The notes under the pieces: generated by a model
Told to the model about the DNA's origin: nothing
The model's input: only the letters and a program-made list of their open reading frames with translations
The model's database searches: none
Shown: in pieces, positions 1 to 64,000 of the stretch
Numbering within the stretch: the first letter of the stretch is position 1
Layout: the number at the start of each line of letters is the position of its first letter
Program-made: the position numbers and the translations under genes
Source of the DNA: Polynucleobacter sp. AP-Jannik-300A-C4
Lineage (GTDB): Bacteria; Pseudomonadota; Gammaproteobacteria; Burkholderiales; Burkholderiaceae
Assembly: GCF_018688335.1 (NCBI RefSeq)
Contig: NZ_CP061316.1
Location: 992,001-1,056,000 of the forward strand
Length of the DNA stretch: 64,000 bases
Direction of reading: 5' to 3'

Positions 1-747
1 GCTGACCCATTGTCAGATCAGGGCAAAGGAGAGCAGGGCGCAGTTGGTAATCAATCAGGGCAAGCATTTCGTCTGCCTGAGTCTGGCACTTATTATTTTG
101 ATGCCTATGTTGATGGACAGCTTTATCAAACAGCACAGCTTGACTGGATAACAGAAGGCAATAACTATCGCCTATATATCAACATACCTTATGCCGTAGT
201 TGGCCCCTTTGTTTTTGAATCACGTGGCTCTGTTGATGCTTATGGAATAGCACCATCCATTTATTGGACCCAGCGCGGCACTAAACCACCGCGCTACTCC
301 CGCTTTGATCGTGATCAAAATGGAGCAGGGAAGATGTACTTCTCTGAAAAGCCGGAGTTCACCCCCGATCTTCTCCCCGGGACTCAGGATCGATTTAGCC
401 TCATGTTCCAATTTGCCTCGCTTCTAAACGGTAGCGACAAAATCGATGAAGCGGGGAGTATTCGTGCACTTCCCGTAGTTGACTACAACACGTTGGAGAT
501 GTGGCAATTTAAGAGCTACGGTGAAGTTGAGTCCGAAGACGTTCCGAGTTTGGGTAAATCTATAAATAGGCATTACGCCCTCATGCAACGCGAGAACGAT
601 CCATACAAGCGGCAGGTAGATATTTGGTTGGCGAGGGACCTAGATTGGCTTCCAGGAAGAATGCGCTCTCTAGAGTCCAATGGTCGGGTCCTTGAGCTTG
701 TTTTTAAGCAAAGAGAACCAATAGATAAGTCCAAGTTGGTTAATTAA
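1..747 (+). CDS. DUF3108-type protein, C-terminal part (cut by window start)
   Basis: The reading frame is open from base 1, so the gene begins outside the window; the in-frame TTG at 10 is not a credible start. The visible 248 residues are rich in beta-strand-like segments (for example FRLPESGTYYFDAYVDGQ and a late GRVLELVFKQREP) and resemble the C-terminal part of DUF3108 proteins, a beta-rich family of unknown function common in Burkholderiales. There are no visible catalytic motifs. The next gene, the ion channel, is convergent, with about 30 bases between them. The family call is moderate because the N-terminus, where a signal peptide would lie, is not visible. Confidence 0.6.
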   Translation, partial: ADPLSDQGKGEQGAVGNQSGQAFRLPESGTYYFDAYVDGQLYQTAQLDWITEGNNYRLYINIPYAVVGPFVFESRGSVDAYGIAPSIYWTQRGTKPPRYSRFDRDQNGAGKMYFSEKPEFTPDLLPGTQDRFSLMFQFASLLNGSDKIDEAGSIRALPVVDYNTLEMWQFKSYGEVESEDVPSLGKSINRHYALMQRENDPYKRQVDIWLARDLDWLPGRMRSLESNGRVLELVFKQREPIDKSKLVN

Positions 748-776
748 ACCAAAAAACCTTCTTTTAAGGATGCCGC

Positions 777-1316
777 TTAGAAACCGGAGCCTGATTTTTG
801 ATTTTGATTGGATCTACCTAATAATGCGCCCATCATGGAATACAAGGCGGCCCCAGACATCGAGACGGCAAAGATTCCGGAGAATGAAATGATGATGGGC
901 AAGATTCTCCATTGCTCAGACAAGTTATAAGTGCCAAATCCCACCGTGGTGTACATCTCGCCGGCAAAATAGAAGGTCTGCGGATTAGTTGGAAATACTT
1001 GCAAAGCTACACAGAGATAAGCCCAAGCAACGATTTCTGATAAATGACTGGCAATAATCAACAAAATTGCGATGAAATACGACAGGAAATTAGCCCCATA
1101 TACCCGTTTGTTCTCCAGCTTTTGATCTAGCCAATGGAATGCGCCTGCAATCATCAGAACGGCCACGCCATGAAATGTCAGCATGAGGCATGCCAGCACC
1201 AACACAAACCAAATCTGGCTGTTTCCCATATCTGTATTGATCTCAGCGAATAGGGTATTGAAACTCGGTAGATTGTGAAAGCCAGGGAGTTTGGCTATTT
1301 GCTCTAGTAGGTCCAT
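777..1316 (-). CDS. Two-TM-type potassium ion channel protein
   Basis: This is a 179-residue membrane protein with hydrophobic segments near residues 34-60, 76-105 and 136-165. Between the last two lies the pore loop, with TTVGFGTY at residues 123-130, a clear version of the K+-channel selectivity filter (TVGYG/TVGFG). Known members of the Ion_trans_2 family form tetrameric K+-selective pores in the inner membrane. No RCK/TrkA-N ligand-binding domain follows, so the sequence gives no clue to gating. It stands alone: the gene at its 3' side is convergent and the ankyrin gene upstream is co-directional but 80 bases away. K+ selectivity is inferred from the filter only. Confidence 0.8.
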   Translation of the reverse strand: MDLLEQIAKLPGFHNLPSFNTLFAEINTDMGNSQIWFVLVLACLMLTFHGVAVLMIAGAFHWLDQKLENKRVYGANFLSYFIAILLIIASHLSEIVAWAYLCVALQVFPTNPQTFYFAGEMYTTVGFGTYNLSEQWRILPIIISFSGIFAVSMSGAALYSMMGALLGRSNQNQKSGSGF

Positions 1317-1397
1317 ATTGTTTTTGCTTCTGTCTTTATTTACTTTAATATCTTATTTGACATAATAATGATTATACGCAACAAGCGATAATGTCAA

Positions 1398-2099
1398 TTA
1401 TGTAGGTGACTTCTTAGGTCCGCCTGGATAAGGCTCTTTATAAAGCTTTACCCATCTTGATTTCAAGCCATCACGAATGTCATCCTTACCAAATAACTGG
1501 GCAATATCAATCGCGGTATAGCCTTCATGATTCCTCAAACTCAAGTCGGCGCCATTGTCTAAAAGGTATTTAATCAGCTGTTCATTGCCAGATCCTATAG
1601 CCATCATCAGAGGCGTTGTTTCGCTGGGACTAAAGGCATTAACTCTAGCTCCGTGAGCCATCAAGAATTCGACAATTTGAAGATGCCCGTTAGTAGCCGC
1701 ATAGTGAATTGGCGCCCAGCCTTGCTTGTTCACAGATGCCTTCTTATCTAAAACCAGCATCTTAACTGTTGGGAGGTCTCCATCGAATGCCGCCATCATC
1801 AGTGCATTTTCACCACTCTTATTAGCCAAATTCACGTTAGTGGCAGGATTTGCAAGGAGTAAATCCGTCACTTTCTTAGATTTATCGCGGATGGCGACTA
1901 TTAACATTGGATTACCCTTGGGATCTAAGGTATTTGGGCTAATGCCAGCCTTCAAGAGCGATTGAACCTCAGAAACATCATCAAACTTAGCGGCCTTAGT
2001 AAAGTCATCAATTTGATCGGCCGATTGCGCAAATAAGCTACTGGAAAGGCACAATGTAACTGCATTTACAGCGAAAATGAATTTAAATGAATCTCTCAT
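1398..2099 (-). CDS. Secreted ankyrin-repeat protein
   Basis: The 233-residue product starts with a signal peptide (hydrophobic stretch residues 8-24, likely cleavage after LFA). About four to five ankyrin repeats fill residues 30-205, recognisable by repeated helices such as GENALMMAAFDGDLPTVKML, APIHYAATNGHLQIVEFLM and TPLMMAIGSGNEQLIKYLL. Ankyrin repeats bind proteins; a periplasmic role is inferred from the signal peptide and the partner is unknown. Its ATG overlaps the tatD stop (ATGA), so it is almost certainly translated as the last gene of the mltG-tmk-holB-tatD unit. Confidence 0.85.
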   Translation of the reverse strand: MRDSFKFIFAVNAVTLCLSSSLFAQSADQIDDFTKAAKFDDVSEVQSLLKAGISPNTLDPKGNPMLIVAIRDKSKKVTDLLLANPATNVNLANKSGENALMMAAFDGDLPTVKMLVLDKKASVNKQGWAPIHYAATNGHLQIVEFLMAHGARVNAFSPSETTPLMMAIGSGNEQLIKYLLDNGADLSLRNHEGYTAIDIAQLFGKDDIRDGLKSRWVKLYKEPYPGGPKKSPT

Positions 2100-2884
2100 G
2101 AAGTTGCTCTATTTATTTGAAAACATTGGAAAAAATTACTAGAAGTTCGCTCGGCTATCTCATCAACAGAGACGCCTTTGAGATTGGCTACAAACTCACC
2201 AACCTTAGAGACCCAGGCAGGCTCATTGGTCTTGCCGCGATAAGGAATTGGGGCTAAATAAGGCGAATCCGTTTCAATCAACATGCGATCCAGCGGGACA
2301 TATTTGCAAGTCTCCTGAAGATCTTTGGCGCTCTTAAAGGTCACAATGCCTGAAAACGAGATATAAAAGCCCATATCCATAGCTGCCTTGGCTACCTCAG
2401 TCGTTTCTGTAAAGCAGTGCATAACCCCGCCAATCTGATCAGCGCCCTCTTTTTTTAGGATTTTGAGCGTATCTACTGAAGACGAGCGTGTATGAATGAT
2501 GAGAGGCTTTTTCGAGGCTACGGCAGCTCTAATATGAGTCCTAAATCGATCTCTTTGCCATTCCATGGATTCGTAGCTACGATCACCCATGCGGTAATAG
2601 TCCAAACCAGTCTCACCTATAGCAACGATTTTGGGGTGTTTAGCCTCTTCAATCAAAAACTCAAAGCTAGGTTCTGGGGTGTCTTCATAGTCTGGATGAA
2701 CTCCGACAGAGGCATATAAATGAGCATGATCCTCAGCAAGTTTCCGCACTTTCGGAAAATCTGGGATATCAACCGAAATACAAAGTGCGTGAGTAACCTT
2801 GCAGGCAGCCATATTGGCTAAAACCTCAGGAAGTCTGGCTTGAAATTCTGGGAAATCGAGATGGCAGTGTGAGTCTATAAACAT
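2096..2884 (-). CDS. tatD: TatD family metal-dependent DNase/hydrolase
   Basis: The 262-residue protein is a full-length TIM-barrel hydrolase of the TatD/YcfH family, cytoplasmic, with divalent-metal-dependent nuclease activity known for the family. Metal ligands are visible in order: H6 and H8 in DSHCHLD, E91 in IGETGLDYYR, H131 in IIHTRSS, H156 in MHCFTE and D206 in IETDSPYLAP. It lies 11 bases after holB and overlaps the ankyrin gene by four bases, which places it in the mltG-tmk-holB operon. The holB-tatD neighbourhood is common in bacteria; the PilZ gene often found between them is absent here. The paralogue (YcfH-like or TatD-like) is not resolved. Confidence 0.9.
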   Translation of the reverse strand: MFIDSHCHLDFPEFQARLPEVLANMAACKVTHALCISVDIPDFPKVRKLAEDHAHLYASVGVHPDYEDTPEPSFEFLIEEAKHPKIVAIGETGLDYYRMGDRSYESMEWQRDRFRTHIRAAVASKKPLIIHTRSSSVDTLKILKKEGADQIGGVMHCFTETTEVAKAAMDMGFYISFSGIVTFKSAKDLQETCKYVPLDRMLIETDSPYLAPIPYRGKTNEPAWVSKVGEFVANLKGVSVDEIAERTSSNFFQCFQINRATS

Positions 2885-2895
2885 GACTCACCATT

Positions 2896-4041
2896 TTAAT
2901 CTTCAAATACCTGCTGGTATTGGGAAAGTAAGGCTTCCAATTGAATGCGTGTAGCCAGGGGGTGATTTTCATGACGCCGCGCCTGTGTCAAAGATTTCCA
3001 GAAACGAAGCAACTTTGGCAGGCGGACTTGTTTGGCTAGAGCCTTAATTGAGTCCTTATGCTTTGGGTAATAACGGGGTGAGCCTAATTGCGCGCAACTC
3101 TGCAGGTCTGAGACCCAGCGCTGCATTGTGGTCAGCAAAACTGAATAGCGTGCCTTTTGCGTCTTGTCGGCAGCATCCAACCAATTTATGCGAGCACCCT
3201 GCGACATCGCTTGCAATAAATATCGTGATGCCTGAATGACTATAGTGAGCTCATCTTTTTCATCCTGGTTGTGGCGCGCAATTAAGGAATCTAAAACTGC
3301 ATATGGTGCCCCGCCCTGTTCATCATAGATAGACTCAATATCGGCATCGCTCATTTTTAGGCCAGGCACTTTATTGAGCTGATTACGCAACCAGCTTAGT
3401 CCAGTTAATCGATCTGGTCGTGGTGCAGAAAGTAGGCGACAGCGTGAGCGAATTGTAGGCAAAACACGATCTAGGCGATCGGCAAGCAAAATAAAGATCG
3501 TATTTTTGGGCGGCTCTTCGAGAGACTTCAATAAAGTATTCGCAGAGTCCGGTCTCAACATTTCTAGTGGATAAACCAAAATTACTCGATTGCCACCACG
3601 GTGAGATCCAATAGATAGCGCTTCAATTGCACTCCGAGCATCTTCAATGGCAATGGTCTTTTTCTCCTTCTTCTCGGGTCCATCCCCATCGCTATCGGCT
3701 TGGGCGGCCTTAGATTTTTTAGGAGAGTCAACTTCAGAATCAAAATCACCATGAGGCAACAGTTTGCGATGTGTCTCGGGCACCAGGGCAACAAAATCGG
3801 GGTGGTTACCAGAGTCAAACCACCGGCAAGCCTCGCATTGGTTGCAGGGCTTCACCTCGGATGATGATTCACATAAAAGCGCTTTAGCTAATTCAATGGA
3901 AAACTCAAACTTGCCAATACCTGATTGACCATGAATCAATACCGCGTTCGGAAATACAGTTAGATCAAGGCCAGCCCAAATGGACTCTAGCCAGGGCGCT
4001 ATTTTCTTTTCCGACTCAATTGGGAACATCAGGTCACTCAT
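2896..4041 (-). CDS. holB: DNA polymerase III subunit delta prime
   Basis: The delta' subunit is the stator of the clamp-loader complex that places the beta clamp on DNA. The 381-residue protein has a P-loop-like GQSGIGK at residues 38-44, a four-Cys zinc module (C57, C66, C69, C72), and an SRC-type sensor region in the motif IRSRCRLL. A charged, low-complexity insert around residues 105-127 (rich in K, D and E) makes it longer than E. coli HolB (334 residues). Its start codon directly abuts the tmk stop with no gap, so the two are co-translated. The tmk-holB pairing is conserved widely and supports the assignment. Confidence 0.92.
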   Translation of the reverse strand: MSDLMFPIESEKKIAPWLESIWAGLDLTVFPNAVLIHGQSGIGKFEFSIELAKALLCESSSEVKPCNQCEACRWFDSGNHPDFVALVPETHRKLLPHGDFDSEVDSPKKSKAAQADSDGDGPEKKEKKTIAIEDARSAIEALSIGSHRGGNRVILVYPLEMLRPDSANTLLKSLEEPPKNTIFILLADRLDRVLPTIRSRCRLLSAPRPDRLTGLSWLRNQLNKVPGLKMSDADIESIYDEQGGAPYAVLDSLIARHNQDEKDELTIVIQASRYLLQAMSQGARINWLDAADKTQKARYSVLLTTMQRWVSDLQSCAQLGSPRYYPKHKDSIKALAKQVRLPKLLRFWKSLTQARRHENHPLATRIQLEALLSQYQQVFED

Positions 4042-4680
4042 TTAGAGTTTGATCTCGAGTGACTCAAGTTCATTCCAAATTGCATCTGGTGTTCTAGTGG
4101 CATCTACAAGATAAAAGCGTTTGGGATCTGCTTTTGCTCTACGCAAATACTCTTGACGAACCTTCTCAAAAAAATCTAGATCCATCTTTTCAAATTTATC
4201 AGGCGCCCTCACCTTTGATCTTCTAGTTTCGGCAATTGAGCCGGGCAAATCAAACAGAAAAGTTAGATTCGGTTGAAGTAATGTGCCATCTGGACGCCCT
4301 TGCACCCAACGCTCTAAATCATTTAGCTTGCTCAGGCTTAAGCCCCGCCCCCCACCTTGATAAGCAAAGCTAGCATCGGTAAAGCGATCGGAAATAACAA
4401 TCTTCCCGGCCTGTAATGCAGGCTCTATTACTTGAGCAATATGTTCTCGACGAGCCGCGAACATCAGCAAGGCTTCCGTTTCTAAGTTCATGGGGGCATC
4501 GAGTAATAAGGCACGCAGCTGCTCACCTAACTGGGTGCCGCCTGGCTCTCGAGTCATGACAACTTCACGGTCTGGATAGCGCTGTTTTAATAACTGGCTA
4601 AAAGACTCGATATGCGTACTCTTGCCGGCACCATCAATACCCTCAAAACTAATGAAATAACCTGGAAATTGAGTTGCCAT
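4042..4680 (-). CDS. tmk: Thymidylate kinase
   Basis: The enzyme phosphorylates dTMP to dTDP with ATP, in dTTP synthesis. The 212-residue protein shows the P-loop GIDGAGKST at residues 14-22, the [14 protein letters not shown] dTMP-binding segment, and the [16 protein letters not shown] segment with the DR(F/Y) motif. Length matches the family. It sits five bases after mltG and abuts holB, a standard mltG-tmk-holB order. Confidence 0.95.
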
Positions 4681-4685
4681 AAGAA

Positions 4686-5762
4686 TTATTGTGAATTTGA
4701 TTTAGCTGGGGCATTACGTTTGCGTTGAAATTGATCAACAGCACTTTCATGCTCTTTCAATGTTTTGGAAAAATGACTGCTGCCATCACCACGCGCCACA
4801 AAATAGATTGCATCACTTTTTTCCGGATTGATCACGGCCTGGAGAGACTCCTTACTTGGCATTGCTATCGGAGTGGGTGGTAAACCTTTGCGCATATAAG
4901 TATTGTAGGGACTGTCTTTACGTAAATCTGCTTTTCGAAGATTACCGTCAAATTGAGGGCCAATGCCGTAAATCACCGTTGGATCTGTCTGTAATGGCAT
5001 ATTCAAATTCAGTCGATTGACAAATACTGCGGCAACTAAGGATCGGTCACTAGAGCGCCCAGTCTCCTTTTCTACTATTGAACCAAGGATGAGAAGCTCA
5101 TAAGGTGTTTTAAGTGGCAAGGCCTCATCTTTTTGTCCCCAAACAGCATTAAGCTGCTTTTGCATTGCCTGAGAAGCCCTTCTGTAAATTGAGATATCTG
5201 AGTCATCTGGGTCAAAAATATAGGTATCCGGATAGAAAAGTCCCTCATCTCCCGGATAGAAGAGGCCAAGAGCTTGCAACAGCTCCTTAGAGCTCATGCC
5301 CTTGGTTTGATGAATCAGAGCTGGGTGATTGTCAATTAAAGCTCTCAGCTGCCATATAGTCATGCCAGGAATAATCGCGATGCTTTCTCGTACCCGATCA
5401 CCACGCGCGATTTGTAACAAAATATTGCCTAAGCTAGCGCGAGTAGGTAGTTGGTAGGTTCCCGGCTTTAGCTTTGAGCTAAGAAATAGCGCTCTTGCGG
5501 CAATCTGAAAGGTCAGTACATTTGACGATATGCCTTGAGCCGCTAACTGCTTAGAAATCGACGATAGGCCAGATTGAGGGGCAATCTTAATTCTGTAGGC
5601 GGAGCCCTCAGGAATATTGGATGCGGAAGGCACGACAGGCCATAAAAAGATGGCAGCGTATATAAGAATTAGAATGCCAATTAGGGACAATACAAAGGAT
5701 TTCCAGCCCCCAAACTTGGAATGCTTGATGAAAAGAGTTCTTCTCTGAAATTTTCTGCTCAT
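4686..5762 (-). CDS. mltG: Endolytic murein transglycosylase (YceG family)
   Basis: MltG cuts nascent glycan strands at the inner membrane and sets glycan length. One N-terminal membrane helix ([20 protein letters not shown]) is followed by LysM-like and YceG domains; the catalytic glutamate is in SIVEKETG, followed by the family segments DPTVIYGIG and [19 protein letters not shown]. The frame extends to 5831, but that would overlap the divergent ygfZ gene. I chose the ATG at 5762, which leaves a short basic cytoplasmic tail. The ATG at 5783 has a better purine-rich ribosome site and is a real alternative. The divergent promoters must be packed into under 50 bases or overlap the genes. Confidence 0.9.
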
Positions 5763-5807
5763 CAAGCTATGATAAAAGCACATGACCCTCAGCCCTAAAA
5801 ACCCCCA

Positions 5808-6788
5808 ATGCCAATGACCTTTTTGAACCATGGATCCACCCTTCTTCCCAATTGGGGTTTAATTCTGGTCGAAGGCCCTGATGCAGCTACCCTCCTTCAA
5901 AGTCAGCTCAGTAATTCAGTGTTGGGCTTGAAGCGCACTGTTTCAGGAGAGATCGCCCAAGGACTTGGTTCGGTTCGCCTGGTGGGATATTGCAGTCCTA
6001 AAGGGCGTCTCTTAGCTAGTGCGTGGCTTGGCTTATTTCCAGAATCTCCCGACTCAGAAGATCGCTTTGCACTTTTTGTCTCTAAAGATATTGCCGCTAG
6101 TATTGCCAAACGACTGTCGATGTATGTTCTGCGGTCAAAAGTAAAAGTTGTTGACGCCTCAAATGATTGGGAAATTCTTGGTGCATATCGAGATGATCAC
6201 AATCTTGAATCAGCCAATCAACTGAATAACTCTCTTGTCTTGCGGATGCCAGATGTTTCAATTTCCAATCACACATTTGAGCGCTTACTCATTGCCAAAA
6301 GAAAATCTGAATCCAGCGAATCGATCATCGAGGTTGATGCTCTAGCGCAATGGGATCGCCTCGAGGTATTAAGTGGTATCCCTCGGATTGTCTTAGCAAC
6401 CCAAGAGCAATTTGTCCCGCAAATGGTCAATTTTGAATCTGTAGCAGGCGTTGATTTTAAAAAAGGTTGTTACCCTGGGCAAGAGATTGTTGCTAGAAGC
6501 CAATACCGTGGTGCAGTTAAGCGTAGGTTACAACTTGCCAGTAGCAATTTAAGTGCATCTGCGCTGGATTTTGCTAAACCAGGTGTAGAGCTATTTCACG
6601 AAAGCGATTCCACTCAGCCTTGCGGTATGGTGGTACTTGCAGCGACTAAGCCAGAAAATGCAGATCAAATGGATTTTCAGATTGAATGCAAGCTAGATGC
6701 TCTTGAGGCTGGGGAAATCCATCTAGGCATGCCTACCGGCCCTGTGTTAAAAATAGGCACACTACCCTATCCTTTATTAGAAATTTAA
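5808..6788 (+). CDS. ygfZ: Folate-binding protein YgfZ (Fe-S cluster maintenance)
   Basis: YgfZ is a tetrahydrofolate-binding protein of the GcvT-like fold needed for activity of several Fe-S enzymes such as MiaB. The 326-residue protein contains the signature KGCYPGQEIVAR with the conserved cysteine, followed by a YRGAVKRRL segment. A second ATG six bases downstream (5814) is an alternative start. It is divergent from mltG and precedes the NRDE gene by 27 bases, so the two may be co-transcribed. Confidence 0.92.
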   Translation: MPMTFLNHGSTLLPNWGLILVEGPDAATLLQSQLSNSVLGLKRTVSGEIAQGLGSVRLVGYCSPKGRLLASAWLGLFPESPDSEDRFALFVSKDIAASIAKRLSMYVLRSKVKVVDASNDWEILGAYRDDHNLESANQLNNSLVLRMPDVSISNHTFERLLIAKRKSESSESIIEVDALAQWDRLEVLSGIPRIVLATQEQFVPQMVNFESVAGVDFKKGCYPGQEIVARSQYRGAVKRRLQLASSNLSASALDFAKPGVELFHESDSTQPCGMVVLAATKPENADQMDFQIECKLDALEAGEIHLGMPTGPVLKIGTLPYPLLEI

Positions 6789-6815
6789 TTTCATTATTAG
6801 CCCCACTTATCCCAT

Positions 6816-7673
6816 ATGTGCTTAATTCTCTTTGCCTGGAAGTCACATCCAGACTACCCTTTGGTAGTAGCGGCAAATCGAGATGAGTTTTATGAGCGTG
6901 ACACTGACCCCCTGGGTTGGTGGGAAGAACACCCTCATGTTTTAGCTGGAAAAGATCGAGCTGATGTATTGGGTAGCCCAGGAACTTGGCTGGGCTTTAC
7001 TAAAACAGGTCGCTTTGCTGCGCTAACTAATGTCAGGGCACCTAGTGAAAAAAATCCAGATGCCAGAACACGCGGAGAGCTCAGCCTTCGCTACCTGACA
7101 GGTCAGCATAAGCCACATGCTTATGTTCAAGAAAACGCAAAGCGATTTGATCAATACAATGGCTTTAATCTACTCATGGCAGATCTCAGTGATCCTGAGA
7201 ATGCTGAGATGCATTGGGTAAGCAATCGCCTGATGATGGGTCAAAATATTCGCCCAAGAAAAGTGTTTCCTGAGCAAGCTCTTAGTCCTGGTGTCTATGG
7301 TCTATCGAATGCCATGCTCGACACACCATGGCCCAAAGTGAACCATCGAGTTGCAGCATTTGCTCAAACATTGGCAATGGATAGTGGCCAACTGAAGAAC
7401 GCAGATCACTACTTACGCGTATTGGCCGATACCCATGAAGCTAGTCCACAGGAGCTGCCTAGTACTGGTGTGAACCCAGATTGGGAAAGAGCCCTATCAG
7501 CAGCATTTATCAAGACACCATCTTACGGAACGCGTTCTAGTACCATTTTGCGCGTTCGCAATGATGGTCAGTTCGAAATGGTGGAAAGACGTTTTGATGC
7601 CAATGGCACTGTAGGCCACGATGTTGTCACTGGAGAGCTCAGCTCTGCCCCCGGATCAAACCTATCGGTATAG
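6816..7673 (+). CDS. NRDE family protein (TANGO2-like)
   Basis: The 285-residue protein opens with MCLILFAW and carries AANRDEF at residues 20-26, the defining motif of the NRDE/TANGO2 family. The N-terminal Cys2 and the fold place the family near Ntn hydrolases, but its bacterial substrate is not established; eukaryotic TANGO2 has been linked to heme and lipid handling. Length is typical. It follows ygfZ at a short distance and is convergent with the thioesterase gene. I assign family only. Confidence 0.88.
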   Translation: MCLILFAWKSHPDYPLVVAANRDEFYERDTDPLGWWEEHPHVLAGKDRADVLGSPGTWLGFTKTGRFAALTNVRAPSEKNPDARTRGELSLRYLTGQHKPHAYVQENAKRFDQYNGFNLLMADLSDPENAEMHWVSNRLMMGQNIRPRKVFPEQALSPGVYGLSNAMLDTPWPKVNHRVAAFAQTLAMDSGQLKNADHYLRVLADTHEASPQELPSTGVNPDWERALSAAFIKTPSYGTRSSTILRVRNDGQFEMVERRFDANGTVGHDVVTGELSSAPGSNLSV

Positions 7674-7692
7674 CCTACCGATCAAGGCAGAG

Positions 7693-8178
7693 TTATTTCT
7701 GCTGACGCGAATCCTCATTGATGACTCGTTCGCCATTTGCATCTTTAGTGGCGAGTCTTTTTAGAAACTGAAAGGTTCCTGTTGCCATGCAACAGATCTC
7801 ACCCTGATCGTTATAGAGCTTTGCCTCACAAAAAGCCATTGTGGCAGTTCGACGAACAGTATCGGCCTTCACACGCAAGATGCCATTAGCTGCCTGCATA
7901 AAGTTATTTTTCATCTCCACTGTCACAACACTGCGATCGCCTGGATCACTGGATCGAGCGGCAACAGCCATAGCAACATCCATCAGCGTGAGCAATACAC
8001 CACCATGGGCTACATCCCAGGTATTGGTATGCTCGGGCTTGAGGGCAAGCAGTATTTCACCTTTACCCATTTCAGCGCTGATAAGACGAACGCCAAGCAA
8101 TTTTAAAAAGGGGACGTTGAGCTCTTCACCCAGATTGGCAAGCTGAGTTGCCGCATTCAGTTGTACTTTATTTGTCAT
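7693..8178 (-). CDS. PaaI-type hotdog-fold acyl-CoA thioesterase
   Basis: The 161-residue protein has the PaaI/YbdB-type hotdog core: AHGGVLLTLMDVAMAVAARS (residues near 58-77) matches the HGG-x-LxxLxD catalytic motif, followed by TVEMKNNFMQAA and a C-terminal TGTFQFLKR strand. Such enzymes hydrolyse acyl- or aryl-CoA thioesters in the cytoplasm; the substrate here is unknown. It is divergent from selO with 54 bases between the starts, room for two compact promoters. Confidence 0.87.
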   Translation of the reverse strand: MTNKVQLNAATQLANLGEELNVPFLKLLGVRLISAEMGKGEILLALKPEHTNTWDVAHGGVLLTLMDVAMAVAARSSDPGDRSVVTVEMKNNFMQAANGILRVKADTVRRTATMAFCEAKLYNDQGEICCMATGTFQFLKRLATKDANGERVINEDSRQQK

Positions 8179-8232
8179 AGGGTCATTTTAGAGGCTTCTG
8201 CGGTACTTGTGAATTACCCATAGAATACAAAT

Positions 8233-9699
8233 ATGCCTTTTACCCTCCGTGGCGATGATGTATGCCAAGCAACCCCACCTACCCCACTGCCCAATCTCTA
8301 CTGGGTTGCATTCTCACCAGCTGTCGCAAAGCTAATCGATTTGGAGATTGGAAATGATGGATTGCCTAAAGATCCCGAATGGCTGGAGGTACTGGGGGGA
8401 AATCAGCTGAATGTAGGTGCGCATAGATTTTCTAATCCGATTTCAACGGCATATAGCGGACATCAATTTGGAACATGGGCAGGCCAATTAGGCGATGGTC
8501 GCGCAATCCTACTGGGTGATATCAATCATTTAGAGCTACAGTTAAAAGGTGCCGGTAGAACGCACTACTCCAGAATGGGTGACGGAAGAGCAGTCTTAAG
8601 ATCGTCTATTCGAGAATTTCTGTGTAGCGAAGCAATGCATGCGCTTGGTATACCTACTAGCCGCGCTCTTTCCGTGGTTGGATCTAAACAGGCAGTTAGA
8701 CGTGAAACCATGGAAACAGCTGCGGTATGTTCGCGCATTGCCCCAAGCTTTATTCGTATTGGCCACTTTGAACACTTTGCTTCACTTCAAAATATTGTGC
8801 GCTTGAAGGAGTTGGCGGATCTGCTTATTTCAGAATTTTATCCAGAGTGTGTATCCACACAGGATCCCTATTTAAACTTATTTAAAGAGATTAGCGCCCG
8901 CAATGCGAAATTAGTTGCTCAGTGGCAGTCAGTAGGATTTTGTCATGGCGTTTTAAATAGTGACAACATTAGCGCTCTAGGCCTGACTATTGACTATGGC
9001 CCTTTTGGGTTTTTAGATCATTTTGAAATCGACCATATCTGTAATCATAGTGATCATGGAGGTAGATATGCATATCATCGTCAGCCCCAAATCATGCATT
9101 GGAATATGGCCTGCCTTGCGAGTGCAATGCTTCCCCTGTTAGAGCTGGAGCATTCTGCGGAAGAGTCGCAAGACCTCTTGCGCTCCGCCCTAGAAGAATT
9201 TCCATTGATTTATGCAAAAGAGTGGCAACAAGCATTTCGACTAAAACTAGGATTGCAATCAGAACAGGATGGCGACATAGAGTTAATTGAACGTCTACTC
9301 CAGGCCATGCATGATTCAAAAGTGGATTTCACGAATTTCTTTCGAAATCTGAGCAATCTCAAAAAAGAATCCAAGCTAACAGAGATCTTGCAAAGGGATG
9401 AATTTGTCGATCGTGAACATATTGATCAATGGTTTGCCGACTACATCAATAGACTTCAATCCGAGACTAAATCTGATGATGATAGAAAAAAATTGATGGA
9501 TGCAGTCAACCCCAAATATATTCTGAGGAATCACTTAGCTCAAGCTGCAATTGAAAAAGCTCAGCAAGATGATTTTTCTGAAGTAGATGTCTTATTCAGA
9601 ATATTGAGTAAGCCATTCGATGAGCAGTTAGCATTGCATCATTATTCAAAACCACCGCCACTGGATCTGCAGCGAGTCGCAGTCAGTTGCTCTTCTTAA
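8233..9699 (+). CDS. selO: Protein adenylyltransferase SelO (YdiU family)
   Basis: SelO pseudokinases transfer AMP to Ser/Thr/Tyr of protein substrates and are linked to oxidative stress. The 488-residue protein has the full family hallmarks: SGHQFGTWAGQLGDGRA, LQLKGAGRTHYSRMGDGRAV with the nucleotide-binding lysine, and FCHGVLNSDNISALGLTIDYGPFGFLD with the catalytic N and D. There is no C-terminal Cys-rich or Sec extension beyond SCSS. It is followed after 18 bases by msrB, which fits a redox-linked role; co-transcription is inferred. Confidence 0.92.
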   Translation: MPFTLRGDDVCQATPPTPLPNLYWVAFSPAVAKLIDLEIGNDGLPKDPEWLEVLGGNQLNVGAHRFSNPISTAYSGHQFGTWAGQLGDGRAILLGDINHLELQLKGAGRTHYSRMGDGRAVLRSSIREFLCSEAMHALGIPTSRALSVVGSKQAVRRETMETAAVCSRIAPSFIRIGHFEHFASLQNIVRLKELADLLISEFYPECVSTQDPYLNLFKEISARNAKLVAQWQSVGFCHGVLNSDNISALGLTIDYGPFGFLDHFEIDHICNHSDHGGRYAYHRQPQIMHWNMACLASAMLPLLELEHSAEESQDLLRSALEEFPLIYAKEWQQAFRLKLGLQSEQDGDIELIERLLQAMHDSKVDFTNFFRNLSNLKKESKLTEILQRDEFVDREHIDQWFADYINRLQSETKSDDDRKKLMDAVNPKYILRNHLAQAAIEKAQQDDFSEVDVLFRILSKPFDEQLALHHYSKPPPLDLQRVAVSCSS

Positions 9700-9717
9700 T
9701 CAAACAAATTCATTGCC

Positions 9718-10131
9718 ATGACAAAGAAAACGGATCAGGAATACAGAAATACATTGAGTGACACTCAATACCGGGTAACGCGTGAGGCTGCAACAGAGAG
9801 GCCTTTTACCGGTAAGTATTGGGATCACTGGGAAAATGGTCAATATCGCTGCATTTGCTGCGATACCCCACTATTTCAATCATCGACCAAGTTCGATGCA
9901 GGTTGCGGTTGGCCTAGCTATAACGCACCTGAGAACGCTACAGCGATTACCGAAGTTAAGGATATGTCCCATGGGATGATTCGAACTGAGGTCCGCTGCA
10001 CCCATTGTGATGCGCATTTGGGACACGTATTTGAAGATGGCCCTCAGCCTACAGGACTTCGCTACTGTATTAACTCAGCATCCTTAAGATTTGAACCTTC
10101 TGAGAATGCCGCTGCCACGAAAACTGAATAA
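9718..10131 (+). CDS. msrB: Peptide-methionine (R)-S-oxide reductase
   Basis: MsrB reduces methionine-R-sulfoxide in proteins. The 137-residue protein has the structural zinc pairs CICC (as CxxC) and CTHC, the GCGWPSY substrate loop, and the catalytic cysteine in [11 protein letters not shown]. Length is typical for a single-domain MsrB without MsrA fusion. It lies in a short rightward cluster selO-msrB-yciB-bolA-ppi. Confidence 0.95.
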
Positions 10132-10157
10132 TTCTGAAATAGCTGGATAATCAACGC

Positions 10158-10706
10158 ATGAAATTTCTATTTGACCTCTTTCCGATCATCCTCTTTTTTA
10201 TTGCATTTAAATTTGCAGACATTTACACCGCAACTATCGTAGCTATGGTTGCCACCATTGGGCAAATCCTCTGGGTTTACTATCGACATCGTAAGATCGA
10301 TGCGATGCAATGGGTCAGCCTGGTCATGATTCTGGTTTTTGGTAGCCTGACTATATTCCTGCACGATAAGACTTTTATTCAACTCAAACCAACGGCTTTG
10401 TATTGGCTATTTGCAAGCGCTTTATTTATTAGCGCTCAGTTTTTTCAAAAGAACTGGATACAAGTTTTGATGGGCAAGCAAATCACCCTAAAAGAGCACA
10501 GCTCTAAATCGGTTTGGCATCAAGTAAACATGGCTTGGGCATTCTTTTTCTTCTTGATGGGTGCGCTCAATCTTTATATTGCTTTTGAGTTCTCTGAAGA
10601 AACGTGGGTTAACTTCAAGTTATTTGGTAGTACAGCTCTGCTTGTAGCCTTCGTCATTGCTCAAGGCATTTGGCTCAGTCGCCACATGGAGCATCCTACA
10701 GAATGA
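10158..10706 (+). CDS. yciB: Inner-membrane septation protein A (YciB/IspZ)
   Basis: The 182-residue protein opens with MKFLFDLFPIILFFIAFK and has five hydrophobic segments, matching the YciB family of inner-membrane proteins linked to envelope integrity and cell division. The motif SVWHQVNMAWAFFFF and the end segment KLFGSTALLVAFVIAQGIWL are family-like. Its TGA overlaps the bolA ATG (ATGA), so translation is coupled. Confidence 0.92.
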   Translation: MKFLFDLFPIILFFIAFKFADIYTATIVAMVATIGQILWVYYRHRKIDAMQWVSLVMILVFGSLTIFLHDKTFIQLKPTALYWLFASALFISAQFFQKNWIQVLMGKQITLKEHSSKSVWHQVNMAWAFFFFLMGALNLYIAFEFSEETWVNFKLFGSTALLVAFVIAQGIWLSRHMEHPTE

Positions 10707-10987
10707 GTATTAATCAAGATCGCATTGCCTTATTTGAGTCAGACTTAAGGGCTGCATTTCAGGCAAGCCATTTAATAATCGAAGATGAAAGCCACCTTCA
10801 TGCTGGTCATGCTGGAGCAGCTTCTGGAGGTGGGCACTTCAAGCTCACAATCGTAGCCCCAGAATTTCAGGGTATGAACAAGCTAGCTAGGCACAGATCT
10901 GTTTATGCGGCCCTCAACAAGCATTTTCCTGATGCGATCCATGCCCTCACCATTCTGGCCTTCACCCCTAGTGAAAGCACAAATTAG
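10703..10987 (+). CDS. BolA family protein
   Basis: This is a 94-residue BolA/IbaG-type protein, small cytoplasmic partners of monothiol glutaredoxins in Fe-S trafficking. Visible features are HAGHAGAASGGGHFKLTIVAPEF with the conserved histidine-rich segment and the HxxVYxxL-like HRSVYAALNKHFPDAIHAL. I chose the ATG at 10703 because it overlaps the yciB stop and matches family length; an upstream in-frame ATG at 10670 would run deep into yciB. Confidence 0.9.
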   Translation: MSINQDRIALFESDLRAAFQASHLIIEDESHLHAGHAGAASGGGHFKLTIVAPEFQGMNKLARHRSVYAALNKHFPDAIHALTILAFTPSESTN

Positions 10988-11038
10988 TCGCAGATTGCTT
11001 TAAGATTCTCTTTTATCTCTATTTATATTTTCTAGCCC

Positions 11039-11833
11039 ATGTTGAACATACGCCCAATTTTGACCATTAGTGCCATTAGCTTTGCACTTCTCTCTTCAGC
11101 AGCTCATGCACAAAATGCTGCCATCGTGAATGGCAAGCCCATTCCTAAAGCGCAATTAGACAAATTAATTCAAAAATCAAATCAGCCAGATAGCCCTCAA
11201 GTTCGCGATCAAGGTAGAGAAATGCTGGTGACGCGTGAACTGATCTTGCAAGAGGCAAATAATCGCGGCATCACACAGAAGGAGTCTGTTCGTGAGCAAT
11301 TAGAACAGTCTAAGATGGGGGTGTTAATTGCAGCTGTATTTGAGGACTTCGTTGAAAGAGAAGGTGTCACTGAAGCCGAGCTAAAAGCTGCTTATGAGCA
11401 AGTCAAAGGACAGTACACCGGCACCGAATATCACGTTGAACATATCCTTGTTGAAAAAGAAGCTGATGCAAAAGCGATTACCGCGCAAATTAAGGCTGGC
11501 GGTAACTTTGAACAAATTGCCAAAGAAAAGTCCAAAGATCCTGGCTCCGCACCAAATGGTGGAGATCTTGGCTGGGTGAGTGATAAATCACTCGTACCGG
11601 AGTTCTCCAAGGCAATGGTGCAGCTCAAAAAAGGTCAGGTTACCGATAAGCCGGTAAAGACTCAATATGGCTGGCATATCATCAAGTTAGATGATGTACG
11701 TGATGTCAAAGCACCTAGCATGGAGGAAATCAAAGATCAGCTAAAGCAGATGATCACAGCAGACCAGAACTGGCAAAAAGCGAAGTTCTCTGAATTAATG
11801 CAAAAGCTGCGCGCTAAGGCGAAGATTCAATAA
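11039..11833 (+). CDS. Periplasmic parvulin-type peptidyl-prolyl isomerase
   Basis: The 264-residue protein has a signal peptide (cleavage likely after AHA-Q, residue 24), an N-terminal SurA/PrsA-like helical chaperone region, and one parvulin domain at about residues 130-225 with YHVEHILVE, GGDLGWV and YGWHIIKLDD. It should help outer-membrane and periplasmic proteins fold. It is a one-parvulin member, smaller than SurA. A strong Rho-independent terminator follows directly, so it ends the rightward cluster. Confidence 0.92.
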   Translation: MLNIRPILTISAISFALLSSAAHAQNAAIVNGKPIPKAQLDKLIQKSNQPDSPQVRDQGREMLVTRELILQEANNRGITQKESVREQLEQSKMGVLIAAVFEDFVEREGVTEAELKAAYEQVKGQYTGTEYHVEHILVEKEADAKAITAQIKAGGNFEQIAKEKSKDPGSAPNGGDLGWVSDKSLVPEFSKAMVQLKKGQVTDKPVKTQYGWHIIKLDDVRDVKAPSMEEIKDQLKQMITADQNWQKAKFSELMQKLRAKAKIQ

Positions 11834-11857
11834 GGTCTGACTGCCCCAACCCATAAG

Positions 11858-11882
11858 CCCAGGCTAATCCCCTGGGTTTTTT
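11858..11882 (+). terminator. Rho-independent terminator after the parvulin gene
   Basis: A perfect 6-bp GC-rich stem (CCCAGG / CCTGGG) with a 7-base loop is followed by six T residues, 25 bases after the parvulin stop and 42 bases before gloA. Confidence 0.85.
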
Positions 11883-11923
11883 CTTGCTCAACAGAAAACG
11901 ACATTTAGCTTTATATTTAAACA

Positions 11924-12310
11924 ATGATGATCCTACATACCATGCTGAGAGTCGGCAATATGACTCGCTCAATTGATTTCTATACCAAAGTTCTAGGCAT
12001 GAACTTGCTTCGTACAACCGAACGTCCAGAACAAAAATATTCACTGGCATTTGTAGGTTTTGGAAAAGGGAATGCAGATGGTCAGTCTGAGATCGAACTC
12101 ACCTACAACCATGGTGTCGATAAATACAATCTTGGCGATGCCTATGGGCATATTGCCATCAGCGTTCCTGACGCCTATGCAGCCTGTGAAAGAATCAAAG
12201 CCGCTGGTGGCAATGTCACTCGTGAAGCAGGCCCTGTAATGGGTGGGAATACCATCATTGCATTTGTTACGGATCCTGATGGCTACAAGATTGAGTTAAT
12301 TCAACACTGA
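11924..12310 (+). CDS. gloA: Lactoylglutathione lyase (glyoxalase I)
   Basis: GloA isomerises the methylglyoxal-glutathione hemithioacetal to S-lactoylglutathione. The 128-residue protein is full length with the two betaalphabetabetabeta modules: [23 protein letters not shown] with metal ligand H5, ELTYNHG with a glutamate ligand, GHIAISVPD, and [11 protein letters not shown] with the last glutamate. The second ATG is three bases on and cannot be excluded. Confidence 0.95.
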
Positions 12311-12325
12311 ATCCTATACCTTTAG

Positions 12326-13498
12326 TTGAAACAGGAAGCTATCCAACTTCGCATAATCGATGCACTTTCAGATATCGCTGAGGGTGATTGGAACGCCCTA
12401 CTAGCGTCTAATTCTGGTCCCTTCCTCAAGTACGCCTTTCTTAATGCACTGGAAAAAACTGGCTGTGTAGGCGGCAATACTGGGTGGCAATTTGCCCACC
12501 TCATAGTTGAGGACTCTAACTCTGGATTGCTTGGTGCAATGCCGCTTTACCTTAAGCAACACTCCTACGGGGAGTTTGTCTTTGATTGGGCATGGGCTCA
12601 GGCATATGAGCAGAATGGGATGTCTTACTATCCAAAGGCACTATCGGCTATTCCGTTTACTCCCGTTCGTGGTCCAAGGCTACTTGTATCCCCTCAAGCG
12701 GATAAAGGGGCAATACAAGAAATCCTTATCTCTGGTTTAAAAACACTGGTAACTCAAAACGGGCTTTCCTCTGCCCACGTACTCTTTCCAGAGAACGGTG
12801 AATTGGGTGTACTCAAGCAACAAGGTTTTATGCTGCGCGACTCAGTGCAGTTTCATTGGCATAACCAGGGCTATCAAGATTTTGAACATTATCTTGCCAA
12901 CTTAACAATGAAGCGTCGCAAGAATATTCGTCGAGAACGTGCTGCCGTGGAAAGTCAAATCATCAGCTACAGACATATTTCGGGTGAGATTGCTACGGCA
13001 AGTGATTGGAACTTCTTTTATCGTTGCTATGAAAACACCTATATAGAGCACCGGTCTTCACCTTATTTAACTGAGGATTGCATTCAAATACTAGGCAGCA
13101 GCATGCCTGAGAATTTTCATCTGATTATTGCGACACAGAATGAGAGGCCGATAGCCTCATCTTTGCTCGTAGTTGATAAACCAAATGCAAAAGCATATGG
13201 ACGCTATTGGGGTGCGATTGAACATATCCCTTGTTTACATTTTGAGTTGGCTTACTACCAAGCAATTGAGTATTGCATCAAGGAGGGCATTCAAGTATTT
13301 GAGGGTGGCGCTCAAGGCGAGCACAAAATGGCCCGGGGATTTATACCAACCACTCTGCAGTCCGCTCACTGGATTGAAGATGCAGGCTTTGCGAATGCAG
13401 TGAAACGTTTCTTAGATCGCGAGCACGAAGGTATGGCAGCTTATGTTGATGAGCTCGAGCAACACATTCCCCTGAAATCGTCTAAAGTACTGTCATGA
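12326..13498 (+). CDS. GNAT-like acyltransferase, COG3146 (peptidoglycan-biosynthesis-type) family
   Basis: The 390-residue protein matches the COG3146/DUF482 family, predicted N-acyltransferases related to FemX-like GNATs, with hallmark segments KRRKNIRRERAAV (near residue 193), RSSPYLT, and EGGAQGEHKMARGFIP near the C-terminus. The reaction is unproven; bacterial members are often annotated as peptidoglycan-biosynthesis proteins. The only reasonable start is a TTG at 12326, because the next in-frame ATG would delete a conserved N-terminal segment. Its stop overlaps the ATG of the DUF1289 gene (ATGA). Confidence 0.82.
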   Translation: MKQEAIQLRIIDALSDIAEGDWNALLASNSGPFLKYAFLNALEKTGCVGGNTGWQFAHLIVEDSNSGLLGAMPLYLKQHSYGEFVFDWAWAQAYEQNGMSYYPKALSAIPFTPVRGPRLLVSPQADKGAIQEILISGLKTLVTQNGLSSAHVLFPENGELGVLKQQGFMLRDSVQFHWHNQGYQDFEHYLANLTMKRRKNIRRERAAVESQIISYRHISGEIATASDWNFFYRCYENTYIEHRSSPYLTEDCIQILGSSMPENFHLIIATQNERPIASSLLVVDKPNAKAYGRYWGAIEHIPCLHFELAYYQAIEYCIKEGIQVFEGGAQGEHKMARGFIPTTLQSAHWIEDAGFANAVKRFLDREHEGMAAYVDELEQHIPLKSSKVLS

Positions 13499-13749
13499 CT
13501 TCTTCCGATAACCTACCAGAGCAAGCTGGAGCCAATTCTTTAGGGGTTGGTGATGATGCTTCTGACTCACCCTGTATCGGAGTCTGCACCACCCTCTATG
13601 ACGAAATCTGCCAGGGATGCGGTCGTACTCTAGGCGAGGTTAGTAATTGGGTCTTCTTTAGTCAGGAAGAAAAGGATGCTGTGTGGAAGCGCATCCGTGC
13701 CGATGGCACTGCAATGCGATTCCAACGTCAATCCAAAGAAAGTACTTAA
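13495..13749 (+). CDS. DUF1289 small Cys-motif protein
   Basis: The 84-residue protein carries [20 protein letters not shown], the Cx3C...CxxC pattern of DUF1289, followed by the W-x3-S-x2-E segment. The cysteines probably bind a metal or Fe-S cluster; function is unknown. It is translationally coupled to the acyltransferase-like gene. Its TAA stop overlaps the stop of the convergent ABC-F gene within a shared TTAA. Confidence 0.88.
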
Positions 13750-15353
13750 CCAGCTAGAGCTTGGCTGCGTAAATATTCTTCGTAGGTTCCAGAGTAATCC
13801 ACGACGGTACCGTCCATCTTGACTTCTAAGATGCGGTTGGCCAAAGCAGAAACAAACTCGCGGTCATGAGAAACAAATATCAAAGTGCCGTCAAATTTCT
13901 CAAGCGCAATTTGCAAGCTTTCAATAGATTCCATATCCATATGATTGGTTGGCTCATCCATTGCAAGGACGTTATATTTTTGAAGCATTAATTTGCCCCA
14001 AATCATTCTGCCCTTCTCACCACCAGATAATACTTTGACAGACTTACCAATATCATCGCCTGAGAATAGTAAGCGGCCCAATGTGCCACGAATCACTTGA
14101 TCATCGTCGCCTGTATTGCGCCAGTTGTTCATCCAATCCATGAGCAATTCATCTTTTGCAAACATCTCGGTATTGTCTTGAGGCATCACGCCCACGTTGG
14201 CGTTTTCAGCCCATTTCACATCACCGCTATCCGCAGGAATTCCTTCGAAGCGTTTACTTAAGATGGTTTTCAATAATGTTGTCTTACCTGCACCATTTTG
14301 ACCAATGATGGCGATCTTTTCCCCAGCACGAATCCCAATCTTGAAGTTCTTAAAAATTGGACGGTCGTAAGCCTTAGTCAGTGCATTGCACTCCACGGCC
14401 ATGTTGTGAAGTTTTTTCTCAGCGTCAAAACGAATAAAAGGATTCTGACGTGAAGAAGGTTTCACTTCAACAATCTCAATCTTCTCCAACTGACGTTGAC
14501 GTGAAGTCGCTTGACGTGCCTTCGATGCATTGGCTGAGAATCGGGCCACGAAGGCTGCTAATTCAGCGATTTTTTCTTTGGCTTTGACGTTATTGCTCAG
14601 TTGTTGCGATCTTGCCTGTACTGAAGCCAGCATGTAAGAGTCGTAGTTGCCTGGATAGACCTTGAGTGTTCCATAGTCCATGTCTGCCATATGCGTGCAC
14701 ACTTCATTGAGGAAGTGGCGATCGTGGGAAATAATGACAATCGTGCTCTTAATCTGATTGAGAATATCTTCAAGCCAGTGAATGGAATGAATATCTAAGT
14801 TATTGGTTGGCTCATCGAGTAAGAGAACATCTGGATCAGAGAACAAAGCTTGCGCTAGTAATACGCGCAACTTCCAGCCTGGAGCCACATTGCTCATTGG
14901 GCCATTGTGCTGCTCAATAGGAATACCGATACCTAACAACAACTCCCCTGCTTTTGCCTCTGCGGTATAGCCGCCGTACTCGGCATACTTGCCCTCGAGC
15001 TCAGCTGCCTTCATGTAATCTTCGTCAGTGGCATCTGGGTTGGCATAGATGGCATCCCGTTCGGCTGCAGCCTTCCACATCTCCTCATGACCCATCATCA
15101 CTACATCAAGTACGCGTACATCTTCATACGCAAACTGGTCTTGGCGCAATTTACCTAAGCGAATGCCCGGATCTAAGCTTACATTTCCGCTAGTAGGCTC
15201 TAACTCCCCACCTAGAATCTTCATAAAGGTAGATTTACCGCAACCGTTGGCACCAATTAGGCCATAGCGATTACCGCCACCAAATTTAACGGAAATATTT
15301 TCAAACAGGGGTTTTGCCCCAAACTGCATAGTGATATTAGATGCGGACAGCAC
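13746..15353 (-). CDS. ybiT: ABC-F family ATPase, YbiT type
   Basis: This soluble ABC-F protein has two ATPase domains and no membrane part; the family acts on ribosomes and relieves stalled translation. It contains GANGCGKST and GQNGAGKTT Walker A motifs, LDEPTNNLD and MDEPTNHMD Walker B motifs, and [10 protein letters not shown] and LSGGEKGR signature regions, with [10 protein letters not shown] in the linker. Overall it is very close to E. coli YbiT. The frame continues to 15413 (TTG/ATG starts), but homologues begin just before the residues [11 protein letters not shown], so I chose the GTG at 15353 (535 residues). Confidence 0.9.
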
Positions 15354-15454
15354 GGATGTATTCTTACTTTCTGATAGGTCAATACTAGGGTGCAGATGCA
15401 AGTTTTGCATCAAAGACCGTTATTTTAACGGCTTGCGCTCAAAAAAGCCGTAAT

Positions 15455-16165
15455 TTAGACTTTCAGCTTAAATGGCGTGAAATTCGTATGAATATCGAAG
15501 TGGTCTTGGTTTTCCTTGCGTTTCAGAAAACCAACCACCCAGTAGGTTAAAGGTGTTGCCAGAACCTCCCAGGCGGTCTTCAGAACGTATTGAGAGATCG
15601 CGACAGCCAAGACCTCATTTAGAGACCAGAGACCGTAAAAAGCCAGCATATAGAACAAGGCGGAGTCCACAAACTCCCCGCAAGCTGTAGAGCCTATCGT
15701 GCGCATCCAAAGATGACGACCCTGCGTCAAGATCTTCATTTTGGCCAAGGTATAACTATTAACAAAACTGCCGCACCAAAATGCGACCATAGAGGCAAGA
15801 GCAACCCTCCAAGAATTGCCAAATACCGTCTCCATACCTTGCTGGTAGTTAGCCATATAAGAGCCTGGGGCAACTGGCAAAGCAATTACCGCTTGAGCCA
15901 TGATTGCGGCAAAAGCTAGAGCAGTAAAACCAGCCCATACTGCCCGGCGATCATAGGCATAGCCATAGACCTCGGTGAGTATGTCGCCAAAAAAATAAGC
16001 AATCGGAAAAAAGAGGATTCCAGCCCCAAATGTCACACTACCGAAATACGGCAGATCCAATGTAGCAGCCTTCCCTGCACCAATAAAGTTGGAGCACAGC
16101 AGGACTACGACAAAGGCTGTCAGTATGAGGTCGTAGTAGCGGTGGTGGCGTCTGGGTGCGTCCAT
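15455..16165 (-). CDS. Queuosine precursor transporter (YhhQ family)
   Basis: The roughly 236-residue membrane protein has six predicted helices and the family motifs [23 protein letters not shown] and [10 protein letters not shown], typical of YhhQ/DUF165 transporters that import preQ0/preQ1 for queuosine tRNA modification. I chose the ATG at 16165 ([12 protein letters not shown]); the frame extends to 16207. It is divergent from the acyl-CoA dehydrogenase gene with about 96 bases between starts. Confidence 0.9.
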
Positions 16166-16261
16166 CAAACAAGAAAAAAATGGATAATGGAAAGAGAATA
16201 TCTGCAATCAAGGAATTTCACAGAGTGCAGATTAAAAACCAAGATAGGACAACAAAGAACC

Positions 16262-17440
16262 ATGAGCAAAGCTAGTTTTAATTGGGCAGACCCCCTACTC
16301 CTCGATACACAATTAAGCGAAGATGAGCGCATGGTGCGTGACGCTGCTGCTGAATATGCTCAGGGCCGTTTAATGCCGCGTATTCATGATGCCTATCGTA
16401 ATGAAACTACTGATCCAGCCATCTTCCGTGAAATGGGTGAGCTTGGTCTTTTAGGCATCACCATTCCCGAAGAATATGGTGGCGCAAATCTCAATTACGT
16501 TTCTTATGGATTAATCGCGCGTGAAATTGAACGTGTGGACTCTGGATATCGTTCCATGATGAGCGTGCAATCATCCTTAGTCATGGTTCCTATTAATGAG
16601 TTTGGTAGTGAGGCTCAAAAGCAAAAATATTTGCCCAAGCTCGCTACTGGTGAATGGATTGGTTGCTTTGGATTAACTGAGCCAAATTTTGGCTCGGATG
16701 CGGGCGGCATGATCACGAGAGCTAAGAAAGTTCCTGGGGGCTTCTCACTTACTGGCTCCAAGATGTGGATTTCTAACTCCCCTATTGCAGATGTATTTGT
16801 GGTGTGGGCTAAAAATGATGAAGGCTTGATTAGAGGCTTCATTTTAGAAAAAGGCATGAAGGGCTTATCTGCCCCGAAGATCAGCGGCAAGATGGGTCTA
16901 CGCGCTTCTATTACTGGCGAAATCGTGATGGATGAAGTATTTGTCCCGGCTGAAAATGAATTCCCAGAAATTACTGGCCTCAAAGGTCCATTTACCTGCC
17001 TGAACTCAGCACGTTACGGCATTGCTTGGGGCACTCTTGGCGCTGCTGAGTGGTGTTGGTATGCCGCACGCCAATACACTATGGATCGCAAGCAGTTTGA
17101 TCGCCCACTTGCAGCCAATCAGCTCATTCAAAAGAAACTGGCCGACATGCAAACTGAAATCACGCTCGCTCTTCAAGGTTGCTTACGCTTAGGTCGCATG
17201 AAGGATGAAGGTATTGCGGCTCCAGAAATCACCTCCATGATGAAACGTAATTCCTGCGGTAAATCTTTGGATGTAGCTCGTTTGGCTAGAGATATGCATG
17301 GTGGAAACGGCATCTCAGATGAGTATGGCGTAGTGCGTCATATGCTCAATCTAGAAGTCGTCAATACCTATGAAGGTACGCACGATATTCACGCCCTTAT
17401 CTTGGGTCGTGCACAAACCGGAATTCAGGCTTTTAGTTAA
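16262..17440 (+). CDS. gcdH: Acyl-CoA dehydrogenase, glutaryl-CoA dehydrogenase type
   Basis: The 392-residue flavoprotein matches GcdH, which oxidises and decarboxylates glutaryl-CoA to crotonyl-CoA in lysine/tryptophan breakdown. Visible motifs are [57 protein letters not shown] and the catalytic glutamate in [17 protein letters not shown]. The upstream frame starts at 16142, but that overlaps the divergent transporter; the ATG at 16262 gives the family N-terminus. Substrate is inferred by similarity to GcdH rather than other acyl-CoA dehydrogenases. Its stop overlaps that of the convergent selU gene. Confidence 0.88.
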
Positions 17441-18510
17441 AGGCCAGTCTTGGTGATGAGGTCTTTTGCAGTTTTTGTAAAGGCTTCATCACTGTCATTT
17501 CCAAGCTCTACGAAATGATCTTCGCGATAGCTTGGAAAGTTACGAACAATAGAAGATTGGTAGGATGGGTCGTAATGCATCACCAATAATTCTTCCACCA
17601 GACTCTCAAAATCTCCTGTATCAATTGCCTCATGCCATTTGGCAATTTGATCCCTGCCATAACGCGATGTCAGTAAGCCCAATTTTTGCTTAAAGCTCTC
17701 GGGATTGGATAAAAAATGTCGGTACTCACGTAGAAGCCAAGAAACGCGCGTAGCAGTACTTGATCGAAGCTCAATACATTTGCCTGCGCGGATGCGCTCC
17801 ATCAATGGATCCGGAATATGTAAGCCACCCACCTTTTTGCTTTCTGACTCAACAAAAACAATCTTGGATGGATCCAGTGAATTAAATGCATTCCACAGAT
17901 TCGTCTCAAAGCCTTTTTGGGATGGCTGATCAATATTCGGCTCATTACCCAATACTGAGCCACGGTGAATAGCCAAGCCCTCAAGGTCAATTATCTGCTG
18001 ACCCAAGGAGCCAATCTCCTGAAGAATGCGAGTCTTGCCGCTACCAGTCATACCAGCAATCACCTGAAAAGAAAAATCTTTAGCAGCTTGATCCAAACCA
18101 TCAATCACAACACGTCGAAAGCCTTGATAGCCATTCTGCAATTGCAAAGCTTTCCAGCCAATACGATTGAGGATATGGGTGAAGGCACCACTGCGCTCAC
18201 CACCCCGCCAGCAATAAATTAAAGGACGCCATTCTCTTGGAAAGTCGATGAGAGAGTTTTCTAAATGATTGACAATATTACGGGAGACATAGGCAGCACC
18301 TAATTTCTTTGCAGCAAATGGTGATACTTGCTTGTACAAGGTGCCGATCTCAATGCGCTCATCATTACTTAGGACCGGAAGATTAATGGCGCCAGGAATA
18401 TGATCCAAAGCAAATTCAGCTGGTGACCTGACATCAATGATGGCATCAAACTGATTTAAAGATGATGCAAGCTGTTCAATGCTAAAAATATGTGGATTGC
18501 TGGGTTGCAA
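17437..18510 (-). CDS. selU: tRNA 2-selenouridine (and geranyl-2-thiouridine) synthase
   Basis: SelU/MnmH replaces sulfur by selenium in the 2-thiouridine at tRNA wobble position 34, through a geranylated intermediate. The 357-residue protein has an N-terminal rhodanese domain with the active cysteine in [11 protein letters not shown] (near residue 100) and a C-terminal P-loop domain with GMTGSGKT (near residue 154). Length is typical. Selenophosphate synthase (selD) is not in the window. It is followed upstream by the thioesterase gene only nine bases away. Confidence 0.93.
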
Positions 18511-18518
18511 ACAATATC

Positions 18519-18938
18519 CTATCGTAGCTTACTGATCACATCATCAGGCCAAGGCGCGGATTTACCAGACTTTAGATCGACCCACACCATGGTTGCTCCA
18601 CCGACTGCTGCCATCGTATCAGGCTCAGTAGTTAAAGCCATCGTAGTAAAGACATCCAAACTGGAACGACCGATATTTCCGATATAGGTTTTTAAAATCA
18701 AATCGCCTGGGTAAGAAAGCTGTTGATAGAAGTTGCAAAAGCCATTCATCATCAGCATAGACTCGTCACCAGGTGCGACGTTGTAACCAAGAGAAGTAAT
18801 CCACTCTACCCTAGCCTGTTCCATGTAACGAAAGTACACCGTGTTATTGACATGGCCATATGCATCCATATCGCCCCAACGAATCGGCATATTCATCTCA
18901 TGAACAAACTTTTTCTCCTCTGGGATCTCTATGCGCAT
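18519..18938 (-). CDS. YbgC/4HBT-like acyl-CoA thioesterase
   Basis: The 139-residue hotdog protein carries RWGDMDAYGHVNNTVYFRYMEQAR, the YbgC/4-hydroxybenzoyl-CoA thioesterase motif with catalytic Asp in GDMDAYGHV. A second ATG at residue 15 is a possible start. The substrate is unknown. It is the first gene of a likely pair with selU; the spacing is nine bases. Confidence 0.87.
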   Translation of the reverse strand: MRIEIPEEKKFVHEMNMPIRWGDMDAYGHVNNTVYFRYMEQARVEWITSLGYNVAPGDESMLMMNGFCNFYQQLSYPGDLILKTYIGNIGRSSLDVFTTMALTTEPDTMAAVGGATMVWVDLKSGKSAPWPDDVISKLR

Positions 18939-18965
18939 AAATTCTCGCTGGCAATCAAAGATGAA

Positions 18966-19310
18966 TCAACGAACTTGTAGCGCCATTTGGTACAGATTCG
19001 TAGAGCGAGCACCAGAACGGCAAAATGCCAATATGGGGCCAGGCATTGTTTTGAGTAAACGCGCCATTTCAATAACTTGATCCTGCGTAAACGCACCAGG
19101 GATGACAGGCAAAAAGGCATAGTTCAAGCCTAAAGCTTCAGCTTGAGCTTGAATTTGAGCATTCGTGGGTTGATCTGGTCCACCTTCAAAATCTGGACGA
19201 TTGTTGATTACGCTTTTATAGCCCTGTTTAACAATCTCAGCCAAATGGCTTGGATCAATTTGACCCAGCGTACCGAATTGATCAGTATGGCAAGCAATAG
19301 GAAGGCTCAT
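18966..19310 (-). CDS. DUF442 / TIGR01244 sulfur-transferase-like phosphatase-fold protein
   Basis: The 114-residue protein has the DUF442 fold, related to dual-specificity phosphatases and rhodaneses, with NNRPDFEGGPDQP and the active loop CRSGARS (C97, R102). In the BigR operon of Xylella and Agrobacterium a DUF442 domain is fused to a persulfide dioxygenase (Blh) beside YeeE-type transporters; here it stands alone next to the YeeE pair at 19364-20242. It probably handles persulfide or thiosulfate in the cytoplasm. The link with sulfur chemistry is inference from context. Confidence 0.85.
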   Translation of the reverse strand: MSLPIACHTDQFGTLGQIDPSHLAEIVKQGYKSVINNRPDFEGGPDQPTNAQIQAQAEALGLNYAFLPVIPGAFTQDQVIEMARLLKTMPGPILAFCRSGARSTNLYQMALQVR

Positions 19311-19363
19311 CTAAACCTCAAAATGTAATGTGAATTTAAAAAAGGAATGGCTTAGATTTTAAA

Positions 19364-19801
19364 TCAGACTTGCTTTTTATGGCCTGTAAAGAAGCGATTG
19401 CATATCCACATACCAGCAAGCATTGCTAATATAAAGACAAAAGCCTTGAGATGACCTGCTCCGAGGGCAACAATTGCTGGACCTGGGCAGAAGCCTGCAA
19501 TACCCCACCCTGCTCCAAAAATTAGACTACCAATCACAAGTGGCTTAGAGACATCTCTTCTAGTGGGAATATGGAGAGCGCCACCGAAAAAAGCCTCAGT
19601 ACGCTTGGAGACTAAATAAAAGCCACCCAAACCAACAAGAATTGCCCCACCCATCACAAACATCAGGGATGGATCCCAGTTACCAGCAAGATCCAGAAAA
19701 TTGAGAATCTTTTGAGGATTGCTCATACCGGAAATGATTAAACCAATTCCGAATAAAACACCGATCAAATACTGGCTATAAAAATTGAAATGTCTTCTCA
19801 T
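19364..19801 (-). CDS. YeeE/YedE family half-transporter (PmpB-like)
   Basis: The 145-residue membrane protein has four hydrophobic segments and the conserved cysteine motif GFCPGP (C105), matching the DUF6691 class of YeeE/YedE proteins. These half-size proteins pair with another half (here the gene 19805-20242, three bases upstream) to form a unit like full-length TsuA thiosulfate importers. Substrate is inferred to be thiosulfate or another small sulfur species. Confidence 0.85.
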   Translation of the reverse strand: MRRHFNFYSQYLIGVLFGIGLIISGMSNPQKILNFLDLAGNWDPSLMFVMGGAILVGLGGFYLVSKRTEAFFGGALHIPTRRDVSKPLVIGSLIFGAGWGIAGFCPGPAIVALGAGHLKAFVFILAMLAGMWICNRFFTGHKKQV

Positions 19802-19804
19802 AAT

Positions 19805-20242
19805 TTATAGGCCTAACAGATGGCGAATAACAAAAACAGTCAAAAACCCAGCACTCATAAAAGACAAAGTCGCCACTAGAGATCTTGGTGACAAGCGAGA
19901 TAAGCCGCAAACACCATGGCCACTAGTACATCCCGAGCCATAACTAGAACCAAAACCGACTAATAAGCCAGCAATAATGATTGCAATCCAATCTGCATCT
20001 ATCACTGTAATTGTGTGAAGATCAAAAAATAAACTCCCCAAAAATGGTGCGCTCAATAAGCCTAAAACAAGGCTCAGGCGCCAAATAACATCACCATTTT
20101 TAGGGGTGAGTAATCCGGAAACGATGCCACTAATGCCCAGAATACGACCGTGCAGAATTACATACAAAGCAGCTGCAACTCCCAATAGGATTCCACCTAA
20201 AAAAGCGGGTACAGGGGAAAAAGCCAACCAATCTATCTGCAT
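19805..20242 (-). CDS. YeeE/YedE family half-transporter (PmpA-like)
   Basis: The 145-residue membrane protein carries GSGCTSGHGVCGLSRLSPRS (C105, C112), the sulfur-transporter signature, between hydrophobic helices. It partners the GFCPGP half-protein encoded three bases downstream. Together the pair resembles PmpA/PmpB of the BigR-type operons. It follows the full-length YeeE gene by 22 bases, so it is probably in the same transcript. Confidence 0.86.
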   Translation of the reverse strand: MQIDWLAFSPVPAFLGGILLGVAAALYVILHGRILGISGIVSGLLTPKNGDVIWRLSLVLGLLSAPFLGSLFFDLHTITVIDADWIAIIIAGLLVGFGSSYGSGCTSGHGVCGLSRLSPRSLVATLSFMSAGFLTVFVIRHLLGL

Positions 20243-20264
20243 ATTATTTAATCTAACCTAAGAG

Positions 20265-21386
20265 TTAACTACAAGGATTGGGTGCATTACGCGACTCCAA
20301 ATAACGCAGGGCTAAGTAAGCGCCAAAGATAAAACCTGGTAAAGCAAGTATTGAGCCTAAGGCTAATGTAGAGATGCCACTCAAGCCCTGACCAACAGTG
20401 CAACCGAGCGCTGTTACACCACCGAATCCCATCAAAGTCGCACCAACGAGATGATTCGCGGTATCTTCAGTATCACGAAAGCTCTCCCAACGAAATGACT
20501 TAGTAATGAGGGACACGCAAGCAGACCCAGAAATCATTCCAGCAACGGCAGCAATACCTAAAGTAATGATTTTTGAGGTATCGCTATAAAGCATTAACCA
20601 ATCCAATGAAAAGGCGTAAGGCGCAACAAATGAAAGACTCTCCATGCGTCCAGAGTTGGTCACCAAAAAAACCTCTTCCAAGGTATTGGGATCTTCAGCA
20701 ACAAATCCTAAGTTTCCAGAAATGAACCAGATTGCGCAAATAGCAAGGCCAACAAAGATTCCAGAAAACAGATTTTCTGCAGTCCAAAAGGCCTTATTTG
20801 CAAGAGCATATGCAATGAAAGCAAAGCCAATAATCAAACCCAGGGCAAGATGTAAGTTGCCCCTAGCAATGCCAATAATGGGGCTCAAAATACTTGGCAA
20901 ATCTTGAGGTGTATTTAGGGTGATAAACACCGAGTCCAAGGTATTGATGCGAATAACACCAAGAAAGCCCCTCATGGTCATGTAGGCAGTTAAACCAAGA
21001 ACAATAAACACAATGATGGACTTAAGATTGCCACCGCCAATGCGAACCAGAGTCTTACTTCCGCAACCTGATGCAAGCACCATGCCGAATCCAAATAGCG
21101 TACTACCTACGATGGTTGAGAGCCATAGAAGCTTACTGCTGGTATAGATGCTCTTAAGTGGATCAATAAGGCCTAGGTAGGACATGAAGGCAAATCCAAC
21201 AATCGCTACGCCAATGGCCAGAAACCATTGCTTTAGACGACCCCAGCTAGACATAATATAAATATCTGAAACTGCACCCATGCTGCAAAAACCAGTTTTT
21301 TGCATTACGGCGCCAAGCAAAAAAGTAATGGCAAAGGTCGACCATAGAACTACCTTGCTGATACTGCTGATATCTACTGCTTCCAT
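20265..21386 (-). CDS. Full-length YeeE/YedE thiosulfate-transporter-like protein (TsuA type)
   Basis: The 373-residue inner-membrane protein has about nine to ten hydrophobic segments and an internal two-fold pattern with cysteines in GFCSMG (C34), SGCGSK (C108), GSACVS (C290) and LGCTVGQGLSG (C329). In TsuA a cysteine relay passes thiosulfate through the pore. Its place in the sox series fits uptake of thiosulfate for assimilation or of sulfane sulfur. It is 16 bases downstream of the small cytochrome c gene. Confidence 0.88.
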   Translation of the reverse strand: MEAVDISSISKVVLWSTFAITFLLGAVMQKTGFCSMGAVSDIYIMSSWGRLKQWFLAIGVAIVGFAFMSYLGLIDPLKSIYTSSKLLWLSTIVGSTLFGFGMVLASGCGSKTLVRIGGGNLKSIIVFIVLGLTAYMTMRGFLGVIRINTLDSVFITLNTPQDLPSILSPIIGIARGNLHLALGLIIGFAFIAYALANKAFWTAENLFSGIFVGLAICAIWFISGNLGFVAEDPNTLEEVFLVTNSGRMESLSFVAPYAFSLDWLMLYSDTSKIITLGIAAVAGMISGSACVSLITKSFRWESFRDTEDTANHLVGATLMGFGGVTALGCTVGQGLSGISTLALGSILALPGFIFGAYLALRYLESRNAPNPCS

Positions 21387-21402
21387 ATTGAAAATTCTTT
21401 AA

Positions 21403-21720
21403 TTATTTTTTGAATTTATAAAACTGTTGATTGAGGAAAGCGGTGACATCAGCTTCATCCTCAGGAAAAAGATCGAGACGTAGCTCTGTATTACACATGG
21501 CGACCATCGACTTTAAATTCTGCAGGCTTTTAACCTTACTATCGCTACGGGTGTAGATCATATCGCCATTACCAAAGCCGGATTTCTTGGCATGACATGC
21601 GTAGCATTTTTGTTCATCAATCTTTTTGCCGTTCGCAATATCTGGGCTGGCATTTGCTGACAGCAGCGTCCCAAAGGCGAAAAAGAAGGTAACTACAGGC
21701 TTTAATATTGGCAATTTCAT
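21403..21720 (-). CDS. Small periplasmic cytochrome c
   Basis: The 105-residue protein has a signal peptide (cleavage after ANA, about residue 25) and one heme site CYACH (near residues 39-43). Candidate Met axial ligands are in GDMIYT and SMVAMC. A second cysteine in MCNTELRLDLFPEDE and a C-terminal FYKFKK are features shared by small betaproteobacterial cytochromes near sulfur genes. It could accept electrons from Sox proteins or pass them to an oxidase. It is distinct from SoxX and SoxD in this cluster; no standard sox name is assigned. Confidence 0.82.
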   Translation of the reverse strand: MKLPILKPVVTFFFAFGTLLSANASPDIANGKKIDEQKCYACHAKKSGFGNGDMIYTRSDSKVKSLQNLKSMVAMCNTELRLDLFPEDEADVTAFLNQQFYKFKK

Positions 21721-21780
21721 TTGAAATCAGTCATTTAGCGAAGTAAACGACTATTTTAAAGCCCAGATGACAAATCTGTC

Positions 21781-22758
21781 TTATTCCGCCTGAATTGAGA
21801 GGTAGACGTTATAGGCATTCATGCGGTTTGCAGCCCTAAATAAGGGCATTCCGTCGTATTCTGACCAATCCGTCTTGGCATAAGCCTCATCGAAAGGATC
21901 CAGGTTGAGGGCTGATGGCTCCATAGATTCACGTAAATAGCGCAAATAATCCCTAGTAAAGCGGATATCTTCTATAGGATTAATGGATTGAGGCCCATGA
22001 CCGGGTATTACTACCTTAGGGTTAAATTTCTCAAACTGATCTAAAGCTTTCAACCACCCTTTGCTATCAGCATTACCCACAAATGGGATTCGACCGCGGA
22101 AAACTAGATCACCCGCAAAAAGCACGCCTTCAGATGGAATATAGACCAATAGATCTTCTGGGGCATGGGCTGGGCCAACCCGGCTAATCAGAAACTCCAC
22201 TCCACCAATATTCAACTTTAATTGTTTGTCTATCCAAGTATCCGCAGCAATTAGTTTGGTTTGATCATTAACCCAGGGTGCAAAATCAACCCTTGATGCA
22301 ATAAGCCGCTGCTTTGCAGTTTCTGAGGAAATATAGCTTCTACCCTCCCCTTGAGCGTAGATCTTTGCGCCAATTTTCTTAAACTCTTGAAGTCCATATA
22401 CATGATCTGCGTGATAGTGAGTTACTACAACAGCAATAATTTTTTGCTTAGTAACTTTTGAAATCTCTTTAATCAACTTTTGCGCAAGGGTTGGAGAACC
22501 CAAGGCATCTATGACAACGACCCCCTTAGGAGTAACGACAAAACCTGCATTAGAAATAAAGTTTTGATTCTCGCTACTACCTAATTCAGCTCTACCTTGA
22601 ACGAAGTAAGTATGCGGCGCAACTTTAATGGGCTTTAGCAATACACCTACCGGATCATTTATGACCGGACTGCTTTGAGCAAAGCAGAAGCCAAAAAAAA
22701 TAGCATTAATCAATAATGCTATTTTTAGATGGTGAATACCGCGCAGGAGCATGTTCAC
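21781..22758 (-). CDS. Secreted metallo-beta-lactamase-fold hydrolase (SoxH-like)
   Basis: The 325-residue protein has a signal peptide (residues 1-28) and a zinc-hydrolase domain with HYHADH (114-119), an alternative metal histidine in GPAHAPED, the D in FAGDLVF and the last H in IPGHGPQ. Metallo-beta-lactamase-fold proteins occur as SoxH in some sox clusters, where their role is unclear. It lies nine bases after the DsrE-like gene. The catalysed reaction is unknown; a persulfide- or thioester-hydrolase role is only a guess from position. Confidence 0.82.
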   Translation of the reverse strand: MNMLLRGIHHLKIALLINAIFFGFCFAQSSPVINDPVGVLLKPIKVAPHTYFVQGRAELGSSENQNFISNAGFVVTPKGVVVIDALGSPTLAQKLIKEISKVTKQKIIAVVVTHYHADHVYGLQEFKKIGAKIYAQGEGRSYISSETAKQRLIASRVDFAPWVNDQTKLIAADTWIDKQLKLNIGGVEFLISRVGPAHAPEDLLVYIPSEGVLFAGDLVFRGRIPFVGNADSKGWLKALDQFEKFNPKVVIPGHGPQSINPIEDIRFTRDYLRYLRESMEPSALNLDPFDEAYAKTDWSEYDGMPLFRAANRMNAYNVYLSIQAE

Positions 22759-22767
22759 CGAATGAGA

Positions 22768-23202
22768 TTATGGTTTGATGTAAGCAAAATGATCTTTAAA
22801 TTGAAGATCGCCAATTCTTGCTACGCCAGACGGTGTGAAGTCAGTATCCAGAATAAACTGATCCTTCTTTAGATTTCTATTTTTTAAAGTAATCTCACAA
22901 ACCTCAAACCGAACGCCACGCGACTTCAGGGCCCCAACTAAAGGAGCATATTCAATATTGTTCTTCTTATCCTTCGCGCCTTCCATCATGATGTCAACCC
23001 CATTAGCGTGGGTGACAACGATGATTTTGGTGTCTGGTGCTACATCCATATGATTGCGCACATTTCTCAAGCCTTTAATGCCTTGAGTATCAGCATCATC
23101 AATGTGATAAACAACGCTTGAGCCCGCAGCAAACACCTGCTGAGATACTAGTGCGGTAAAACCAATAAAAAAAGATGCTATCAGGGGGAAATATTTTTTC
23201 AC
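22768..23202 (-). CDS. Secreted DsrE-like protein
   Basis: The 144-residue protein has a signal peptide (cleavage after VFA, residue 25) and a DsrE/DsrF-like fold. Recognisable parts are VVYHIDD, KIIVVTHANGVDIMM and the segment GVRFEVCEITLKNR with the single likely sulfur-binding cysteine. Cytoplasmic DsrE proteins carry persulfides; a periplasmic version beside SoxB suggests sulfane-sulfur binding outside the cytoplasm. It lies 15 bases after soxB. The role is inferred. Confidence 0.83.
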   Translation of the reverse strand: MKKYFPLIASFFIGFTALVSQQVFAAGSSVVYHIDDADTQGIKGLRNVRNHMDVAPDTKIIVVTHANGVDIMMEGAKDKKNNIEYAPLVGALKSRGVRFEVCEITLKNRNLKKDQFILDTDFTPSGVARIGDLQFKDHFAYIKP

Positions 23203-23217
23203 GAAAGTCCTTCTTTC

Positions 23218-24951
23218 TTATTTAAGGGCAACCATGCCAGGATTGTTTGTAACGCCTTTAATGATTGGTTCATTAAGCTGGACTGCTTTGACCACCTTGA
23301 CATCACGAAGATGGCGCTCAATAACGTCCCAAATCGCCTCTCCACCAGCATTCTTCGCCTCTTCGCTCACAGGAGCCCAGCCGGCAACTTTATAAGTCTT
23401 GCTTGGATCGATGTCCTTGCCATTGAGACGCATATCGCTAATGCGCTTGCCGGCAGATGCAGCTGGATCAATGGTGTATTGCATGCCGCCGACACGAACC
23501 ATATCACCACCCTGCTGATAATACGGATCAGGATTAAAGAGGTTATCCGCTACATCCTCAAGAATCGTCTTGATCATTTCACCGGTCATGTTCGTAACCG
23601 TGGTGTATGGATAAGTAATAGCCGTTTGATCCAATAAGTTTTCACGGGTAATTGCTTGACCTGGCAGCAAGCTAGTTCCCCAACGGAAACCTGGTGAGAA
23701 TGCAATCTCCGCATTCTTCTGAGCCATGAGACCATCCAAGATCAGTTGGTCAAAGCTACCATTAAAGTTTCCACGGCGATACAAGAGACCTTCTGTTGTA
23801 GCCAATTTTTCGTTGAGCTTAGCTTCATACGGCGCTCTAATTTTTTGAATCAGCTTATTCATTGCAGGATCAGCTGGGATCATGTTGGAGAAGATTGGGA
23901 AGAGTTTGTACCGGAAATCAACCGCTTTGCCGCCCTTCACATCAAAGTCCAATACGCCTAAGAATTTAGTATTCGAGCCAGCATTGGTAACTAAAGTTAC
24001 GCCACCAGAATTCTTAACCTTGACTGGAATTGGAACGCCATCGTGAGTATGGCCACCCATAATCGCATCCAAACCAGTGACGCGGGATGCCATTTTTAAG
24101 TCAACGTCCATACCGTTATGAGAGAGCAACACAACTACTTTTGCACCCTTAGCCTTGACCTCATTAATTGTCTTCTGCAGATTTTCTTCTTGGATACCAA
24201 ACGTCCAATCTGGGGTGAAGTAACGTGGGTTAGCAATTGGGGTGTACGGAAAGGCTTGGCCAATCACCGCTACCTGAATGCCATTCTGCACCTTCATGAC
24301 GTAAGGATTAAATACTGAATCTCCGAAGTCTGCAGTCTTAATATTTTGGGCTACAAAGGACACCTTGCCTTTGAAGTCGCCATTCACAATTTCCATAACG
24401 CGCTTCTCACCAAGAGTCATCTCCCAGTGTGGAGTCATGACGTCAACGCCTAAGAGGAGCGCTGCATCAACCATGTCCTGACCGTTAGTCCATAGAGAAG
24501 TGCCTGAGCCTTGCCAAGTATCACCACCATCTAACAAGAGTGCCCCTGGGCGACTTGCCTTGATTTGCTTGATAAGGGTTGCCATGTGAGCAAAGCCACC
24601 AACCTTGCCATAGTTTTGAGCTGCCGCTACGTAATCAAGATATGTGAATGCATGTGCATCACGTGTTCCTGGCTTAATACCATTCGCCTTTAAAAAATAT
24701 TCGCCGACCAAATGAGGTGTTTTGCCTTCTTGAGCGCCAATACCAAGGTTGACATTAGGCTCACGGAAATAGATTGGCAGAAGTTGTGCGTGGCAGTCAG
24801 TGAAGTGCAGGAAATGCACATTACCAAACTTCGGCAAATCATAGAATTTTTGCGCAGTAGTTTGCGCGCTTGCAAAATTAGATTGCAAACTCATGCCGCC
24901 CGCTGAGGCGATGGCTAATGCTTGCAAAAATTCACGACGATTTAAAGACAT
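23218..24951 (-). CDS. soxB: Thiosulfohydrolase SoxB
   Basis: SoxB is the periplasmic dimanganese enzyme that removes sulfate from SoxY-cysteine-S-sulfonate. The 577-residue protein has a Tat signal (NRREFLQALAIA), and the metallophosphatase-like motifs FTDCHAQL (51-57), GGDTWQGSG (142-150), PHWEMTLGE, SHNG (277-280) and GGHTHD (299-304). Length matches SoxB. It follows soxX after 46 bases that include a GAAA-loop hairpin, which may change its expression relative to soxX. Confidence 0.96.
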   Translation of the reverse strand: MSLNRREFLQALAIASAGGMSLQSNFASAQTTAQKFYDLPKFGNVHFLHFTDCHAQLLPIYFREPNVNLGIGAQEGKTPHLVGEYFLKANGIKPGTRDAHAFTYLDYVAAAQNYGKVGGFAHMATLIKQIKASRPGALLLDGGDTWQGSGTSLWTNGQDMVDAALLLGVDVMTPHWEMTLGEKRVMEIVNGDFKGKVSFVAQNIKTADFGDSVFNPYVMKVQNGIQVAVIGQAFPYTPIANPRYFTPDWTFGIQEENLQKTINEVKAKGAKVVVLLSHNGMDVDLKMASRVTGLDAIMGGHTHDGVPIPVKVKNSGGVTLVTNAGSNTKFLGVLDFDVKGGKAVDFRYKLFPIFSNMIPADPAMNKLIQKIRAPYEAKLNEKLATTEGLLYRRGNFNGSFDQLILDGLMAQKNAEIAFSPGFRWGTSLLPGQAITRENLLDQTAITYPYTTVTNMTGEMIKTILEDVADNLFNPDPYYQQGGDMVRVGGMQYTIDPAASAGKRISDMRLNGKDIDPSKTYKVAGWAPVSEEAKNAGGEAIWDVIERHLRDVKVVKAVQLNEPIIKGVTNNPGMVALK

Positions 24952-24967
24952 AGTATTTTCCTAAAGA

Positions 24968-24989
24968 AAACAGGCCTTTCGGCCTGTTT
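24968..24989 (-). terminator. GAAA-tetraloop hairpin between soxX and soxB
   Basis: Read on the transcribed strand, a perfect 9-bp stem (AAACAGGCC / GGCCTGTTT) closes a GAAA loop and is followed by TTCTTT. It lies inside the 46-base gap after the soxX stop. It could be a partial terminator or a stabilising RNA hairpin. The T-run is interrupted, so read-through into soxB is likely. Confidence 0.6.
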
Positions 24990-24997
24990 ATTTTTTA

Positions 24998-25603
24998 TTA
25001 CTTGTTAACAGGCGACTCTGGATCTAGGAGCAATGCCATGACATCCTGCATTTGCTTCTCATTTAAGAGCTTGAAGTGCCCGAAACGAGGCATATTGCTA
25101 CATACGTTATAGGCCTTGGAATTATTAATACGATTCCAAGTGTAGGTAACAATCTCCTGCGTGTAACCCCTTAACTTTCCATAATTCCATAAAGAGGGGC
25201 CAATGTTTCCATAAGAGACTTCTTTGATATTGATTTGATGACAGTTATAGCAACCACCACCATTTGCCGATCCAGCTTTATCAGACCAGGTAGCGCCTCG
25301 ACCACTTTGAGCAATTTTTTCACCGCTCTTCCAGTCGCCAATGTATTTACCATCGGATGGCTGCTTGATCATAGCCATGTTTTCGTTTTGAATCTTTTCG
25401 CGAACCTTGGGATCTCCACCGCCATCGAGATTTACAGGGTTCGAACAAAACTTTTGCGCTGCATCTTGATCCAAACGATCTAAACCAGCCTGCCCCTTAG
25501 CTTGAAAGCTGCTAGACATCATTTTTTCGAAAGGAGTAGCAGCGCTCGCAGCACCAGCTACAGCTAAAAGCGTAAACGCCAAAATTGATAATTTGATTTT
25601 CAT
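24998..25603 (-). CDS. soxX: Sulfur-oxidation cytochrome SoxX
   Basis: SoxX with SoxA forms the periplasmic c-type cytochrome that couples thiosulfate to SoxYZ. The 201-residue protein has a signal peptide (cleavage after ASA, residue 21), one heme site CYNCH (118-122), and the segment GNIGPSLWNYGKLRG with the distal Met in NMPRFG (M171). Length fits the larger SoxX forms. It follows soxA by 18 bases. Confidence 0.93.
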   Translation of the reverse strand: MKIKLSILAFTLLAVAGAASAATPFEKMMSSSFQAKGQAGLDRLDQDAAQKFCSNPVNLDGGGDPKVREKIQNENMAMIKQPSDGKYIGDWKSGEKIAQSGRGATWSDKAGSANGGGCYNCHQINIKEVSYGNIGPSLWNYGKLRGYTQEIVTYTWNRINNSKAYNVCSNMPRFGHFKLLNEKQMQDVMALLLDPESPVNK

Positions 25604-25621
25604 ATTATTTATCTCCAGCGA

Positions 25622-26464
25622 TTAACGCTTCAGTCCTGGTGCATTCATAGTTCCGCCCTTAGCAGTCACAGCCATATACATGGAGACTGCAATAGTATCT
25701 TCAGAAATGTAGATAGGCTCTGGGAAGCGTTGTTGACGATAGCAATCGTTTAAGCGACGTTGCATGGTCCAGAAAGTACCGCTAGATACACGGTATGCAG
25801 GCCAGTAACCCCAACCTAAAGCAGCCCCCTTCTCAACAGTTAAATTAGGCAGGTCCTGTAAGCGGATTCGCTTGCCATTAGACGCGTGGCATGATGCACA
25901 GGAGAAATCCATTGGGCCACCTTGGTAAAAGAATGATTCTTTACCCAGTTGGTAAGCCAGCTTTTCCTTAGGATGCTTTGCAACGACATTAATCGGCATA
26001 CCCTTAGATTCAGCCACTACATAAGCAACTACAGCCTCAAGATCTTTACGCTTGCCTTTGCTAAAGCCGGCCTTAATGATCTCATTTGCGTCGTATCCCT
26101 GCAGCTTGCTCATACAGGTTACAAGACGAGACTCTAGATCTTGAACTTGATTAGTATCTTTAAAATACTTTGGTAACTGCGTATAAGCCCCTTTAACTAC
26201 GCCAGGACCCATACCCAAATCACATTTTTGTAAAGAGACATTCTTAGGCCCCATGGGCTTTTTCCAAATGTCTTCACCAGCAGCTTCATATAAATCAGCA
26301 GGGTTACCATCGGCAATCATTGCACGATATTTTTCAATCTCATCAGTTGGAGCCCCTCCAGTAGGAGTGGCGGCTGTAGAAGCCTCATTTTTTGCAGAAC
26401 TAGAACAGCCCTGCAATACCGCAAACAAGCCAATAATAACGCCATATAAAATGCGTGTTTTCAT
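25622..26464 (-). CDS. soxA: Sulfur-oxidation cytochrome SoxA (single-heme, lipobox at N-terminus)
   Basis: SoxA forms the disulfide-like bond between thiosulfate and SoxY. The 280-residue protein has one CxxCH heme site (C189-H193). The position of the N-terminal heme in two-heme forms is taken by C81 and C117, expected to be a disulfide. C241 in NDCYRQQRFPEP is the active cysteine that becomes the persulfide heme ligand. The N-terminus reads LFAVLQGCSSSA, a lipoprotein-type signal with C20, unlike the usual soluble SoxA; glutamine at -2 makes it a weaker lipobox. It follows soxZ by 37 bases. Confidence 0.93.
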   Translation of the reverse strand: MKTRILYGVIIGLFAVLQGCSSSAKNEASTAATPTGGAPTDEIEKYRAMIADGNPADLYEAAGEDIWKKPMGPKNVSLQKCDLGMGPGVVKGAYTQLPKYFKDTNQVQDLESRLVTCMSKLQGYDANEIIKAGFSKGKRKDLEAVVAYVVAESKGMPINVVAKHPKEKLAYQLGKESFFYQGGPMDFSCASCHASNGKRIRLQDLPNLTVEKGAALGWGYWPAYRVSSGTFWTMQRRLNDCYRQQRFPEPIYISEDTIAVSMYMAVTAKGGTMNAPGLKR

Positions 26465-26501
26465 GGTAACCCTTTTATAGTTTTAATTATGCGTACTAAT
26501 A

Positions 26502-26810
26502 TTAAGAAGCCGTAGCTTCATCAGTACGTTTGTCGCCTTTGCTATCGTTCCAAGTCACAACAATCTTGTCGCCCTTAGCACCCTTGTACTTAAAGTTCAA
26601 GAATGGATCTTTGGATACTGCTGGGCCAAATTGACCATTAAATACATCTTTGCCATTGGCTTTGACATTGATAGTGCTGATAAACCATGCTGGAATAGTT
26701 TTGCCAGAAGCGTCTTTACGCTGACCAGATTCCATATCATGCTTCATCAAAATTTTTACATCTACAGTACCGCCATTTTCAGCAGCTCTTACGCGCATTG
26801 GATCAGCCAT
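26502..26810 (-). CDS. soxZ: Thiosulfate-carrier subunit SoxZ
   Basis: The 102-residue protein is the immunoglobulin-like partner of SoxY, with KILMKHDMESGQRKD, IPAWFISTINV and the C-terminal TWNDSKGDKRTDEA segment. It has no signal peptide and is presumably exported with SoxY through Tat, as known for SoxYZ. It follows soxY by 54 bases. Confidence 0.95.
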   Translation of the reverse strand: MADPMRVRAAENGGTVDVKILMKHDMESGQRKDASGKTIPAWFISTINVKANGKDVFNGQFGPAVSKDPFLNFKYKGAKGDKIVVTWNDSKGDKRTDEATAS

Positions 26811-26864
26811 TTTGGTTCCTCTTTTATTCTATGTATGAATTGTGTTTATTAATATGCTTCGGAA

Positions 26865-27317
26865 TTAACCGCCGCAACCACCAAGCGTTACTTTGACTTC
26901 TTTAACAGTCATTAGCCACTTGCCATCAGCTTTTACCAAGCCGTATACATTGGATGTTTGACCCATTTTGATACGTGTTGTCACAAATGAATCTGTGCCA
27001 GCAGGAATAAAGAATTGAGCTGCTAGTGAGCTTGGGTTCTTTTCAACCAAGATAGCCATTTGCTCTGCCTTAAGCGTAGAAGTGATTCCAACAGGAACAA
27101 CTGCACCGTTTTCAGCGATATCTGGGGCATTCAAAGTCACTGCAGATGATTTATCTGGACTATCAGCACCCAAGATCTTGAATACATCATCGATACCTTT
27201 GCCTTCAAAAGCGGCTTTGTTCCACTCTTGAGCTTGAGCAGTGCTGATAAGGCCTGCAGAAGCCATTAGGCCAAATACTGCTGAATACTTCATCAAACTG
27301 CGTCGCTGCTGATTCAT
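26865..27317 (-). CDS. soxY: Thiosulfate-carrier subunit SoxY
   Basis: SoxY carries sulfur intermediates on its C-terminal cysteine. The 150-residue protein has a Tat signal (NQQRRSLMKY) and ends in LGGCGG with the carrier cysteine at residue 148, the swinging arm. Length matches the family. An 85-base gap to soxD upstream is one of the larger gaps in the sox series, so an internal promoter is possible; I see no clear one. Confidence 0.96.
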   Translation of the reverse strand: MNQQRRSLMKYSAVFGLMASAGLISTAQAQEWNKAAFEGKGIDDVFKILGADSPDKSSAVTLNAPDIAENGAVVPVGITSTLKAEQMAILVEKNPSSLAAQFFIPAGTDSFVTTRIKMGQTSNVYGLVKADGKWLMTVKEVKVTLGGCGG

Positions 27318-27402
27318 AAAAACTCCTTTATTAATCTTAACTTCTGTTAATTTATTGCTTATTTTGCATTAAAACATTGAGGTTACTACCTAATTGGCTA
27401 TT

Positions 27403-28482
27403 TTATTTGCCACCAGAGAGTATCCACGTCACTAAAGTCTTGCGATCCTCATCAGAAAGCTGGGCCTGTGGCGGCATTGGAATGGAGCCCCATACACCCG
27501 CCCCGCCGGCCTTAACCTTTGCCATGAGTTTATCGACCGCACCACTCTGCCCATCGTATTTCTTGGCAATATCGGCTATTGATGGGCCAACCAACTTCGC
27601 ATTAGGCGCATGACAGGCTGAGCAGTTCTCATTTTTAAAGAGTGCTGCTGGTCCTTTTGCTGCAGAAGAATGGGTATCTGCTGCATGAGCCAAGCCCTGA
27701 CCAGAAGCTCCAGGCAATTGCTTAATTGGAGGCTTGGTTGTATCCACGCCTCTATAAGGGCCATACATGCGGTTTTGCTCGGCAATATTGTTGTGGGCAT
27801 TACGAGCAAAATCAGGCAATGTTGAGCCAATTTGAACAAATGGAACGCAGTTATGCATGCAAGAACTTCCATTGACATCCGGCTTGTCTTTAACATTCCA
27901 GAAACCATGTTTGGTCGTCATACCATTTCGGTTTGGCATTTTGACCTCAGCAATATTTTTATCGCTCAACACAAAATCATCAGGAACAATTTCACCAAGA
28001 CTGAGAATGAAAGCAACAACCGCATAGGTATCGTCAGGCGTTAAAGATCTTGGGGCATTCCACGGCATTGCACGGTAAATGTAGTCCCACAATGTAGATA
28101 CCGTTGGCACCTTCATTAAGGTTGTTCTTTGCGGCTGCTTCATATCTTTTAATGAGGCAACCTTACCTGTCTTCACATCATCCTTGGTGGTGCCACCAGC
28201 GATAGGTGTAAAGATTTCATTTGACTCACCGAAGGTGCCATGACAACTTGCGCATTTAGCCTCCCAAATGGCTTGACCTTTTTCAACAGAGCCAGATCCT
28301 TTTGGGAGACCCTTGAAATCTGGACGAACATCAATATCCCAAGCCGCTACTTCAGCCATCGTTGCATGACGACCAATACCTGGATATTTAGCAGAATCCG
28401 ATTGTGCAACCGCACTGTGAGCACTTAAAACTAAAAGCGCTGCAAAACCAATACGAGCAGTTAATTTATCCAACTTGTACAT
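27403..28482 (-). CDS. soxD: Sulfane dehydrogenase cytochrome subunit SoxD
   Basis: SoxD is the cytochrome c partner of SoxC in the sulfane dehydrogenase that oxidises the SoxY-bound sulfane to sulfone. Counted from the frame start at 28497 it has heme sites CASCH (82-86) and CSACH (292-296), so it is diheme, with an extra pair C213/C217. A signal peptide ends near AVAQ. I chose the ATG at 28482 because a GAGG ribosome site precedes it; the ATG at 28497 is the alternative. Either start overlaps the soxC end. Confidence 0.92.
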   Translation of the reverse strand: MYKLDKLTARIGFAALLVLSAHSAVAQSDSAKYPGIGRHATMAEVAAWDIDVRPDFKGLPKGSGSVEKGQAIWEAKCASCHGTFGESNEIFTPIAGGTTKDDVKTGKVASLKDMKQPQRTTLMKVPTVSTLWDYIYRAMPWNAPRSLTPDDTYAVVAFILSLGEIVPDDFVLSDKNIAEVKMPNRNGMTTKHGFWNVKDKPDVNGSSCMHNCVPFVQIGSTLPDFARNAHNNIAEQNRMYGPYRGVDTTKPPIKQLPGASGQGLAHAADTHSSAAKGPAALFKNENCSACHAPNAKLVGPSIADIAKKYDGQSGAVDKLMAKVKAGGAGVWGSIPMPPQAQLSDEDRKTLVTWILSGGK

Positions 28483-29866
28483 TGCTGACCTCGCCATTTG
28501 AATCTAATTTCCAGGATTGAATTGCATTGTTGTGATAGATCGATCTTGTACCGCGCACATCACGCAATTTTTTAATGGTTGGCTGAATATAGCCTGTATC
28601 GTCCATCGCTCTCGACTGCAAAATGGCAGGTGAGCCATCCCACACCCAGTCAATATTAAAGCGGGTAATAGACTTATCTAGGATTGGTGTTTCTAGACGA
28701 GCAGTGCGCCAGTTATTTCCACCATCGAATGAAACATCAACACGCCGGATCTTGCCGCGACCAGACCAAGCCATACCGCTGACGTTGTAGAAACCTTTAT
28801 CCAGCAACTGCTGACCACCAGATGGTGTTGTGATGACCGATTTACATTCTTGAATCGATGCATATTGACGGTGCGATCCATCCGGCATCAATTCAATATA
28901 GTGAACTGCCTCATCCTTCGCATTCCATGGCATATCACCTACTTCAAGGCGACGCAACCATTTCACCCAACTTACTCCTTGAACACCAGGAACCACTAAA
29001 CGTAATGGAAAACCATTTTCAGGGCGTAACATCTCACCGTTCATCGCCCAAGCCACGATAGTGTCGTTTAAACAGCTTTCCAAGTTAATCGTGCGAGTCA
29101 TGCCAGAACCATCACCACCTTCAGCAAGCATGAACTTGCCTTTTTTGAGGTCAGCGCCACATTCTTCAAGCAATACTTTTAAAGGAACGCCAGTGAACTC
29201 ACAGCAAGAAAGCATGCCGTGCGTGTACTGAACAGTAGGTACGGCAACATTACCCCACTCAAGACCAGTATTAGCACCACACTCAATAAAGTGCGTACGA
29301 GATACCGAAGGCATTCTCATCAAATCATTCATTGTGAAAACGCGTGGGTTTTTCACTAAGCCATTCACCATCAGGCGATGAGTCTCAGGATTGAGGTTGT
29401 ACCAACCTTGATGGTGACGCTCAAAATGCAATCCGTTAGGAGTGATTGTTCCAAACAAACCTTGAAGCGGAGTAAAGGCAACTGAGGCTGCTGATACTCG
29501 AGTTAAGCCTGGAGACTCTCGACGAATCAAGTTTGACTCGTAAATAGATGGCATACCGTAAGGCATAGTTGCTACATTCTTACCAAGGGTAGTTTGCCAT
29601 TCCTGCTTCTCCAGAATCGCAGGATCGCCCTCACCAGCAGCCATTGCTAGCGGAGCTGTTAGCCCTGCCGCCGCGCCACCTAGAGCAGACATGAAACCCT
29701 TGCGCAAGAAGCCGCGACGGTTTTCATCCAAGCCATTGGCGTTGATGTCAGCAATCAGTTCCTGAGAAATAAAATGCTCAGGAGCCTTAACCAGACGAGC
29801 ACGGTTAGCCGGCTTTTCGATAGCGCTGATATCTTGCGCACTGATCTCTATTTGTTTTTTGGTCAT
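28466..29866 (-). CDS. soxC: Sulfane dehydrogenase molybdenum subunit SoxC
   Basis: SoxC is a sulfite-oxidase-family molybdoenzyme. The 466-residue protein has a long N-terminus before a Tat motif NRRGFLRKGF (49-58), the molybdopterin-ligating cysteine in FIECGANTGLEW (C196), WVKWLRR and a C-terminal dimerisation domain. The presence of SoxCD implies complete oxidation of thiosulfate to sulfate without sulfur globules. The divergent modBC genes could supply molybdate for it. It follows soxR by 37 bases. Confidence 0.95.
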   Translation of the reverse strand: MTKKQIEISAQDISAIEKPANRARLVKAPEHFISQELIADINANGLDENRRGFLRKGFMSALGGAAAGLTAPLAMAAGEGDPAILEKQEWQTTLGKNVATMPYGMPSIYESNLIRRESPGLTRVSAASVAFTPLQGLFGTITPNGLHFERHHQGWYNLNPETHRLMVNGLVKNPRVFTMNDLMRMPSVSRTHFIECGANTGLEWGNVAVPTVQYTHGMLSCCEFTGVPLKVLLEECGADLKKGKFMLAEGGDGSGMTRTINLESCLNDTIVAWAMNGEMLRPENGFPLRLVVPGVQGVSWVKWLRRLEVGDMPWNAKDEAVHYIELMPDGSHRQYASIQECKSVITTPSGGQQLLDKGFYNVSGMAWSGRGKIRRVDVSFDGGNNWRTARLETPILDKSITRFNIDWVWDGSPAILQSRAMDDTGYIQPTIKKLRDVRGTRSIYHNNAIQSWKLDSNGEVSNVQVG

Positions 29867-29903
29867 GTGTTCTCTACTTTGATGAATAGATTCTTAAAAA
29901 AAA

Positions 29904-30245
29904 TTAATGCAAACTCTCGGCAATTTTTGCGCAGACTGTCTGACACATTTCTACGGTTGCGTTATCAGCGATAGAGTAAAAAACGGTTGTACCTTCTTTA
30001 CGCCTAAGTACAATTCCTGCTTTATGTAGGGCTGCAAGATGACGAGAGACATTCGCCTGACTGGAGCCGCACAACTCAACAACCTCAGAAACAGACTTCT
30101 CCCCACTGCAAACCGCATACATGATGCGCAGGCGTGATGGCTCCGAAAGAACGCTGAAATATTCAGCAACATTAGCAAATACCTTTTCCATCACTTGTGG
30201 AGAAAGATCTTTGGTGGCTTTTTTAACTTTTACTTTGATATTCAC
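29904..30245 (-). CDS. soxR: ArsR-family transcription regulator SoxR
   Basis: The 113-residue winged-helix regulator has the HTH segment SVSEVVELCGSSQANVSRHLAALHKAGIV. Four cysteines are present: C46 in YAVCSGE, C59, C101 and C105 (EMCQTVC). C46 and C101/C105 match the helix-alpha2/alpha5 pair that forms the sulfane-sulfur switch in BigR and SqrR, so it probably represses the sox genes until persulfide or polysulfide links the cysteines. It is the first gene of the leftward sox series, and a candidate operator lies 12 bases upstream of its ATG. Confidence 0.88.
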   Translation of the reverse strand: MNIKVKVKKATKDLSPQVMEKVFANVAEYFSVLSEPSRLRIMYAVCSGEKSVSEVVELCGSSQANVSRHLAALHKAGIVLRRKEGTTVFYSIADNATVEMCQTVCAKIAESLH

Positions 30246-30256
30246 AGGGTGAGATT

Positions 30257-30276
30257 ATATATGCGTATACATGCAT
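30257..30276. promoter_or_regulatory. Putative SoxR operator between soxR and modB
   Basis: The reverse strand reads ATGCATGTATACGCATATAT. It matches the site at 36199-36218 at 18 of 20 positions and sits 12 bases before soxR and 70 bases before modB. An autoregulatory operator for SoxR is inferred; no binding data exist here. Confidence 0.6.
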
Positions 30277-30346
30277 ATTGGACACCGAAGCCGCAAACAC
30301 TCATATAGTGGGATACCCTAGCCTCAAAGGCAATACAATCAAAAAA

Positions 30347-30997
30347 ATGGATATTGATGCAATTCTGCTATCCCTAAAGCTTGCTTTTTGGACTATGGCC
30401 CTAATTCTGCCATTTGGGATCTGGGTTGCCCATAAGCTGCTTAAACTCAATAAAAGTCGACCATGGTTTGAAGCTGCCCTGGCACTCCCCCTAGTCCTCC
30501 CACCCACCGTTTTGGGCTATTACTTTCTCGTTTCTTTTGGCAATACTAGTATTTTTGGCTCCCCAATAGTATTTTCATTCATAGGCATTCTGATTGCCTC
30601 ATTAATTGTCAATATCCCCTTCGCCATTCAGCCTATCCAGAGAGCATTTGAGGCTATTAATCCTGAAATCAGAGAAGCCGCTCAGGTGAGCGGTTTGAGT
30701 GATTGGCAAATCTTTCGGTTGATCGAGTTGCCGCTATCTTGGCGAGGCATTACCGGTGCCGCCGCCCTCACCTTTGCCCACACCCTTGGTGAATTCGGCG
30801 TTGTCCTCATGGTCGGCGGCGCCATACCTGGGGAGACCAAAACAGCCTCCATTGCGATTTATGACAAGGTTCAGAGCTTTGATTCCGCTGGCGCTGGCGC
30901 TATCGCGCTTGTGCTCCTTGGCACATCTCTTGTTTGTATAGCGCTTTCATATGGGGTATTTGGGCAGAATCGTGGTCGCCGCGGGAGCTTGAGCTAA
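30347..30997 (+). CDS. modB: Molybdate ABC transporter permease ModB
   Basis: The 216-residue permease has about five hydrophobic helices and the ATP-binding-subunit contact loop EAAQVSGLSDWQIFRLIELPL, followed by ALTFAHTLGEFGVVLMVGG, typical of ModB. The frame extends upstream to a TTG at 30278, but the ATG at 30347 gives the usual N-terminus. It shares a TAATG overlap with modC. It is divergent from soxR and no modA gene is in the window. Confidence 0.9.
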   Translation: MDIDAILLSLKLAFWTMALILPFGIWVAHKLLKLNKSRPWFEAALALPLVLPPTVLGYYFLVSFGNTSIFGSPIVFSFIGILIASLIVNIPFAIQPIQRAFEAINPEIREAAQVSGLSDWQIFRLIELPLSWRGITGAAALTFAHTLGEFGVVLMVGGAIPGETKTASIAIYDKVQSFDSAGAGAIALVLLGTSLVCIALSYGVFGQNRGRRGSLS

Positions 30998-32106
30998 TGC
31001 TAAAAATCAAGATTAGCCAAACCTATCCGAATCCACTGCAAATCAATCTTGAATGTGCGCCAGGTGAGTTGCATGCTTTAGTTGGCCCCTCCGGGAGCGG
31101 CAAAACTTCAGTTCTCAGAACCATTGCCGGCCTAAACAAGCCTGCTACCGGAGTTATTCAGTGTGAAGGGATGATCTGGTTTGAAGGTAACGACCTGAAT
31201 CCTAAAGCGCTTCACCTAGCGCCCGCACAACGGTCATGTGGATTCTTATTTCAACAATATGCCCTCTTTCCGCATTTGAATGCCTTAGATAACGTATCGA
31301 TTCCATTGCAAAACTCTAATCTTGCCGCAAGTGAACGCAAGATTATCAGCATGGATTTATTGGATCGAATGGGTATTTCTAATTTAGCTGAACGAATGCC
31401 GCATCAGCTTTCTGGCGGCCAGCAACAACGGGTTGCACTTGCAAGGGCTCTAGCACGCCAGCCAAAGGTATTGCTGCTGGATGAACCCTTCTCAGCAATT
31501 GATGCCCCAACCCGCCAGGGTTTGTATAAAACTCTGGCAGATCTTAGAAAAGATCTGAATATCCCAATCCTATTGGTCACTCATGATTTACGTGAGGCAG
31601 ACTTACTTGCAGACCAGATTACTGTTATAGACAAAGGCATAAGCCTGCAAACTGCCGCGCCGCAGGTCTTATTTCAAAGACCAAGAAATTCTCGCGTTGC
31701 TGAATTAGTTGGCATTAGCAATATGTTTCATGGTGTGTTCGATGCGGGTAACTTAAGCTGGGATGGTTGCAATCAACTCTTTAGGGTTGCCGACAAAGGC
31801 AAAATTCCACCTAAAGTGCGCGTGGCTTGGGTTATCCCCCAGAGCGGCCTCAGCGTTCACGTCACCCCAACCATGACTAGCGTACCAACAGTAGTGGAGA
31901 AGATGAGCAGCCTTGGTCAGATCGCCGTAATTCAGTTGCGAATTGAAGGTAGTGAAAATGCCGTTGAATGGGAGGCATCTTCTGCAGAAGTGAGAAGGTT
32001 GTGTATGGAGGTCGGCAGCCAAATGCATCTTGAGCTGGATGGAAATCAAATTCATATCATGCCATTGCGACCCATCAATGATCCGCGACGCTTTGTTGAT
32101 CACTAG
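30997..32106 (+). CDS. modC: Molybdate ABC transporter ATPase ModC
   Basis: The protein (369 residues from 30997) has GPSGSGKTS Walker A, Q-loop QQYALFPHL, signature LSGGQQQR, Walker B LLLDEPFSAID and the switch histidine in LVTHDLREA, plus a C-terminal TOBE/MOP-like domain expected in ModC for molybdate sensing. The ATG at 30997 overlaps the modB stop. Sulfate/thiosulfate ATPases (CysA) are the alternative, but the ModB partner favours molybdate. Its neighbour SoxC needs Mo. Confidence 0.85.
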   Translation: MLKIKISQTYPNPLQINLECAPGELHALVGPSGSGKTSVLRTIAGLNKPATGVIQCEGMIWFEGNDLNPKALHLAPAQRSCGFLFQQYALFPHLNALDNVSIPLQNSNLAASERKIISMDLLDRMGISNLAERMPHQLSGGQQQRVALARALARQPKVLLLDEPFSAIDAPTRQGLYKTLADLRKDLNIPILLVTHDLREADLLADQITVIDKGISLQTAAPQVLFQRPRNSRVAELVGISNMFHGVFDAGNLSWDGCNQLFRVADKGKIPPKVRVAWVIPQSGLSVHVTPTMTSVPTVVEKMSSLGQIAVIQLRIEGSENAVEWEASSAEVRRLCMEVGSQMHLELDGNQIHIMPLRPINDPRRFVDH

Positions 32107-32120
32107 ATCCCCGCTTTATT

Positions 32121-32159
32121 AAAGACAAAAACGCTTGTTAGACGTTGGCCTAACAAGCG
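32121..32159 (-). terminator. Rho-independent terminator after the DUF2892 gene
   Basis: A perfect 10-bp stem (CGCTTGTTAG / CTAACAAGCG) with an 8-base loop is followed on the minus strand by TTTTTGTCTTT. It lies in the convergent gap between modC and the DUF2892 gene and could also slow modC transcripts. Confidence 0.85.
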
Positions 32160-32176
32160 ATCTAGTTAAAGCAGTA

Positions 32177-32392
32177 TTACTTACCGGAACTGCTATCGCT
32201 ACATGAATCTTTAGCACCAGTATTAATACCCAATAATGGATAGGCCGGGCAAAATTTAAACACTCCAGTGGCTAGTGGAATAACACCAATCCAAGCCCAG
32301 GCTCCAGTTGTTCCTGTGACAGCCAAGCCAATCAATACTAGGCCAGCAACAATACGTAAGATACGGTCGATACCACCAACATTGCATTTCAT
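32177..32392 (-). CDS. DUF2892 small membrane protein (YgaP-like)
   Basis: The 71-residue protein matches the DUF2892 membrane domain, with MKCNVGGIDRILRIVAG, two hydrophobic segments and KFCPAYPLLGINT; in YgaP this domain is fused to a rhodanese. Cysteines are C3, C48 and C64. As the last gene after the sulfurtransferase it may anchor sulfur-transfer proteins to the membrane, an inference from the YgaP fusion. Confidence 0.85.
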   Translation of the reverse strand: MKCNVGGIDRILRIVAGLVLIGLAVTGTTGAWAWIGVIPLATGVFKFCPAYPLLGINTGAKDSCSDSSSGK

Positions 32393-32440
32393 ATTAAATC
32401 CTTGTTTAAATTTATTACTGAAGAAAAACTGAACTACTAT

Positions 32441-33418
32441 TTAATTAAGCGGAACACCAACCAGTGGACGACCTTCTAGAGTCCAGAGATACAAAGAGCC
32501 GTCATAAAGCTTGGTTGATTTATTGCCAACTAATTCAGACATAACAAACCAACCACCAGCCGCCAAGTGACCACTATTGCAATAGCTAATTGCCGGTGTC
32601 TTCGGGTTGATACCGTTTGAAGTGAATAATGCGTTGTAAGTATTCTTATCCCAGAAATACAGAGCCCCTTTTGCAGGCTTTGCTAATAACTCAGGAGCCA
32701 ATTCCTTTGCACCCGCAATGTGACCGTAAGCACCTACATAGTCACGCTTATTTAAACCAAAAAACTGAACAGGTTGACGTGCGTCGATCAAAGTAGATTT
32801 ACCAGTTCTAGAAGCTAATGCTACCTGCTCTGAGTTAGCAATCAACTCTTTGCGCTCAGCTTTGCCAACCCATGTTCCATTAGTTTTAATCGATGGGGCA
32901 ACAGAAAAATCGCGTCCTTCAGAAAGCCAGCCCGCCATGCCACCATCTAATACGGCGATATTGTCCTCACCGTAAACCTTAAATTGCCAATACGCACGCA
33001 AAGCTTCATCAATATCGGAAATATCTTGGGCAATTGGAACTAAAACAATTGGCTTGTCAGAATTGATGCCCACTGACTGAATAATTTTTTCAAAGTCAGC
33101 CTTTTCAGGAATCAGATACTTGATCTTTTTCCCGTCAATCATGCGATCAACCCTGACCTTTTTAAAGTCAAGCAATGTGGAATCCGGAATATGGCCACCT
33201 ACCTCAACTAAAAACTTCTTCCCTGTTTTTTTATCAATTTCGAATTCAGGGGCACGGGTATAGCTGGCTACATCGCCACGAACCTCTAAGATCTGAACCT
33301 CTGATTGATTAGCAGCAAGCCACTCTGCGCTGACTAATGGACCCGGCAAACTTACCGCGTTCACTAATCCAATAAAACTTGTAATAGCAACAGCTAGTCC
33401 TATTCGAATTTTTTTCAT
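32441..33418 (-). CDS. Secreted two-domain sulfurtransferase (rhodanese)
   Basis: The 325-residue protein has a signal peptide (residues 1-22) and two rhodanese domains. The first (about 28-172) lacks the usual cysteine loop, reading VLVPIAQDISD; the second (about 190-322) has the active-site loop YCNSGHLA with C280. Such proteins move sulfane sulfur between thiosulfate or thiols and acceptors. It lies 13 bases after the DUF6969-like gene in the second sulfur unit. The substrate is not known. Confidence 0.86.
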   Translation of the reverse strand: MKKIRIGLAVAITSFIGLVNAVSLPGPLVSAEWLAANQSEVQILEVRGDVASYTRAPEFEIDKKTGKKFLVEVGGHIPDSTLLDFKKVRVDRMIDGKKIKYLIPEKADFEKIIQSVGINSDKPIVLVPIAQDISDIDEALRAYWQFKVYGEDNIAVLDGGMAGWLSEGRDFSVAPSIKTNGTWVGKAERKELIANSEQVALASRTGKSTLIDARQPVQFFGLNKRDYVGAYGHIAGAKELAPELLAKPAKGALYFWDKNTYNALFTSNGINPKTPAISYCNSGHLAAGGWFVMSELVGNKSTKLYDGSLYLWTLEGRPLVGVPLN

Positions 33419-33431
33419 TTGAACTCCTTGA

Positions 33432-34055
33432 TTAATTTACAGGTAATAAATATTGTGAAAGTCGATCTAATAAATCAATCTTGCTTTCAGTTAATACGTG
33501 GTACTTCCTTGAATTGAGAGCGGACATCAGGTCACCACAGTCAATTTCTAGCTGAGTAATTTTGCGATCCCGTTCAACTATTAATACTTTCATGTCGGTA
33601 AAAAATAGTTTAGTAAGCGCACTAACCCAGCGGGATACTGGACCCAAGCGACCCTTAGTTGCCATATCAAAGTTGCGCAATTCATCAATCACCAGATCCG
33701 CAGAGATTAACTTCTCCCCCGTAACCCACTGATTTGTAGTAAATAAACGAACTGGCAAGCCTTGCTGATTTAATGCGATACCAATGAGGTGATGGAATTC
33801 CGCTTCATTGCGCTTGAATAAATGGAAGTGACCATGCTCACCATCTTGCATCTCATCGGCTGTATGTGCATGGTAGTAAAACTCATAGCCACTCTCGGGA
33901 TCTGAGAGATCATTTTTGGGATAGTGACTCCACTCAATAAACTCTCGTGCGCCACACAGTGCTGCTTCGCTTAGGGTCAAGCCCTTTTTTGCGTAGCGCG
34001 TTTGGATGCTAGCAATTTCTTGAGCAGCTAAACAGAGAGTAGATTGAATTAGCAC
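33432..34055 (-). CDS. Conserved His-rich protein, DUF6969-like, unknown function
   Basis: The 207-residue protein has no clear signal peptide. A His-rich core at residues 44-89 holds SHYP, YYHAH (H62, H64), EHGHFHLF (H74, H76, H78) and FHH (H88, H89), which looks like a metal site. The pattern resembles DUF6969 proteins; that label is from memory and unverified. It lies nine bases after the NPCGP-repeat gene and 13 before the sulfurtransferase gene, so the three are almost surely co-transcribed. No function is known; metal binding is inferred from the histidines. Confidence 0.75.
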   Translation of the reverse strand: MLIQSTLCLAAQEIASIQTRYAKKGLTLSEAALCGAREFIEWSHYPKNDLSDPESGYEFYYHAHTADEMQDGEHGHFHLFKRNEAEFHHLIGIALNQQGLPVRLFTTNQWVTGEKLISADLVIDELRNFDMATKGRLGPVSRWVSALTKLFFTDMKVLIVERDRKITQLEIDCGDLMSALNSRKYHVLTESKIDLLDRLSQYLLPVN

Positions 34056-34064
34056 GATTTAAGA

Positions 34065-34298
34065 TTAATCAGCAGATTTACGTTTTTTTGGACCACAAGG
34101 ATTTGATGGGCCACAAGGGTTGGCTGCTTTTTTCTTAGCCGGGCCACACGGATTCCCTGACTCCTTTTTAGGTCCACATGGGTTCTTTTGTTCGGCACCA
34201 GCTGGAGTTGCTGGAGCATCTGCTGCATTAGCCATAGGGGCCGCTGCCAATCCAGCTAAAGCTAAAGCAAGCGCAGCTACTGTTGATTTTTTAGACAT
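34065..34298 (-). CDS. Small secreted NPCGP-repeat protein
   Basis: The 77-residue protein has a clear signal peptide (cleavage after ANA, residue 25). The mature part of about 52 residues is Pro/Ala/Lys-rich with four NPCGP repeats (39-43, 49-53, 60-64, 66-70), giving single cysteines C41, C51, C62 and C68 and no other. It looks like a flexible multi-thiol or metal-buffering peptide, or a precursor for modification. It sits between the yeeE pair (20 bases) and the His-rich gene (9 bases). I know of no firm function; a periplasmic sulfur or metal carrier is a hypothesis. Confidence 0.8.
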   Translation of the reverse strand: MSKKSTVAALALALAGLAAAPMANAADAPATPAGAEQKNPCGPKKESGNPCGPAKKKAANPCGPSNPCGPKKRKSAD

Positions 34299-34318
34299 TG
34301 TTTTTTCCTTTTGAAGTA

Positions 34319-34888
34319 TTAGATTTCTTGAGAACTAACAGGGCCTGTGGATTTCTTCTCCATCCATGCGCCCAAAATAAATACACCAATTGCAGCAAGC
34401 ACCATGATGAGGTCTATGGCAATGCTTGAAACGTTAAATAGTTCTGGCAATGAATCTGCATTTGCAAGTTCACCTAAAGTCGTAAGAGATTCAATGCTTG
34501 GATAGATGCCTGCAAATAGGATGGTTCCCAGCAACAAACCAATTAAAAAGATTCCTGCATCAATCCGACCTGACATCAGACCAACTACTGATGTTCCAGG
34601 GCAATAGCCGCCGATAGCAAAACCGGCACCGACAAATGCACCGCCTAAAGCTGCCGCACCTAAGAATGATGGTGGAACAAAAAGGCTTCCGCTCTCTACA
34701 AATCCAGTCCTTTCTAGAATGAAGAGTCCGACTGCAGCAAACACGATTGCAGTAAACATCACTTTAAATACGGACCAATCTGTTAAGCGAAATTGACCCG
34801 TTAATTTATTGGGATTACCAAAACCAGCCCGCTCAAGCACAAAGCCGAAGGCACCACCAATCAATAAACCCGAAAGAATTGTTCCCAT
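34319..34888 (-). CDS. YeeE/YedE family half-transporter
   Basis: The 189-residue membrane protein has about five hydrophobic segments and GYCPGTSVVGLMSGR with the conserved cysteine C96. It starts one base after the end of the other half-transporter gene and completes the pair. The unit likely imports or exports thiosulfate or sulfane sulfur. Confidence 0.85.
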   Translation of the reverse strand: MGTILSGLLIGGAFGFVLERAGFGNPNKLTGQFRLTDWSVFKVMFTAIVFAAVGLFILERTGFVESGSLFVPPSFLGAAALGGAFVGAGFAIGGYCPGTSVVGLMSGRIDAGIFLIGLLLGTILFAGIYPSIESLTTLGELANADSLPELFNVSSIAIDLIMVLAAIGVFILGAWMEKKSTGPVSSQEI

Positions 34889-34889
34889 C

Positions 34890-35414
34890 TTATTTCTCCT
34901 CTTTCATTAGGCGGCTGGCAAGCAATCCAACCGCGAAGAATGTACCTAAAAATGTAAATCCAGCCAAACTCAGAACAGCCGCGCCAGATAAACCGAGACC
35001 ACTGGTACAACCCGCAGCAATGCGAGCACCAAAGCCAGCTAAGATTCCACCAAATAATGCGGTTAAGGGTCGCTTGGAGCCCCCTAAGAATTTTTGGCCA
35101 TCCAGCTTAATTGCAATTCTTCCAGCAAAAAATGCTGAAATGAGAGCGCCTAGAGCAACACCAATCACCTGCCATGTGATCCATGCATCCAAGGGCTTGC
35201 CCTCTTCAACCATTCCACCAAGATATTCATTGGCATTAGTAGCCGCTGGTAGTAGGTACATTCCAAACCATGCTGTTAGGCGGGTTGTAAATCCTGTAGC
35301 ACCCAAGCCATGACCGGTAAAAGCAAATGTAGATAACAGAACAATCCCGAGCAGGATGCCCGCAAGCAAAGGATTCCAATACGGAGCTGGTTGACCCTGT
35401 TTTTCGTTTTTCAT
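34890..35414 (-). CDS. YeeE/YedE family half-transporter
   Basis: The roughly 174-residue membrane protein has about four hydrophobic segments and AAGCTSGLGLSGAAVLS, the first-half sulfur-transporter signature. The frame reaches a TTG at 35429, but the ATG at 35414 is the better start. An AT-rich imperfect palindrome lies 20 bases upstream and a strong terminator separates it from the rhodanese gene, so this gene starts its own transcript. Confidence 0.85.
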   Translation of the reverse strand: MKNEKQGQPAPYWNPLLAGILLGIVLLSTFAFTGHGLGATGFTTRLTAWFGMYLLPAATNANEYLGGMVEEGKPLDAWITWQVIGVALGALISAFFAGRIAIKLDGQKFLGGSKRPLTALFGGILAGFGARIAAGCTSGLGLSGAAVLSLAGFTFLGTFFAVGLLASRLMKEEK

Positions 35415-35433
35415 TTCTGATCGCCTCAATTAC

Positions 35434-35468
35434 GGTATTAATAATATATTTATTTATATAATATTACC
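35434..35468. promoter_or_regulatory. AT-rich imperfect palindrome upstream of the second yeeE operon
   Basis: The ends GGTA and TACC pair, and 8 of the outer 10 positions are complementary around a very AT-rich centre. It ends 20 bases before the ATG, where a promoter or operator is expected. It does not resemble the soxR-type motif. Confidence 0.4.
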
Positions 35469-35519
35469 AAGAATAATCATAGTCAAGAAGATTCAAGCAA
35501 AATATTTGACATAGATCAT

Positions 35520-35544
35520 AAAAAAAAAGGGGGCAAAAGCCCCC
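35520..35544 (-). terminator. Rho-independent terminator after the secreted rhodanese gene
   Basis: On the minus strand GGGGGC / GCCCCC form a perfect 6-bp GC stem with a TTTT loop, followed by nine T residues. It lies 27 bases after the rhodanese stop. Confidence 0.92.
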
Positions 35545-35571
35545 AGGAAAGGAAGGAACAAAAAGAAAATC

Positions 35572-36156
35572 TTAGAATTCATCCTTGACCGTAGTTAAAC
35601 CTAAAGCATCCCAGTCCAGCATGCCGCCCCGGTAGTAATAAATTTTGGTAGCAGGAAAACCATCACGAGTCATTGCGGCCATAGCCATAGGGCTTTGCGG
35701 GCAAACTGGGCCATTGCAAAAAGCATAGACCTTTTTAGCCTTTGAGCAATCCCATTTGGTAGAGCCAGCGGCAGGCTTCTTGCAGCCCAATTCATCCATA
35801 CGCATTGCTACTTCGGTATACGGTATACCAACGGAGCCAGGAATTGTCCCCTTTACGCGATCGTCAACTACACGCATATCAACAACAATCGAATCTTTGT
35901 CATTCAAGGCATTCAAGACATCAATCTCATCAACTGGTACAACACCTTTAATCGGAATTAATGGCTGTAACCAGCCTTTATTCTTAGCGCATGAGGTCAT
36001 TACACGGGTAATTTCAACTGGCCCCTTGGGTGTATTAACAACAAACTTGGTGGATTTATCAATAATTTGAAGTAATTCTGGATTGGTAGATGGTGCGGAC
36101 TGCGCAAAAACAAGGCCTGAAACAAATGTCAGGCAGCAAACTAGTACTTTCTTCAT
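35572..36156 (-). CDS. Secreted rhodanese-like protein
   Basis: The 194-residue protein has a signal peptide (cleavage after VFA, residue 18) and one rhodanese-like domain with VVDMRV, IPGSVGIPY and the loop FCNGPVCPQSP (C147, C152); the second cysteine next to the active loop is unusual. Further cysteines are C56, C125 and C137. It is transcribed alone, between a soxR-like motif upstream and a strong terminator downstream. Periplasmic sulfane-sulfur transfer is inferred. Confidence 0.85.
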   Translation of the reverse strand: MKKVLVCCLTFVSGLVFAQSAPSTNPELLQIIDKSTKFVVNTPKGPVEITRVMTSCAKNKGWLQPLIPIKGVVPVDEIDVLNALNDKDSIVVDMRVVDDRVKGTIPGSVGIPYTEVAMRMDELGCKKPAAGSTKWDCSKAKKVYAFCNGPVCPQSPMAMAAMTRDGFPATKIYYYRGGMLDWDALGLTTVKDEF

Positions 36157-36198
36157 AAAGCCTCTTCTTAGTAAATTGATGCAAAAATAGCGTTCTTA

Positions 36199-36218
36199 AT
36201 GCATATATACGCATTTAT
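36199..36218. promoter_or_regulatory. Second copy of the putative SoxR operator
   Basis: The plus strand reads ATGCATATATACGCATTTAT and continues GCAT, giving 7-bp outer arms ATGCATA / TATGCAT. It is 18/20 identical to the reverse strand of 30257-30276 and lies 43 bases before the secreted rhodanese start and 140 bases before the HiPIP gene. Confidence 0.6.
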
Positions 36219-36275
36219 GCATAGATTCGTAGTTTCACCCTAAGGCGCGGGTAAATTAATACAGAGAAACCCCTA

Positions 36276-36303
36276 TTGATGGGCGATTTATCAGTATTAT
36301 CAT
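36276..36303 (+). promoter_or_regulatory. Possible sigma70 promoter of the HiPIP gene
   Basis: TTGATG is followed after 16 bases by TATCAT, about 55 bases before the HiPIP start. Both boxes match the consensus at 4 of 6 positions, so the call is tentative. Confidence 0.35.
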
Positions 36304-36357
36304 GGCAGGAAGCTAGCGGTAATTGCTACCCAAAATCCCCTTAATAATGGAGTTTTA

Positions 36358-36666
36358 ATGAAAAATAGTCGCCGTCAATTTATGATTTTGTCTGCAGCTG
36401 GTGCTTGTACATTGGCTTTGAACGGTAAAGTTCAAGCTCAAGCAATGGTTGCCGAAACTGATCCACAAGCTGCTGCTTTAGGCTACAAGGCTGATGCCTC
36501 TAAAGTGGATAAAGCAAAATATCCAAAGTATGCTGCTGGCCAAAAGTGTGACAGCTGCGCCCTGTATCAAGGTAAACCTGGTTCTGCTGCTGGTGGTTGC
36601 TCTTTGTTTGGTGCTAAGCAAGTAGCAGGTGCAGGCTGGTGCTCTGCTTACGCTAAAAAGGCTTAA
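36358..36666 (+). CDS. High-potential iron-sulfur protein (HiPIP)
   Basis: HiPIPs are small periplasmic [4Fe-4S] electron carriers. The 102-residue precursor has a Tat-type signal (NSRRQFMILSAAG) and four cluster cysteines C64, C67, C81 and C95 with the family pattern GQKCDSCALYQG...GGCSLFG...GWCSAY. It could take electrons from Sox or other periplasmic dehydrogenases and pass them to an oxidase. It is monocistronic, ending in a clear terminator. Confidence 0.93.
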   Translation: MKNSRRQFMILSAAGACTLALNGKVQAQAMVAETDPQAAALGYKADASKVDKAKYPKYAAGQKCDSCALYQGKPGSAAGGCSLFGAKQVAGAGWCSAYAKKA

Positions 36667-36688
36667 TGCTTAATTAGTTGAAGTTCTA

Positions 36689-36713
36689 AAAAGCTGCCTA
36701 GGCAGCTTTTTTC
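36689..36713 (+). terminator. Rho-independent terminator after the HiPIP gene
   Basis: A 10-bp stem (AAAAGCTGCC / GGCAGCTTTT) with a TA loop is followed by TTC. The A-rich left arm also lets it work on the minus strand for the convergent crp-type gene. Confidence 0.85.
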
Positions 36714-36725
36714 TTGCCTAAATAT

Positions 36726-37442
36726 TTACATACTTGCCTGTGAGAACGCTTTTAGCTTCTCAAGACTAGGTATTTGAATGCTAAGACGAGTGACATTTGA
36801 AATAATCCCTTGATCAGCCATAGATGCAAGCGCCCTACTGATAGTCTCAAATTTCACATCCATCATTAAACCCATATCTTCCCTCTTAAATAATGGGGCG
36901 ACTGCCATATCACCAGAAACTTTAGCGGTCCTGAGGAAGAAGCGCGCAAGACGTACTTCAATCCTACCCGTATTAATTTCAGAAAACCAAGATTCCGATT
37001 GGGCAAGTGCTTCTCCCCACTTCTTAACAATCTGACGATGCAAGCGTGGTGACTCTTCGCCCAAAGAAGAGATGATTTTTTTAGGGATACGGCAGAGATG
37101 GATATTGGATAGCGCGGCTGCTGAATGGGCATAACTGTCACCTAAGAGCGCCTCCATACCAAATAGATCTCCAGGAACTACTAAGCGGACAATTCTTCCA
37201 GATCCATCTGAATTAATATGAAGTAACTTGATATACCCATCCCTCAAGGTATAGAGGAAATCAGCAGCTTCGCCCTGGTTGTAAATTCCCGAATGCGCCT
37301 CAAATCGAAGGTCATCAATTGGCTCATGTATTTTGGAAAAATCATCTTCATTTAATTCAGCAAAGAGTGCAGAGCTTCTGATAGAGCAAGCATTACAGTC
37401 GCTGTTGCCTTGCCAAGCACTTTTGATCTCGATGGTTTTCAT
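36726..37442 (-). CDS. Crp/Fnr-family transcription regulator
   Basis: The 238-residue protein has a cNMP-binding-like beta roll (about 25-150) and a C-terminal winged helix with FKREDMGLMMDVKFETISRAL. N-terminal cysteines C16 and C19 (DCNACSIR) are fewer than the three that ligate the Fnr cluster, so oxygen sensing by a classical [4Fe-4S] cluster is not assured. Its ATG overlaps the methyltransferase stop. Targets are unknown; the neighbouring HiPIP or respiratory genes are possible. Confidence 0.87.
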   Translation of the reverse strand: MKTIEIKSAWQGNSDCNACSIRSSALFAELNEDDFSKIHEPIDDLRFEAHSGIYNQGEAADFLYTLRDGYIKLLHINSDGSGRIVRLVVPGDLFGMEALLGDSYAHSAAALSNIHLCRIPKKIISSLGEESPRLHRQIVKKWGEALAQSESWFSEINTGRIEVRLARFFLRTAKVSGDMAVAPLFKREDMGLMMDVKFETISRALASMADQGIISNVTRLSIQIPSLEKLKAFSQASM

Positions 37443-38062
37443 GCGATTTTTTTGGCAACCATGCCGAGTAAAGCTGACATGCCAGTATGTCTAGCACCTT
37501 CAGATAATTCTTTTTCGTAGCACTGAAGATCTAGGATTTCAAAGTCGTGGCTAAGTTCACGAATCATCTCTTCGGTATAGAGGTGCTCGATTAGAGATGG
37601 TCCACCAGTCTTGTATTCCAACTGCTTGGGCGTGTAGCCCTGAAGAATAAATATACCGCCGGGTTTCAAAGCCTGATGTACTTGCTTAAAAATCCTAACT
37701 CGCATTTCTGGATCAGCAAATTGTATAAAGATCGCAATGATTGCATCATAGGAATTAGTCTTCCATTCAAACCCATCTGTATCACAAAGACTGTATTCAA
37801 TATTGACTTCACTATCTTTCGCAAACTGTTTCGCCTTGACAAGTGCAACATCAGAAACATCAAAACCAGTAACACGCATCCCTTGCTTAGCGAGCCAAAC
37901 GCCATTACGCCCTTCTCCATCGGCAATGCAGAGCACAGAAGCATTCGGTTTTAGGTATTGAGATGTTTGCTCAACAAGATATTCATTTGGCTCTTTGCCA
38001 AAGATAAACTCTTCTTTATTGAAACGTTCATTCCAGAACTGGGTAGCGCCTGTAAAGCTCAT
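37439..38062 (-). CDS. Class I SAM-dependent methyltransferase (TehB-like)
   Basis: The 207-residue protein has the SAM motif VLCIADGEGRNGVWLA (near residues 39-54), VTGFDVSDVALVKA and the later PGGIFILQGYTP, as in TehB/thiopurine-type methyltransferases. The substrate is unknown; small thiols or metalloids are possible. It follows metZ by 34 bases and overlaps the regulator gene. Confidence 0.85.
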   Translation of the reverse strand: MSFTGATQFWNERFNKEEFIFGKEPNEYLVEQTSQYLKPNASVLCIADGEGRNGVWLAKQGMRVTGFDVSDVALVKAKQFAKDSEVNIEYSLCDTDGFEWKTNSYDAIIAIFIQFADPEMRVRIFKQVHQALKPGGIFILQGYTPKQLEYKTGGPSLIEHLYTEEMIRELSHDFEILDLQCYEKELSEGARHTGMSALLGMVAKKIA

Positions 38063-38096
38063 GGATTTCCTGGTCTTAGATTAATTAAATCTTCAA

Positions 38097-39305
38097 TTAC
38101 TTTTTTAATCCGCCAATAAGATCATTCTTTAAATCAATCACATTCTCAAGACCAACGGCAATTCGGACGAGTCCATCGGTTATACCTGCTGCTTTGCGAG
38201 CTTCTGGACTAACGCGGCAATGTGTCGTTGTTGCAGGGTGCGTAATGGTTGTACGCGTATCACCCAGGTTTGCGGTAATGGAGCAAAGCTTGGTTTGATT
38301 AATTAATTTGAAGGCGGCCTTTTTGCCACCCTTAAGAGTGAAGGACAATATAGCGCCACCCGCTTTTTGTTGACGCTTAGCCAGTACATGTTGCGGATGA
38401 GATTTCAGACCAGGGTGATAAACACGCTCTACCCCAGGCTGCTTTTCTAGCCATTGAGCAATTTCCAAGGCATTTTGACTTTGCTGCTTCATACGCAACT
38501 CTAGCGTCTCAAGACCCTTTAAAAACACCCAGGCATTAAACGCAGAGAGCGTTGGGCCAGCAGTTCTAACATACGGAAATACTTTACCCATAATGAAATC
38601 ATTGCTGCCAACAATGGCGCCGCCCACTACGCGACCCTGACCATCCAAATACTTCGTTGCTGAATGGATGACTATATCGGCACCCAATGAGAGAGGCTTT
38701 TGTAATGCAGGCGTGCAGAAACAGTTATCTACTGCAAAGAGAGCTTTTGCCTTCTTGGCAATCTTAGAAATTGCCTTAATGTCCGCAATCTCAGTTAAAG
38801 GATTGGAAGGTGTTTCCAAATAAAAAAGTTTGGTGTTTTCTTGGACGGCATTTTGCCAAGCCTTGGTATCTGACAAATCCACATAAGTAGTTGTAATACC
38901 AAAACGACCCAAAATATTGCTAAACAATTGAATGGTTGCACCAAATACCGAGCGAGAGCAAACCACATGGTCGCCCGCTTGCAGATGGGACATGGCCATT
39001 GTCAAAATAGCAGCCATGCCAGAGGAAGTTGCAATGCAAGCCTCACCACCCTCTAATGCAGCCAATCGATCCTGGAACATGCTGACGGTGGGATTGGTAA
39101 ATCGGGAGTAAATAAAGCCTTGGTCTGCATGCGCAAAACCATCTGCAGCCAACTCTGCACTATCGAAGCAAAAGCTGGAAGTGAGAAACATCGCCTCTGA
39201 ATGCTCTTGGTACTCAGCTGTGCGGCGAGTACCGGCGCGAACCGCAAGGGTCTCTAGCGCAAGTTTTGAGAAATCGGGTTTTTTGCGGGTAGTTTTGCTC
39301 TTCAT
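38097..39305 (-). CDS. metZ: O-succinylhomoserine sulfhydrylase
   Basis: MetZ makes homocysteine from O-succinylhomoserine and sulfide, the direct sulfhydrylation route to methionine. The 402-residue PLP enzyme has the lysine in SATKYLDGQGR, and the Cys/Met-metabolism fold motifs YSRFTNPT and ETPSNPL. It lies at the end of the conserved purF-metZ order of Burkholderiales. An inter-gene hairpin lies 25 bases upstream. Confidence 0.93.
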   Translation of the reverse strand: MKSKTTRKKPDFSKLALETLAVRAGTRRTAEYQEHSEAMFLTSSFCFDSAELAADGFAHADQGFIYSRFTNPTVSMFQDRLAALEGGEACIATSSGMAAILTMAMSHLQAGDHVVCSRSVFGATIQLFSNILGRFGITTTYVDLSDTKAWQNAVQENTKLFYLETPSNPLTEIADIKAISKIAKKAKALFAVDNCFCTPALQKPLSLGADIVIHSATKYLDGQGRVVGGAIVGSNDFIMGKVFPYVRTAGPTLSAFNAWVFLKGLETLELRMKQQSQNALEIAQWLEKQPGVERVYHPGLKSHPQHVLAKRQQKAGGAILSFTLKGGKKAAFKLINQTKLCSITANLGDTRTTITHPATTTHCRVSPEARKAAGITDGLVRIAVGLENVIDLKNDLIGGLKK

Positions 39306-39329
39306 ACCGCTATTTTGACACCGAATTGC

Positions 39330-39364
39330 AGAATTGCCTCAGACAGTAGTATCTGAGGAATTCT
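39330..39364 (-). other. Stem-loop between purF and metZ
   Basis: CCTCAGA / TCTGAGG form a perfect 7-bp stem with an 8-base loop, extended by AGAATT / AATTCT with one bulged base, to 13 pairs. On the transcribed strand no T-run follows, so it is not a standard terminator. It may be an RNA-stability or processing element. Confidence 0.55.
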
Positions 39365-39374
39365 GTCGTTGTTT

Positions 39375-40913
39375 TTAGTCTTCGGTAGCCAAATGCAGGT
39401 GAAGTTGTGATCGCGCAAAATCACTGGAGTCGCGTTGACGATCTGCCTTAGCCTCAGAGGTATTGCGAGCTGCCTCTAGGGCATCCAAATAAGATTCATT
39501 GATGTCGCCAGTAATATAGTGCCCATCAAAACAAGAGGCTTCAAAGTGTTGGATATTGGGATTGATATCTTTAACTGCCTGCTTCATATCCTCAACACTT
39601 TGGTAAATCAGTTGATCTGCGCCAATCATCTTATTAATCTCTTCGTCGGTGCGACCGTAGGCAACTAGCTCACTCCGAGTTGGCATATCAATTCCGTAGA
39701 CATTCGGGAAGCGGACAGGAGGCGCGGCAGAAGCAAAGATCACTTTCTTGGCACCAGACTCGCGCGCCATCTGCACTATTTCAAAAGAGGTGGTGCCGCG
39801 AACGATTGAGTCATCCACAATCAACACGGTTTTATCTTTGAATTCAATTCGCATTGCGTTCAGTTTCTGGCGAACCGATTTCTTGCGAACCGCTTGACCT
39901 GGCATGATGAAGGTTCTACCAATATAACGATTCTTAAAGAATCCTTCGCGGTAATCAACGCCAAGGCGTTTAGCAACTTGCATTGCCGCCGGACGACTGG
40001 AGTCCGGAATCGGCATAACAACATCGATCTCACCTGGAATAGTTTCTTTGCGAATCTTTTCGGCAAGGTAGTCGCCCATCCGCATACGTACGTTATAAAC
40101 AGTAACGCCATCAATCGTTGAGTCTGGACGAGCCATGTAGACATACTCGAAAATACAAGGCGTTAGAACTGCGTCAGCAACACATTGACGGGAATAGAAA
40201 TTGCCATCTAAATCAATATAGATTGCTTCACCCGGATTGACGTCACGTACAAAAGTAAAGCCAAGTCCATCAAGCGCAACAGACTCAGAAGCAATCATCC
40301 ACTCTGGACCCTTAGGTGTATCAATGCGACCAATACACAATGGACGAATGCCAAATGGATCCCGAAACGCTAATAAACCATAGCCAGCAATCAAAGAGAC
40401 CACAGCATAAGAGCCCTTAACGCGCTTAGTTACCTCAGTAACTGCATTAAACATTGCACCCTCGTCCAGTGCTACGCTATTAGTCTCTTTTTGAAGTTCG
40501 TCAGCCAAAACGTTTAACAGCACCTCTGTATCAGAGCTGGTATTGATATGACGACGATCACGATAAGCCATCTCTACACGAAGACTAGCCGCATTGGTGA
40601 GATTGCCGTTGTGAGCCAAGATAATTCCATATGGGGCACTAACGTAAAAAGGCTGCGCCTCTTCTTCGCTACTAGCTGAGCCAGCGGTTGGATAGCGCAC
40701 TTGGCCGATGCCAGCATTACCAACTAAGCTACGCATATTGCGGGTTCTAAATACATCTCGAACTAAACCGTTTGCTTTATGCATTGTGAATGAATTGCCA
40801 TTCATCGTTGCCATACCTGCAGCATCTTGACCGCGATGTTGCAAAAGCAACAAAGCATCGTATATCAGCTGATTAACTGGGGAGTGGGAAACTGTTCCAA
40901 CAACGCCGCACAT
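39375..40913 (-). CDS. purF: Amidophosphoribosyltransferase
   Basis: PurF catalyses the first step of purine synthesis, PRPP plus glutamine to phosphoribosylamine. The 512-residue protein begins MCGVVGTV with the Ntn catalytic Cys2 and contains the PRPP loop VLIVDDSIVRGTTS. Length and order (cvpA-purF-metZ) are standard. It follows cvpA by four bases. Confidence 0.97.
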   Translation of the reverse strand: MCGVVGTVSHSPVNQLIYDALLLLQHRGQDAAGMATMNGNSFTMHKANGLVRDVFRTRNMRSLVGNAGIGQVRYPTAGSASSEEEAQPFYVSAPYGIILAHNGNLTNAASLRVEMAYRDRRHINTSSDTEVLLNVLADELQKETNSVALDEGAMFNAVTEVTKRVKGSYAVVSLIAGYGLLAFRDPFGIRPLCIGRIDTPKGPEWMIASESVALDGLGFTFVRDVNPGEAIYIDLDGNFYSRQCVADAVLTPCIFEYVYMARPDSTIDGVTVYNVRMRMGDYLAEKIRKETIPGEIDVVMPIPDSSRPAAMQVAKRLGVDYREGFFKNRYIGRTFIMPGQAVRKKSVRQKLNAMRIEFKDKTVLIVDDSIVRGTTSFEIVQMARESGAKKVIFASAAPPVRFPNVYGIDMPTRSELVAYGRTDEEINKMIGADQLIYQSVEDMKQAVKDINPNIQHFEASCFDGHYITGDINESYLDALEAARNTSEAKADRQRDSSDFARSQLHLHLATED

Positions 40914-40917
40914 AAGC

Positions 40918-41484
40918 CTAGATCCCTATGGTTAATGAAGGTGTAACGGTGGGTGTAATTTTAGGCATAGAACTGCCCAATTGCTTTGCCCAATCAGCTG
41001 GTAACCAGCCTTTTATTAAACTGGTAGCCATATCGATAGCTGGTCGTGTTATTGCTTTCTGCCAAGCTACGCTTTGAGGTATTGGTGTTAAAGCGGCTAA
41101 GGTAGCCATCACAACCACAACCACAGCGCCACGCGCTAAACCAAATACCAGCCCAAGAAAACGGTCCGTCATGCTTAATCCAGCAGACAAGATAATCTTT
41201 TGAATCACATTGCCGACTAAGCCACACGCAATCAAAGTCAGAATAAATAAAATAAGGAAACTCACGCCTAAACTCAGCAGTTCATCCATATGAAAAGTGG
41301 ATAACCATTCAACAGAAAGATAATTGGTGTAGTGATAAGCAACCCAGGCAGCTATAAACCAAGATGCCAGAGCCAAAACCTCTTTAAATAGACCTCTTGA
41401 AATCCCCACCAATGCAGAGACTAGTAGCACAACCAGGGTGAAGTAATCCACCGTAGTTAACTTTAAGGTGGATAAATATTCCAT
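40918..41484 (-). CDS. cvpA: CvpA family membrane protein
   Basis: The 188-residue inner-membrane protein has four hydrophobic segments and the family motif VVLLVSALVGISRGLFKEVLAL; it ends in a Pro/Thr-rich tail. CvpA is associated with colicin V export and with purF. Its ATG overlaps the end of the SPOR gene by one base. Confidence 0.92.
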   Translation of the reverse strand: MEYLSTLKLTTVDYFTLVVLLVSALVGISRGLFKEVLALASWFIAAWVAYHYTNYLSVEWLSTFHMDELLSLGVSFLILFILTLIACGLVGNVIQKIILSAGLSMTDRFLGLVFGLARGAVVVVVMATLAALTPIPQSVAWQKAITRPAIDMATSLIKGWLPADWAKQLGSSMPKITPTVTPSLTIGI

Positions 41485-42278
41485 TAAGGTGCTCCGACCT
41501 CAACTAGCCTTGGAGACAGGCCCATAGATTTAACTTTCTTCTCTGCAGCTTCAGCTACATCCTTATCAGTAAAAGGACCTGCTCTGAGAACATAAAGTTT
41601 CACGCCATCTGTACCGGTTTTATTAATGACGTAATTGGGGATCTTTTGATCTTTCATTTTAGTAATCCAGCCATTTGCACGCTCTTCAGAAGCAAAAGCG
41701 CCAATCTGAATAACGTATTTACCGGCCCCAGCTTTTTTTGGTAATTCTTCGGCTTTTGACTTGGTAGCGGGACTTGGTGCAACAACCACCTCTTCCCCAG
41801 CAGCCAAACCAATTGAGTTCGCCTTGCTCGGGGGTGGTGATTTGGCATCTGTCTTCACTTGAGGTGAAGTTGTTGCTACAGGCTCTTTAACTGGAATAAC
41901 TTCTTTTTCTTTTACTGGTGCATCAATCGCTGGTACTAATGCCTTTGCCTTTTCATCGCTGGCAGGCATTACAGCATTTGGGGCAGGCAAACTAGTCACG
42001 ATATTCACGGCAATATCGTTATTCACAGACTTGGGTTTGTTATCCAAGATGCGAGGCAGACCAACCACTGCGATCAGGACTAGAACGGTTGCACCAATCA
42101 GGCGATGGCGGGCACGCTGTTGTTCTGGATCTTCGGTGAGGGCAAGCTCTTCATTTTCTTGAGCACGCTGAAAACTACGGGGGGCTGATGTATTGATGGT
42201 GCGGCGACCCCTTGCTGAACCTCGATCAAGGTCTTCAGTCTCAGGGTTTCGCTTAAAAAGCTTCGGTAAACGAATCAT
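41484..42278 (-). CDS. SPOR-domain inner-membrane protein (DedD-like)
   Basis: The 264-residue protein has a single membrane helix (LIGATVLVLIAVVGLP), a Pro/Lys-rich periplasmic linker and a C-terminal SPOR domain (about 185-260) with YVIQIGAFASEERANGWITK and LYVLRAGPFTDKD. SPOR domains bind denuded septal peptidoglycan, so the protein likely acts in cell division. The place between folC and cvpA matches DedD. Confidence 0.9.
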   Translation of the reverse strand: MIRLPKLFKRNPETEDLDRGSARGRRTINTSAPRSFQRAQENEELALTEDPEQQRARHRLIGATVLVLIAVVGLPRILDNKPKSVNNDIAVNIVTSLPAPNAVMPASDEKAKALVPAIDAPVKEKEVIPVKEPVATTSPQVKTDAKSPPPSKANSIGLAAGEEVVVAPSPATKSKAEELPKKAGAGKYVIQIGAFASEERANGWITKMKDQKIPNYVINKTGTDGVKLYVLRAGPFTDKDVAEAAEKKVKSMGLSPRLVEVGAP

Positions 42279-42281
42279 GGA

Positions 42282-43607
42282 TCAATGGGCCTGGTTATTT
42301 CGATATGCCATTACTCCGGCAACAGTATAGAAGGATCCGAAGATGACAATTCTATCACCCTCACCTGCCTTGGAAAGCGCTTTTTGATACGCTGCAGCAG
42401 GATCTGGGAAGCACTCAATTCCGCCATCTGCCCCATTTTTAACTGCTACACCCAGTTCAATCAGCTTCTCAGATAAGGCTGTAGCGCTAGCAGCACGAGG
42501 GGTCGGTAAATCCGTGCAGAACCAGAAGTCCACACTGCTGAGCAAAGGCTTGATCACGCCGGCAATATCTTTATCTGCCATAGCACCAAAAATGGCATAG
42601 GTGTAGGGGTGATAGCCCATCTTATCGAGGCCTTGCCCCAAAGTGGCTGCCGCATGAGGATTATGAGCGACATCCAAAACTACAGTTGGCTGGCCTGGAA
42701 GCACCTGGAAACGACCAGGCAGTTCTACTAAAGCAAATCCATTCCGGATATCTTGAGCGCTTACCGGTAAACGTAGATGTAAGGCCATCAAGGCGGCAAT
42801 CACAGCAGAGGCATTGAGGATTTGATTAGCGCCTCGCAAAGCGGGATAGCCTAAACCGCTAAAGCGTTTTTGACGCCCTGCCCAACCCCACTGCTGCTTA
42901 TCGCCCTGAAAATTGTAATCACGGCCTTGAAGCCATAAATCACAACCCAGTTTTTCAGCATGATCAATTAAGGATTGGGGGGGTACAGGATCGCCACAGA
43001 CTGCAATTGCACCTGCGCGGAAAATACCAGCCTTCTCAAGACCAATTGCCTCACGTGTACCGCCTAAAAAATCAGCGTGATCAATATCAATACTAGTGAC
43101 GATCGCGCAATCTGCATCAACAATATTTACGGCATCTAAACGACCACCCATGCCAACCTCAAGGACAACAGCATCTAAATTTGCCTTAGAAAATAAATGC
43201 ATGATTGCCAAGGTAGTGAATTCAAAATACGTTAGCGTTGGAGCATCCACTATGCTGACGCGCGCTTTCTCAACGGCGGCAAAATGCTCTAGTAAGAGAT
43301 CATCTTTTACTTCCTCACCATTGACTCGAGCACGCTCGTTAAAGACCAGTAAGTGAGGAGACATATGACAACCCACTCTATAGCCAGAGGCCAGCAAGAT
43401 ACTCTCAAGATAAGCGCAAGTTGAGCCCTTGCCGTTCGTCCCAGCAACAGTGATCACCGGGCAATCAAAGTGCAAGCCTAGAGCTGCTTTAACTCGATTA
43501 ATCCGATCTAGACCCATGTCGATACCGACTGGGTGGGCTGTTTCGAGGTGACTAAGCCAAGCCGTTAGGCTAGAAAACAGAATGGGAGATTGGTGTGCGG
43601 AACTCAA
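42282..43607 (-). CDS. folC: Bifunctional folylpolyglutamate/dihydrofolate synthase
   Basis: FolC adds glutamate to dihydropteroate and to folates. The 441-residue protein has VAGTNGKGSTCAYLE (Mur-ligase P-loop, near residue 56), FEFTTLAIMHLF and DVAHNPHAA. Length is normal. It follows accD by five bases and the SPOR gene follows it by three. Confidence 0.95.
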   Translation of the reverse strand: MSSAHQSPILFSSLTAWLSHLETAHPVGIDMGLDRINRVKAALGLHFDCPVITVAGTNGKGSTCAYLESILLASGYRVGCHMSPHLLVFNERARVNGEEVKDDLLLEHFAAVEKARVSIVDAPTLTYFEFTTLAIMHLFSKANLDAVVLEVGMGGRLDAVNIVDADCAIVTSIDIDHADFLGGTREAIGLEKAGIFRAGAIAVCGDPVPPQSLIDHAEKLGCDLWLQGRDYNFQGDKQQWGWAGRQKRFSGLGYPALRGANQILNASAVIAALMALHLRLPVSAQDIRNGFALVELPGRFQVLPGQPTVVLDVAHNPHAAATLGQGLDKMGYHPYTYAIFGAMADKDIAGVIKPLLSSVDFWFCTDLPTPRAASATALSEKLIELGVAVKNGADGGIECFPDPAAAYQKALSKAGEGDRIVIFGSFYTVAGVMAYRNNQAH

Positions 43608-43612
43608 GCGCT

Positions 43613-44500
43613 TTATACAGCTGCGCTACCCGCAATCGCAGGCTCAGGAAGCTGCTGGAGCAATGCCAAGAGACGAGCGATTTCACCGCGCATTTGGCGA
43701 CGATCCACAATCATGTCAATGCCACCCTTTTGCAATAAGAACTCAGAACGCTGAAAGCCTTCTGGTAATTTTTCACGAACAGTTTGTTCAATGACACGCG
43801 GACCTGCAAAGCCAATCAAGGCTTTAGGCTCAGCCATTACTACGTCACCCATAAAGGCGAAGCTAGCAGAGATTCCGCCCATAGTTGGGTCAGTCAAAAC
43901 GCTGATGTAAGGCAAACCTTTTTTAGAGAGTAAGGTCAACATGGAGTTGGTCTTAGCCATCTGGAAAAGAGAGAGCAAACTTTCCTGCATACGCGCACCG
44001 CCGGTAGCTGTTACGCAGATAAATGCACACTTTTTGGCGATGGCTTCTTGCACACCACGGGCAAAACGCTCACCAACAACTGAACCCATCGAGCCACCCA
44101 TATATTGAAACTCAAAGCATGCAGCTACAACTGGAATACTTTCAATTTTGCCGCCAAGCACAATCAAGGCCTCGGACTCACCGGAGGCGTCGCTTGCCTC
44201 TTTTAGGCGATCTGGATATTTTTTAGAATCTTTAAATTTAAGCGGATCAGTCGGGTAAATGTCAGCGCCAATCTCATAACGCCCTTTTGGATCCAAAAGA
44301 CTATCAAGTCGCTGACGAGCGCCGATGCGCATGTGATGACTACATTTTGGGCAAACCGATAAATTAGCCTCAATATCTGTGCTGTAAAGGACAGTTTCGC
44401 AGCTGGGGCACTTAACCCAAAGTCCTTCAGGAACAGATTTGCGATTCGCAGGATCCGTATGTTGGATTTGTGGAGGTAGTAATTTATCGATCCAGCTCAT
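43613..44500 (-). CDS. accD: Acetyl-CoA carboxylase carboxyltransferase subunit beta
   Basis: AccD with AccA transfers CO2 from biotin to acetyl-CoA for fatty-acid synthesis. The 295-residue protein has the zinc-ribbon cysteines CPSC and CPKC (near 33-36 and 52-55) and the carboxyltransferase core [21 protein letters not shown]. It follows trpA by 22 bases. Confidence 0.96.
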
Positions 44501-44522
44501 CAGTTTTTAACTATCCAGTGCA

Positions 44523-45320
44523 TTAACTATCTAAAGCGACGCGAATTTCACGTATGAATGTTTCGAGTGATTGTACCGCTTGGCCGGGGGCAGAATCCTC
44601 TAAAAGCCGAATAATTCGACTTCCAATAACCACTGCATCTGCTGTTTTTGACACTGCGCGGGCACTTTCAGCGTCATTGATACCAAAACCTACCGCAATC
44701 GGAATGGAAGTGGCTTCACGGATTTTGGGAATAATGCTGGCCACATCTTGGGTATTGAGGTGGGACGCGCCTGTAACACCCCGCATGGATACGTAATAGA
44801 TATAACCAGAAGCTATTTTGGCGGCATCCTTTATTCGTTCTGGTGATGATGTTGGAGCCAATAGAAAGATGGGGTCAACTCCTGCTACTTTCATGCTGGC
44901 AGCAAAATCAACGCACTCTTCAGGTGGGTAATCTACAACCAAGACACCATCAACACCAGCAGATTTCGCCTCCGCTGCAAATCGCTCCGAACCCATTTGC
45001 TCCACTGGATTGGCATAACCCATTAAGACCACTGGAGTATTGGGATCAAGCTTACGAAATTCTTTCACCATTTCTAGGCAACCATGCAAAGTGACGCCTT
45101 GAGTAAGAGCCCTCTCAGACGAGCGCTGAATCACTGGACCATCCGCCATTGGATCGGAAAAAGGGACGCCGAGCTCAATCACATCAGCACCACCACGAAC
45201 CAATGCATGCATCAAGTCAACAGTAAGTTTTGGGTCAGGGTCGCCTGCCGTAATAAAAGGAATCAGCCCTTTTTTTCCAGTAGCTTTTAGTTCATTAAAG
45301 AGAGCGGTAATTTTAGACAT
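44523..45320 (-). CDS. trpA: Tryptophan synthase alpha subunit
   Basis: TrpA cleaves indole-3-glycerol phosphate to indole. The 265-residue barrel has [12 protein letters not shown], the catalytic glutamate in [14 protein letters not shown], and GVTGASHL. Order trpF-trpB-trpA is complete; trpC, trpD and trpE are not here. Confidence 0.97.
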
Positions 45321-45367
45321 GGCAATTCGTGTTTATTATTTTTATAGGTGATCGTGATGGGTTTGTA

Positions 45368-46561
45368 CTAACCCTCTGAGCCGGTAGCTTGTGCAACGGT
45401 ATGCATGTCTTTATCGCCACGACCAGATAAGTTCACTAGGATCGTTTTATCTTTGGATAAAGTTGGCGCCATTTTGCATGCATAAGCAATAGCATGAGAA
45501 GACTCTAAAGCAGGAATGATGCCTTCGATACGGCAGCAATCATGAAATGCTTTCAAGGCTTCTTCATCGGTCACTGCCACATAGTCAGCACGACCAGAAT
45601 CTTTCAACCAAGCATGCTCTGGACCAACGCCGGGATAATCCATACCAGCAGAAACTGAATGGGTTTCAGAAATCTGACCATTCTCATCTTGCAGTAGGTA
45701 TGTACGATTACCATGCAATACGCCTGGCTTACCGACGCAAAGTGCTGCAGAGTGAAGGCCGCTATTTAAGCCATGGCCCGCCGCTTCTACACCAACTAGC
45801 TTCACTTCTGGGTAGTCAATATAGGGATAGAAAATACCCATGGCATTGGAGCCACCACCAACACATGCCATGACATAGTCAGGCTGACGCCCAGTCATTT
45901 CAGGCATCTGCACCTTGCACTCTTCACCAATTACACTCTGAAAATCTCTGACCATCATCGGATAAGGATGAGGCCCAGCAACAGTACCAATGATGTAGAA
46001 GGTATCTTCTACATTTGTCACCCAATCTCGCATTGCTTCATTCAGCGCATCTTTGAGAGTCTTTGTTCCAGATTCAACAGGCACAACTTTTGCACCAAGC
46101 AACTTCATACGAAAGACGTTTTGAGCTTGACGAGCGACGTCCACAGAACCTTGATATACAGTGCAATCCAAACCAAAGCGCGCACAAATCGTTGCAGTTG
46201 CAACACCGTGTTGCCCCGCTCCAGTTTCCGCAATAATGCGCGGCTTACCCATACGCTTTGCTAGCATGGCTTGGCCAATCACATTATTAATTTTGTGAGC
46301 GCCAGTGTGATTAAGATCTTCGCGCTTCAGATAAATCTGCGCACCACCCAACATCTCGCTCCAACGCTTAGCGTGATAGACCGGTGAAGGACGCCCTACA
46401 AAATGCTTGAGCTCGTAATGAAACTCTTCTAAGAATTCAGGATCGTTTTGATATTTAGCATATGCCGCCTTAAGTTCATCCAAAGCGAACATGAGCGTCT
46501 CAGAAACAAATACGCCACCATAAGGACCGAAGTGTCCACGTGCATCTGGCTTATCGTACAT
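45368..46561 (-). CDS. trpB: Tryptophan synthase beta subunit
   Basis: TrpB condenses indole and serine with PLP. The 397-residue protein has the PLP lysine in [14 protein letters not shown], the [13 protein letters not shown] phosphate loop and the usual N-terminal [15 protein letters not shown]. Length is standard. Confidence 0.97.
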
Positions 46562-46593
46562 AAATACCTCTTTTGATTAGTTACAGCAAATAG

Positions 46594-47268
46594 TTAGGGC
46601 AATGTGCTTGCGTCTGCCGCTCGCACTGCCTCAATAAACTCTTTCATCAAGGCGTGATCTTTTACACCCTTGCTGATTTCAACGCCGCTAGAGACGTCAA
46701 CCGCGCAAGGATGAAGACGAGCAATAGCTTCGCCCACGTTGTGAACGTTCAATCCACCACTCAAAACGACCTGAGGCGCGTTTGCGCTTATCCATGCTTG
46801 CGGAATTCCTGACCAATCAAAAGGAACACCCCCTCCTCCATAGCCCTCAACGAGCGCATCGAGCAAAAAGGCGTTTGCTTGCCTATATTGTAGGGAAAAA
46901 TTATCAAATGCGAAGCCAGCTCCAACGCGCGCAGCTTTCATCCAGGGTTGGCCTGCCGCTAGGCGCTGACAATCCTGGGGAGACTCATCCCCATGAAACT
47001 GCCATAAAGTGATGGGGGCAGTGGCCCTAATAGCCTCAAATTCAGCATCTGAGGCATTTACGACTAATCCAACAGCATCAACCCCAGCTGGAAGCCTAGA
47101 AATCAATGCGGCAGCAATATTGGGGGTAACCGCTCTTGGACTGGGCGGATAAAAAACAAAGCCAACAGCGTCCACACCAGCAACAACAGCAGCATCGACA
47201 TCCGAAGACGTCTTTAAACCGCAGATTTTGACTCTAGTATGTCCAGGAGAGTTGGTAAGTAAGCCCAT
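46594..47268 (-). CDS. trpF: Phosphoribosylanthranilate isomerase
   Basis: TrpF isomerises phosphoribosylanthranilate in tryptophan synthesis. The 224-residue barrel has VKICGLKTSSDV with the catalytic cysteine, and VSSGVEISKGVKDHALM near the C-terminus. It follows truA by 38 bases. Confidence 0.95.
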   Translation of the reverse strand: MGLLTNSPGHTRVKICGLKTSSDVDAAVVAGVDAVGFVFYPPSPRAVTPNIAAALISRLPAGVDAVGLVVNASDAEFEAIRATAPITLWQFHGDESPQDCQRLAAGQPWMKAARVGAGFAFDNFSLQYRQANAFLLDALVEGYGGGGVPFDWSGIPQAWISANAPQVVLSGGLNVHNVGEAIARLHPCAVDVSSGVEISKGVKDHALMKEFIEAVRAADASTLP

Positions 47269-47306
47269 ATGGGAAATGATAAAGCCTTGAGCAAATAAAG
47301 ACCTGC

Positions 47307-48134
47307 TTAAGCGTAAACCGCCTTAGGCAACCAAGAATTAGCCAGCCAAGGCTTGGGAATCTGAAACTCATCAGGATAGGCAATTTGAGCCAAATAGAGT
47401 CCAGCTGGAGAAAACGTAGGCGCTGCAATACTGCGGTCTTTTGCCTCTAGAACTTCTGCCATCCACCCTGCTTTTTGCTTACCAACGCCGATTTGAACAA
47501 AGCTACCAACTAAATTACGCACCATGTGATGCAAGAAAGCATTTCCTTTGATCTTGAAATAGAGCCAAGGCTCATTCGAAAAGATTTCGATGGAATACAT
47601 GGTCTTTACTGGAGTCTTACTTTGGCACTCTGAAGAACGAAATGAGGTGAAGTCATGCTCACCTATTAAACACTCACAAGCCAGCTTCATGGCCTCAACA
47701 TCAAACCAGCGATCCGGGGGCAACATGACATAACCAGCGCGATCTGCCGCCATTGGAGATCGACATGGTCCAGCATGTAATGCATAAATATAGGTTCGTT
47801 CATGTGCAGAATAACGAGCACTGAATTCTTCAGTAACAACTTGAGCCCAATTGACCACAATCGATTCAGGCAGGAAGGTATTTACCCCCCTCACCCACGA
47901 CCAGTTTTCTCGCTCCACCTCAACATCAAAGTGCACCACTTGACCTAAGGCATGAACGCCAGCATCTGTTCTGCCCGCTGTGATTACACGAATAGGATTG
48001 GATTTCGATGCATCTATCCCAACAAATGCAGAAATCGCCTTTTCCAATTCATCTTGAATCGTATTCTGACCTACTTGCGACTGCCAACCTGAATAAGGGC
48101 TGCCGTCATACTGAAGTCCGAGGGCAATACGCAT
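47307..48134 (-). CDS. truA: tRNA pseudouridine(38-40) synthase
   Basis: TruA makes pseudouridine at tRNA positions 38-40. The 275-residue protein has [12 protein letters not shown], the catalytic aspartate in [17 protein letters not shown] and [11 protein letters not shown]. The ATG at 48134 is chosen; the frame also has a TTG directly upstream. It follows fimV by eight bases. Confidence 0.96.
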
Positions 48135-48142
48135 CAAAGAAT

Positions 48143-49528
48143 TTAGCTACTACTATTTGAAATCTCGACCAACATACCCTTAGCTTCAACCACAATCTCA
48201 GGGTCGATTGAAGCGCCAATACGAACAATCTCTTCAAGAGATTTTTTGGCCGCAGAAAAATCCTCAATAGTGATATAAGCGCGGGCAAGATTTAAACGTA
48301 CCCTCAGCTCATCTGGCGTTAAATCTGAGGTAGTGGGCTTAGCAACAGGTAGATCTAGGTTAATGCTTCCGAACAGTGCCTTAGCCTTATCAGACATGCC
48401 CTCATGATGATGCTCATGAGGGGTATGTTCGGTTTTATGATGAATTGGCGGCATGGATTCTGTCTGCTCGCTCTCATAGGGGTAGTCACGAGCTTGAGGA
48501 CTAGGCAGGGAATTTTTACGTGACTGGCTCATAAAGAACCAAATTAAGAGAGCGGTAAGTAAAACAAGAGCAATCAAACCCAGAACAGATGCTTTGACAT
48601 TAAACCCACTTTTTTTAAGCTCAACAACTTCGGAGATGCCCTGAGATTGATCTAATAATTTTTTTAAGTCAGCAATATTTTTCTCTAGCTCCACCACTCT
48701 GGCGTTAGTTTGTTCCAGAATTTTTTCTTGGGCTACTATTTCTTCTGTAATCCGCTTGGTGTCAGCATCGGCATCACCACTAGAACCAATCTTTAAGCGA
48801 TTAGCGGGATTAACCGCTTCATCAGCACTCACTTCAACACTGGCTGAATTAGTCTTTTTCTCAGACCATTGTTGGGCAGCAGACTCAACAAACTTTTGAG
48901 CCTCCTTCGAATTAATTGCCTGTACTGTCTCAGGTTTAGGGATCAAGAGCTCGGAGCCTGCCAACAAACGATTAATATTTCCGCCAGCAAAAGCATCGGG
49001 ATTGGCTTGATATAAAGCCATCATTTTTTGATCAAGCGTAAATTCCGGACGATCCGAATCCATCTGCGAAGCAATTGAAGACAGTGTTTGTCCAGGCTCC
49101 ACAAGGAACTTAGGAATACTTCCATTTACAAAAGTAAATATTCTAGTAATCGATCCTGAAGACCAATTTAAGGTCAGCAACAAATCAACAAAGATGTCAT
49201 CTGTAATGGGCACAGGTTTTACTGTCTCAACTAGCACCATCAATCGCTCATCTTTTGATCTATAGACCATAACTTGAGCATTAAAGTCTAAAATTTTGGA
49301 TGAAATACCAAGTCGCTCATACTCACTTGAGGGCGGTATGGAGGCTGATAGAGTCGATAAAAGATTTTGCTCGTCGGCAGCTAACTCGATTGGCACCTCA
49401 ATACGAAGAGTTTCACCGGGACTGGATACTAAATTTGCTTTACCCAATGAAATAGCAAAAGCACCAGTAGAAAGCGCTAAGCTAATAATTCCCGCAAAGA
49501 AAAGTTTGAGCATCTGAGCCTTAAGCAT
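48143..49528 (-). CDS. fimV: FimV-like peptidoglycan-binding inner-membrane protein
   Basis: FimV proteins scaffold polar assembly of type IV pili, secretion and motility. The 461-residue protein has a signal or anchor (residues 8-25), a FimV N-terminal domain, a LysM-like part ([15 protein letters not shown]), a coiled coil around residues 260-300, a membrane helix ([18 protein letters not shown]) and a C-terminal TPR-like domain ([21 protein letters not shown]). It is shorter than Pseudomonas FimV (about 900 residues), as in other Burkholderiales. Its start overlaps the end of asd by eight bases. Confidence 0.88.
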
Positions 49529-50684
49529 TGTCAGCCAATAAAATTCTTAACATCCGACGTAAAGGCTCAGCAGCGCCCCACAAGAGTTGATCGCCGACTG
49601 TAAATGCACCAAGATACTCTGGGCCCATCGCCATCTTATGCAAACGGCCAATAGGGACCGTCAAAGTACCGCTAATTGCTGCTGGAGATAATTCACGCTC
49701 AGTAGTCTCGCGGTCGTTTGGAATTACCTTAACCCATTGATTATCGTTAGCTAAGATTGTTTCGATTTCCTTTAAGGGAATATCTTTTTTCAGTTTGACA
49801 GTCAAGCCTTGGGAGTGGCAACGCATAGCGCCAACGCGAACACATAAACCGTCAATTGGAATACTTCCAGGAGATCTAAATGGAGGTCGGCCTAGGATCT
49901 TATTAAACTCAGCGCCGCCCTTCCACTCTTCTTTAGTTTGGCCATTCTCTACCGGGACATCAATCCAGGGTATCAAGCTACCAGCTAAAGGGGTATTACG
50001 AAAGTTTTTCTTCGGGAAATCTGGGGAACGTAAAGTATCGGTAACTTTTCGATCAATATCTAAGATCCATGAAGACGGATCGGCTAATTCAGTTGCCACG
50101 CTGTCACGTAATGCACCCATTTGCAACAACAACTCACGCATGTTTTGAGCGCCAGCTCCAGAGGCCGCCTGATATGTCATAGCGCTAATCCACTCAACCA
50201 TATCGGCCTTCACCAAGCCACCCATCGCCATCATCATTAAGCTAACTGTGCAGTTGCTACCAATCCAATTTTTTCCGCCTGCAGCTAATGCTTTATCAAT
50301 TACAGGTCGATTCACAGGATCTAAAATTAAGACTGCATCATCTTTCATGCGCAATGCGCTAGCTGCATCAATCCAGTGACCTTGCCAACCGGCAGCGCGT
50401 AGTTGAGGAAAAATCTCATTGGTGTAGTCACCGCCCTGGCAGGTCAAAATGATGTCACAACGGGAAAGCGCTTTGATGTCATTTGCGTTGAGCAACACAT
50501 TCTCGCTCTTGGTCACCTTCTGACCATTCAAGAGCGGCACTTCACCGCCTGCCTGACTAGTACTGAAAAATACAGGTTCAATCAGATCAAAATCTTTTTC
50601 AGCCAGCATCCTCTCCATAAGGACGCTACCGACCATACCGCGCCAGCCTACTAAGCCTACTAATGGTGTTTTTGTATTTGCCAT
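49521..50684 (-). CDS. asd: Aspartate-semialdehyde dehydrogenase
   Basis: Asd makes aspartate semialdehyde for lysine, threonine and methionine. The 387-residue protein has [16 protein letters not shown] (NADP loop), the catalytic cysteine in [12 protein letters not shown] and the later histidine in [10 protein letters not shown]. It is the long Gram-negative-type Asd. It follows leuB by 40 bases. Confidence 0.95.
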
Positions 50685-50724
50685 GATGAATGATCTATTG
50701 AATGTATATGTAATGTGACAATGG

Positions 50725-51795
50725 TTATGAAAGAGCGGCTACAACCGCATCACCCATTTCCACTGTAGATACCTTTTTTGTACCTTCTGTAAAAATGTCA
50801 GCAGTTCGCAATCCCAGTGATAAGACCTTTTGCACTGCCGCTTCGATACGATCAGCTTCAGATGGCATACCCAGGGAGTAGCGCAACATCATCGCAGCAG
50901 ACAGAATTGTTGCTAATGGATTAGCAATGCCCTTGCCAGCGATATCTGGCGCTGATCCATGGCTTGGCTCATACAGGCCTTTATTATTTTTATCTAATGA
51001 AGCTGATGGCAACATCCCAATCGAGCCGGTCAACATCGAAGCTTCGTCAGAGAGAATATCGCCAAACAAGTTGCCCGTAACGACTACGTCAAACGCTTTG
51101 GGGGCCTTGACCAACTGCATTGCTGCGTTATCAACATACATATGTGATAACTCAACGTCTGGATATTCTTTGCCAACACGAATCATGACATCACGCCAAA
51201 GTTGCGATGTCTCAAGAACATTCGCCTTATCAACGCTACATACTTTTTTACCGCGTTTACGTGCAGCCTCAAAAGCAACTCGACCAATACGCTCCACTTC
51301 TGGCTCGCTGTAATGCATCATGTCGTAACCTTCACGTGCACCCTTAAATAAAGGAAGCTCAGATGCACGAATGCCGCGAGGCTGACCAAAGTAGATATCG
51401 CCATTAAGCTCGCGAATAATCAAGATATCGAGGCCACTCACAATTTCAGGCTTAAGACTGGAGGCAGCTGTTAGCTCCTTGTAACAAATTGCTGGCCTGA
51501 AATTGGCAAATAATTCCAAATGCTTGCGCAATCCTAAAATGGCTTGCTCGGGACGTAGTTTACGAGCCAATGTGTCGTATTTCCAGTCACCAACAGCACC
51601 GAACAAAATAGCGTCTGCTTTTTTAGCAAGCTCTAAGGTAGCTGGAGGGAGTGGATGACCGGCTAGATCATAAGCGGCGCCGCCAACGGGGGCTGTCTCA
51701 AGGTCGAATTTAGGACCAAGCGCGTTTAAAACCTTAACGGCTTCAGCAACAATTTCCGGGCCGATACCATCGCCCGGTAGGACTGCAATTTTCAT
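50725..51795 (-). CDS. leuB: 3-isopropylmalate dehydrogenase
   Basis: LeuB oxidises and decarboxylates 3-isopropylmalate. The 356-residue protein has [18 protein letters not shown], the RxxxxxxR substrate site around [14 protein letters not shown] and [15 protein letters not shown]. It follows leuD by 24 bases. Confidence 0.97.
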
Positions 51796-51819
51796 GAAAG
51801 GCCTTTAACTGAATAAAAA

Positions 51820-52467
51820 CTACGGCAGTTGCGTCGCAAGCCAAGGCATTTTCAGGATGCGCTCAGCCTCATAAGCCTTGATTTTATCTGCATGTTGAAG
51901 GGTTAAGCCAATATCGTCTAAGCCGTTCAGAAGGCAATGCTTCCTGAATGGGGCTACATCAAAGCTATAGGCTGTGCCATCGGGCGCAATTACTTGCTGA
52001 GCATCTAAATCAATAGTGAGCTGATAACCAGCAAAAGCAAGTGTTTCATTAAATAAATGGTCAACCTGGAGCTCTGTGAGAACTATTGGCAAAAGACCAT
52101 TTTTAAAGCAATTATTGTAGAAAATATCTGCAAAACTAGGGGCAATCACCGCTCTGAAGCCATACTGATCCAAAGCCCAAGGTGCATGCTCGCGAGAGCT
52201 GCCACAGCCGAAATTCTTGCGGGCCAGCAAAATACCAGCATCTTTATAGCGCGGCTGGTTTAAAACAAAATCTGGATTAATCGGGCGGGTGCTGCAATCT
52301 TGACCAGGTTCACCATGGTCTAAATAGCGCCACTCGTCAAATAGGTTTTGACCAAAGCCCGTTTTCTTAATCGACTTTAAGAACTGCTTTGGGATGATGG
52401 CATCGGTATCGACATTCTCGCGATTGAGCGGGGCAACCAAGCCTTTATATACCTTAAATTTTTCCAT
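51820..52467 (-). CDS. leuD: 3-isopropylmalate dehydratase small subunit
   Basis: LeuD is the swivel-domain partner of LeuC in isopropylmalate isomerase. The 215-residue protein has [13 protein letters not shown], the substrate motif [14 protein letters not shown] and family length. An entericidin-type gene separates it from leuC. Confidence 0.96.
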
Positions 52468-52498
52468 AATGATCTTTTGCTAAATATCGACTGCACGC

Positions 52499-52684
52499 TT
52501 ACTTGACTGGCGTCACAACAACATCTTTCCCCTGAGTTTGGGACTGATTGGATGTGTTGGAATTTTTGCTGCCACCCATGGAGTTGCCCATAGTTTGCAA
52601 ATCTTTACCAACACCCTCCATCGTATTTGCACAAGCAGAAAGAATGATTCCCGCAATAGCAACGATAGTTAACTTTTTAATCAT
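52499..52684 (-). CDS. Entericidin-like small lipoprotein
   Basis: The roughly 61-residue protein from the ATG at 52684 has a lipoprotein signal with lipobox LSAC and the entericidin-like CANTMEGVGKDLQTMG, followed by a Ser/Asn/Gln-rich tail. The frame begins at 52708 but the downstream ATG fits the signal better. Entericidins are small envelope lipoproteins often called toxin/antidote, but function here is unknown. It lies between leuC (33 bases) and leuD (31 bases), inside the leucine set. Confidence 0.82.
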   Translation of the reverse strand: MIKKLTIVAIAGIILSACANTMEGVGKDLQTMGNSMGGSKNSNTSNQSQTQGKDVVVTPVK

Positions 52685-52717
52685 TGTGAAAGAAGACCAT
52701 TTAAACACTGTATTTCC

Positions 52718-54127
52718 TTAAGAAATTTTACGAACATCAACGAAGTGGCCTTCAATCGCAGCAGCAGCAGCCATCGCAGGACTAACTAAATGGGTTCTAC
52801 CGCCATTGCCCTGGCGACCTTCAAAATTTCGATTAGAAGTTGAAGCACAACGCTCACCTGGCTCTAAACGATCAGCATTCATTGCCAAGCACATAGAGCA
52901 ACCTGGCTCACGCCACTCAAAGCCCGCAGCTTTAAAAACCCGATCTAAACCTTCACGCTCAGCCTGAGCCTTTACTAAGCCAGAACCAGGAACGACCAAG
53001 GCTAATTTGACATTGGCTGCTACCTTTTTACCCAGACGATCAACAACCTTGGCAGCGGCACGGATATCCTCAATACGACTGTTGGTGCAAGACCCGATAA
53101 AAACTTTATCAATTGAAATATTGCTAAGCGGAGTATTGGGAACAAGACCCATGTACTCCAGCGCACGTTCCATTGCAGAACGCTTGTTTGCGTCACGCTC
53201 TTTTTCCGGATCAGGAACTCGATCGCTAATAGCTAGAACCATTTCTGGAGAAGTACCCCAAGTGACTTGAGGGGCAATTTCTTCAGCGCGTAACTCCACT
53301 ACTGCATCAAATTTGGCATCCACATCTGAATGTAAGGTACGCCAATATTGCAAGGCATGACGTAGAGCCTCTCCTTTAGGGGCATAAGGCCTACCTTGAA
53401 TATATTCAATAGTAGTTTCATCTACTGCCACCAGTCCAGCACGAGCACCAGCCTCAATTGCCATATTGCAGAGGGTCATGCGACCTTCCATAGACAAATT
53501 GCGGATGGCTTCACCTGCAAACTCAATCGTGTAACCAGTGCCGCCAGCAGTGCCAATCTTGCCGATCACAGCAAGCACGATATCTTTCGCAGTGGAACCA
53601 GGTTGGAGGCGTCCATCCACCTTGACCAGCATGTTCTTACTCTTTTTCATGAGCAAGGTTTGCGTGGCTAATACATGCTCCACTTCTGATGTACCAATAC
53701 CAAATGCCAATGCACCAAAGGCACCATGCGTACTTGTATGAGAATCACCGCAGACAACTGTCATGCCCGGCAAGGTTGCACCCTGCTCTGGTCCAATCAC
53801 GTGAACAATTCCTTGGCGCAGATCATTCATCTTGTATTGAGTAATACCAAAGGCATCACAGTTTTGATCCAGCGTATCTACTTGTAACTTCGATATTGGA
53901 TCTGTAATGCCCTCAGAGCGGTCCGTTGTTGGAACATTGTGATCTGAAACCGCCAGATTGGCGGAGATGCGCCACACTGGTCGGCCTGCAAGATTTAACC
54001 CCTCAAAAGCTTGAGGACTTGTCACCTCGTGCAATAACTGACGATCTATATAAATTGTGGCCGTGCCATCCTCTTCGGAATAGACGACATGGTCATCCCA
54101 CAATTTGTCGTAAAGCGTACGTGACAT
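52718..54127 (-). CDS. leuC: 3-isopropylmalate dehydratase large subunit
   Basis: LeuC is the [4Fe-4S] aconitase-family subunit. The 469-residue protein has the cluster ligands in FIGSCTNSR and GCSMCLAMN, plus [19 protein letters not shown]. Length is standard. It follows gltA by 18 bases without a terminator. Confidence 0.97.
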
Positions 54128-54145
54128 GGAAACCCTCTAAAGCTT

Positions 54146-55459
54146 TTATTTACGCACAGTAATGTTAGGAACTTTACGTGAAGTTTCCCCAACATATAAC
54201 TGACGTGGACGGCCAATCTTGTACTCAGGATCAGTAATCATTTCTTCCCACTGAGCAATCCAACCCACTGTTCTTGCTAAGGCAAAAATACAGGTAAACA
54301 TTTCAGTTGGCACGCCTAGTGCGCGCTGAACAATTCCTGAGTAAAAGTCAACGTTTGGATAGAGCTTACGGCTTACGAAGTACTCGTCTTCCAATGCAAT
54401 CTTCTCAAGCGTCATAGCCAATTTGAATAATGGATCATTCTCAAGACCCATTTCTTTTAATACCTCGTGGCAAGTTTCACGCATGAGTTTTGCACGTGGG
54501 TCAAAGTTTTTATAAACGCGATGACCAAAGCCCATGAGGCGAACGCTTGAGTTCTTATCTTTTACTTGAGCGATAAATTCATGAATATTATCTACGCCAC
54601 CATTAGCCTGAATTTCATTCAACATCTGCAAGCAAGCTTCATTGGCTCCACCGTGGGCAGGACCCCACAAACAAGCGATACCTGCAGAGATAGCAGCAAA
54701 TGGATTTGTGCCAGACGATCCACACAAGCGCACTGTTGATGTAGAAGCGTTTTGCTCATGGTCAGCATGCAATGTGAAGATGCGATCTAAAGCGCGCACC
54801 AAGACTGGATTGACTTTGTACTCTTCACACGGTGTTGCAAACATCATGCGCATGAAGTTTGCTGTGTAGGATAAGGAATTATCAGGATAGATAAAAGGTT
54901 GGCCTACAGAGTATTTATAAGCCATTGCAACCAGTGTTGGCATCTTCGCAATTAAGCGAATTTGAGCAACTTCACGGGCATGTGGATCGCTGTAATCAAT
55001 CTCATCATGATAGAAGGCAGCCATTGCACCAACCAAGCCAGTTAAGACTGACATTGGATGGGCATCGCGACGGAAGCCGCGCAAGAAAAATTGCATTTGC
55101 TCATGAACCATCGTGTGATGCATGACCATCTCTTCAAAATCTTTTTTCTGCTTAGCGTTTGGTAACTCACCGTTCAACAGTAAATAGCAAACCTCTAAGA
55201 AGTCGCAGTTATGCGCAAGATCTTCGATTGGATAACCACGATAAAGCAGTTCACCCTTATCGCCATCGATATAAGTGATTTTGCTATTACAAGAAGCTGT
55301 GGATAAAAAACCTGAATCGTAGGTGAACTTACCGGTTTGACCGTAAAGCTTACGAATATCAATTACATCAGGACCAATCGTGCCTTTATAAATTGGCAAG
55401 TCGATATCTGGTGTACCGTCCGAAAAAGATAATTTTGCCTTGATGTCCGATTCAATCAT
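54146..55459 (-). CDS. gltA: Citrate synthase
   Basis: GltA condenses acetyl-CoA and oxaloacetate. The 437-residue type II enzyme has the catalytic histidine in [22 protein letters not shown] and [14 protein letters not shown] with the catalytic region. It follows sdhE by 83 bases, in the common sdh-gltA order of betaproteobacteria. Confidence 0.97.
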
Positions 55460-55542
55460 TTCTAATCCTTAGTCATTCAAATTGATGATTAATACACTAT
55501 TTGATCATGCGTCTGTACTGCTGTTGCAAGCAAAAGCCTAAA

Positions 55543-55812
55543 TTACTTCTGTCTCAGCTTTTGTAAAACAGCCTTAAAGGCTGCTTCTTGCGATTCTTTT
55601 TCCAATGCCGCCACTGAATCCTTGCGACCGATCAACAAATCCATCAGGTCATTATCTTCTAAGGCTAGCAACTGGCTTAATACTTTTCCATCTTCCGCAT
55701 TGAGTTGAGAGCCGTGGCGCTCAAAAAAACGCTGCAGAATTAGATCGTTTTCAAGCAAACCCCTGCGGGCATCACTCTTTAAGCGATATAACTCTGCATT
55801 AGTGAGGGTCAT
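55543..55812 (-). CDS. sdhE: Succinate dehydrogenase flavinylation factor SdhE
   Basis: SdhE helps attach FAD to SdhA. The 89-residue protein has the conserved [20 protein letters not shown], containing the RGxxE motif. Its ATG overlaps the sdhB stop (ATGA). Confidence 0.93.
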
Positions 55813-56513
55813 ACCGCCCTACGCACCATCAATTCCTTAATCTTTCCAATTGCTTTGGTCGGATTCAAATGCTTAGGACAAACATCCACGCAGTTCATGA
55901 TGGTGTGGCAACGGAACAGGCGATACGGATCTTCCAGGTTATCCAAACGCTGAGCAGTATCTTCATCACGACTATCCGCAATGAAACGATATGCCTGCAA
56001 CAAACCTGCTGGACCAACGAACTTATCCGGATTCCACCAGAAAGATGGGCATGAGGTTGAGCATGATGCGCACAAGATGCACTCATATAAACCATTCAAT
56101 TCTTCACGCTCTTCAGGACTCTGGAGACGCTCTTTCTCAGGGAATGGATTGTCATTGACCAAGTAAGGCTTGATAGATAGATACTGCTTGAAGAACAAGG
56201 TCATATCCACAATCAAATCACGCACGACTGGTAAGCCAGGTAATGGGCGCAGTGTAATGACTTTAGGCAAGGTCAACATATTAGTTAAGCAAGCCAAACC
56301 ATTCTTACCGTTAATATTCATCGCATCAGAGCCACAAACACCTTCACGGCATGAACGACGATAAGAAATTGTTTCGTCTTGTTTCTTGAGAGAAATCAAA
56401 GCGTCTAACAACATACGCTCACCAGTCAATTCAAGCTCATAACGTTCCATGCGAGGAGCTGCATCGACATCAGGATCGTAGCGGTAAATTTCAAATATAC
56501 GAATATCACTCAT
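55809..56513 (-). CDS. sdhB: Succinate dehydrogenase iron-sulfur subunit
   Basis: SdhB carries three Fe-S clusters in complex II. The 234-residue protein has the [2Fe-2S] set [20 protein letters not shown] followed by C, and the [12 protein letters not shown] and MNCVDVCP ferredoxin motifs. It follows sdhA by 17 bases. Confidence 0.97.
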
Positions 56514-56530
56514 TTTTAATTTCTCTTCGC

Positions 56531-58309
56531 TTAGAAAGTACGTTCTTTAGGTGGGAAAGACTCAACGGTCAATGGCTTCAGAACAACCGGCTTGTAATCC
56601 AAGCGATTGCCCTCGCTATACCAAAGCGTGTGCTTCATCCAGTTGTCATCATCACGATGTTGATGATCATCATGTGAGTGTGCGCCACGACTTTCAGTAC
56701 GCGCTGCTGCTGAAATCATGGTTGCGTTTGCAGCTTCGATCAAGTTAGCAACTTCCAAAGCCTCGATACGAGCAGTGTTGAAAATTTCAGACTTGTCTTT
56801 AAGCCATAAATGTTTAGCACGCTCAGTGAGCTTTGCCATCTGACGAACACCTTCATCCATCAACTCTTGGTTACGGAATACACCGGCGTATTTCTGCATG
56901 GTTTTGCGAATGTCATTTGCAACATCTTGTGCATACTCACCTGAAGTCGAGTTATCAAGAGCAGCAATACGAGCCATTGTTTGCTCGCCAGCATTAGCAG
57001 GCAATGGCTTGAACTCACGATTCTTGAGGTCCATTGCAACAATGTGATTGCCAGCCGCACGACCAAACACCAGCAAGTCCAGTAATGAGTTAGTACCCAA
57101 ACGGTTTGCACCGTGAACTGATACGCAAGAGCACTCGCCGATTGCATAGAGACCGTTAACGATCTCGTTGTGTTTTCCATTGCCCGGCACAACAACTTGA
57201 CCATTGATGTTGGTAGGAATACCGCCCATCTGATAGTGAATTGTTGGCACAACTGGAATAGGCTCTTTGGTAACGTCAACGTTAGCAAAATTAATACCGA
57301 TTTCATAAACAGAAGGCAAACGCTTCATGATGGTCTCGGCACCGATGTGCGTTAAGTCGAGCACTACATAATCGCCATTCGGTCCACAGCCACGACCTTC
57401 TTTAATCTCTTGGTCCATACAGCGAGAAACGAAATCGCGTGGTGCTAAGTCTTTATAAGTTGGTGCATAACGCTCCATAAAGCGCTCGCCATCCTTGTTA
57501 CGCAAGATGCCGCCTTCACCACGGCAACCCTCAGTCAACAACACACCTGCACCAGCTACGCCAGTTGGGTGGAATTGCCAGAATTCCATGTCTTCCAATG
57601 GAATACCTGCGCGTGCTGCTAGACCCATACCGTCGCCAGTATTAATAAAGGCGTTGGTAGATGCATCCCAAATACGACCTGCACCGCCAGTAGCCATCAT
57701 GACCACTTTAGTTTCGAGAATGTAAACCTGGCCGGTTTCCATTTCAAGCGCAGTAACACCAACAACGTCACCAGCATCATCACGAATGAGATCTAAGGCT
57801 AACCACTCAACAAAGAAATTAGTCTTTGCACGCACGTTACGCTGATACAAAGTGTGCAACATGGCATGACCAGTGCGGTCAGCTGCTGCGCAAGCACGTT
57901 GAACAGCTTTTTCACCATAGTTGGCTGTATGACCACCAAATGGGCGCTGATAAATCGTACCGTCTGGGTTACGGTCAAAAGGCATACCAAAATGCTCTAA
58001 CTCGTAAACGACTTTAGGAGCTTCGCGGCACATGAACTCGATCACGTCTTGGTCACCTAACCAGTCTGAACCTTTAATCGTGTCGTAAAAGTGATAGTGC
58101 CAGTTATCTTCATTCATATTACCGAGTGAAGCACCGATACCACCCTGCGCAGCCACTGTATGTGAGCGTGTTGGGAAAACTTTAGTTAATACCGCAACGT
58201 TCAGGCCAGCTTCCGCTAATTGCAAAGAAGCGCGCATACCTGAACCACCTGCACCAATAATTACCGCGTCGAAACGGCGGCGTGGCAATGCTTTTTTAAT
58301 CGCGGTCAT
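56531..58309 (-). CDS. sdhA: Succinate dehydrogenase flavoprotein subunit
   Basis: SdhA oxidises succinate to fumarate with covalent FAD. It has the FAD dinucleotide fold [14 protein letters not shown], the FAD-linking histidine in [10 protein letters not shown] and the active site [12 protein letters not shown] region. The ATG at 58309 (592 residues) is chosen over the frame start at 58351, because it follows the sdhD stop. Confidence 0.97.
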
Positions 58310-58313
58310 TGAA

Positions 58314-58679
58314 TTACACTTTCCACAAAATTTGTACGGCATAAGCCGCACAGGCTACGAGATACAACACAGTTAACACTTGCAGTGTTAAACGAATACT
58401 GACGGGCTTGATGTAATCCATCCAGATATCGCGGATACCAATCCAAGCGTGATAGAACAAGCTAATAAAGAATAAAAGCGTCAATAGCTTCATGAGCTGA
58501 TTGCTAAACAATCCAGCCCAACCTTCATATGTCGCGCTACCAGTAATGCAATAGTCAACCAGTAAAACGACTGTGAATACCACCATCACAATGGCAGTAG
58601 CACGCTGAATAATCCACTCTTTAAGGCCGTAATGGGCGCCAACAACTAAGCGCTTCGGTCCAATTTGATAAATAGGCAT
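58314..58679 (-). CDS. sdhD: Succinate dehydrogenase membrane anchor subunit SdhD
   Basis: The 121-residue membrane anchor has three hydrophobic segments and FYHAWIGIRDIWMDY with the heme/quinone-site region. Order sdhC-sdhD-sdhA-sdhB is intact. It follows sdhC by 24 bases. Confidence 0.93.
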   Translation of the reverse strand: MPIYQIGPKRLVVGAHYGLKEWIIQRATAIVMVVFTVVLLVDYCITGSATYEGWAGLFSNQLMKLLTLLFFISLFYHAWIGIRDIWMDYIKPVSIRLTLQVLTVLYLVACAAYAVQILWKV

Positions 58680-58703
58680 TCGATTTCCTTAATGAAGAAG
58701 TGC

Positions 58704-59123
58704 TTAGTACAAGCCAAATAATTTGAGGCCAACAAGCGCAGTCAAAGCGAGGCCCAGGAAAAATACAAAGATCGCTGAGCGATTAGCGTCAGCCTTTTCA
58801 ACACCAATCTCTAAATCAAGCAAGAGGTAGCGGATACCAGCGCAGAAATGGTGCAAGAAAGACCAAATTAAGCCCAAAAGAACAAGTTTTACCAACACGT
58901 GGCCAGTGATTGCCTGGAATTTTTGGTAACTCATCTCTGAAGCTAGGCTTTGATCAAAAAGATAAAGCAAGAAAGGCAACATCAAAAACAGTGCCGCCCC
59001 GCTAATTCGATGAAGAATGGAGACTTTTCCAGCCCAAGGCAATCGGTATTTAATTAGCTGGGCAAGACCAATATTGCGATAAACCGGTCTATCTTTTTTT
59101 GTGTTTTGCTGTGCATCAACCAT
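58704..59123 (-). CDS. sdhC: Succinate dehydrogenase cytochrome b556 subunit SdhC
   Basis: The roughly 139-residue membrane protein has the motif HRISGAALFLMLPFLLYLFD with the family RxSG signature, and FLHHFCAGIRYLLLD with the heme histidine. The ATG at 59123 is used; a TTG lies four codons upstream. It heads the long leftward series and is preceded by a 143-base leader. Confidence 0.93.
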   Translation of the reverse strand: MVDAQQNTKKDRPVYRNIGLAQLIKYRLPWAGKVSILHRISGAALFLMLPFLLYLFDQSLASEMSYQKFQAITGHVLVKLVLLGLIWSFLHHFCAGIRYLLLDLEIGVEKADANRSAIFVFFLGLALTALVGLKLFGLY

Positions 59124-59266
59124 GGGCAATCTCAATCTTTAGGTGGAGGTTCAGTGTGGTTTTGTTGTGTTGCAACATATTCTATTTGAAACCTCAGGGG
59201 AGGTGGGGACTTTTTAGCGTTTAAAGGGGTTAAATAGTGGTTTTTACTGATTTTTGAGTGTACTAC
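59124..59266. other. Leader region between sdhC and the gntR-type gene
   Basis: About 143 bases between two leftward genes. It must hold the sdh promoter if the regulator gene upstream is not read through. I could not identify convincing -10/-35 boxes, and the palindrome seen before mdh is not repeated here. Confidence 0.5.
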
Positions 59267-60004
59267 CTAGTTCAATTTATTGTCGTAGTGCTGATCAGAA
59301 GTGTCGTACCTTGCACGCCGAATTTCTACTGGTTTATTCCCGTAGGTAAATGCAACACGTTCAACCGACAACAAGGCAGAGCCCTCCTGAACCTGAAGAT
59401 GCTTAGCAAGATCTGAATTCGCTAAAACTGCCTTAATTTTTTCTTCCGCCCTCACCATATGAGTGGCGTATTCACTTTCATAAAATGCATACATGGGACC
59501 AGGCCAAGCATTAAGGGCTTCAAGCGTCAGCCCTTCAAAGCGCCCTTCCGGCAACCAAATCTCCTCAAATACGATTGGGCGCCCCGCAGAGCTTTGCACG
59601 CGGTCAATTCGAATAATGGGGTCCCCTGCCTTTAATTTAAGCAATTTAGCTATATAGGCATCGGATTGTGCGATTTCACAGGCTAAAAACTGGTTTCTGA
59701 GGTGCAACTTCTCACCAGAATCAGGCTCTAAGCGTAAAAAACGATACTGAAAGTCTTCTTCTTGGTGGGTGGCTACGAAGGTACCCTTGCCTTGACGTCG
59801 CACCAGTAAATTTTGTGCGGCCAACTCATCAATTGCCTTGCGCACGGTTCCCTGGCTGACTGCATATCGAGCTGCAAGCTCCATCTCACTAGGGATGGCA
59901 TCCCCAGGCAACCATTCTGAGGCCTGCAAACTTGCCAAAATCATGGCTTTAATTTGCTCATAAAGAGGACTAAATGAGGCAATTGGTTCAGATATTAGTG
60001 ACAA
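59267..60004 (-). CDS. GntR-family (HutC/UTRA type) transcription regulator
   Basis: The 245-residue protein has an N-terminal winged helix with SEMELAARYAVSQGTVRKAIDELAAQ (about residues 39-64) and a C-terminal UTRA effector domain with IRIDRVQSSAGRPIVFEEIWLP. Such regulators sense small metabolites. It sits between mdh (divergent) and sdhC (downstream), so control of TCA genes is plausible. A palindrome of 20 bp lies about 46 bases upstream of its ATG. The effector is unknown. Confidence 0.9.
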   Translation of the reverse strand: MSLISEPIASFSPLYEQIKAMILASLQASEWLPGDAIPSEMELAARYAVSQGTVRKAIDELAAQNLLVRRQGKGTFVATHQEEDFQYRFLRLEPDSGEKLHLRNQFLACEIAQSDAYIAKLLKLKAGDPIIRIDRVQSSAGRPIVFEEIWLPEGRFEGLTLEALNAWPGPMYAFYESEYATHMVRAEEKIKAVLANSDLAKHLQVQEGSALLSVERVAFTYGNKPVEIRRARYDTSDQHYDNKLN

Positions 60005-60049
60005 ATTAACTCCACAGCAGCTTCTATTGGATAAAATTCAAGCTTATCT

Positions 60050-60069
60050 CATATCTTATATAAGACATG
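60050..60069. promoter_or_regulatory. Palindrome between the gntR-type gene and mdh
   Basis: CATATCTTATATAAGACATG is a 20-bp palindrome with 9 of 10 pairs matching and a perfect core TCTTATATAAGA. It ends one base before the mdh -35 box. It is the best candidate operator for the adjacent GntR regulator. Confidence 0.65.
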
Positions 60070-60070
60070 A

Positions 60071-60100
60071 TTGACAGTGTAAATGGAAAGTCCATACACT
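60071..60100 (+). promoter_or_regulatory. Sigma70-type promoter of mdh
   Basis: A perfect TTGACA is followed after 18 bases by TACACT (4 of 6 consensus), 54 bases before the mdh ATG. The spacer and boxes contain an imperfect inverted repeat AGTGT...ACACT with ATGGA / TCCAT inside. Confidence 0.65.
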
Positions 60101-60154
60101 TGAATGGATAATAGAAAAGATTTCATTAATTAACCTCAACTGGAGTTATTAGTA

Positions 60155-61144
60155 ATGGCAAAAGCCCCAATGCGTGTTGCAGTCACCGGTGCAGCCGGTC
60201 AAATCGGTTATTCCCTCCTTTTTCGCATCGCTAATGGCGATTTATTAGGCAAAGATCAGCCAGTAATCCTCCAGTTACTAGAGATTCCAGACGAAAAGGC
60301 TCAAAAAGCCTTAGCTGGCGTGATGATGGAATTAGATGATTGCGCATTCCCATTGTTGGCTGGTATGACAGCCCACTCTGACCCGATGACTGCATTCAAG
60401 GATATTGATGTTGCCTTGTTGGTTGGTGCACGTCCTCGTGGCCCTGGCATGGAGCGCAAAGATTTGCTCTCAGCCAATGCTCAGATTTTTACTGCCCAAG
60501 GTAAAGCTTTAAATGCAGTAGCTAAGAAAACTGTGAAAGTATTAGTTGTTGGTAACCCAGCAAATACCAATGCATACATCGCCATGAAGTCTGCTCCAGA
60601 TATTCCTGCAAAGAATTTCACTGCAATGTTGCGCCTCGATCACAACCGCGCGCTCTCTCAATTGGCTAGCAAACTCAATAAGCCAGTTGCTGATATTGAG
60701 AAATTGGTTGTTTGGGGTAACCACAGCCCAACAATGTACCCAGACTATCGTTTTGCAACAGTTGATGGCAAGTCTGTCAAAGACAGCATTAATGACCCAG
60801 CTTGGAATAAAGACACATTCATTCCTACAGTTGGCAAACGTGGCGCCGCCATTATTGAGGCTCGCGGTCTCTCTTCTGCAGCATCTGCTGCGAATGCAGC
60901 AATCGATCACATGCATGACTGGGTTCTGGGCACAAATGGCAAGTGGGTCACCATGGGCATTCCTTCCAAAGGTGAATATGGCATTCCAGCTGAAGTGATT
61001 TACGGCTACCCAGTCATTTGCGAAAATGGTGAATACAAAATGGTTGAAGGCTTAGAAATCGATGAGTTCTCACGTGAGCGCATGAATCACACATTGAACG
61101 AATTGCTTGAAGAGCAAGCAGGCGTTAAACACCTTCTTTCTTAA
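60155..61144 (+). CDS. mdh: Malate dehydrogenase
   Basis: Mdh oxidises malate to oxaloacetate with NAD. The 329-residue protein has [17 protein letters not shown] (NAD loop), [21 protein letters not shown] and the catalytic histidine in [11 protein letters not shown]. It is divergent from the GntR regulator and is followed by a secreted protein gene 12 bases downstream. Confidence 0.97.
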
Positions 61145-61156
61145 GGACTTTCATAT

Positions 61157-61525
61157 ATGAAGCGTACCCTTCTCCTCGTAAGCATGATGGCTGCTGGCTT
61201 TGTTAGCACAGCCGGTGCAAACGAGGCAGTATCGACTTGGACTTGTAGCGAAAGCAAACAATTTAATACGACCGGGACAATGGAAAAGATTCGCCTAACA
61301 TGGCAATCCAAAACTTTTGAACTGGTTCGTGAAAATTCTTTGCCTGGAAGTTTACGTTACAAAAATACTACTAGTGGGCATGATCTAGTGGTGCTTGGTA
61401 ACAAGGCTATGCTTTTTAATATTAAGTCTGGAACTCGTCTTGCAGATTTCTGTCAAACCGCAGAAATGAAAAAGGGTGACCTTCCTCATTTATTCGCTGA
61501 TGCGGAACCATTTACGCAGAACTAA
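61157..61525 (+). CDS. Secreted MliC-like small protein
   Basis: The 122-residue protein has a signal peptide (cleavage after AGA, residue 21). The mature part has WTCSESKQF, IRLTWQSKTFELVR, a SGH-type turn, LGNKAMLFNI and a final FCQ; the two cysteines probably form a disulfide. This pattern resembles the MliC/DUF333-like lysozyme-inhibitor fold, an inference from strand spacing. It lies in the mdh transcript and ends in a strong terminator. Confidence 0.7.
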   Translation: MKRTLLLVSMMAAGFVSTAGANEAVSTWTCSESKQFNTTGTMEKIRLTWQSKTFELVRENSLPGSLRYKNTTSGHDLVVLGNKAMLFNIKSGTRLADFCQTAEMKKGDLPHLFADAEPFTQN

Positions 61526-61547
61526 ATCTTAGCTCTGACTCCACAAT

Positions 61548-61576
61548 AAAAAAGCCGAGAATCTCTCGGCTTTTTT
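61548..61576. terminator. Bidirectional Rho-independent terminator
   Basis: A perfect 7-bp GC-rich stem (GCCGAGA / TCTCGGC) with an ATC loop has A-runs on the left and T-runs on the right, six each. It can end both the mdh unit and the convergent DUF2863 gene. Confidence 0.92.
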
Positions 61577-61606
61577 ACTTTATAAGATTCAAGGTAGACT
61601 GAAATG

Positions 61607-62818
61607 CTAATGAAATAAAGGCTGTTGGGTGGGCGCGTCATCAGGCAACTCTGCATGGACGGCGTCACCCGATCGATCTGGAAACAGAGGGGCTCCGCAA
61701 TCATCACAGAGCTCTGGGTCAAATAGCATTGCATGACGGAAGACATCTTCAACACCCGCATCCCTAAGGGCGTCGGCGATTCGCTTCATCGGACTCTCAT
61801 CGTCCGATAAATCATTCAGGGCATCATTAGCAACACTCTCTCGGTCGTATAAAGGCCAAATCACACCATACACAACCTCAGAGGAGCCCTTTAAGCTAAA
61901 GGAGATTCGATACTCATCAGCTTGATCTTCACCGAATGCACCAACGACACAGGATAATCCAGCCGGAAGAACTCCAAGCGTACTTTCAAGAAAGTTCACG
62001 GCAGCCCGAATGCTTAATGGACGTACCTGCTTATCTGCTAATCGGCAATTTGTAAAATATGCTTCAGGTAATAAGAGCTCAAACTCGCAACCAGGCAAAA
62101 GTGCCGCAATAGGTTCTTGCATCATGTTTTGCCAACCTATCAAGCTGACGCCACGCTCTTGACGTGTTGGCGCATCAGCTTGCCACCGGAAAAGTGGTGA
62201 GCCGGAAGGTGCGGCAACAGCTGCAATAATAAAACGTGGATCAGCCAAAACTGCAATGGTCTCCGACATCTCTCGCAACTCTAACTTGACCTCACTAGCG
62301 CTAATAGCAGCGCTTGCTAAGGCCTCAGTAAGCAGGCGTGTTTGGCAATGTGAGTGTGGCATCTGATCAATGCTGTAAAGCCAGGGAACGATGGATAAGC
62401 GTGCATCAGTGGAAGTGATTGAGCTATGTAATGCAGCGGCTGTAGATTCAATGACGCTCACTGAAAGAGCGCCAGAAGGAATCTGATAGCGGGTATGAGC
62501 AACAATAGGTAAAGCCAATAAAAGAACATCCCAGTTCTGGCCCTCATGCTCCATTAGCAAAGACTCAGCCAGGGTCTCAGCACAGTCTGCAAGTACCTCG
62601 AAGGCCACCGTATTAATTCGAAATGTTTGATCGAGAGCTGCATCAATCACATTTTGATTTTGGCTTTTGAGAAGACGCATTAGGCGAACATTTAAACGTT
62701 CCTCCCAAAACTGATCCTCAATGTGACTCCCGGAAGCTGCCAAGGAAATAGCGTCCGCAACTAGGCGCTCGACATCTGGTGAGGAGCGTTGCGAGGATTT
62801 AGTGCGATGAACAGCCAT
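61607..62818 (-). CDS. DUF2863 family protein
   Basis: The 403-residue protein resembles DUF2863, a conserved Burkholderiales family of unknown function. It has a soluble, acidic sequence with no signal peptide, and a C-terminal ELCDDCGAPLFPDRSGD with a possible metal-binding CxxC. It lies 11 bases after yaaA, so the two form a unit. Confidence 0.82.
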   Translation of the reverse strand: MAVHRTKSSQRSSPDVERLVADAISLAASGSHIEDQFWEERLNVRLMRLLKSQNQNVIDAALDQTFRINTVAFEVLADCAETLAESLLMEHEGQNWDVLLLALPIVAHTRYQIPSGALSVSVIESTAAALHSSITSTDARLSIVPWLYSIDQMPHSHCQTRLLTEALASAAISASEVKLELREMSETIAVLADPRFIIAAVAAPSGSPLFRWQADAPTRQERGVSLIGWQNMMQEPIAALLPGCEFELLLPEAYFTNCRLADKQVRPLSIRAAVNFLESTLGVLPAGLSCVVGAFGEDQADEYRISFSLKGSSEVVYGVIWPLYDRESVANDALNDLSDDESPMKRIADALRDAGVEDVFRHAMLFDPELCDDCGAPLFPDRSGDAVHAELPDDAPTQQPLFH

Positions 62819-62829
62819 GAAGCACTCTC

Positions 62830-63606
62830 CTACCTTCTTTCGGGACGTCTAAATAGCGGCTTTTCTTCTGTAGATTCAGAGGCAACATATTTGTAACCAT
62901 CTAAATTGAAGCCTTTTAGATCCACTGGATTAGATATACGGTTCTCGACCACATAGCGCGCCATCAAGCCCCTAGCCCGCTTGGCATAGAAGGAAATGAT
63001 TTTGTATTTGCCGTCTTTGCCATCCTGAAATACGGGGGAGATGACTGGGCAATCCAAGTTCTTCGCCTGCAAGACCTTAAAGTACTCTTCAGAGGCTAAA
63101 TTGAGGAGAAAAGGCTTCTTCTGCTTCTCCAGCACTGCCTTTAAGGAATTGGTAACACGCTCACCCCAAAACGCATATAAGTCTTTACCTCGAGCATTTT
63201 GAAAGGAGGTGCCCATTTCCAGGCGATAAGGCTGCATTAGATCCAGGGGGCGAAGAGCACCATACAAACCCGAAAGAATGCGAATATGGTCTTGCGCAAA
63301 ATCAAGGGTCTTTTGATTTAGCGTCTTAACATCAAAACCATCATAGACGTCACCATTAAAGGCGTAAATCGCTGGCCTACTATTTTCTTCAGTAAATTTT
63401 TTAGACCAGTCACGGTAGCGCCCCACATTCAGCGCAGCCAATTGATCTGACAGCCCCATGAGATTAGCGACTTCCTGAGGCGAGAGCTTCTTGAGATCCG
63501 CTATCAACTTTGCAGATTCAGAGACGAATTCCGGGAGAGTCGGAGCCTTGACCTTGACCGGTGTTTTGTAATCTAAGGATTTAGCAGGTGAAAGGACGAT
63601 CAGCAT
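62830..63606 (-). CDS. yaaA: Peroxide stress protein YaaA
   Basis: YaaA lowers free iron and limits peroxide damage to DNA. The 258-residue protein has [25 protein letters not shown] and the later [15 protein letters not shown] signature. Length is typical. It is divergent from the partial aminotransferase gene with 68 bases between starts. Confidence 0.95.
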
Positions 63607-63674
63607 GGCACAATTTGAGAATGAATAACTACCATTCTAGCGACTACCTACCTTATTTGCCCTAAACCGCCCGC

Positions 63675-64000
63675 ATGAACCAAAATCCCCTACTGACGCC
63701 AGCATTTCCGAGTCGCCTACCAAAAGTAGGAACAACGGTATTTACAGTCATGTCGGCTCTCGCTACAGAGCATCAAGCTATTAACCTAGGGCAAGGCTTT
63801 CCAGACTTTCCATGTGATCGAGAGCTCATATCTCAGGTCAACTCAGCAATGCTGTCTGATCAAAATCAATATCCACCAATGATCGGGGTAGCTGAGTTAC
63901 GTCACGGTGTATCGAAAAAAATATCCACTTTGTATGGTCATGATTACGATCCCGATACAGAAATTACTATCACCGCTGGAGGTACTCAAGGAATCCTGAC
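63675..64000 (+). CDS. Class I/II PLP aminotransferase, N-terminal part (cut by window end)
   Basis: The ATG at 63675 opens a frame that reaches the window end without a stop, giving 108 residues. It reads MNQNPLLTPAFPSRLPKVGT, then NLGQGFPDFPCDRELI, QYPPMIGVAELR and TAGGTQGIL, the N-terminal hallmarks of methionine/kynurenine-type aminotransferases such as YbdL. The catalytic lysine lies outside the window, so the substrate cannot be judged. Confidence 0.85.
   Translation, partial: MNQNPLLTPAFPSRLPKVGTTVFTVMSALATEHQAINLGQGFPDFPCDRELISQVNSAMLSDQNQYPPMIGVAELRHGVSKKISTLYGHDYDPDTEITITAGGTQGIL

Follow-up and report, generated by a model that had tools for sequence, protein, structure and literature searches.

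The window analysed here, a 64,000-nt stretch from the 2.0 Mb single-contig genome of Polynucleobacter sp. AP-Jannik-300A-C4, contains a tight run of six genes on the minus strand, with gaps of 1, 20, 9, 13 and 48 nt in the order listed:

34890..35429, minus strand: second YeeE/YedE half-transporter (PF04143, E 8.4e-19), 1 nt before the first half
34319..34888, minus strand: YeeE/YedE half-transporter (PF04143), 20 nt before the peptide gene
34065..34298, minus strand: 77-aa peptide with a signal-peptide-like N-terminus and four NPCGP motifs; proposed substrate or carrier
33432..34055, minus strand: 207-aa DUF6969 protein with a GTG start (PF22308, E 1.9e-51); proposed cytoplasmic metal-dependent partner
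32441..33418, minus strand: double rhodanese with a signal-like N-terminus (PF00581, two stretches), 13 nt after the DUF6969 gene
32177..32392, minus strand: YgaP-like transmembrane protein (PF11127, E 1.1e-23), 48 nt after the rhodanese gene

The sizes of the gaps are as expected for one operon, which the YgaP-like gene probably closes. Both YeeE halves pass the PF04143 cut-off at half length (47.7 and 68.7 bits against 27), and the rhodanese has a cysteine within an SYCNSG loop. An initial annotation of this DNA had placed the peptide and the 207-aa protein 9 nt apart, between YeeE halves and a secreted sulfurtransferase; both open reading frames and their spacing are confirmed, and Pfam identifies the neighbours as described.

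Other genes of note lie in the window. A sox-like cluster (23218-29866, minus strand), in which SoxB, X, A, Z, Y, D and C were recognised by eye and SoxY is backed by a PF13501 match in the genome (G000:C1:1018874-1019176), has a second YeeE-like set at its other end (19364-21386, minus strand). This set comprises, by eye, two 145-aa halves and one 373-aa protein, and one of its halves was matched at 34% identity in the search for YeeE orthologues. A gene for a high-potential iron-sulfur protein with a Tat-like leader (PF01355) is found at 36358-36666 on the plus strand, and a gene for a Crp/Fnr-type regulator adjoins it at 36726-37442.

The cysteines of the peptide (C41, C51, C62 and C68) all lie in NPCGP motifs, which start at residues 39, 49, 60 and 66. 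The initial annotation had described these repeats as evenly built; the four motifs and their cysteines are present, but the description is loose, the motif starts being 10, 11 and 6 residues apart. No Pfam family matches the peptide at E 0.1, and its export was judged by eye from the N-terminus. In 31 rows of Polynucleobacter-type peptides, some of them from the same genomes, the four Cys columns are kept save for missing repeats (one row each, in two columns), and both TGT and TGC are in use as Cys codons. The median dN/dS is 0.05, computable for 251 of 465 pairs and with dS saturated. Going by the sequences, the peptide is under strong purifying selection, and the NPCGP repeats are more than chance.

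The 207-aa protein belongs to DUF6969 (PF22308), a named Pfam family of unknown function that the initial annotation had missed; it scores 175 bits (gathering cut-off 27), with residues 10-193 aligned to positions 3-201 of the 201-position model. Its histidines are at positions 44, 62, 64, 74, 76, 78, 88, 89 and 186, and the initial annotation had noted seven of them as packed into the core. In an alignment of 45 divergent DUF6969s (22-76% identity to the window protein, most rows 22-37%), H62, H64, E73, G75, H76, H78, F80, H89, N108 and V111 are invariant, a near-invariant Arg-Asp pair is present, and H74, W110 and R162 vary once each. The one sequence without H74 (kept in 44/45) comes from L120, a locus where no peptide was seen. 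The His cluster, on whose conservation the initial annotation had likewise staked its case, is conserved, except for H88, which occurs in only 6 of the 45 sequences.

Structure prediction gave confident models for the window protein and the distant L114 protein (pLDDT 94.9 and 94.1), with a similar order of elements in both. Three consecutive predicted strands (57-63, 75-83 and 86-95) have H62/H64, H76/H78 and H89 along their length or at their end, at alternate residues, and from this arrangement we infer a probable metal site that these histidines share on one face. Neither model gave a fold match among solved structures, and no known enzyme fold or family was matched. At E 0.1, the window protein matched DUF6969 only, and not the MNIO family PF05114. 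The MNIO fold is a barrel, and the predicted order of strands and helices in DUF6969 differs from that of an alternating barrel. We consider DUF6969 to be probably a cytoplasmic, metal-dependent protein, and probably an enzyme. The terms DUF6969, PF22308 and NPCGP gave no relevant paper in the literature searched, outside which most subscription journals lie, and searches joining cysteine-rich repeats with sulfur oxidation, or bufferin/MNIO with sulfur and rhodanese, gave nothing on the pair in the excerpts of the matches listed.

We compared 61 related genomes, of which 37 belong to the genus (the window's own included). The peptide, DUF6969, the orthologue of the rhodanese (at least 61% identity over at least 315 of 325 residues) and the orthologue of the YeeE half (at least 69% identity) are found in the same 12 of the 37 genus genomes and are missing from the remaining 25, save that G022, a genome in 480 contigs, has part of a rhodanese at the edge of a contig; a short match at a contig edge in G047 was left out of the count. 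The peptide is present in 12 of all 61 genomes, and weaker rhodanese and YeeE homologues in most of them. For the pair of peptide and DUF6969 the Fisher p is 5e-10, in a set of related genomes that are not independent of each other. In G004 the YeeE and rhodanese genes do not flank the pair but are found some 2 kb upstream of the peptide gene. SoxY was found in all 37 genus genomes, so the cassette, present in 12, is not needed for having Sox, and a dependence of Sox on it was rejected. The idea of a sulfane-sulfur buffer for the sox pathway, which the initial annotation held to be the simplest, is supported only in so far as sulfur genes accompany the pair: 17 of the 46 distant loci have rhodanese, YeeE or both. 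A buffer serving Sox is possible but not specifically supported.

DUF6969 is found in 30 of 369 genomes of the class and in 20 of 398 of the phylum, two sets that overlap in part. We examined 59 DUF6969 loci, 13 from the genus and 46 distant ones, with both loci of G766 counted. A Cys-repeat peptide lies within 2.5 kb of DUF6969, mostly just upstream, in 53 of these loci across Pseudomonadota; the initial annotation had staked its case beforehand on such adjacency. The count includes 43 peptides that pass a strict rule (a 45-residue span with at least four Cys, the same dipeptide next to at least three of the Cys, and a hydrophobic N-terminal stretch) and ten that were added by eye, a less objective share (L067, which is cut by a contig end, L068, L075, L076, L079, L081, L085, L087, L088 and L126). 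The strict rule was passed in 13 of 13 genus loci and in 30 of 46 distant loci (in 253 kb), and gave a single match in the other 416 kb of the distant loci, outside the 2.5-kb zones. No Cys-repeat peptide was seen within the searched 2.5 kb in L069, L070, L089, L110 and L120, nor in a sixth locus, L117, which begins 174 nt from a contig end.

The 53 peptides comprise 47 of Pro-Cys type and six with other Cys repeats (L073, L074, L122-L124 and L125). Among the 47 PC-type open reading frames, 44 are on the strand of DUF6969 and 36 end close upstream of it. In L112, L113 and L115, from three genomes of one genus, the peptide is on the opposite strand, about 1.2-1.4 kb off. The distance from peptide to DUF6969 in Polynucleobacter-type loci, some of which are from the same genomes, is -4 to 14 nt in 20 of 21 and 39 nt in L058. 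A relative of one distant DUF6969 was matched in 168 plasmid records (105 from Sinorhizobium, 47 from Burkholderia and 13 from Azospirillum). Peptide and DUF6969 are found together at 1280764-1281848 of pSymA in Sinorhizobium meliloti 1021, and again in S. meliloti 2011, both of them laboratory strains open to genetics; the single Azospirillum lipoferum locus that was read showed no Cys-repeat ORF. A phage origin was also considered and set aside, as no phage record matched one distant DUF6969. In S. meliloti R11 the DUF6969 gene was matched in two pieces (L133, 6001-6568), and in one piece in strain 1021, which may reflect either decay or a sequencing error.

A protein search with an NPCAA-type peptide matched 14 of the 369 class genomes, 8 with DUF6969 and 6 without (Fisher p 1.6e-6). 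Two of the latter, G121 and G253, have clear NPC-repeat/SoxA-type proteins and no DUF6969 match listed in the class-genome search, which argues that the partner is not always needed; as FGE, DUF302 and YeeE lie near this protein in G121, other partners may serve there. The remaining matches without DUF6969 are a short NPC tail on another protein (G136), an NPCLSQ repeat whose nature is unclear (G069), and two that look like chance (G395 and G414). The observation holds up, and it reaches further than the initial annotation saw.

The peptide motifs vary among loci (NPCGP, NPCAAK, SPCGL, CGAK) and are mostly of the form Pro-Cys-small. In the 47 PC-type reading frames, counted from stop to stop and hence including a few unrelated cysteines, Pro precedes 331 of 433 Cys, and Ala, Gly or Ser follows 362. 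Peptides that pass the rule have a charged-hydrophobic, signal- or anchor-like N-terminus, and those of L122, L123 and L125 are, by eye, lipoprotein-like. One group combines a leader that has IDHTRHxLP, or a near variant, with a subsequent tail of SPCGL, SPCSL or related motifs; in the peptides of S. meliloti and Ciceribacter the anchor is followed by a comparable DHHNH or DHASH. The peptides of L079 and L081 have two SPC motifs each, in an acidic tail, and some others contain metallothionein-like stretches (CGCCGCC, CCAAEG). Five long repeat reading frames were scanned with Pfam: a SoxA/TsdA cytochrome c domain (PF21342) is joined to NPC repeats in four (L063, L116, L118 and L119), and the fifth (L111) has a sub-threshold cytochrome P460 match only. 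By similarity only, L143 and L155 also show SoxA/TsdA-type cytochrome c domains fused to arms of NPC repeats, and in L155 an FGE-like gene stands beside the fusion, with DUF6969 not found there.

The neighbours of the pair were counted in the 46 distant loci, for each of which 3.6 to 16.6 kb of DNA was covered. Rhodanese was found in 15, YeeE in 13 and both in 11, which leaves 29 with neither within the DNA covered; in some of these, ECF sigma, DUF302, FGE, thioredoxin or MNIO genes take their place. ECF sigma factors were found in 5, FGE in 4, DUF3179 in 4, MNIO and DUF2063 in 3, thioredoxin in 2, DUF302 in 2 and DsbD in 1; a count for SoxA (14) was left out, because bare repeats are matched by that query too. 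In the DUF6969 tree, whose root is arbitrary and several of whose branches are long, rhodanese is present on either side of the deepest split with good support. The gene order in Ciceribacter thiooxidans is rhodanese-YeeE-peptide-DUF6969, and in Skermanella we find DUF6969, an NPCAAK peptide, DUF302, a sigma factor and NrsF in a row. Two S. meliloti plasmid records with listed genes name no sulfur gene within 6 and 8 kb, in gene tables that are incomplete. The links to rhodanese, YeeE and SoxA/TsdA cytochromes favour a role in sulfane sulfur, and those to sigma factor, NrsF, DUF302 and MNIO keep a role in copper open.

Two further arrangements were seen. In L112, L113 and L115 a secreted-looking protein with an FGE-sulfatase domain (PF03781 in L113, similarity in L112 and L115) is encoded between DUF6969 and the opposite-strand NPCAA peptide. 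The DUF6969 loci L065, L118 and L124 also have MNIO and DUF2063 genes (by Pfam in L124, by similarity in L065 and L118), so that two candidate Cys-modifying systems are present within 10 kb.

SoxYZ is an exported carrier with its thiol on a flexible arm, which in SoxY is a C-terminal arm of the GGCGG type. The peptide resembles it as a proposed exported carrier with adjoining sulfur genes, but it has several cysteines, exists separately from SoxY, matches no Pfam family at E 0.1, the SoxY domain PF13501 included, and ends not in a GGCGG-type sequence but in NPCGPKKRKSAD. The YeeE halves belong to the same Pfam family as the YeeE-like sulfur transporters PmpA/PmpB and SoxT and are split, a likeness that concerns only the neighbours of the pair; the study of these transporters found nothing to indicate that PmpAB takes part in sulfur oxidation in Hyphomicrobium denitrificans (PMC11582611). 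Bacterial metallothioneins and other low-complexity Cys peptides share the Cys-dense repeats of some members, but differ in the absence of a signal-like N-terminus and of a DUF6969 partner, and some of our peptides have only 2-4 Cys. FGE acts on substrates with the motif CxPxR; this motif was not found in the window peptide, whose four sites read CGPKK, CGPAK, CGPSN and CGPKK, and a role as FGE substrate was rejected. Closest in layout are the bufferins and other MNIO-modified RiPPs. According to the bufferin report, bufferins are Cys-bearing precursors with Sec signals that serve as MNIO substrates, and a sigma factor and NrsF belong to the set of bufferin cluster genes (PMC12452194). Our pair likewise has a small Cys precursor with a Sec-like signal (by eye), encoded directly before an enzyme-like cytoplasmic protein, with short Cys-motif repeats in some members and sigma factor and NrsF nearby in some loci. 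It differs in that DUF6969 has no detectable relation to MNIO and in its rhodanese and YeeE neighbours, and the window peptide has neither a DUF2282 match (Pfam, E 0.1) nor an EGKCG motif.

As the layout, an exported Cys precursor followed by a protein that lacks a signal and has an invariant metal-type site, is bufferin-like, yet the partner shows no relation to MNIO, we propose by analogy that DUF6969 may act in a metal-dependent manner on the PC motifs. As the best explanation, held with moderate confidence, we suggest that peptide and DUF6969 form one functional pair in which DUF6969 acts on the cysteines and the peptide then becomes an exported thiol carrier. The peptide would be made with a Sec-like signal and, while still in the cytoplasm, would meet DUF6969, a soluble protein whose fold seems to be new and whose invariant cluster (HxH, E-H-G-H-F-H and a further H) may hold a metal. 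DUF6969 would then act on the Pro-Cys-small cysteines, by chemical modification or by loading with sulfur or metal, and the finished peptide would be exported and would work in the periplasm as a flexible carrier with many thiols. Here, and in the other branches with rhodanese and YeeE, the cargo would most likely be sulfane sulfur, which the peptide would exchange with the secreted rhodanese and either hand over to the YeeE transporter or receive from it. The two possibilities raised in the initial annotation, namely a Cys precursor with a metal-dependent modifying enzyme or a carrier with its loader, both fit the evidence.

That the two genes are merely operon neighbours with separate functions is very improbable. 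The peptides on the other strand in L112, L113 and L115 would suit such a view, but the pairing persists in the window's class, in other genomes of the phylum and in the named alphaproteobacteria while other neighbours change. DUF6969 could also be a chaperone for an unfolded Cys peptide, or a sensor of metal or sulfur, with the peptide as an unmodified thiol carrier. The failure of DUF6969 to match any known enzyme fold or family and the peptides without DUF6969 in G121 and G253 are consistent with this, but five invariant and one near-invariant His, an invariant Glu and Asn and the near-invariant Arg-Asp pair seem to exceed what a chaperone needs, and we think such a role improbable.

A more serious contender, although still rather unlikely in our judgment, is a copper buffer. 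DUF6969 would here equip the peptide with Cu-chelating groups, or just assist, and the peptide, once exported, would bind surplus copper or some other soft metal in the periplasm in the manner of bufferins; sulfur genes would be present as copper and sulfane sulfur meet in that compartment. The MNIO, DUF2063 and ECF sigma genes of some distant loci and the metallothionein-like peptides point this way, as does the Skermanella row, whose sigma factor and NrsF are both in the bufferin cluster set (PMC12452194). However, the ten window proteins scanned included no recognisable copper transporter or sensor, the L079 and L081 peptides, with only two Cys, would make poor metal buffers, and the recurrent rhodanese and YeeE are left unexplained. 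We favor the reading in which DUF6969 acts on the cysteines of an exported thiol carrier.

The pair points to an enzyme, so far undescribed, that would ready cysteine peptides for a role outside the cytoplasm. More tentatively, we propose that DUF6969 may define a new class of fold, made up of metal-dependent enzymes that modify cysteines, and that the Pro-Cys-small peptides may be a large, undescribed family of Sec-exported, modified peptides. These would carry sulfane sulfur (or soft metals) in the periplasm of many Pseudomonadota, the model symbiont S. meliloti 1021 among them. DUF6969 hereby gains a testable role and a candidate substrate, and the fusions of NPC repeats with SoxA/TsdA cytochrome c are a domain arrangement of interest in its own right. 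If our proposal is true, cysteine-modifying chemistry on exported peptides would have evolved repeatedly, by means of metalloenzymes that are not related to one another, and sulfur traffic in the periplasm would have a many-thiol carrier besides SoxYZ.
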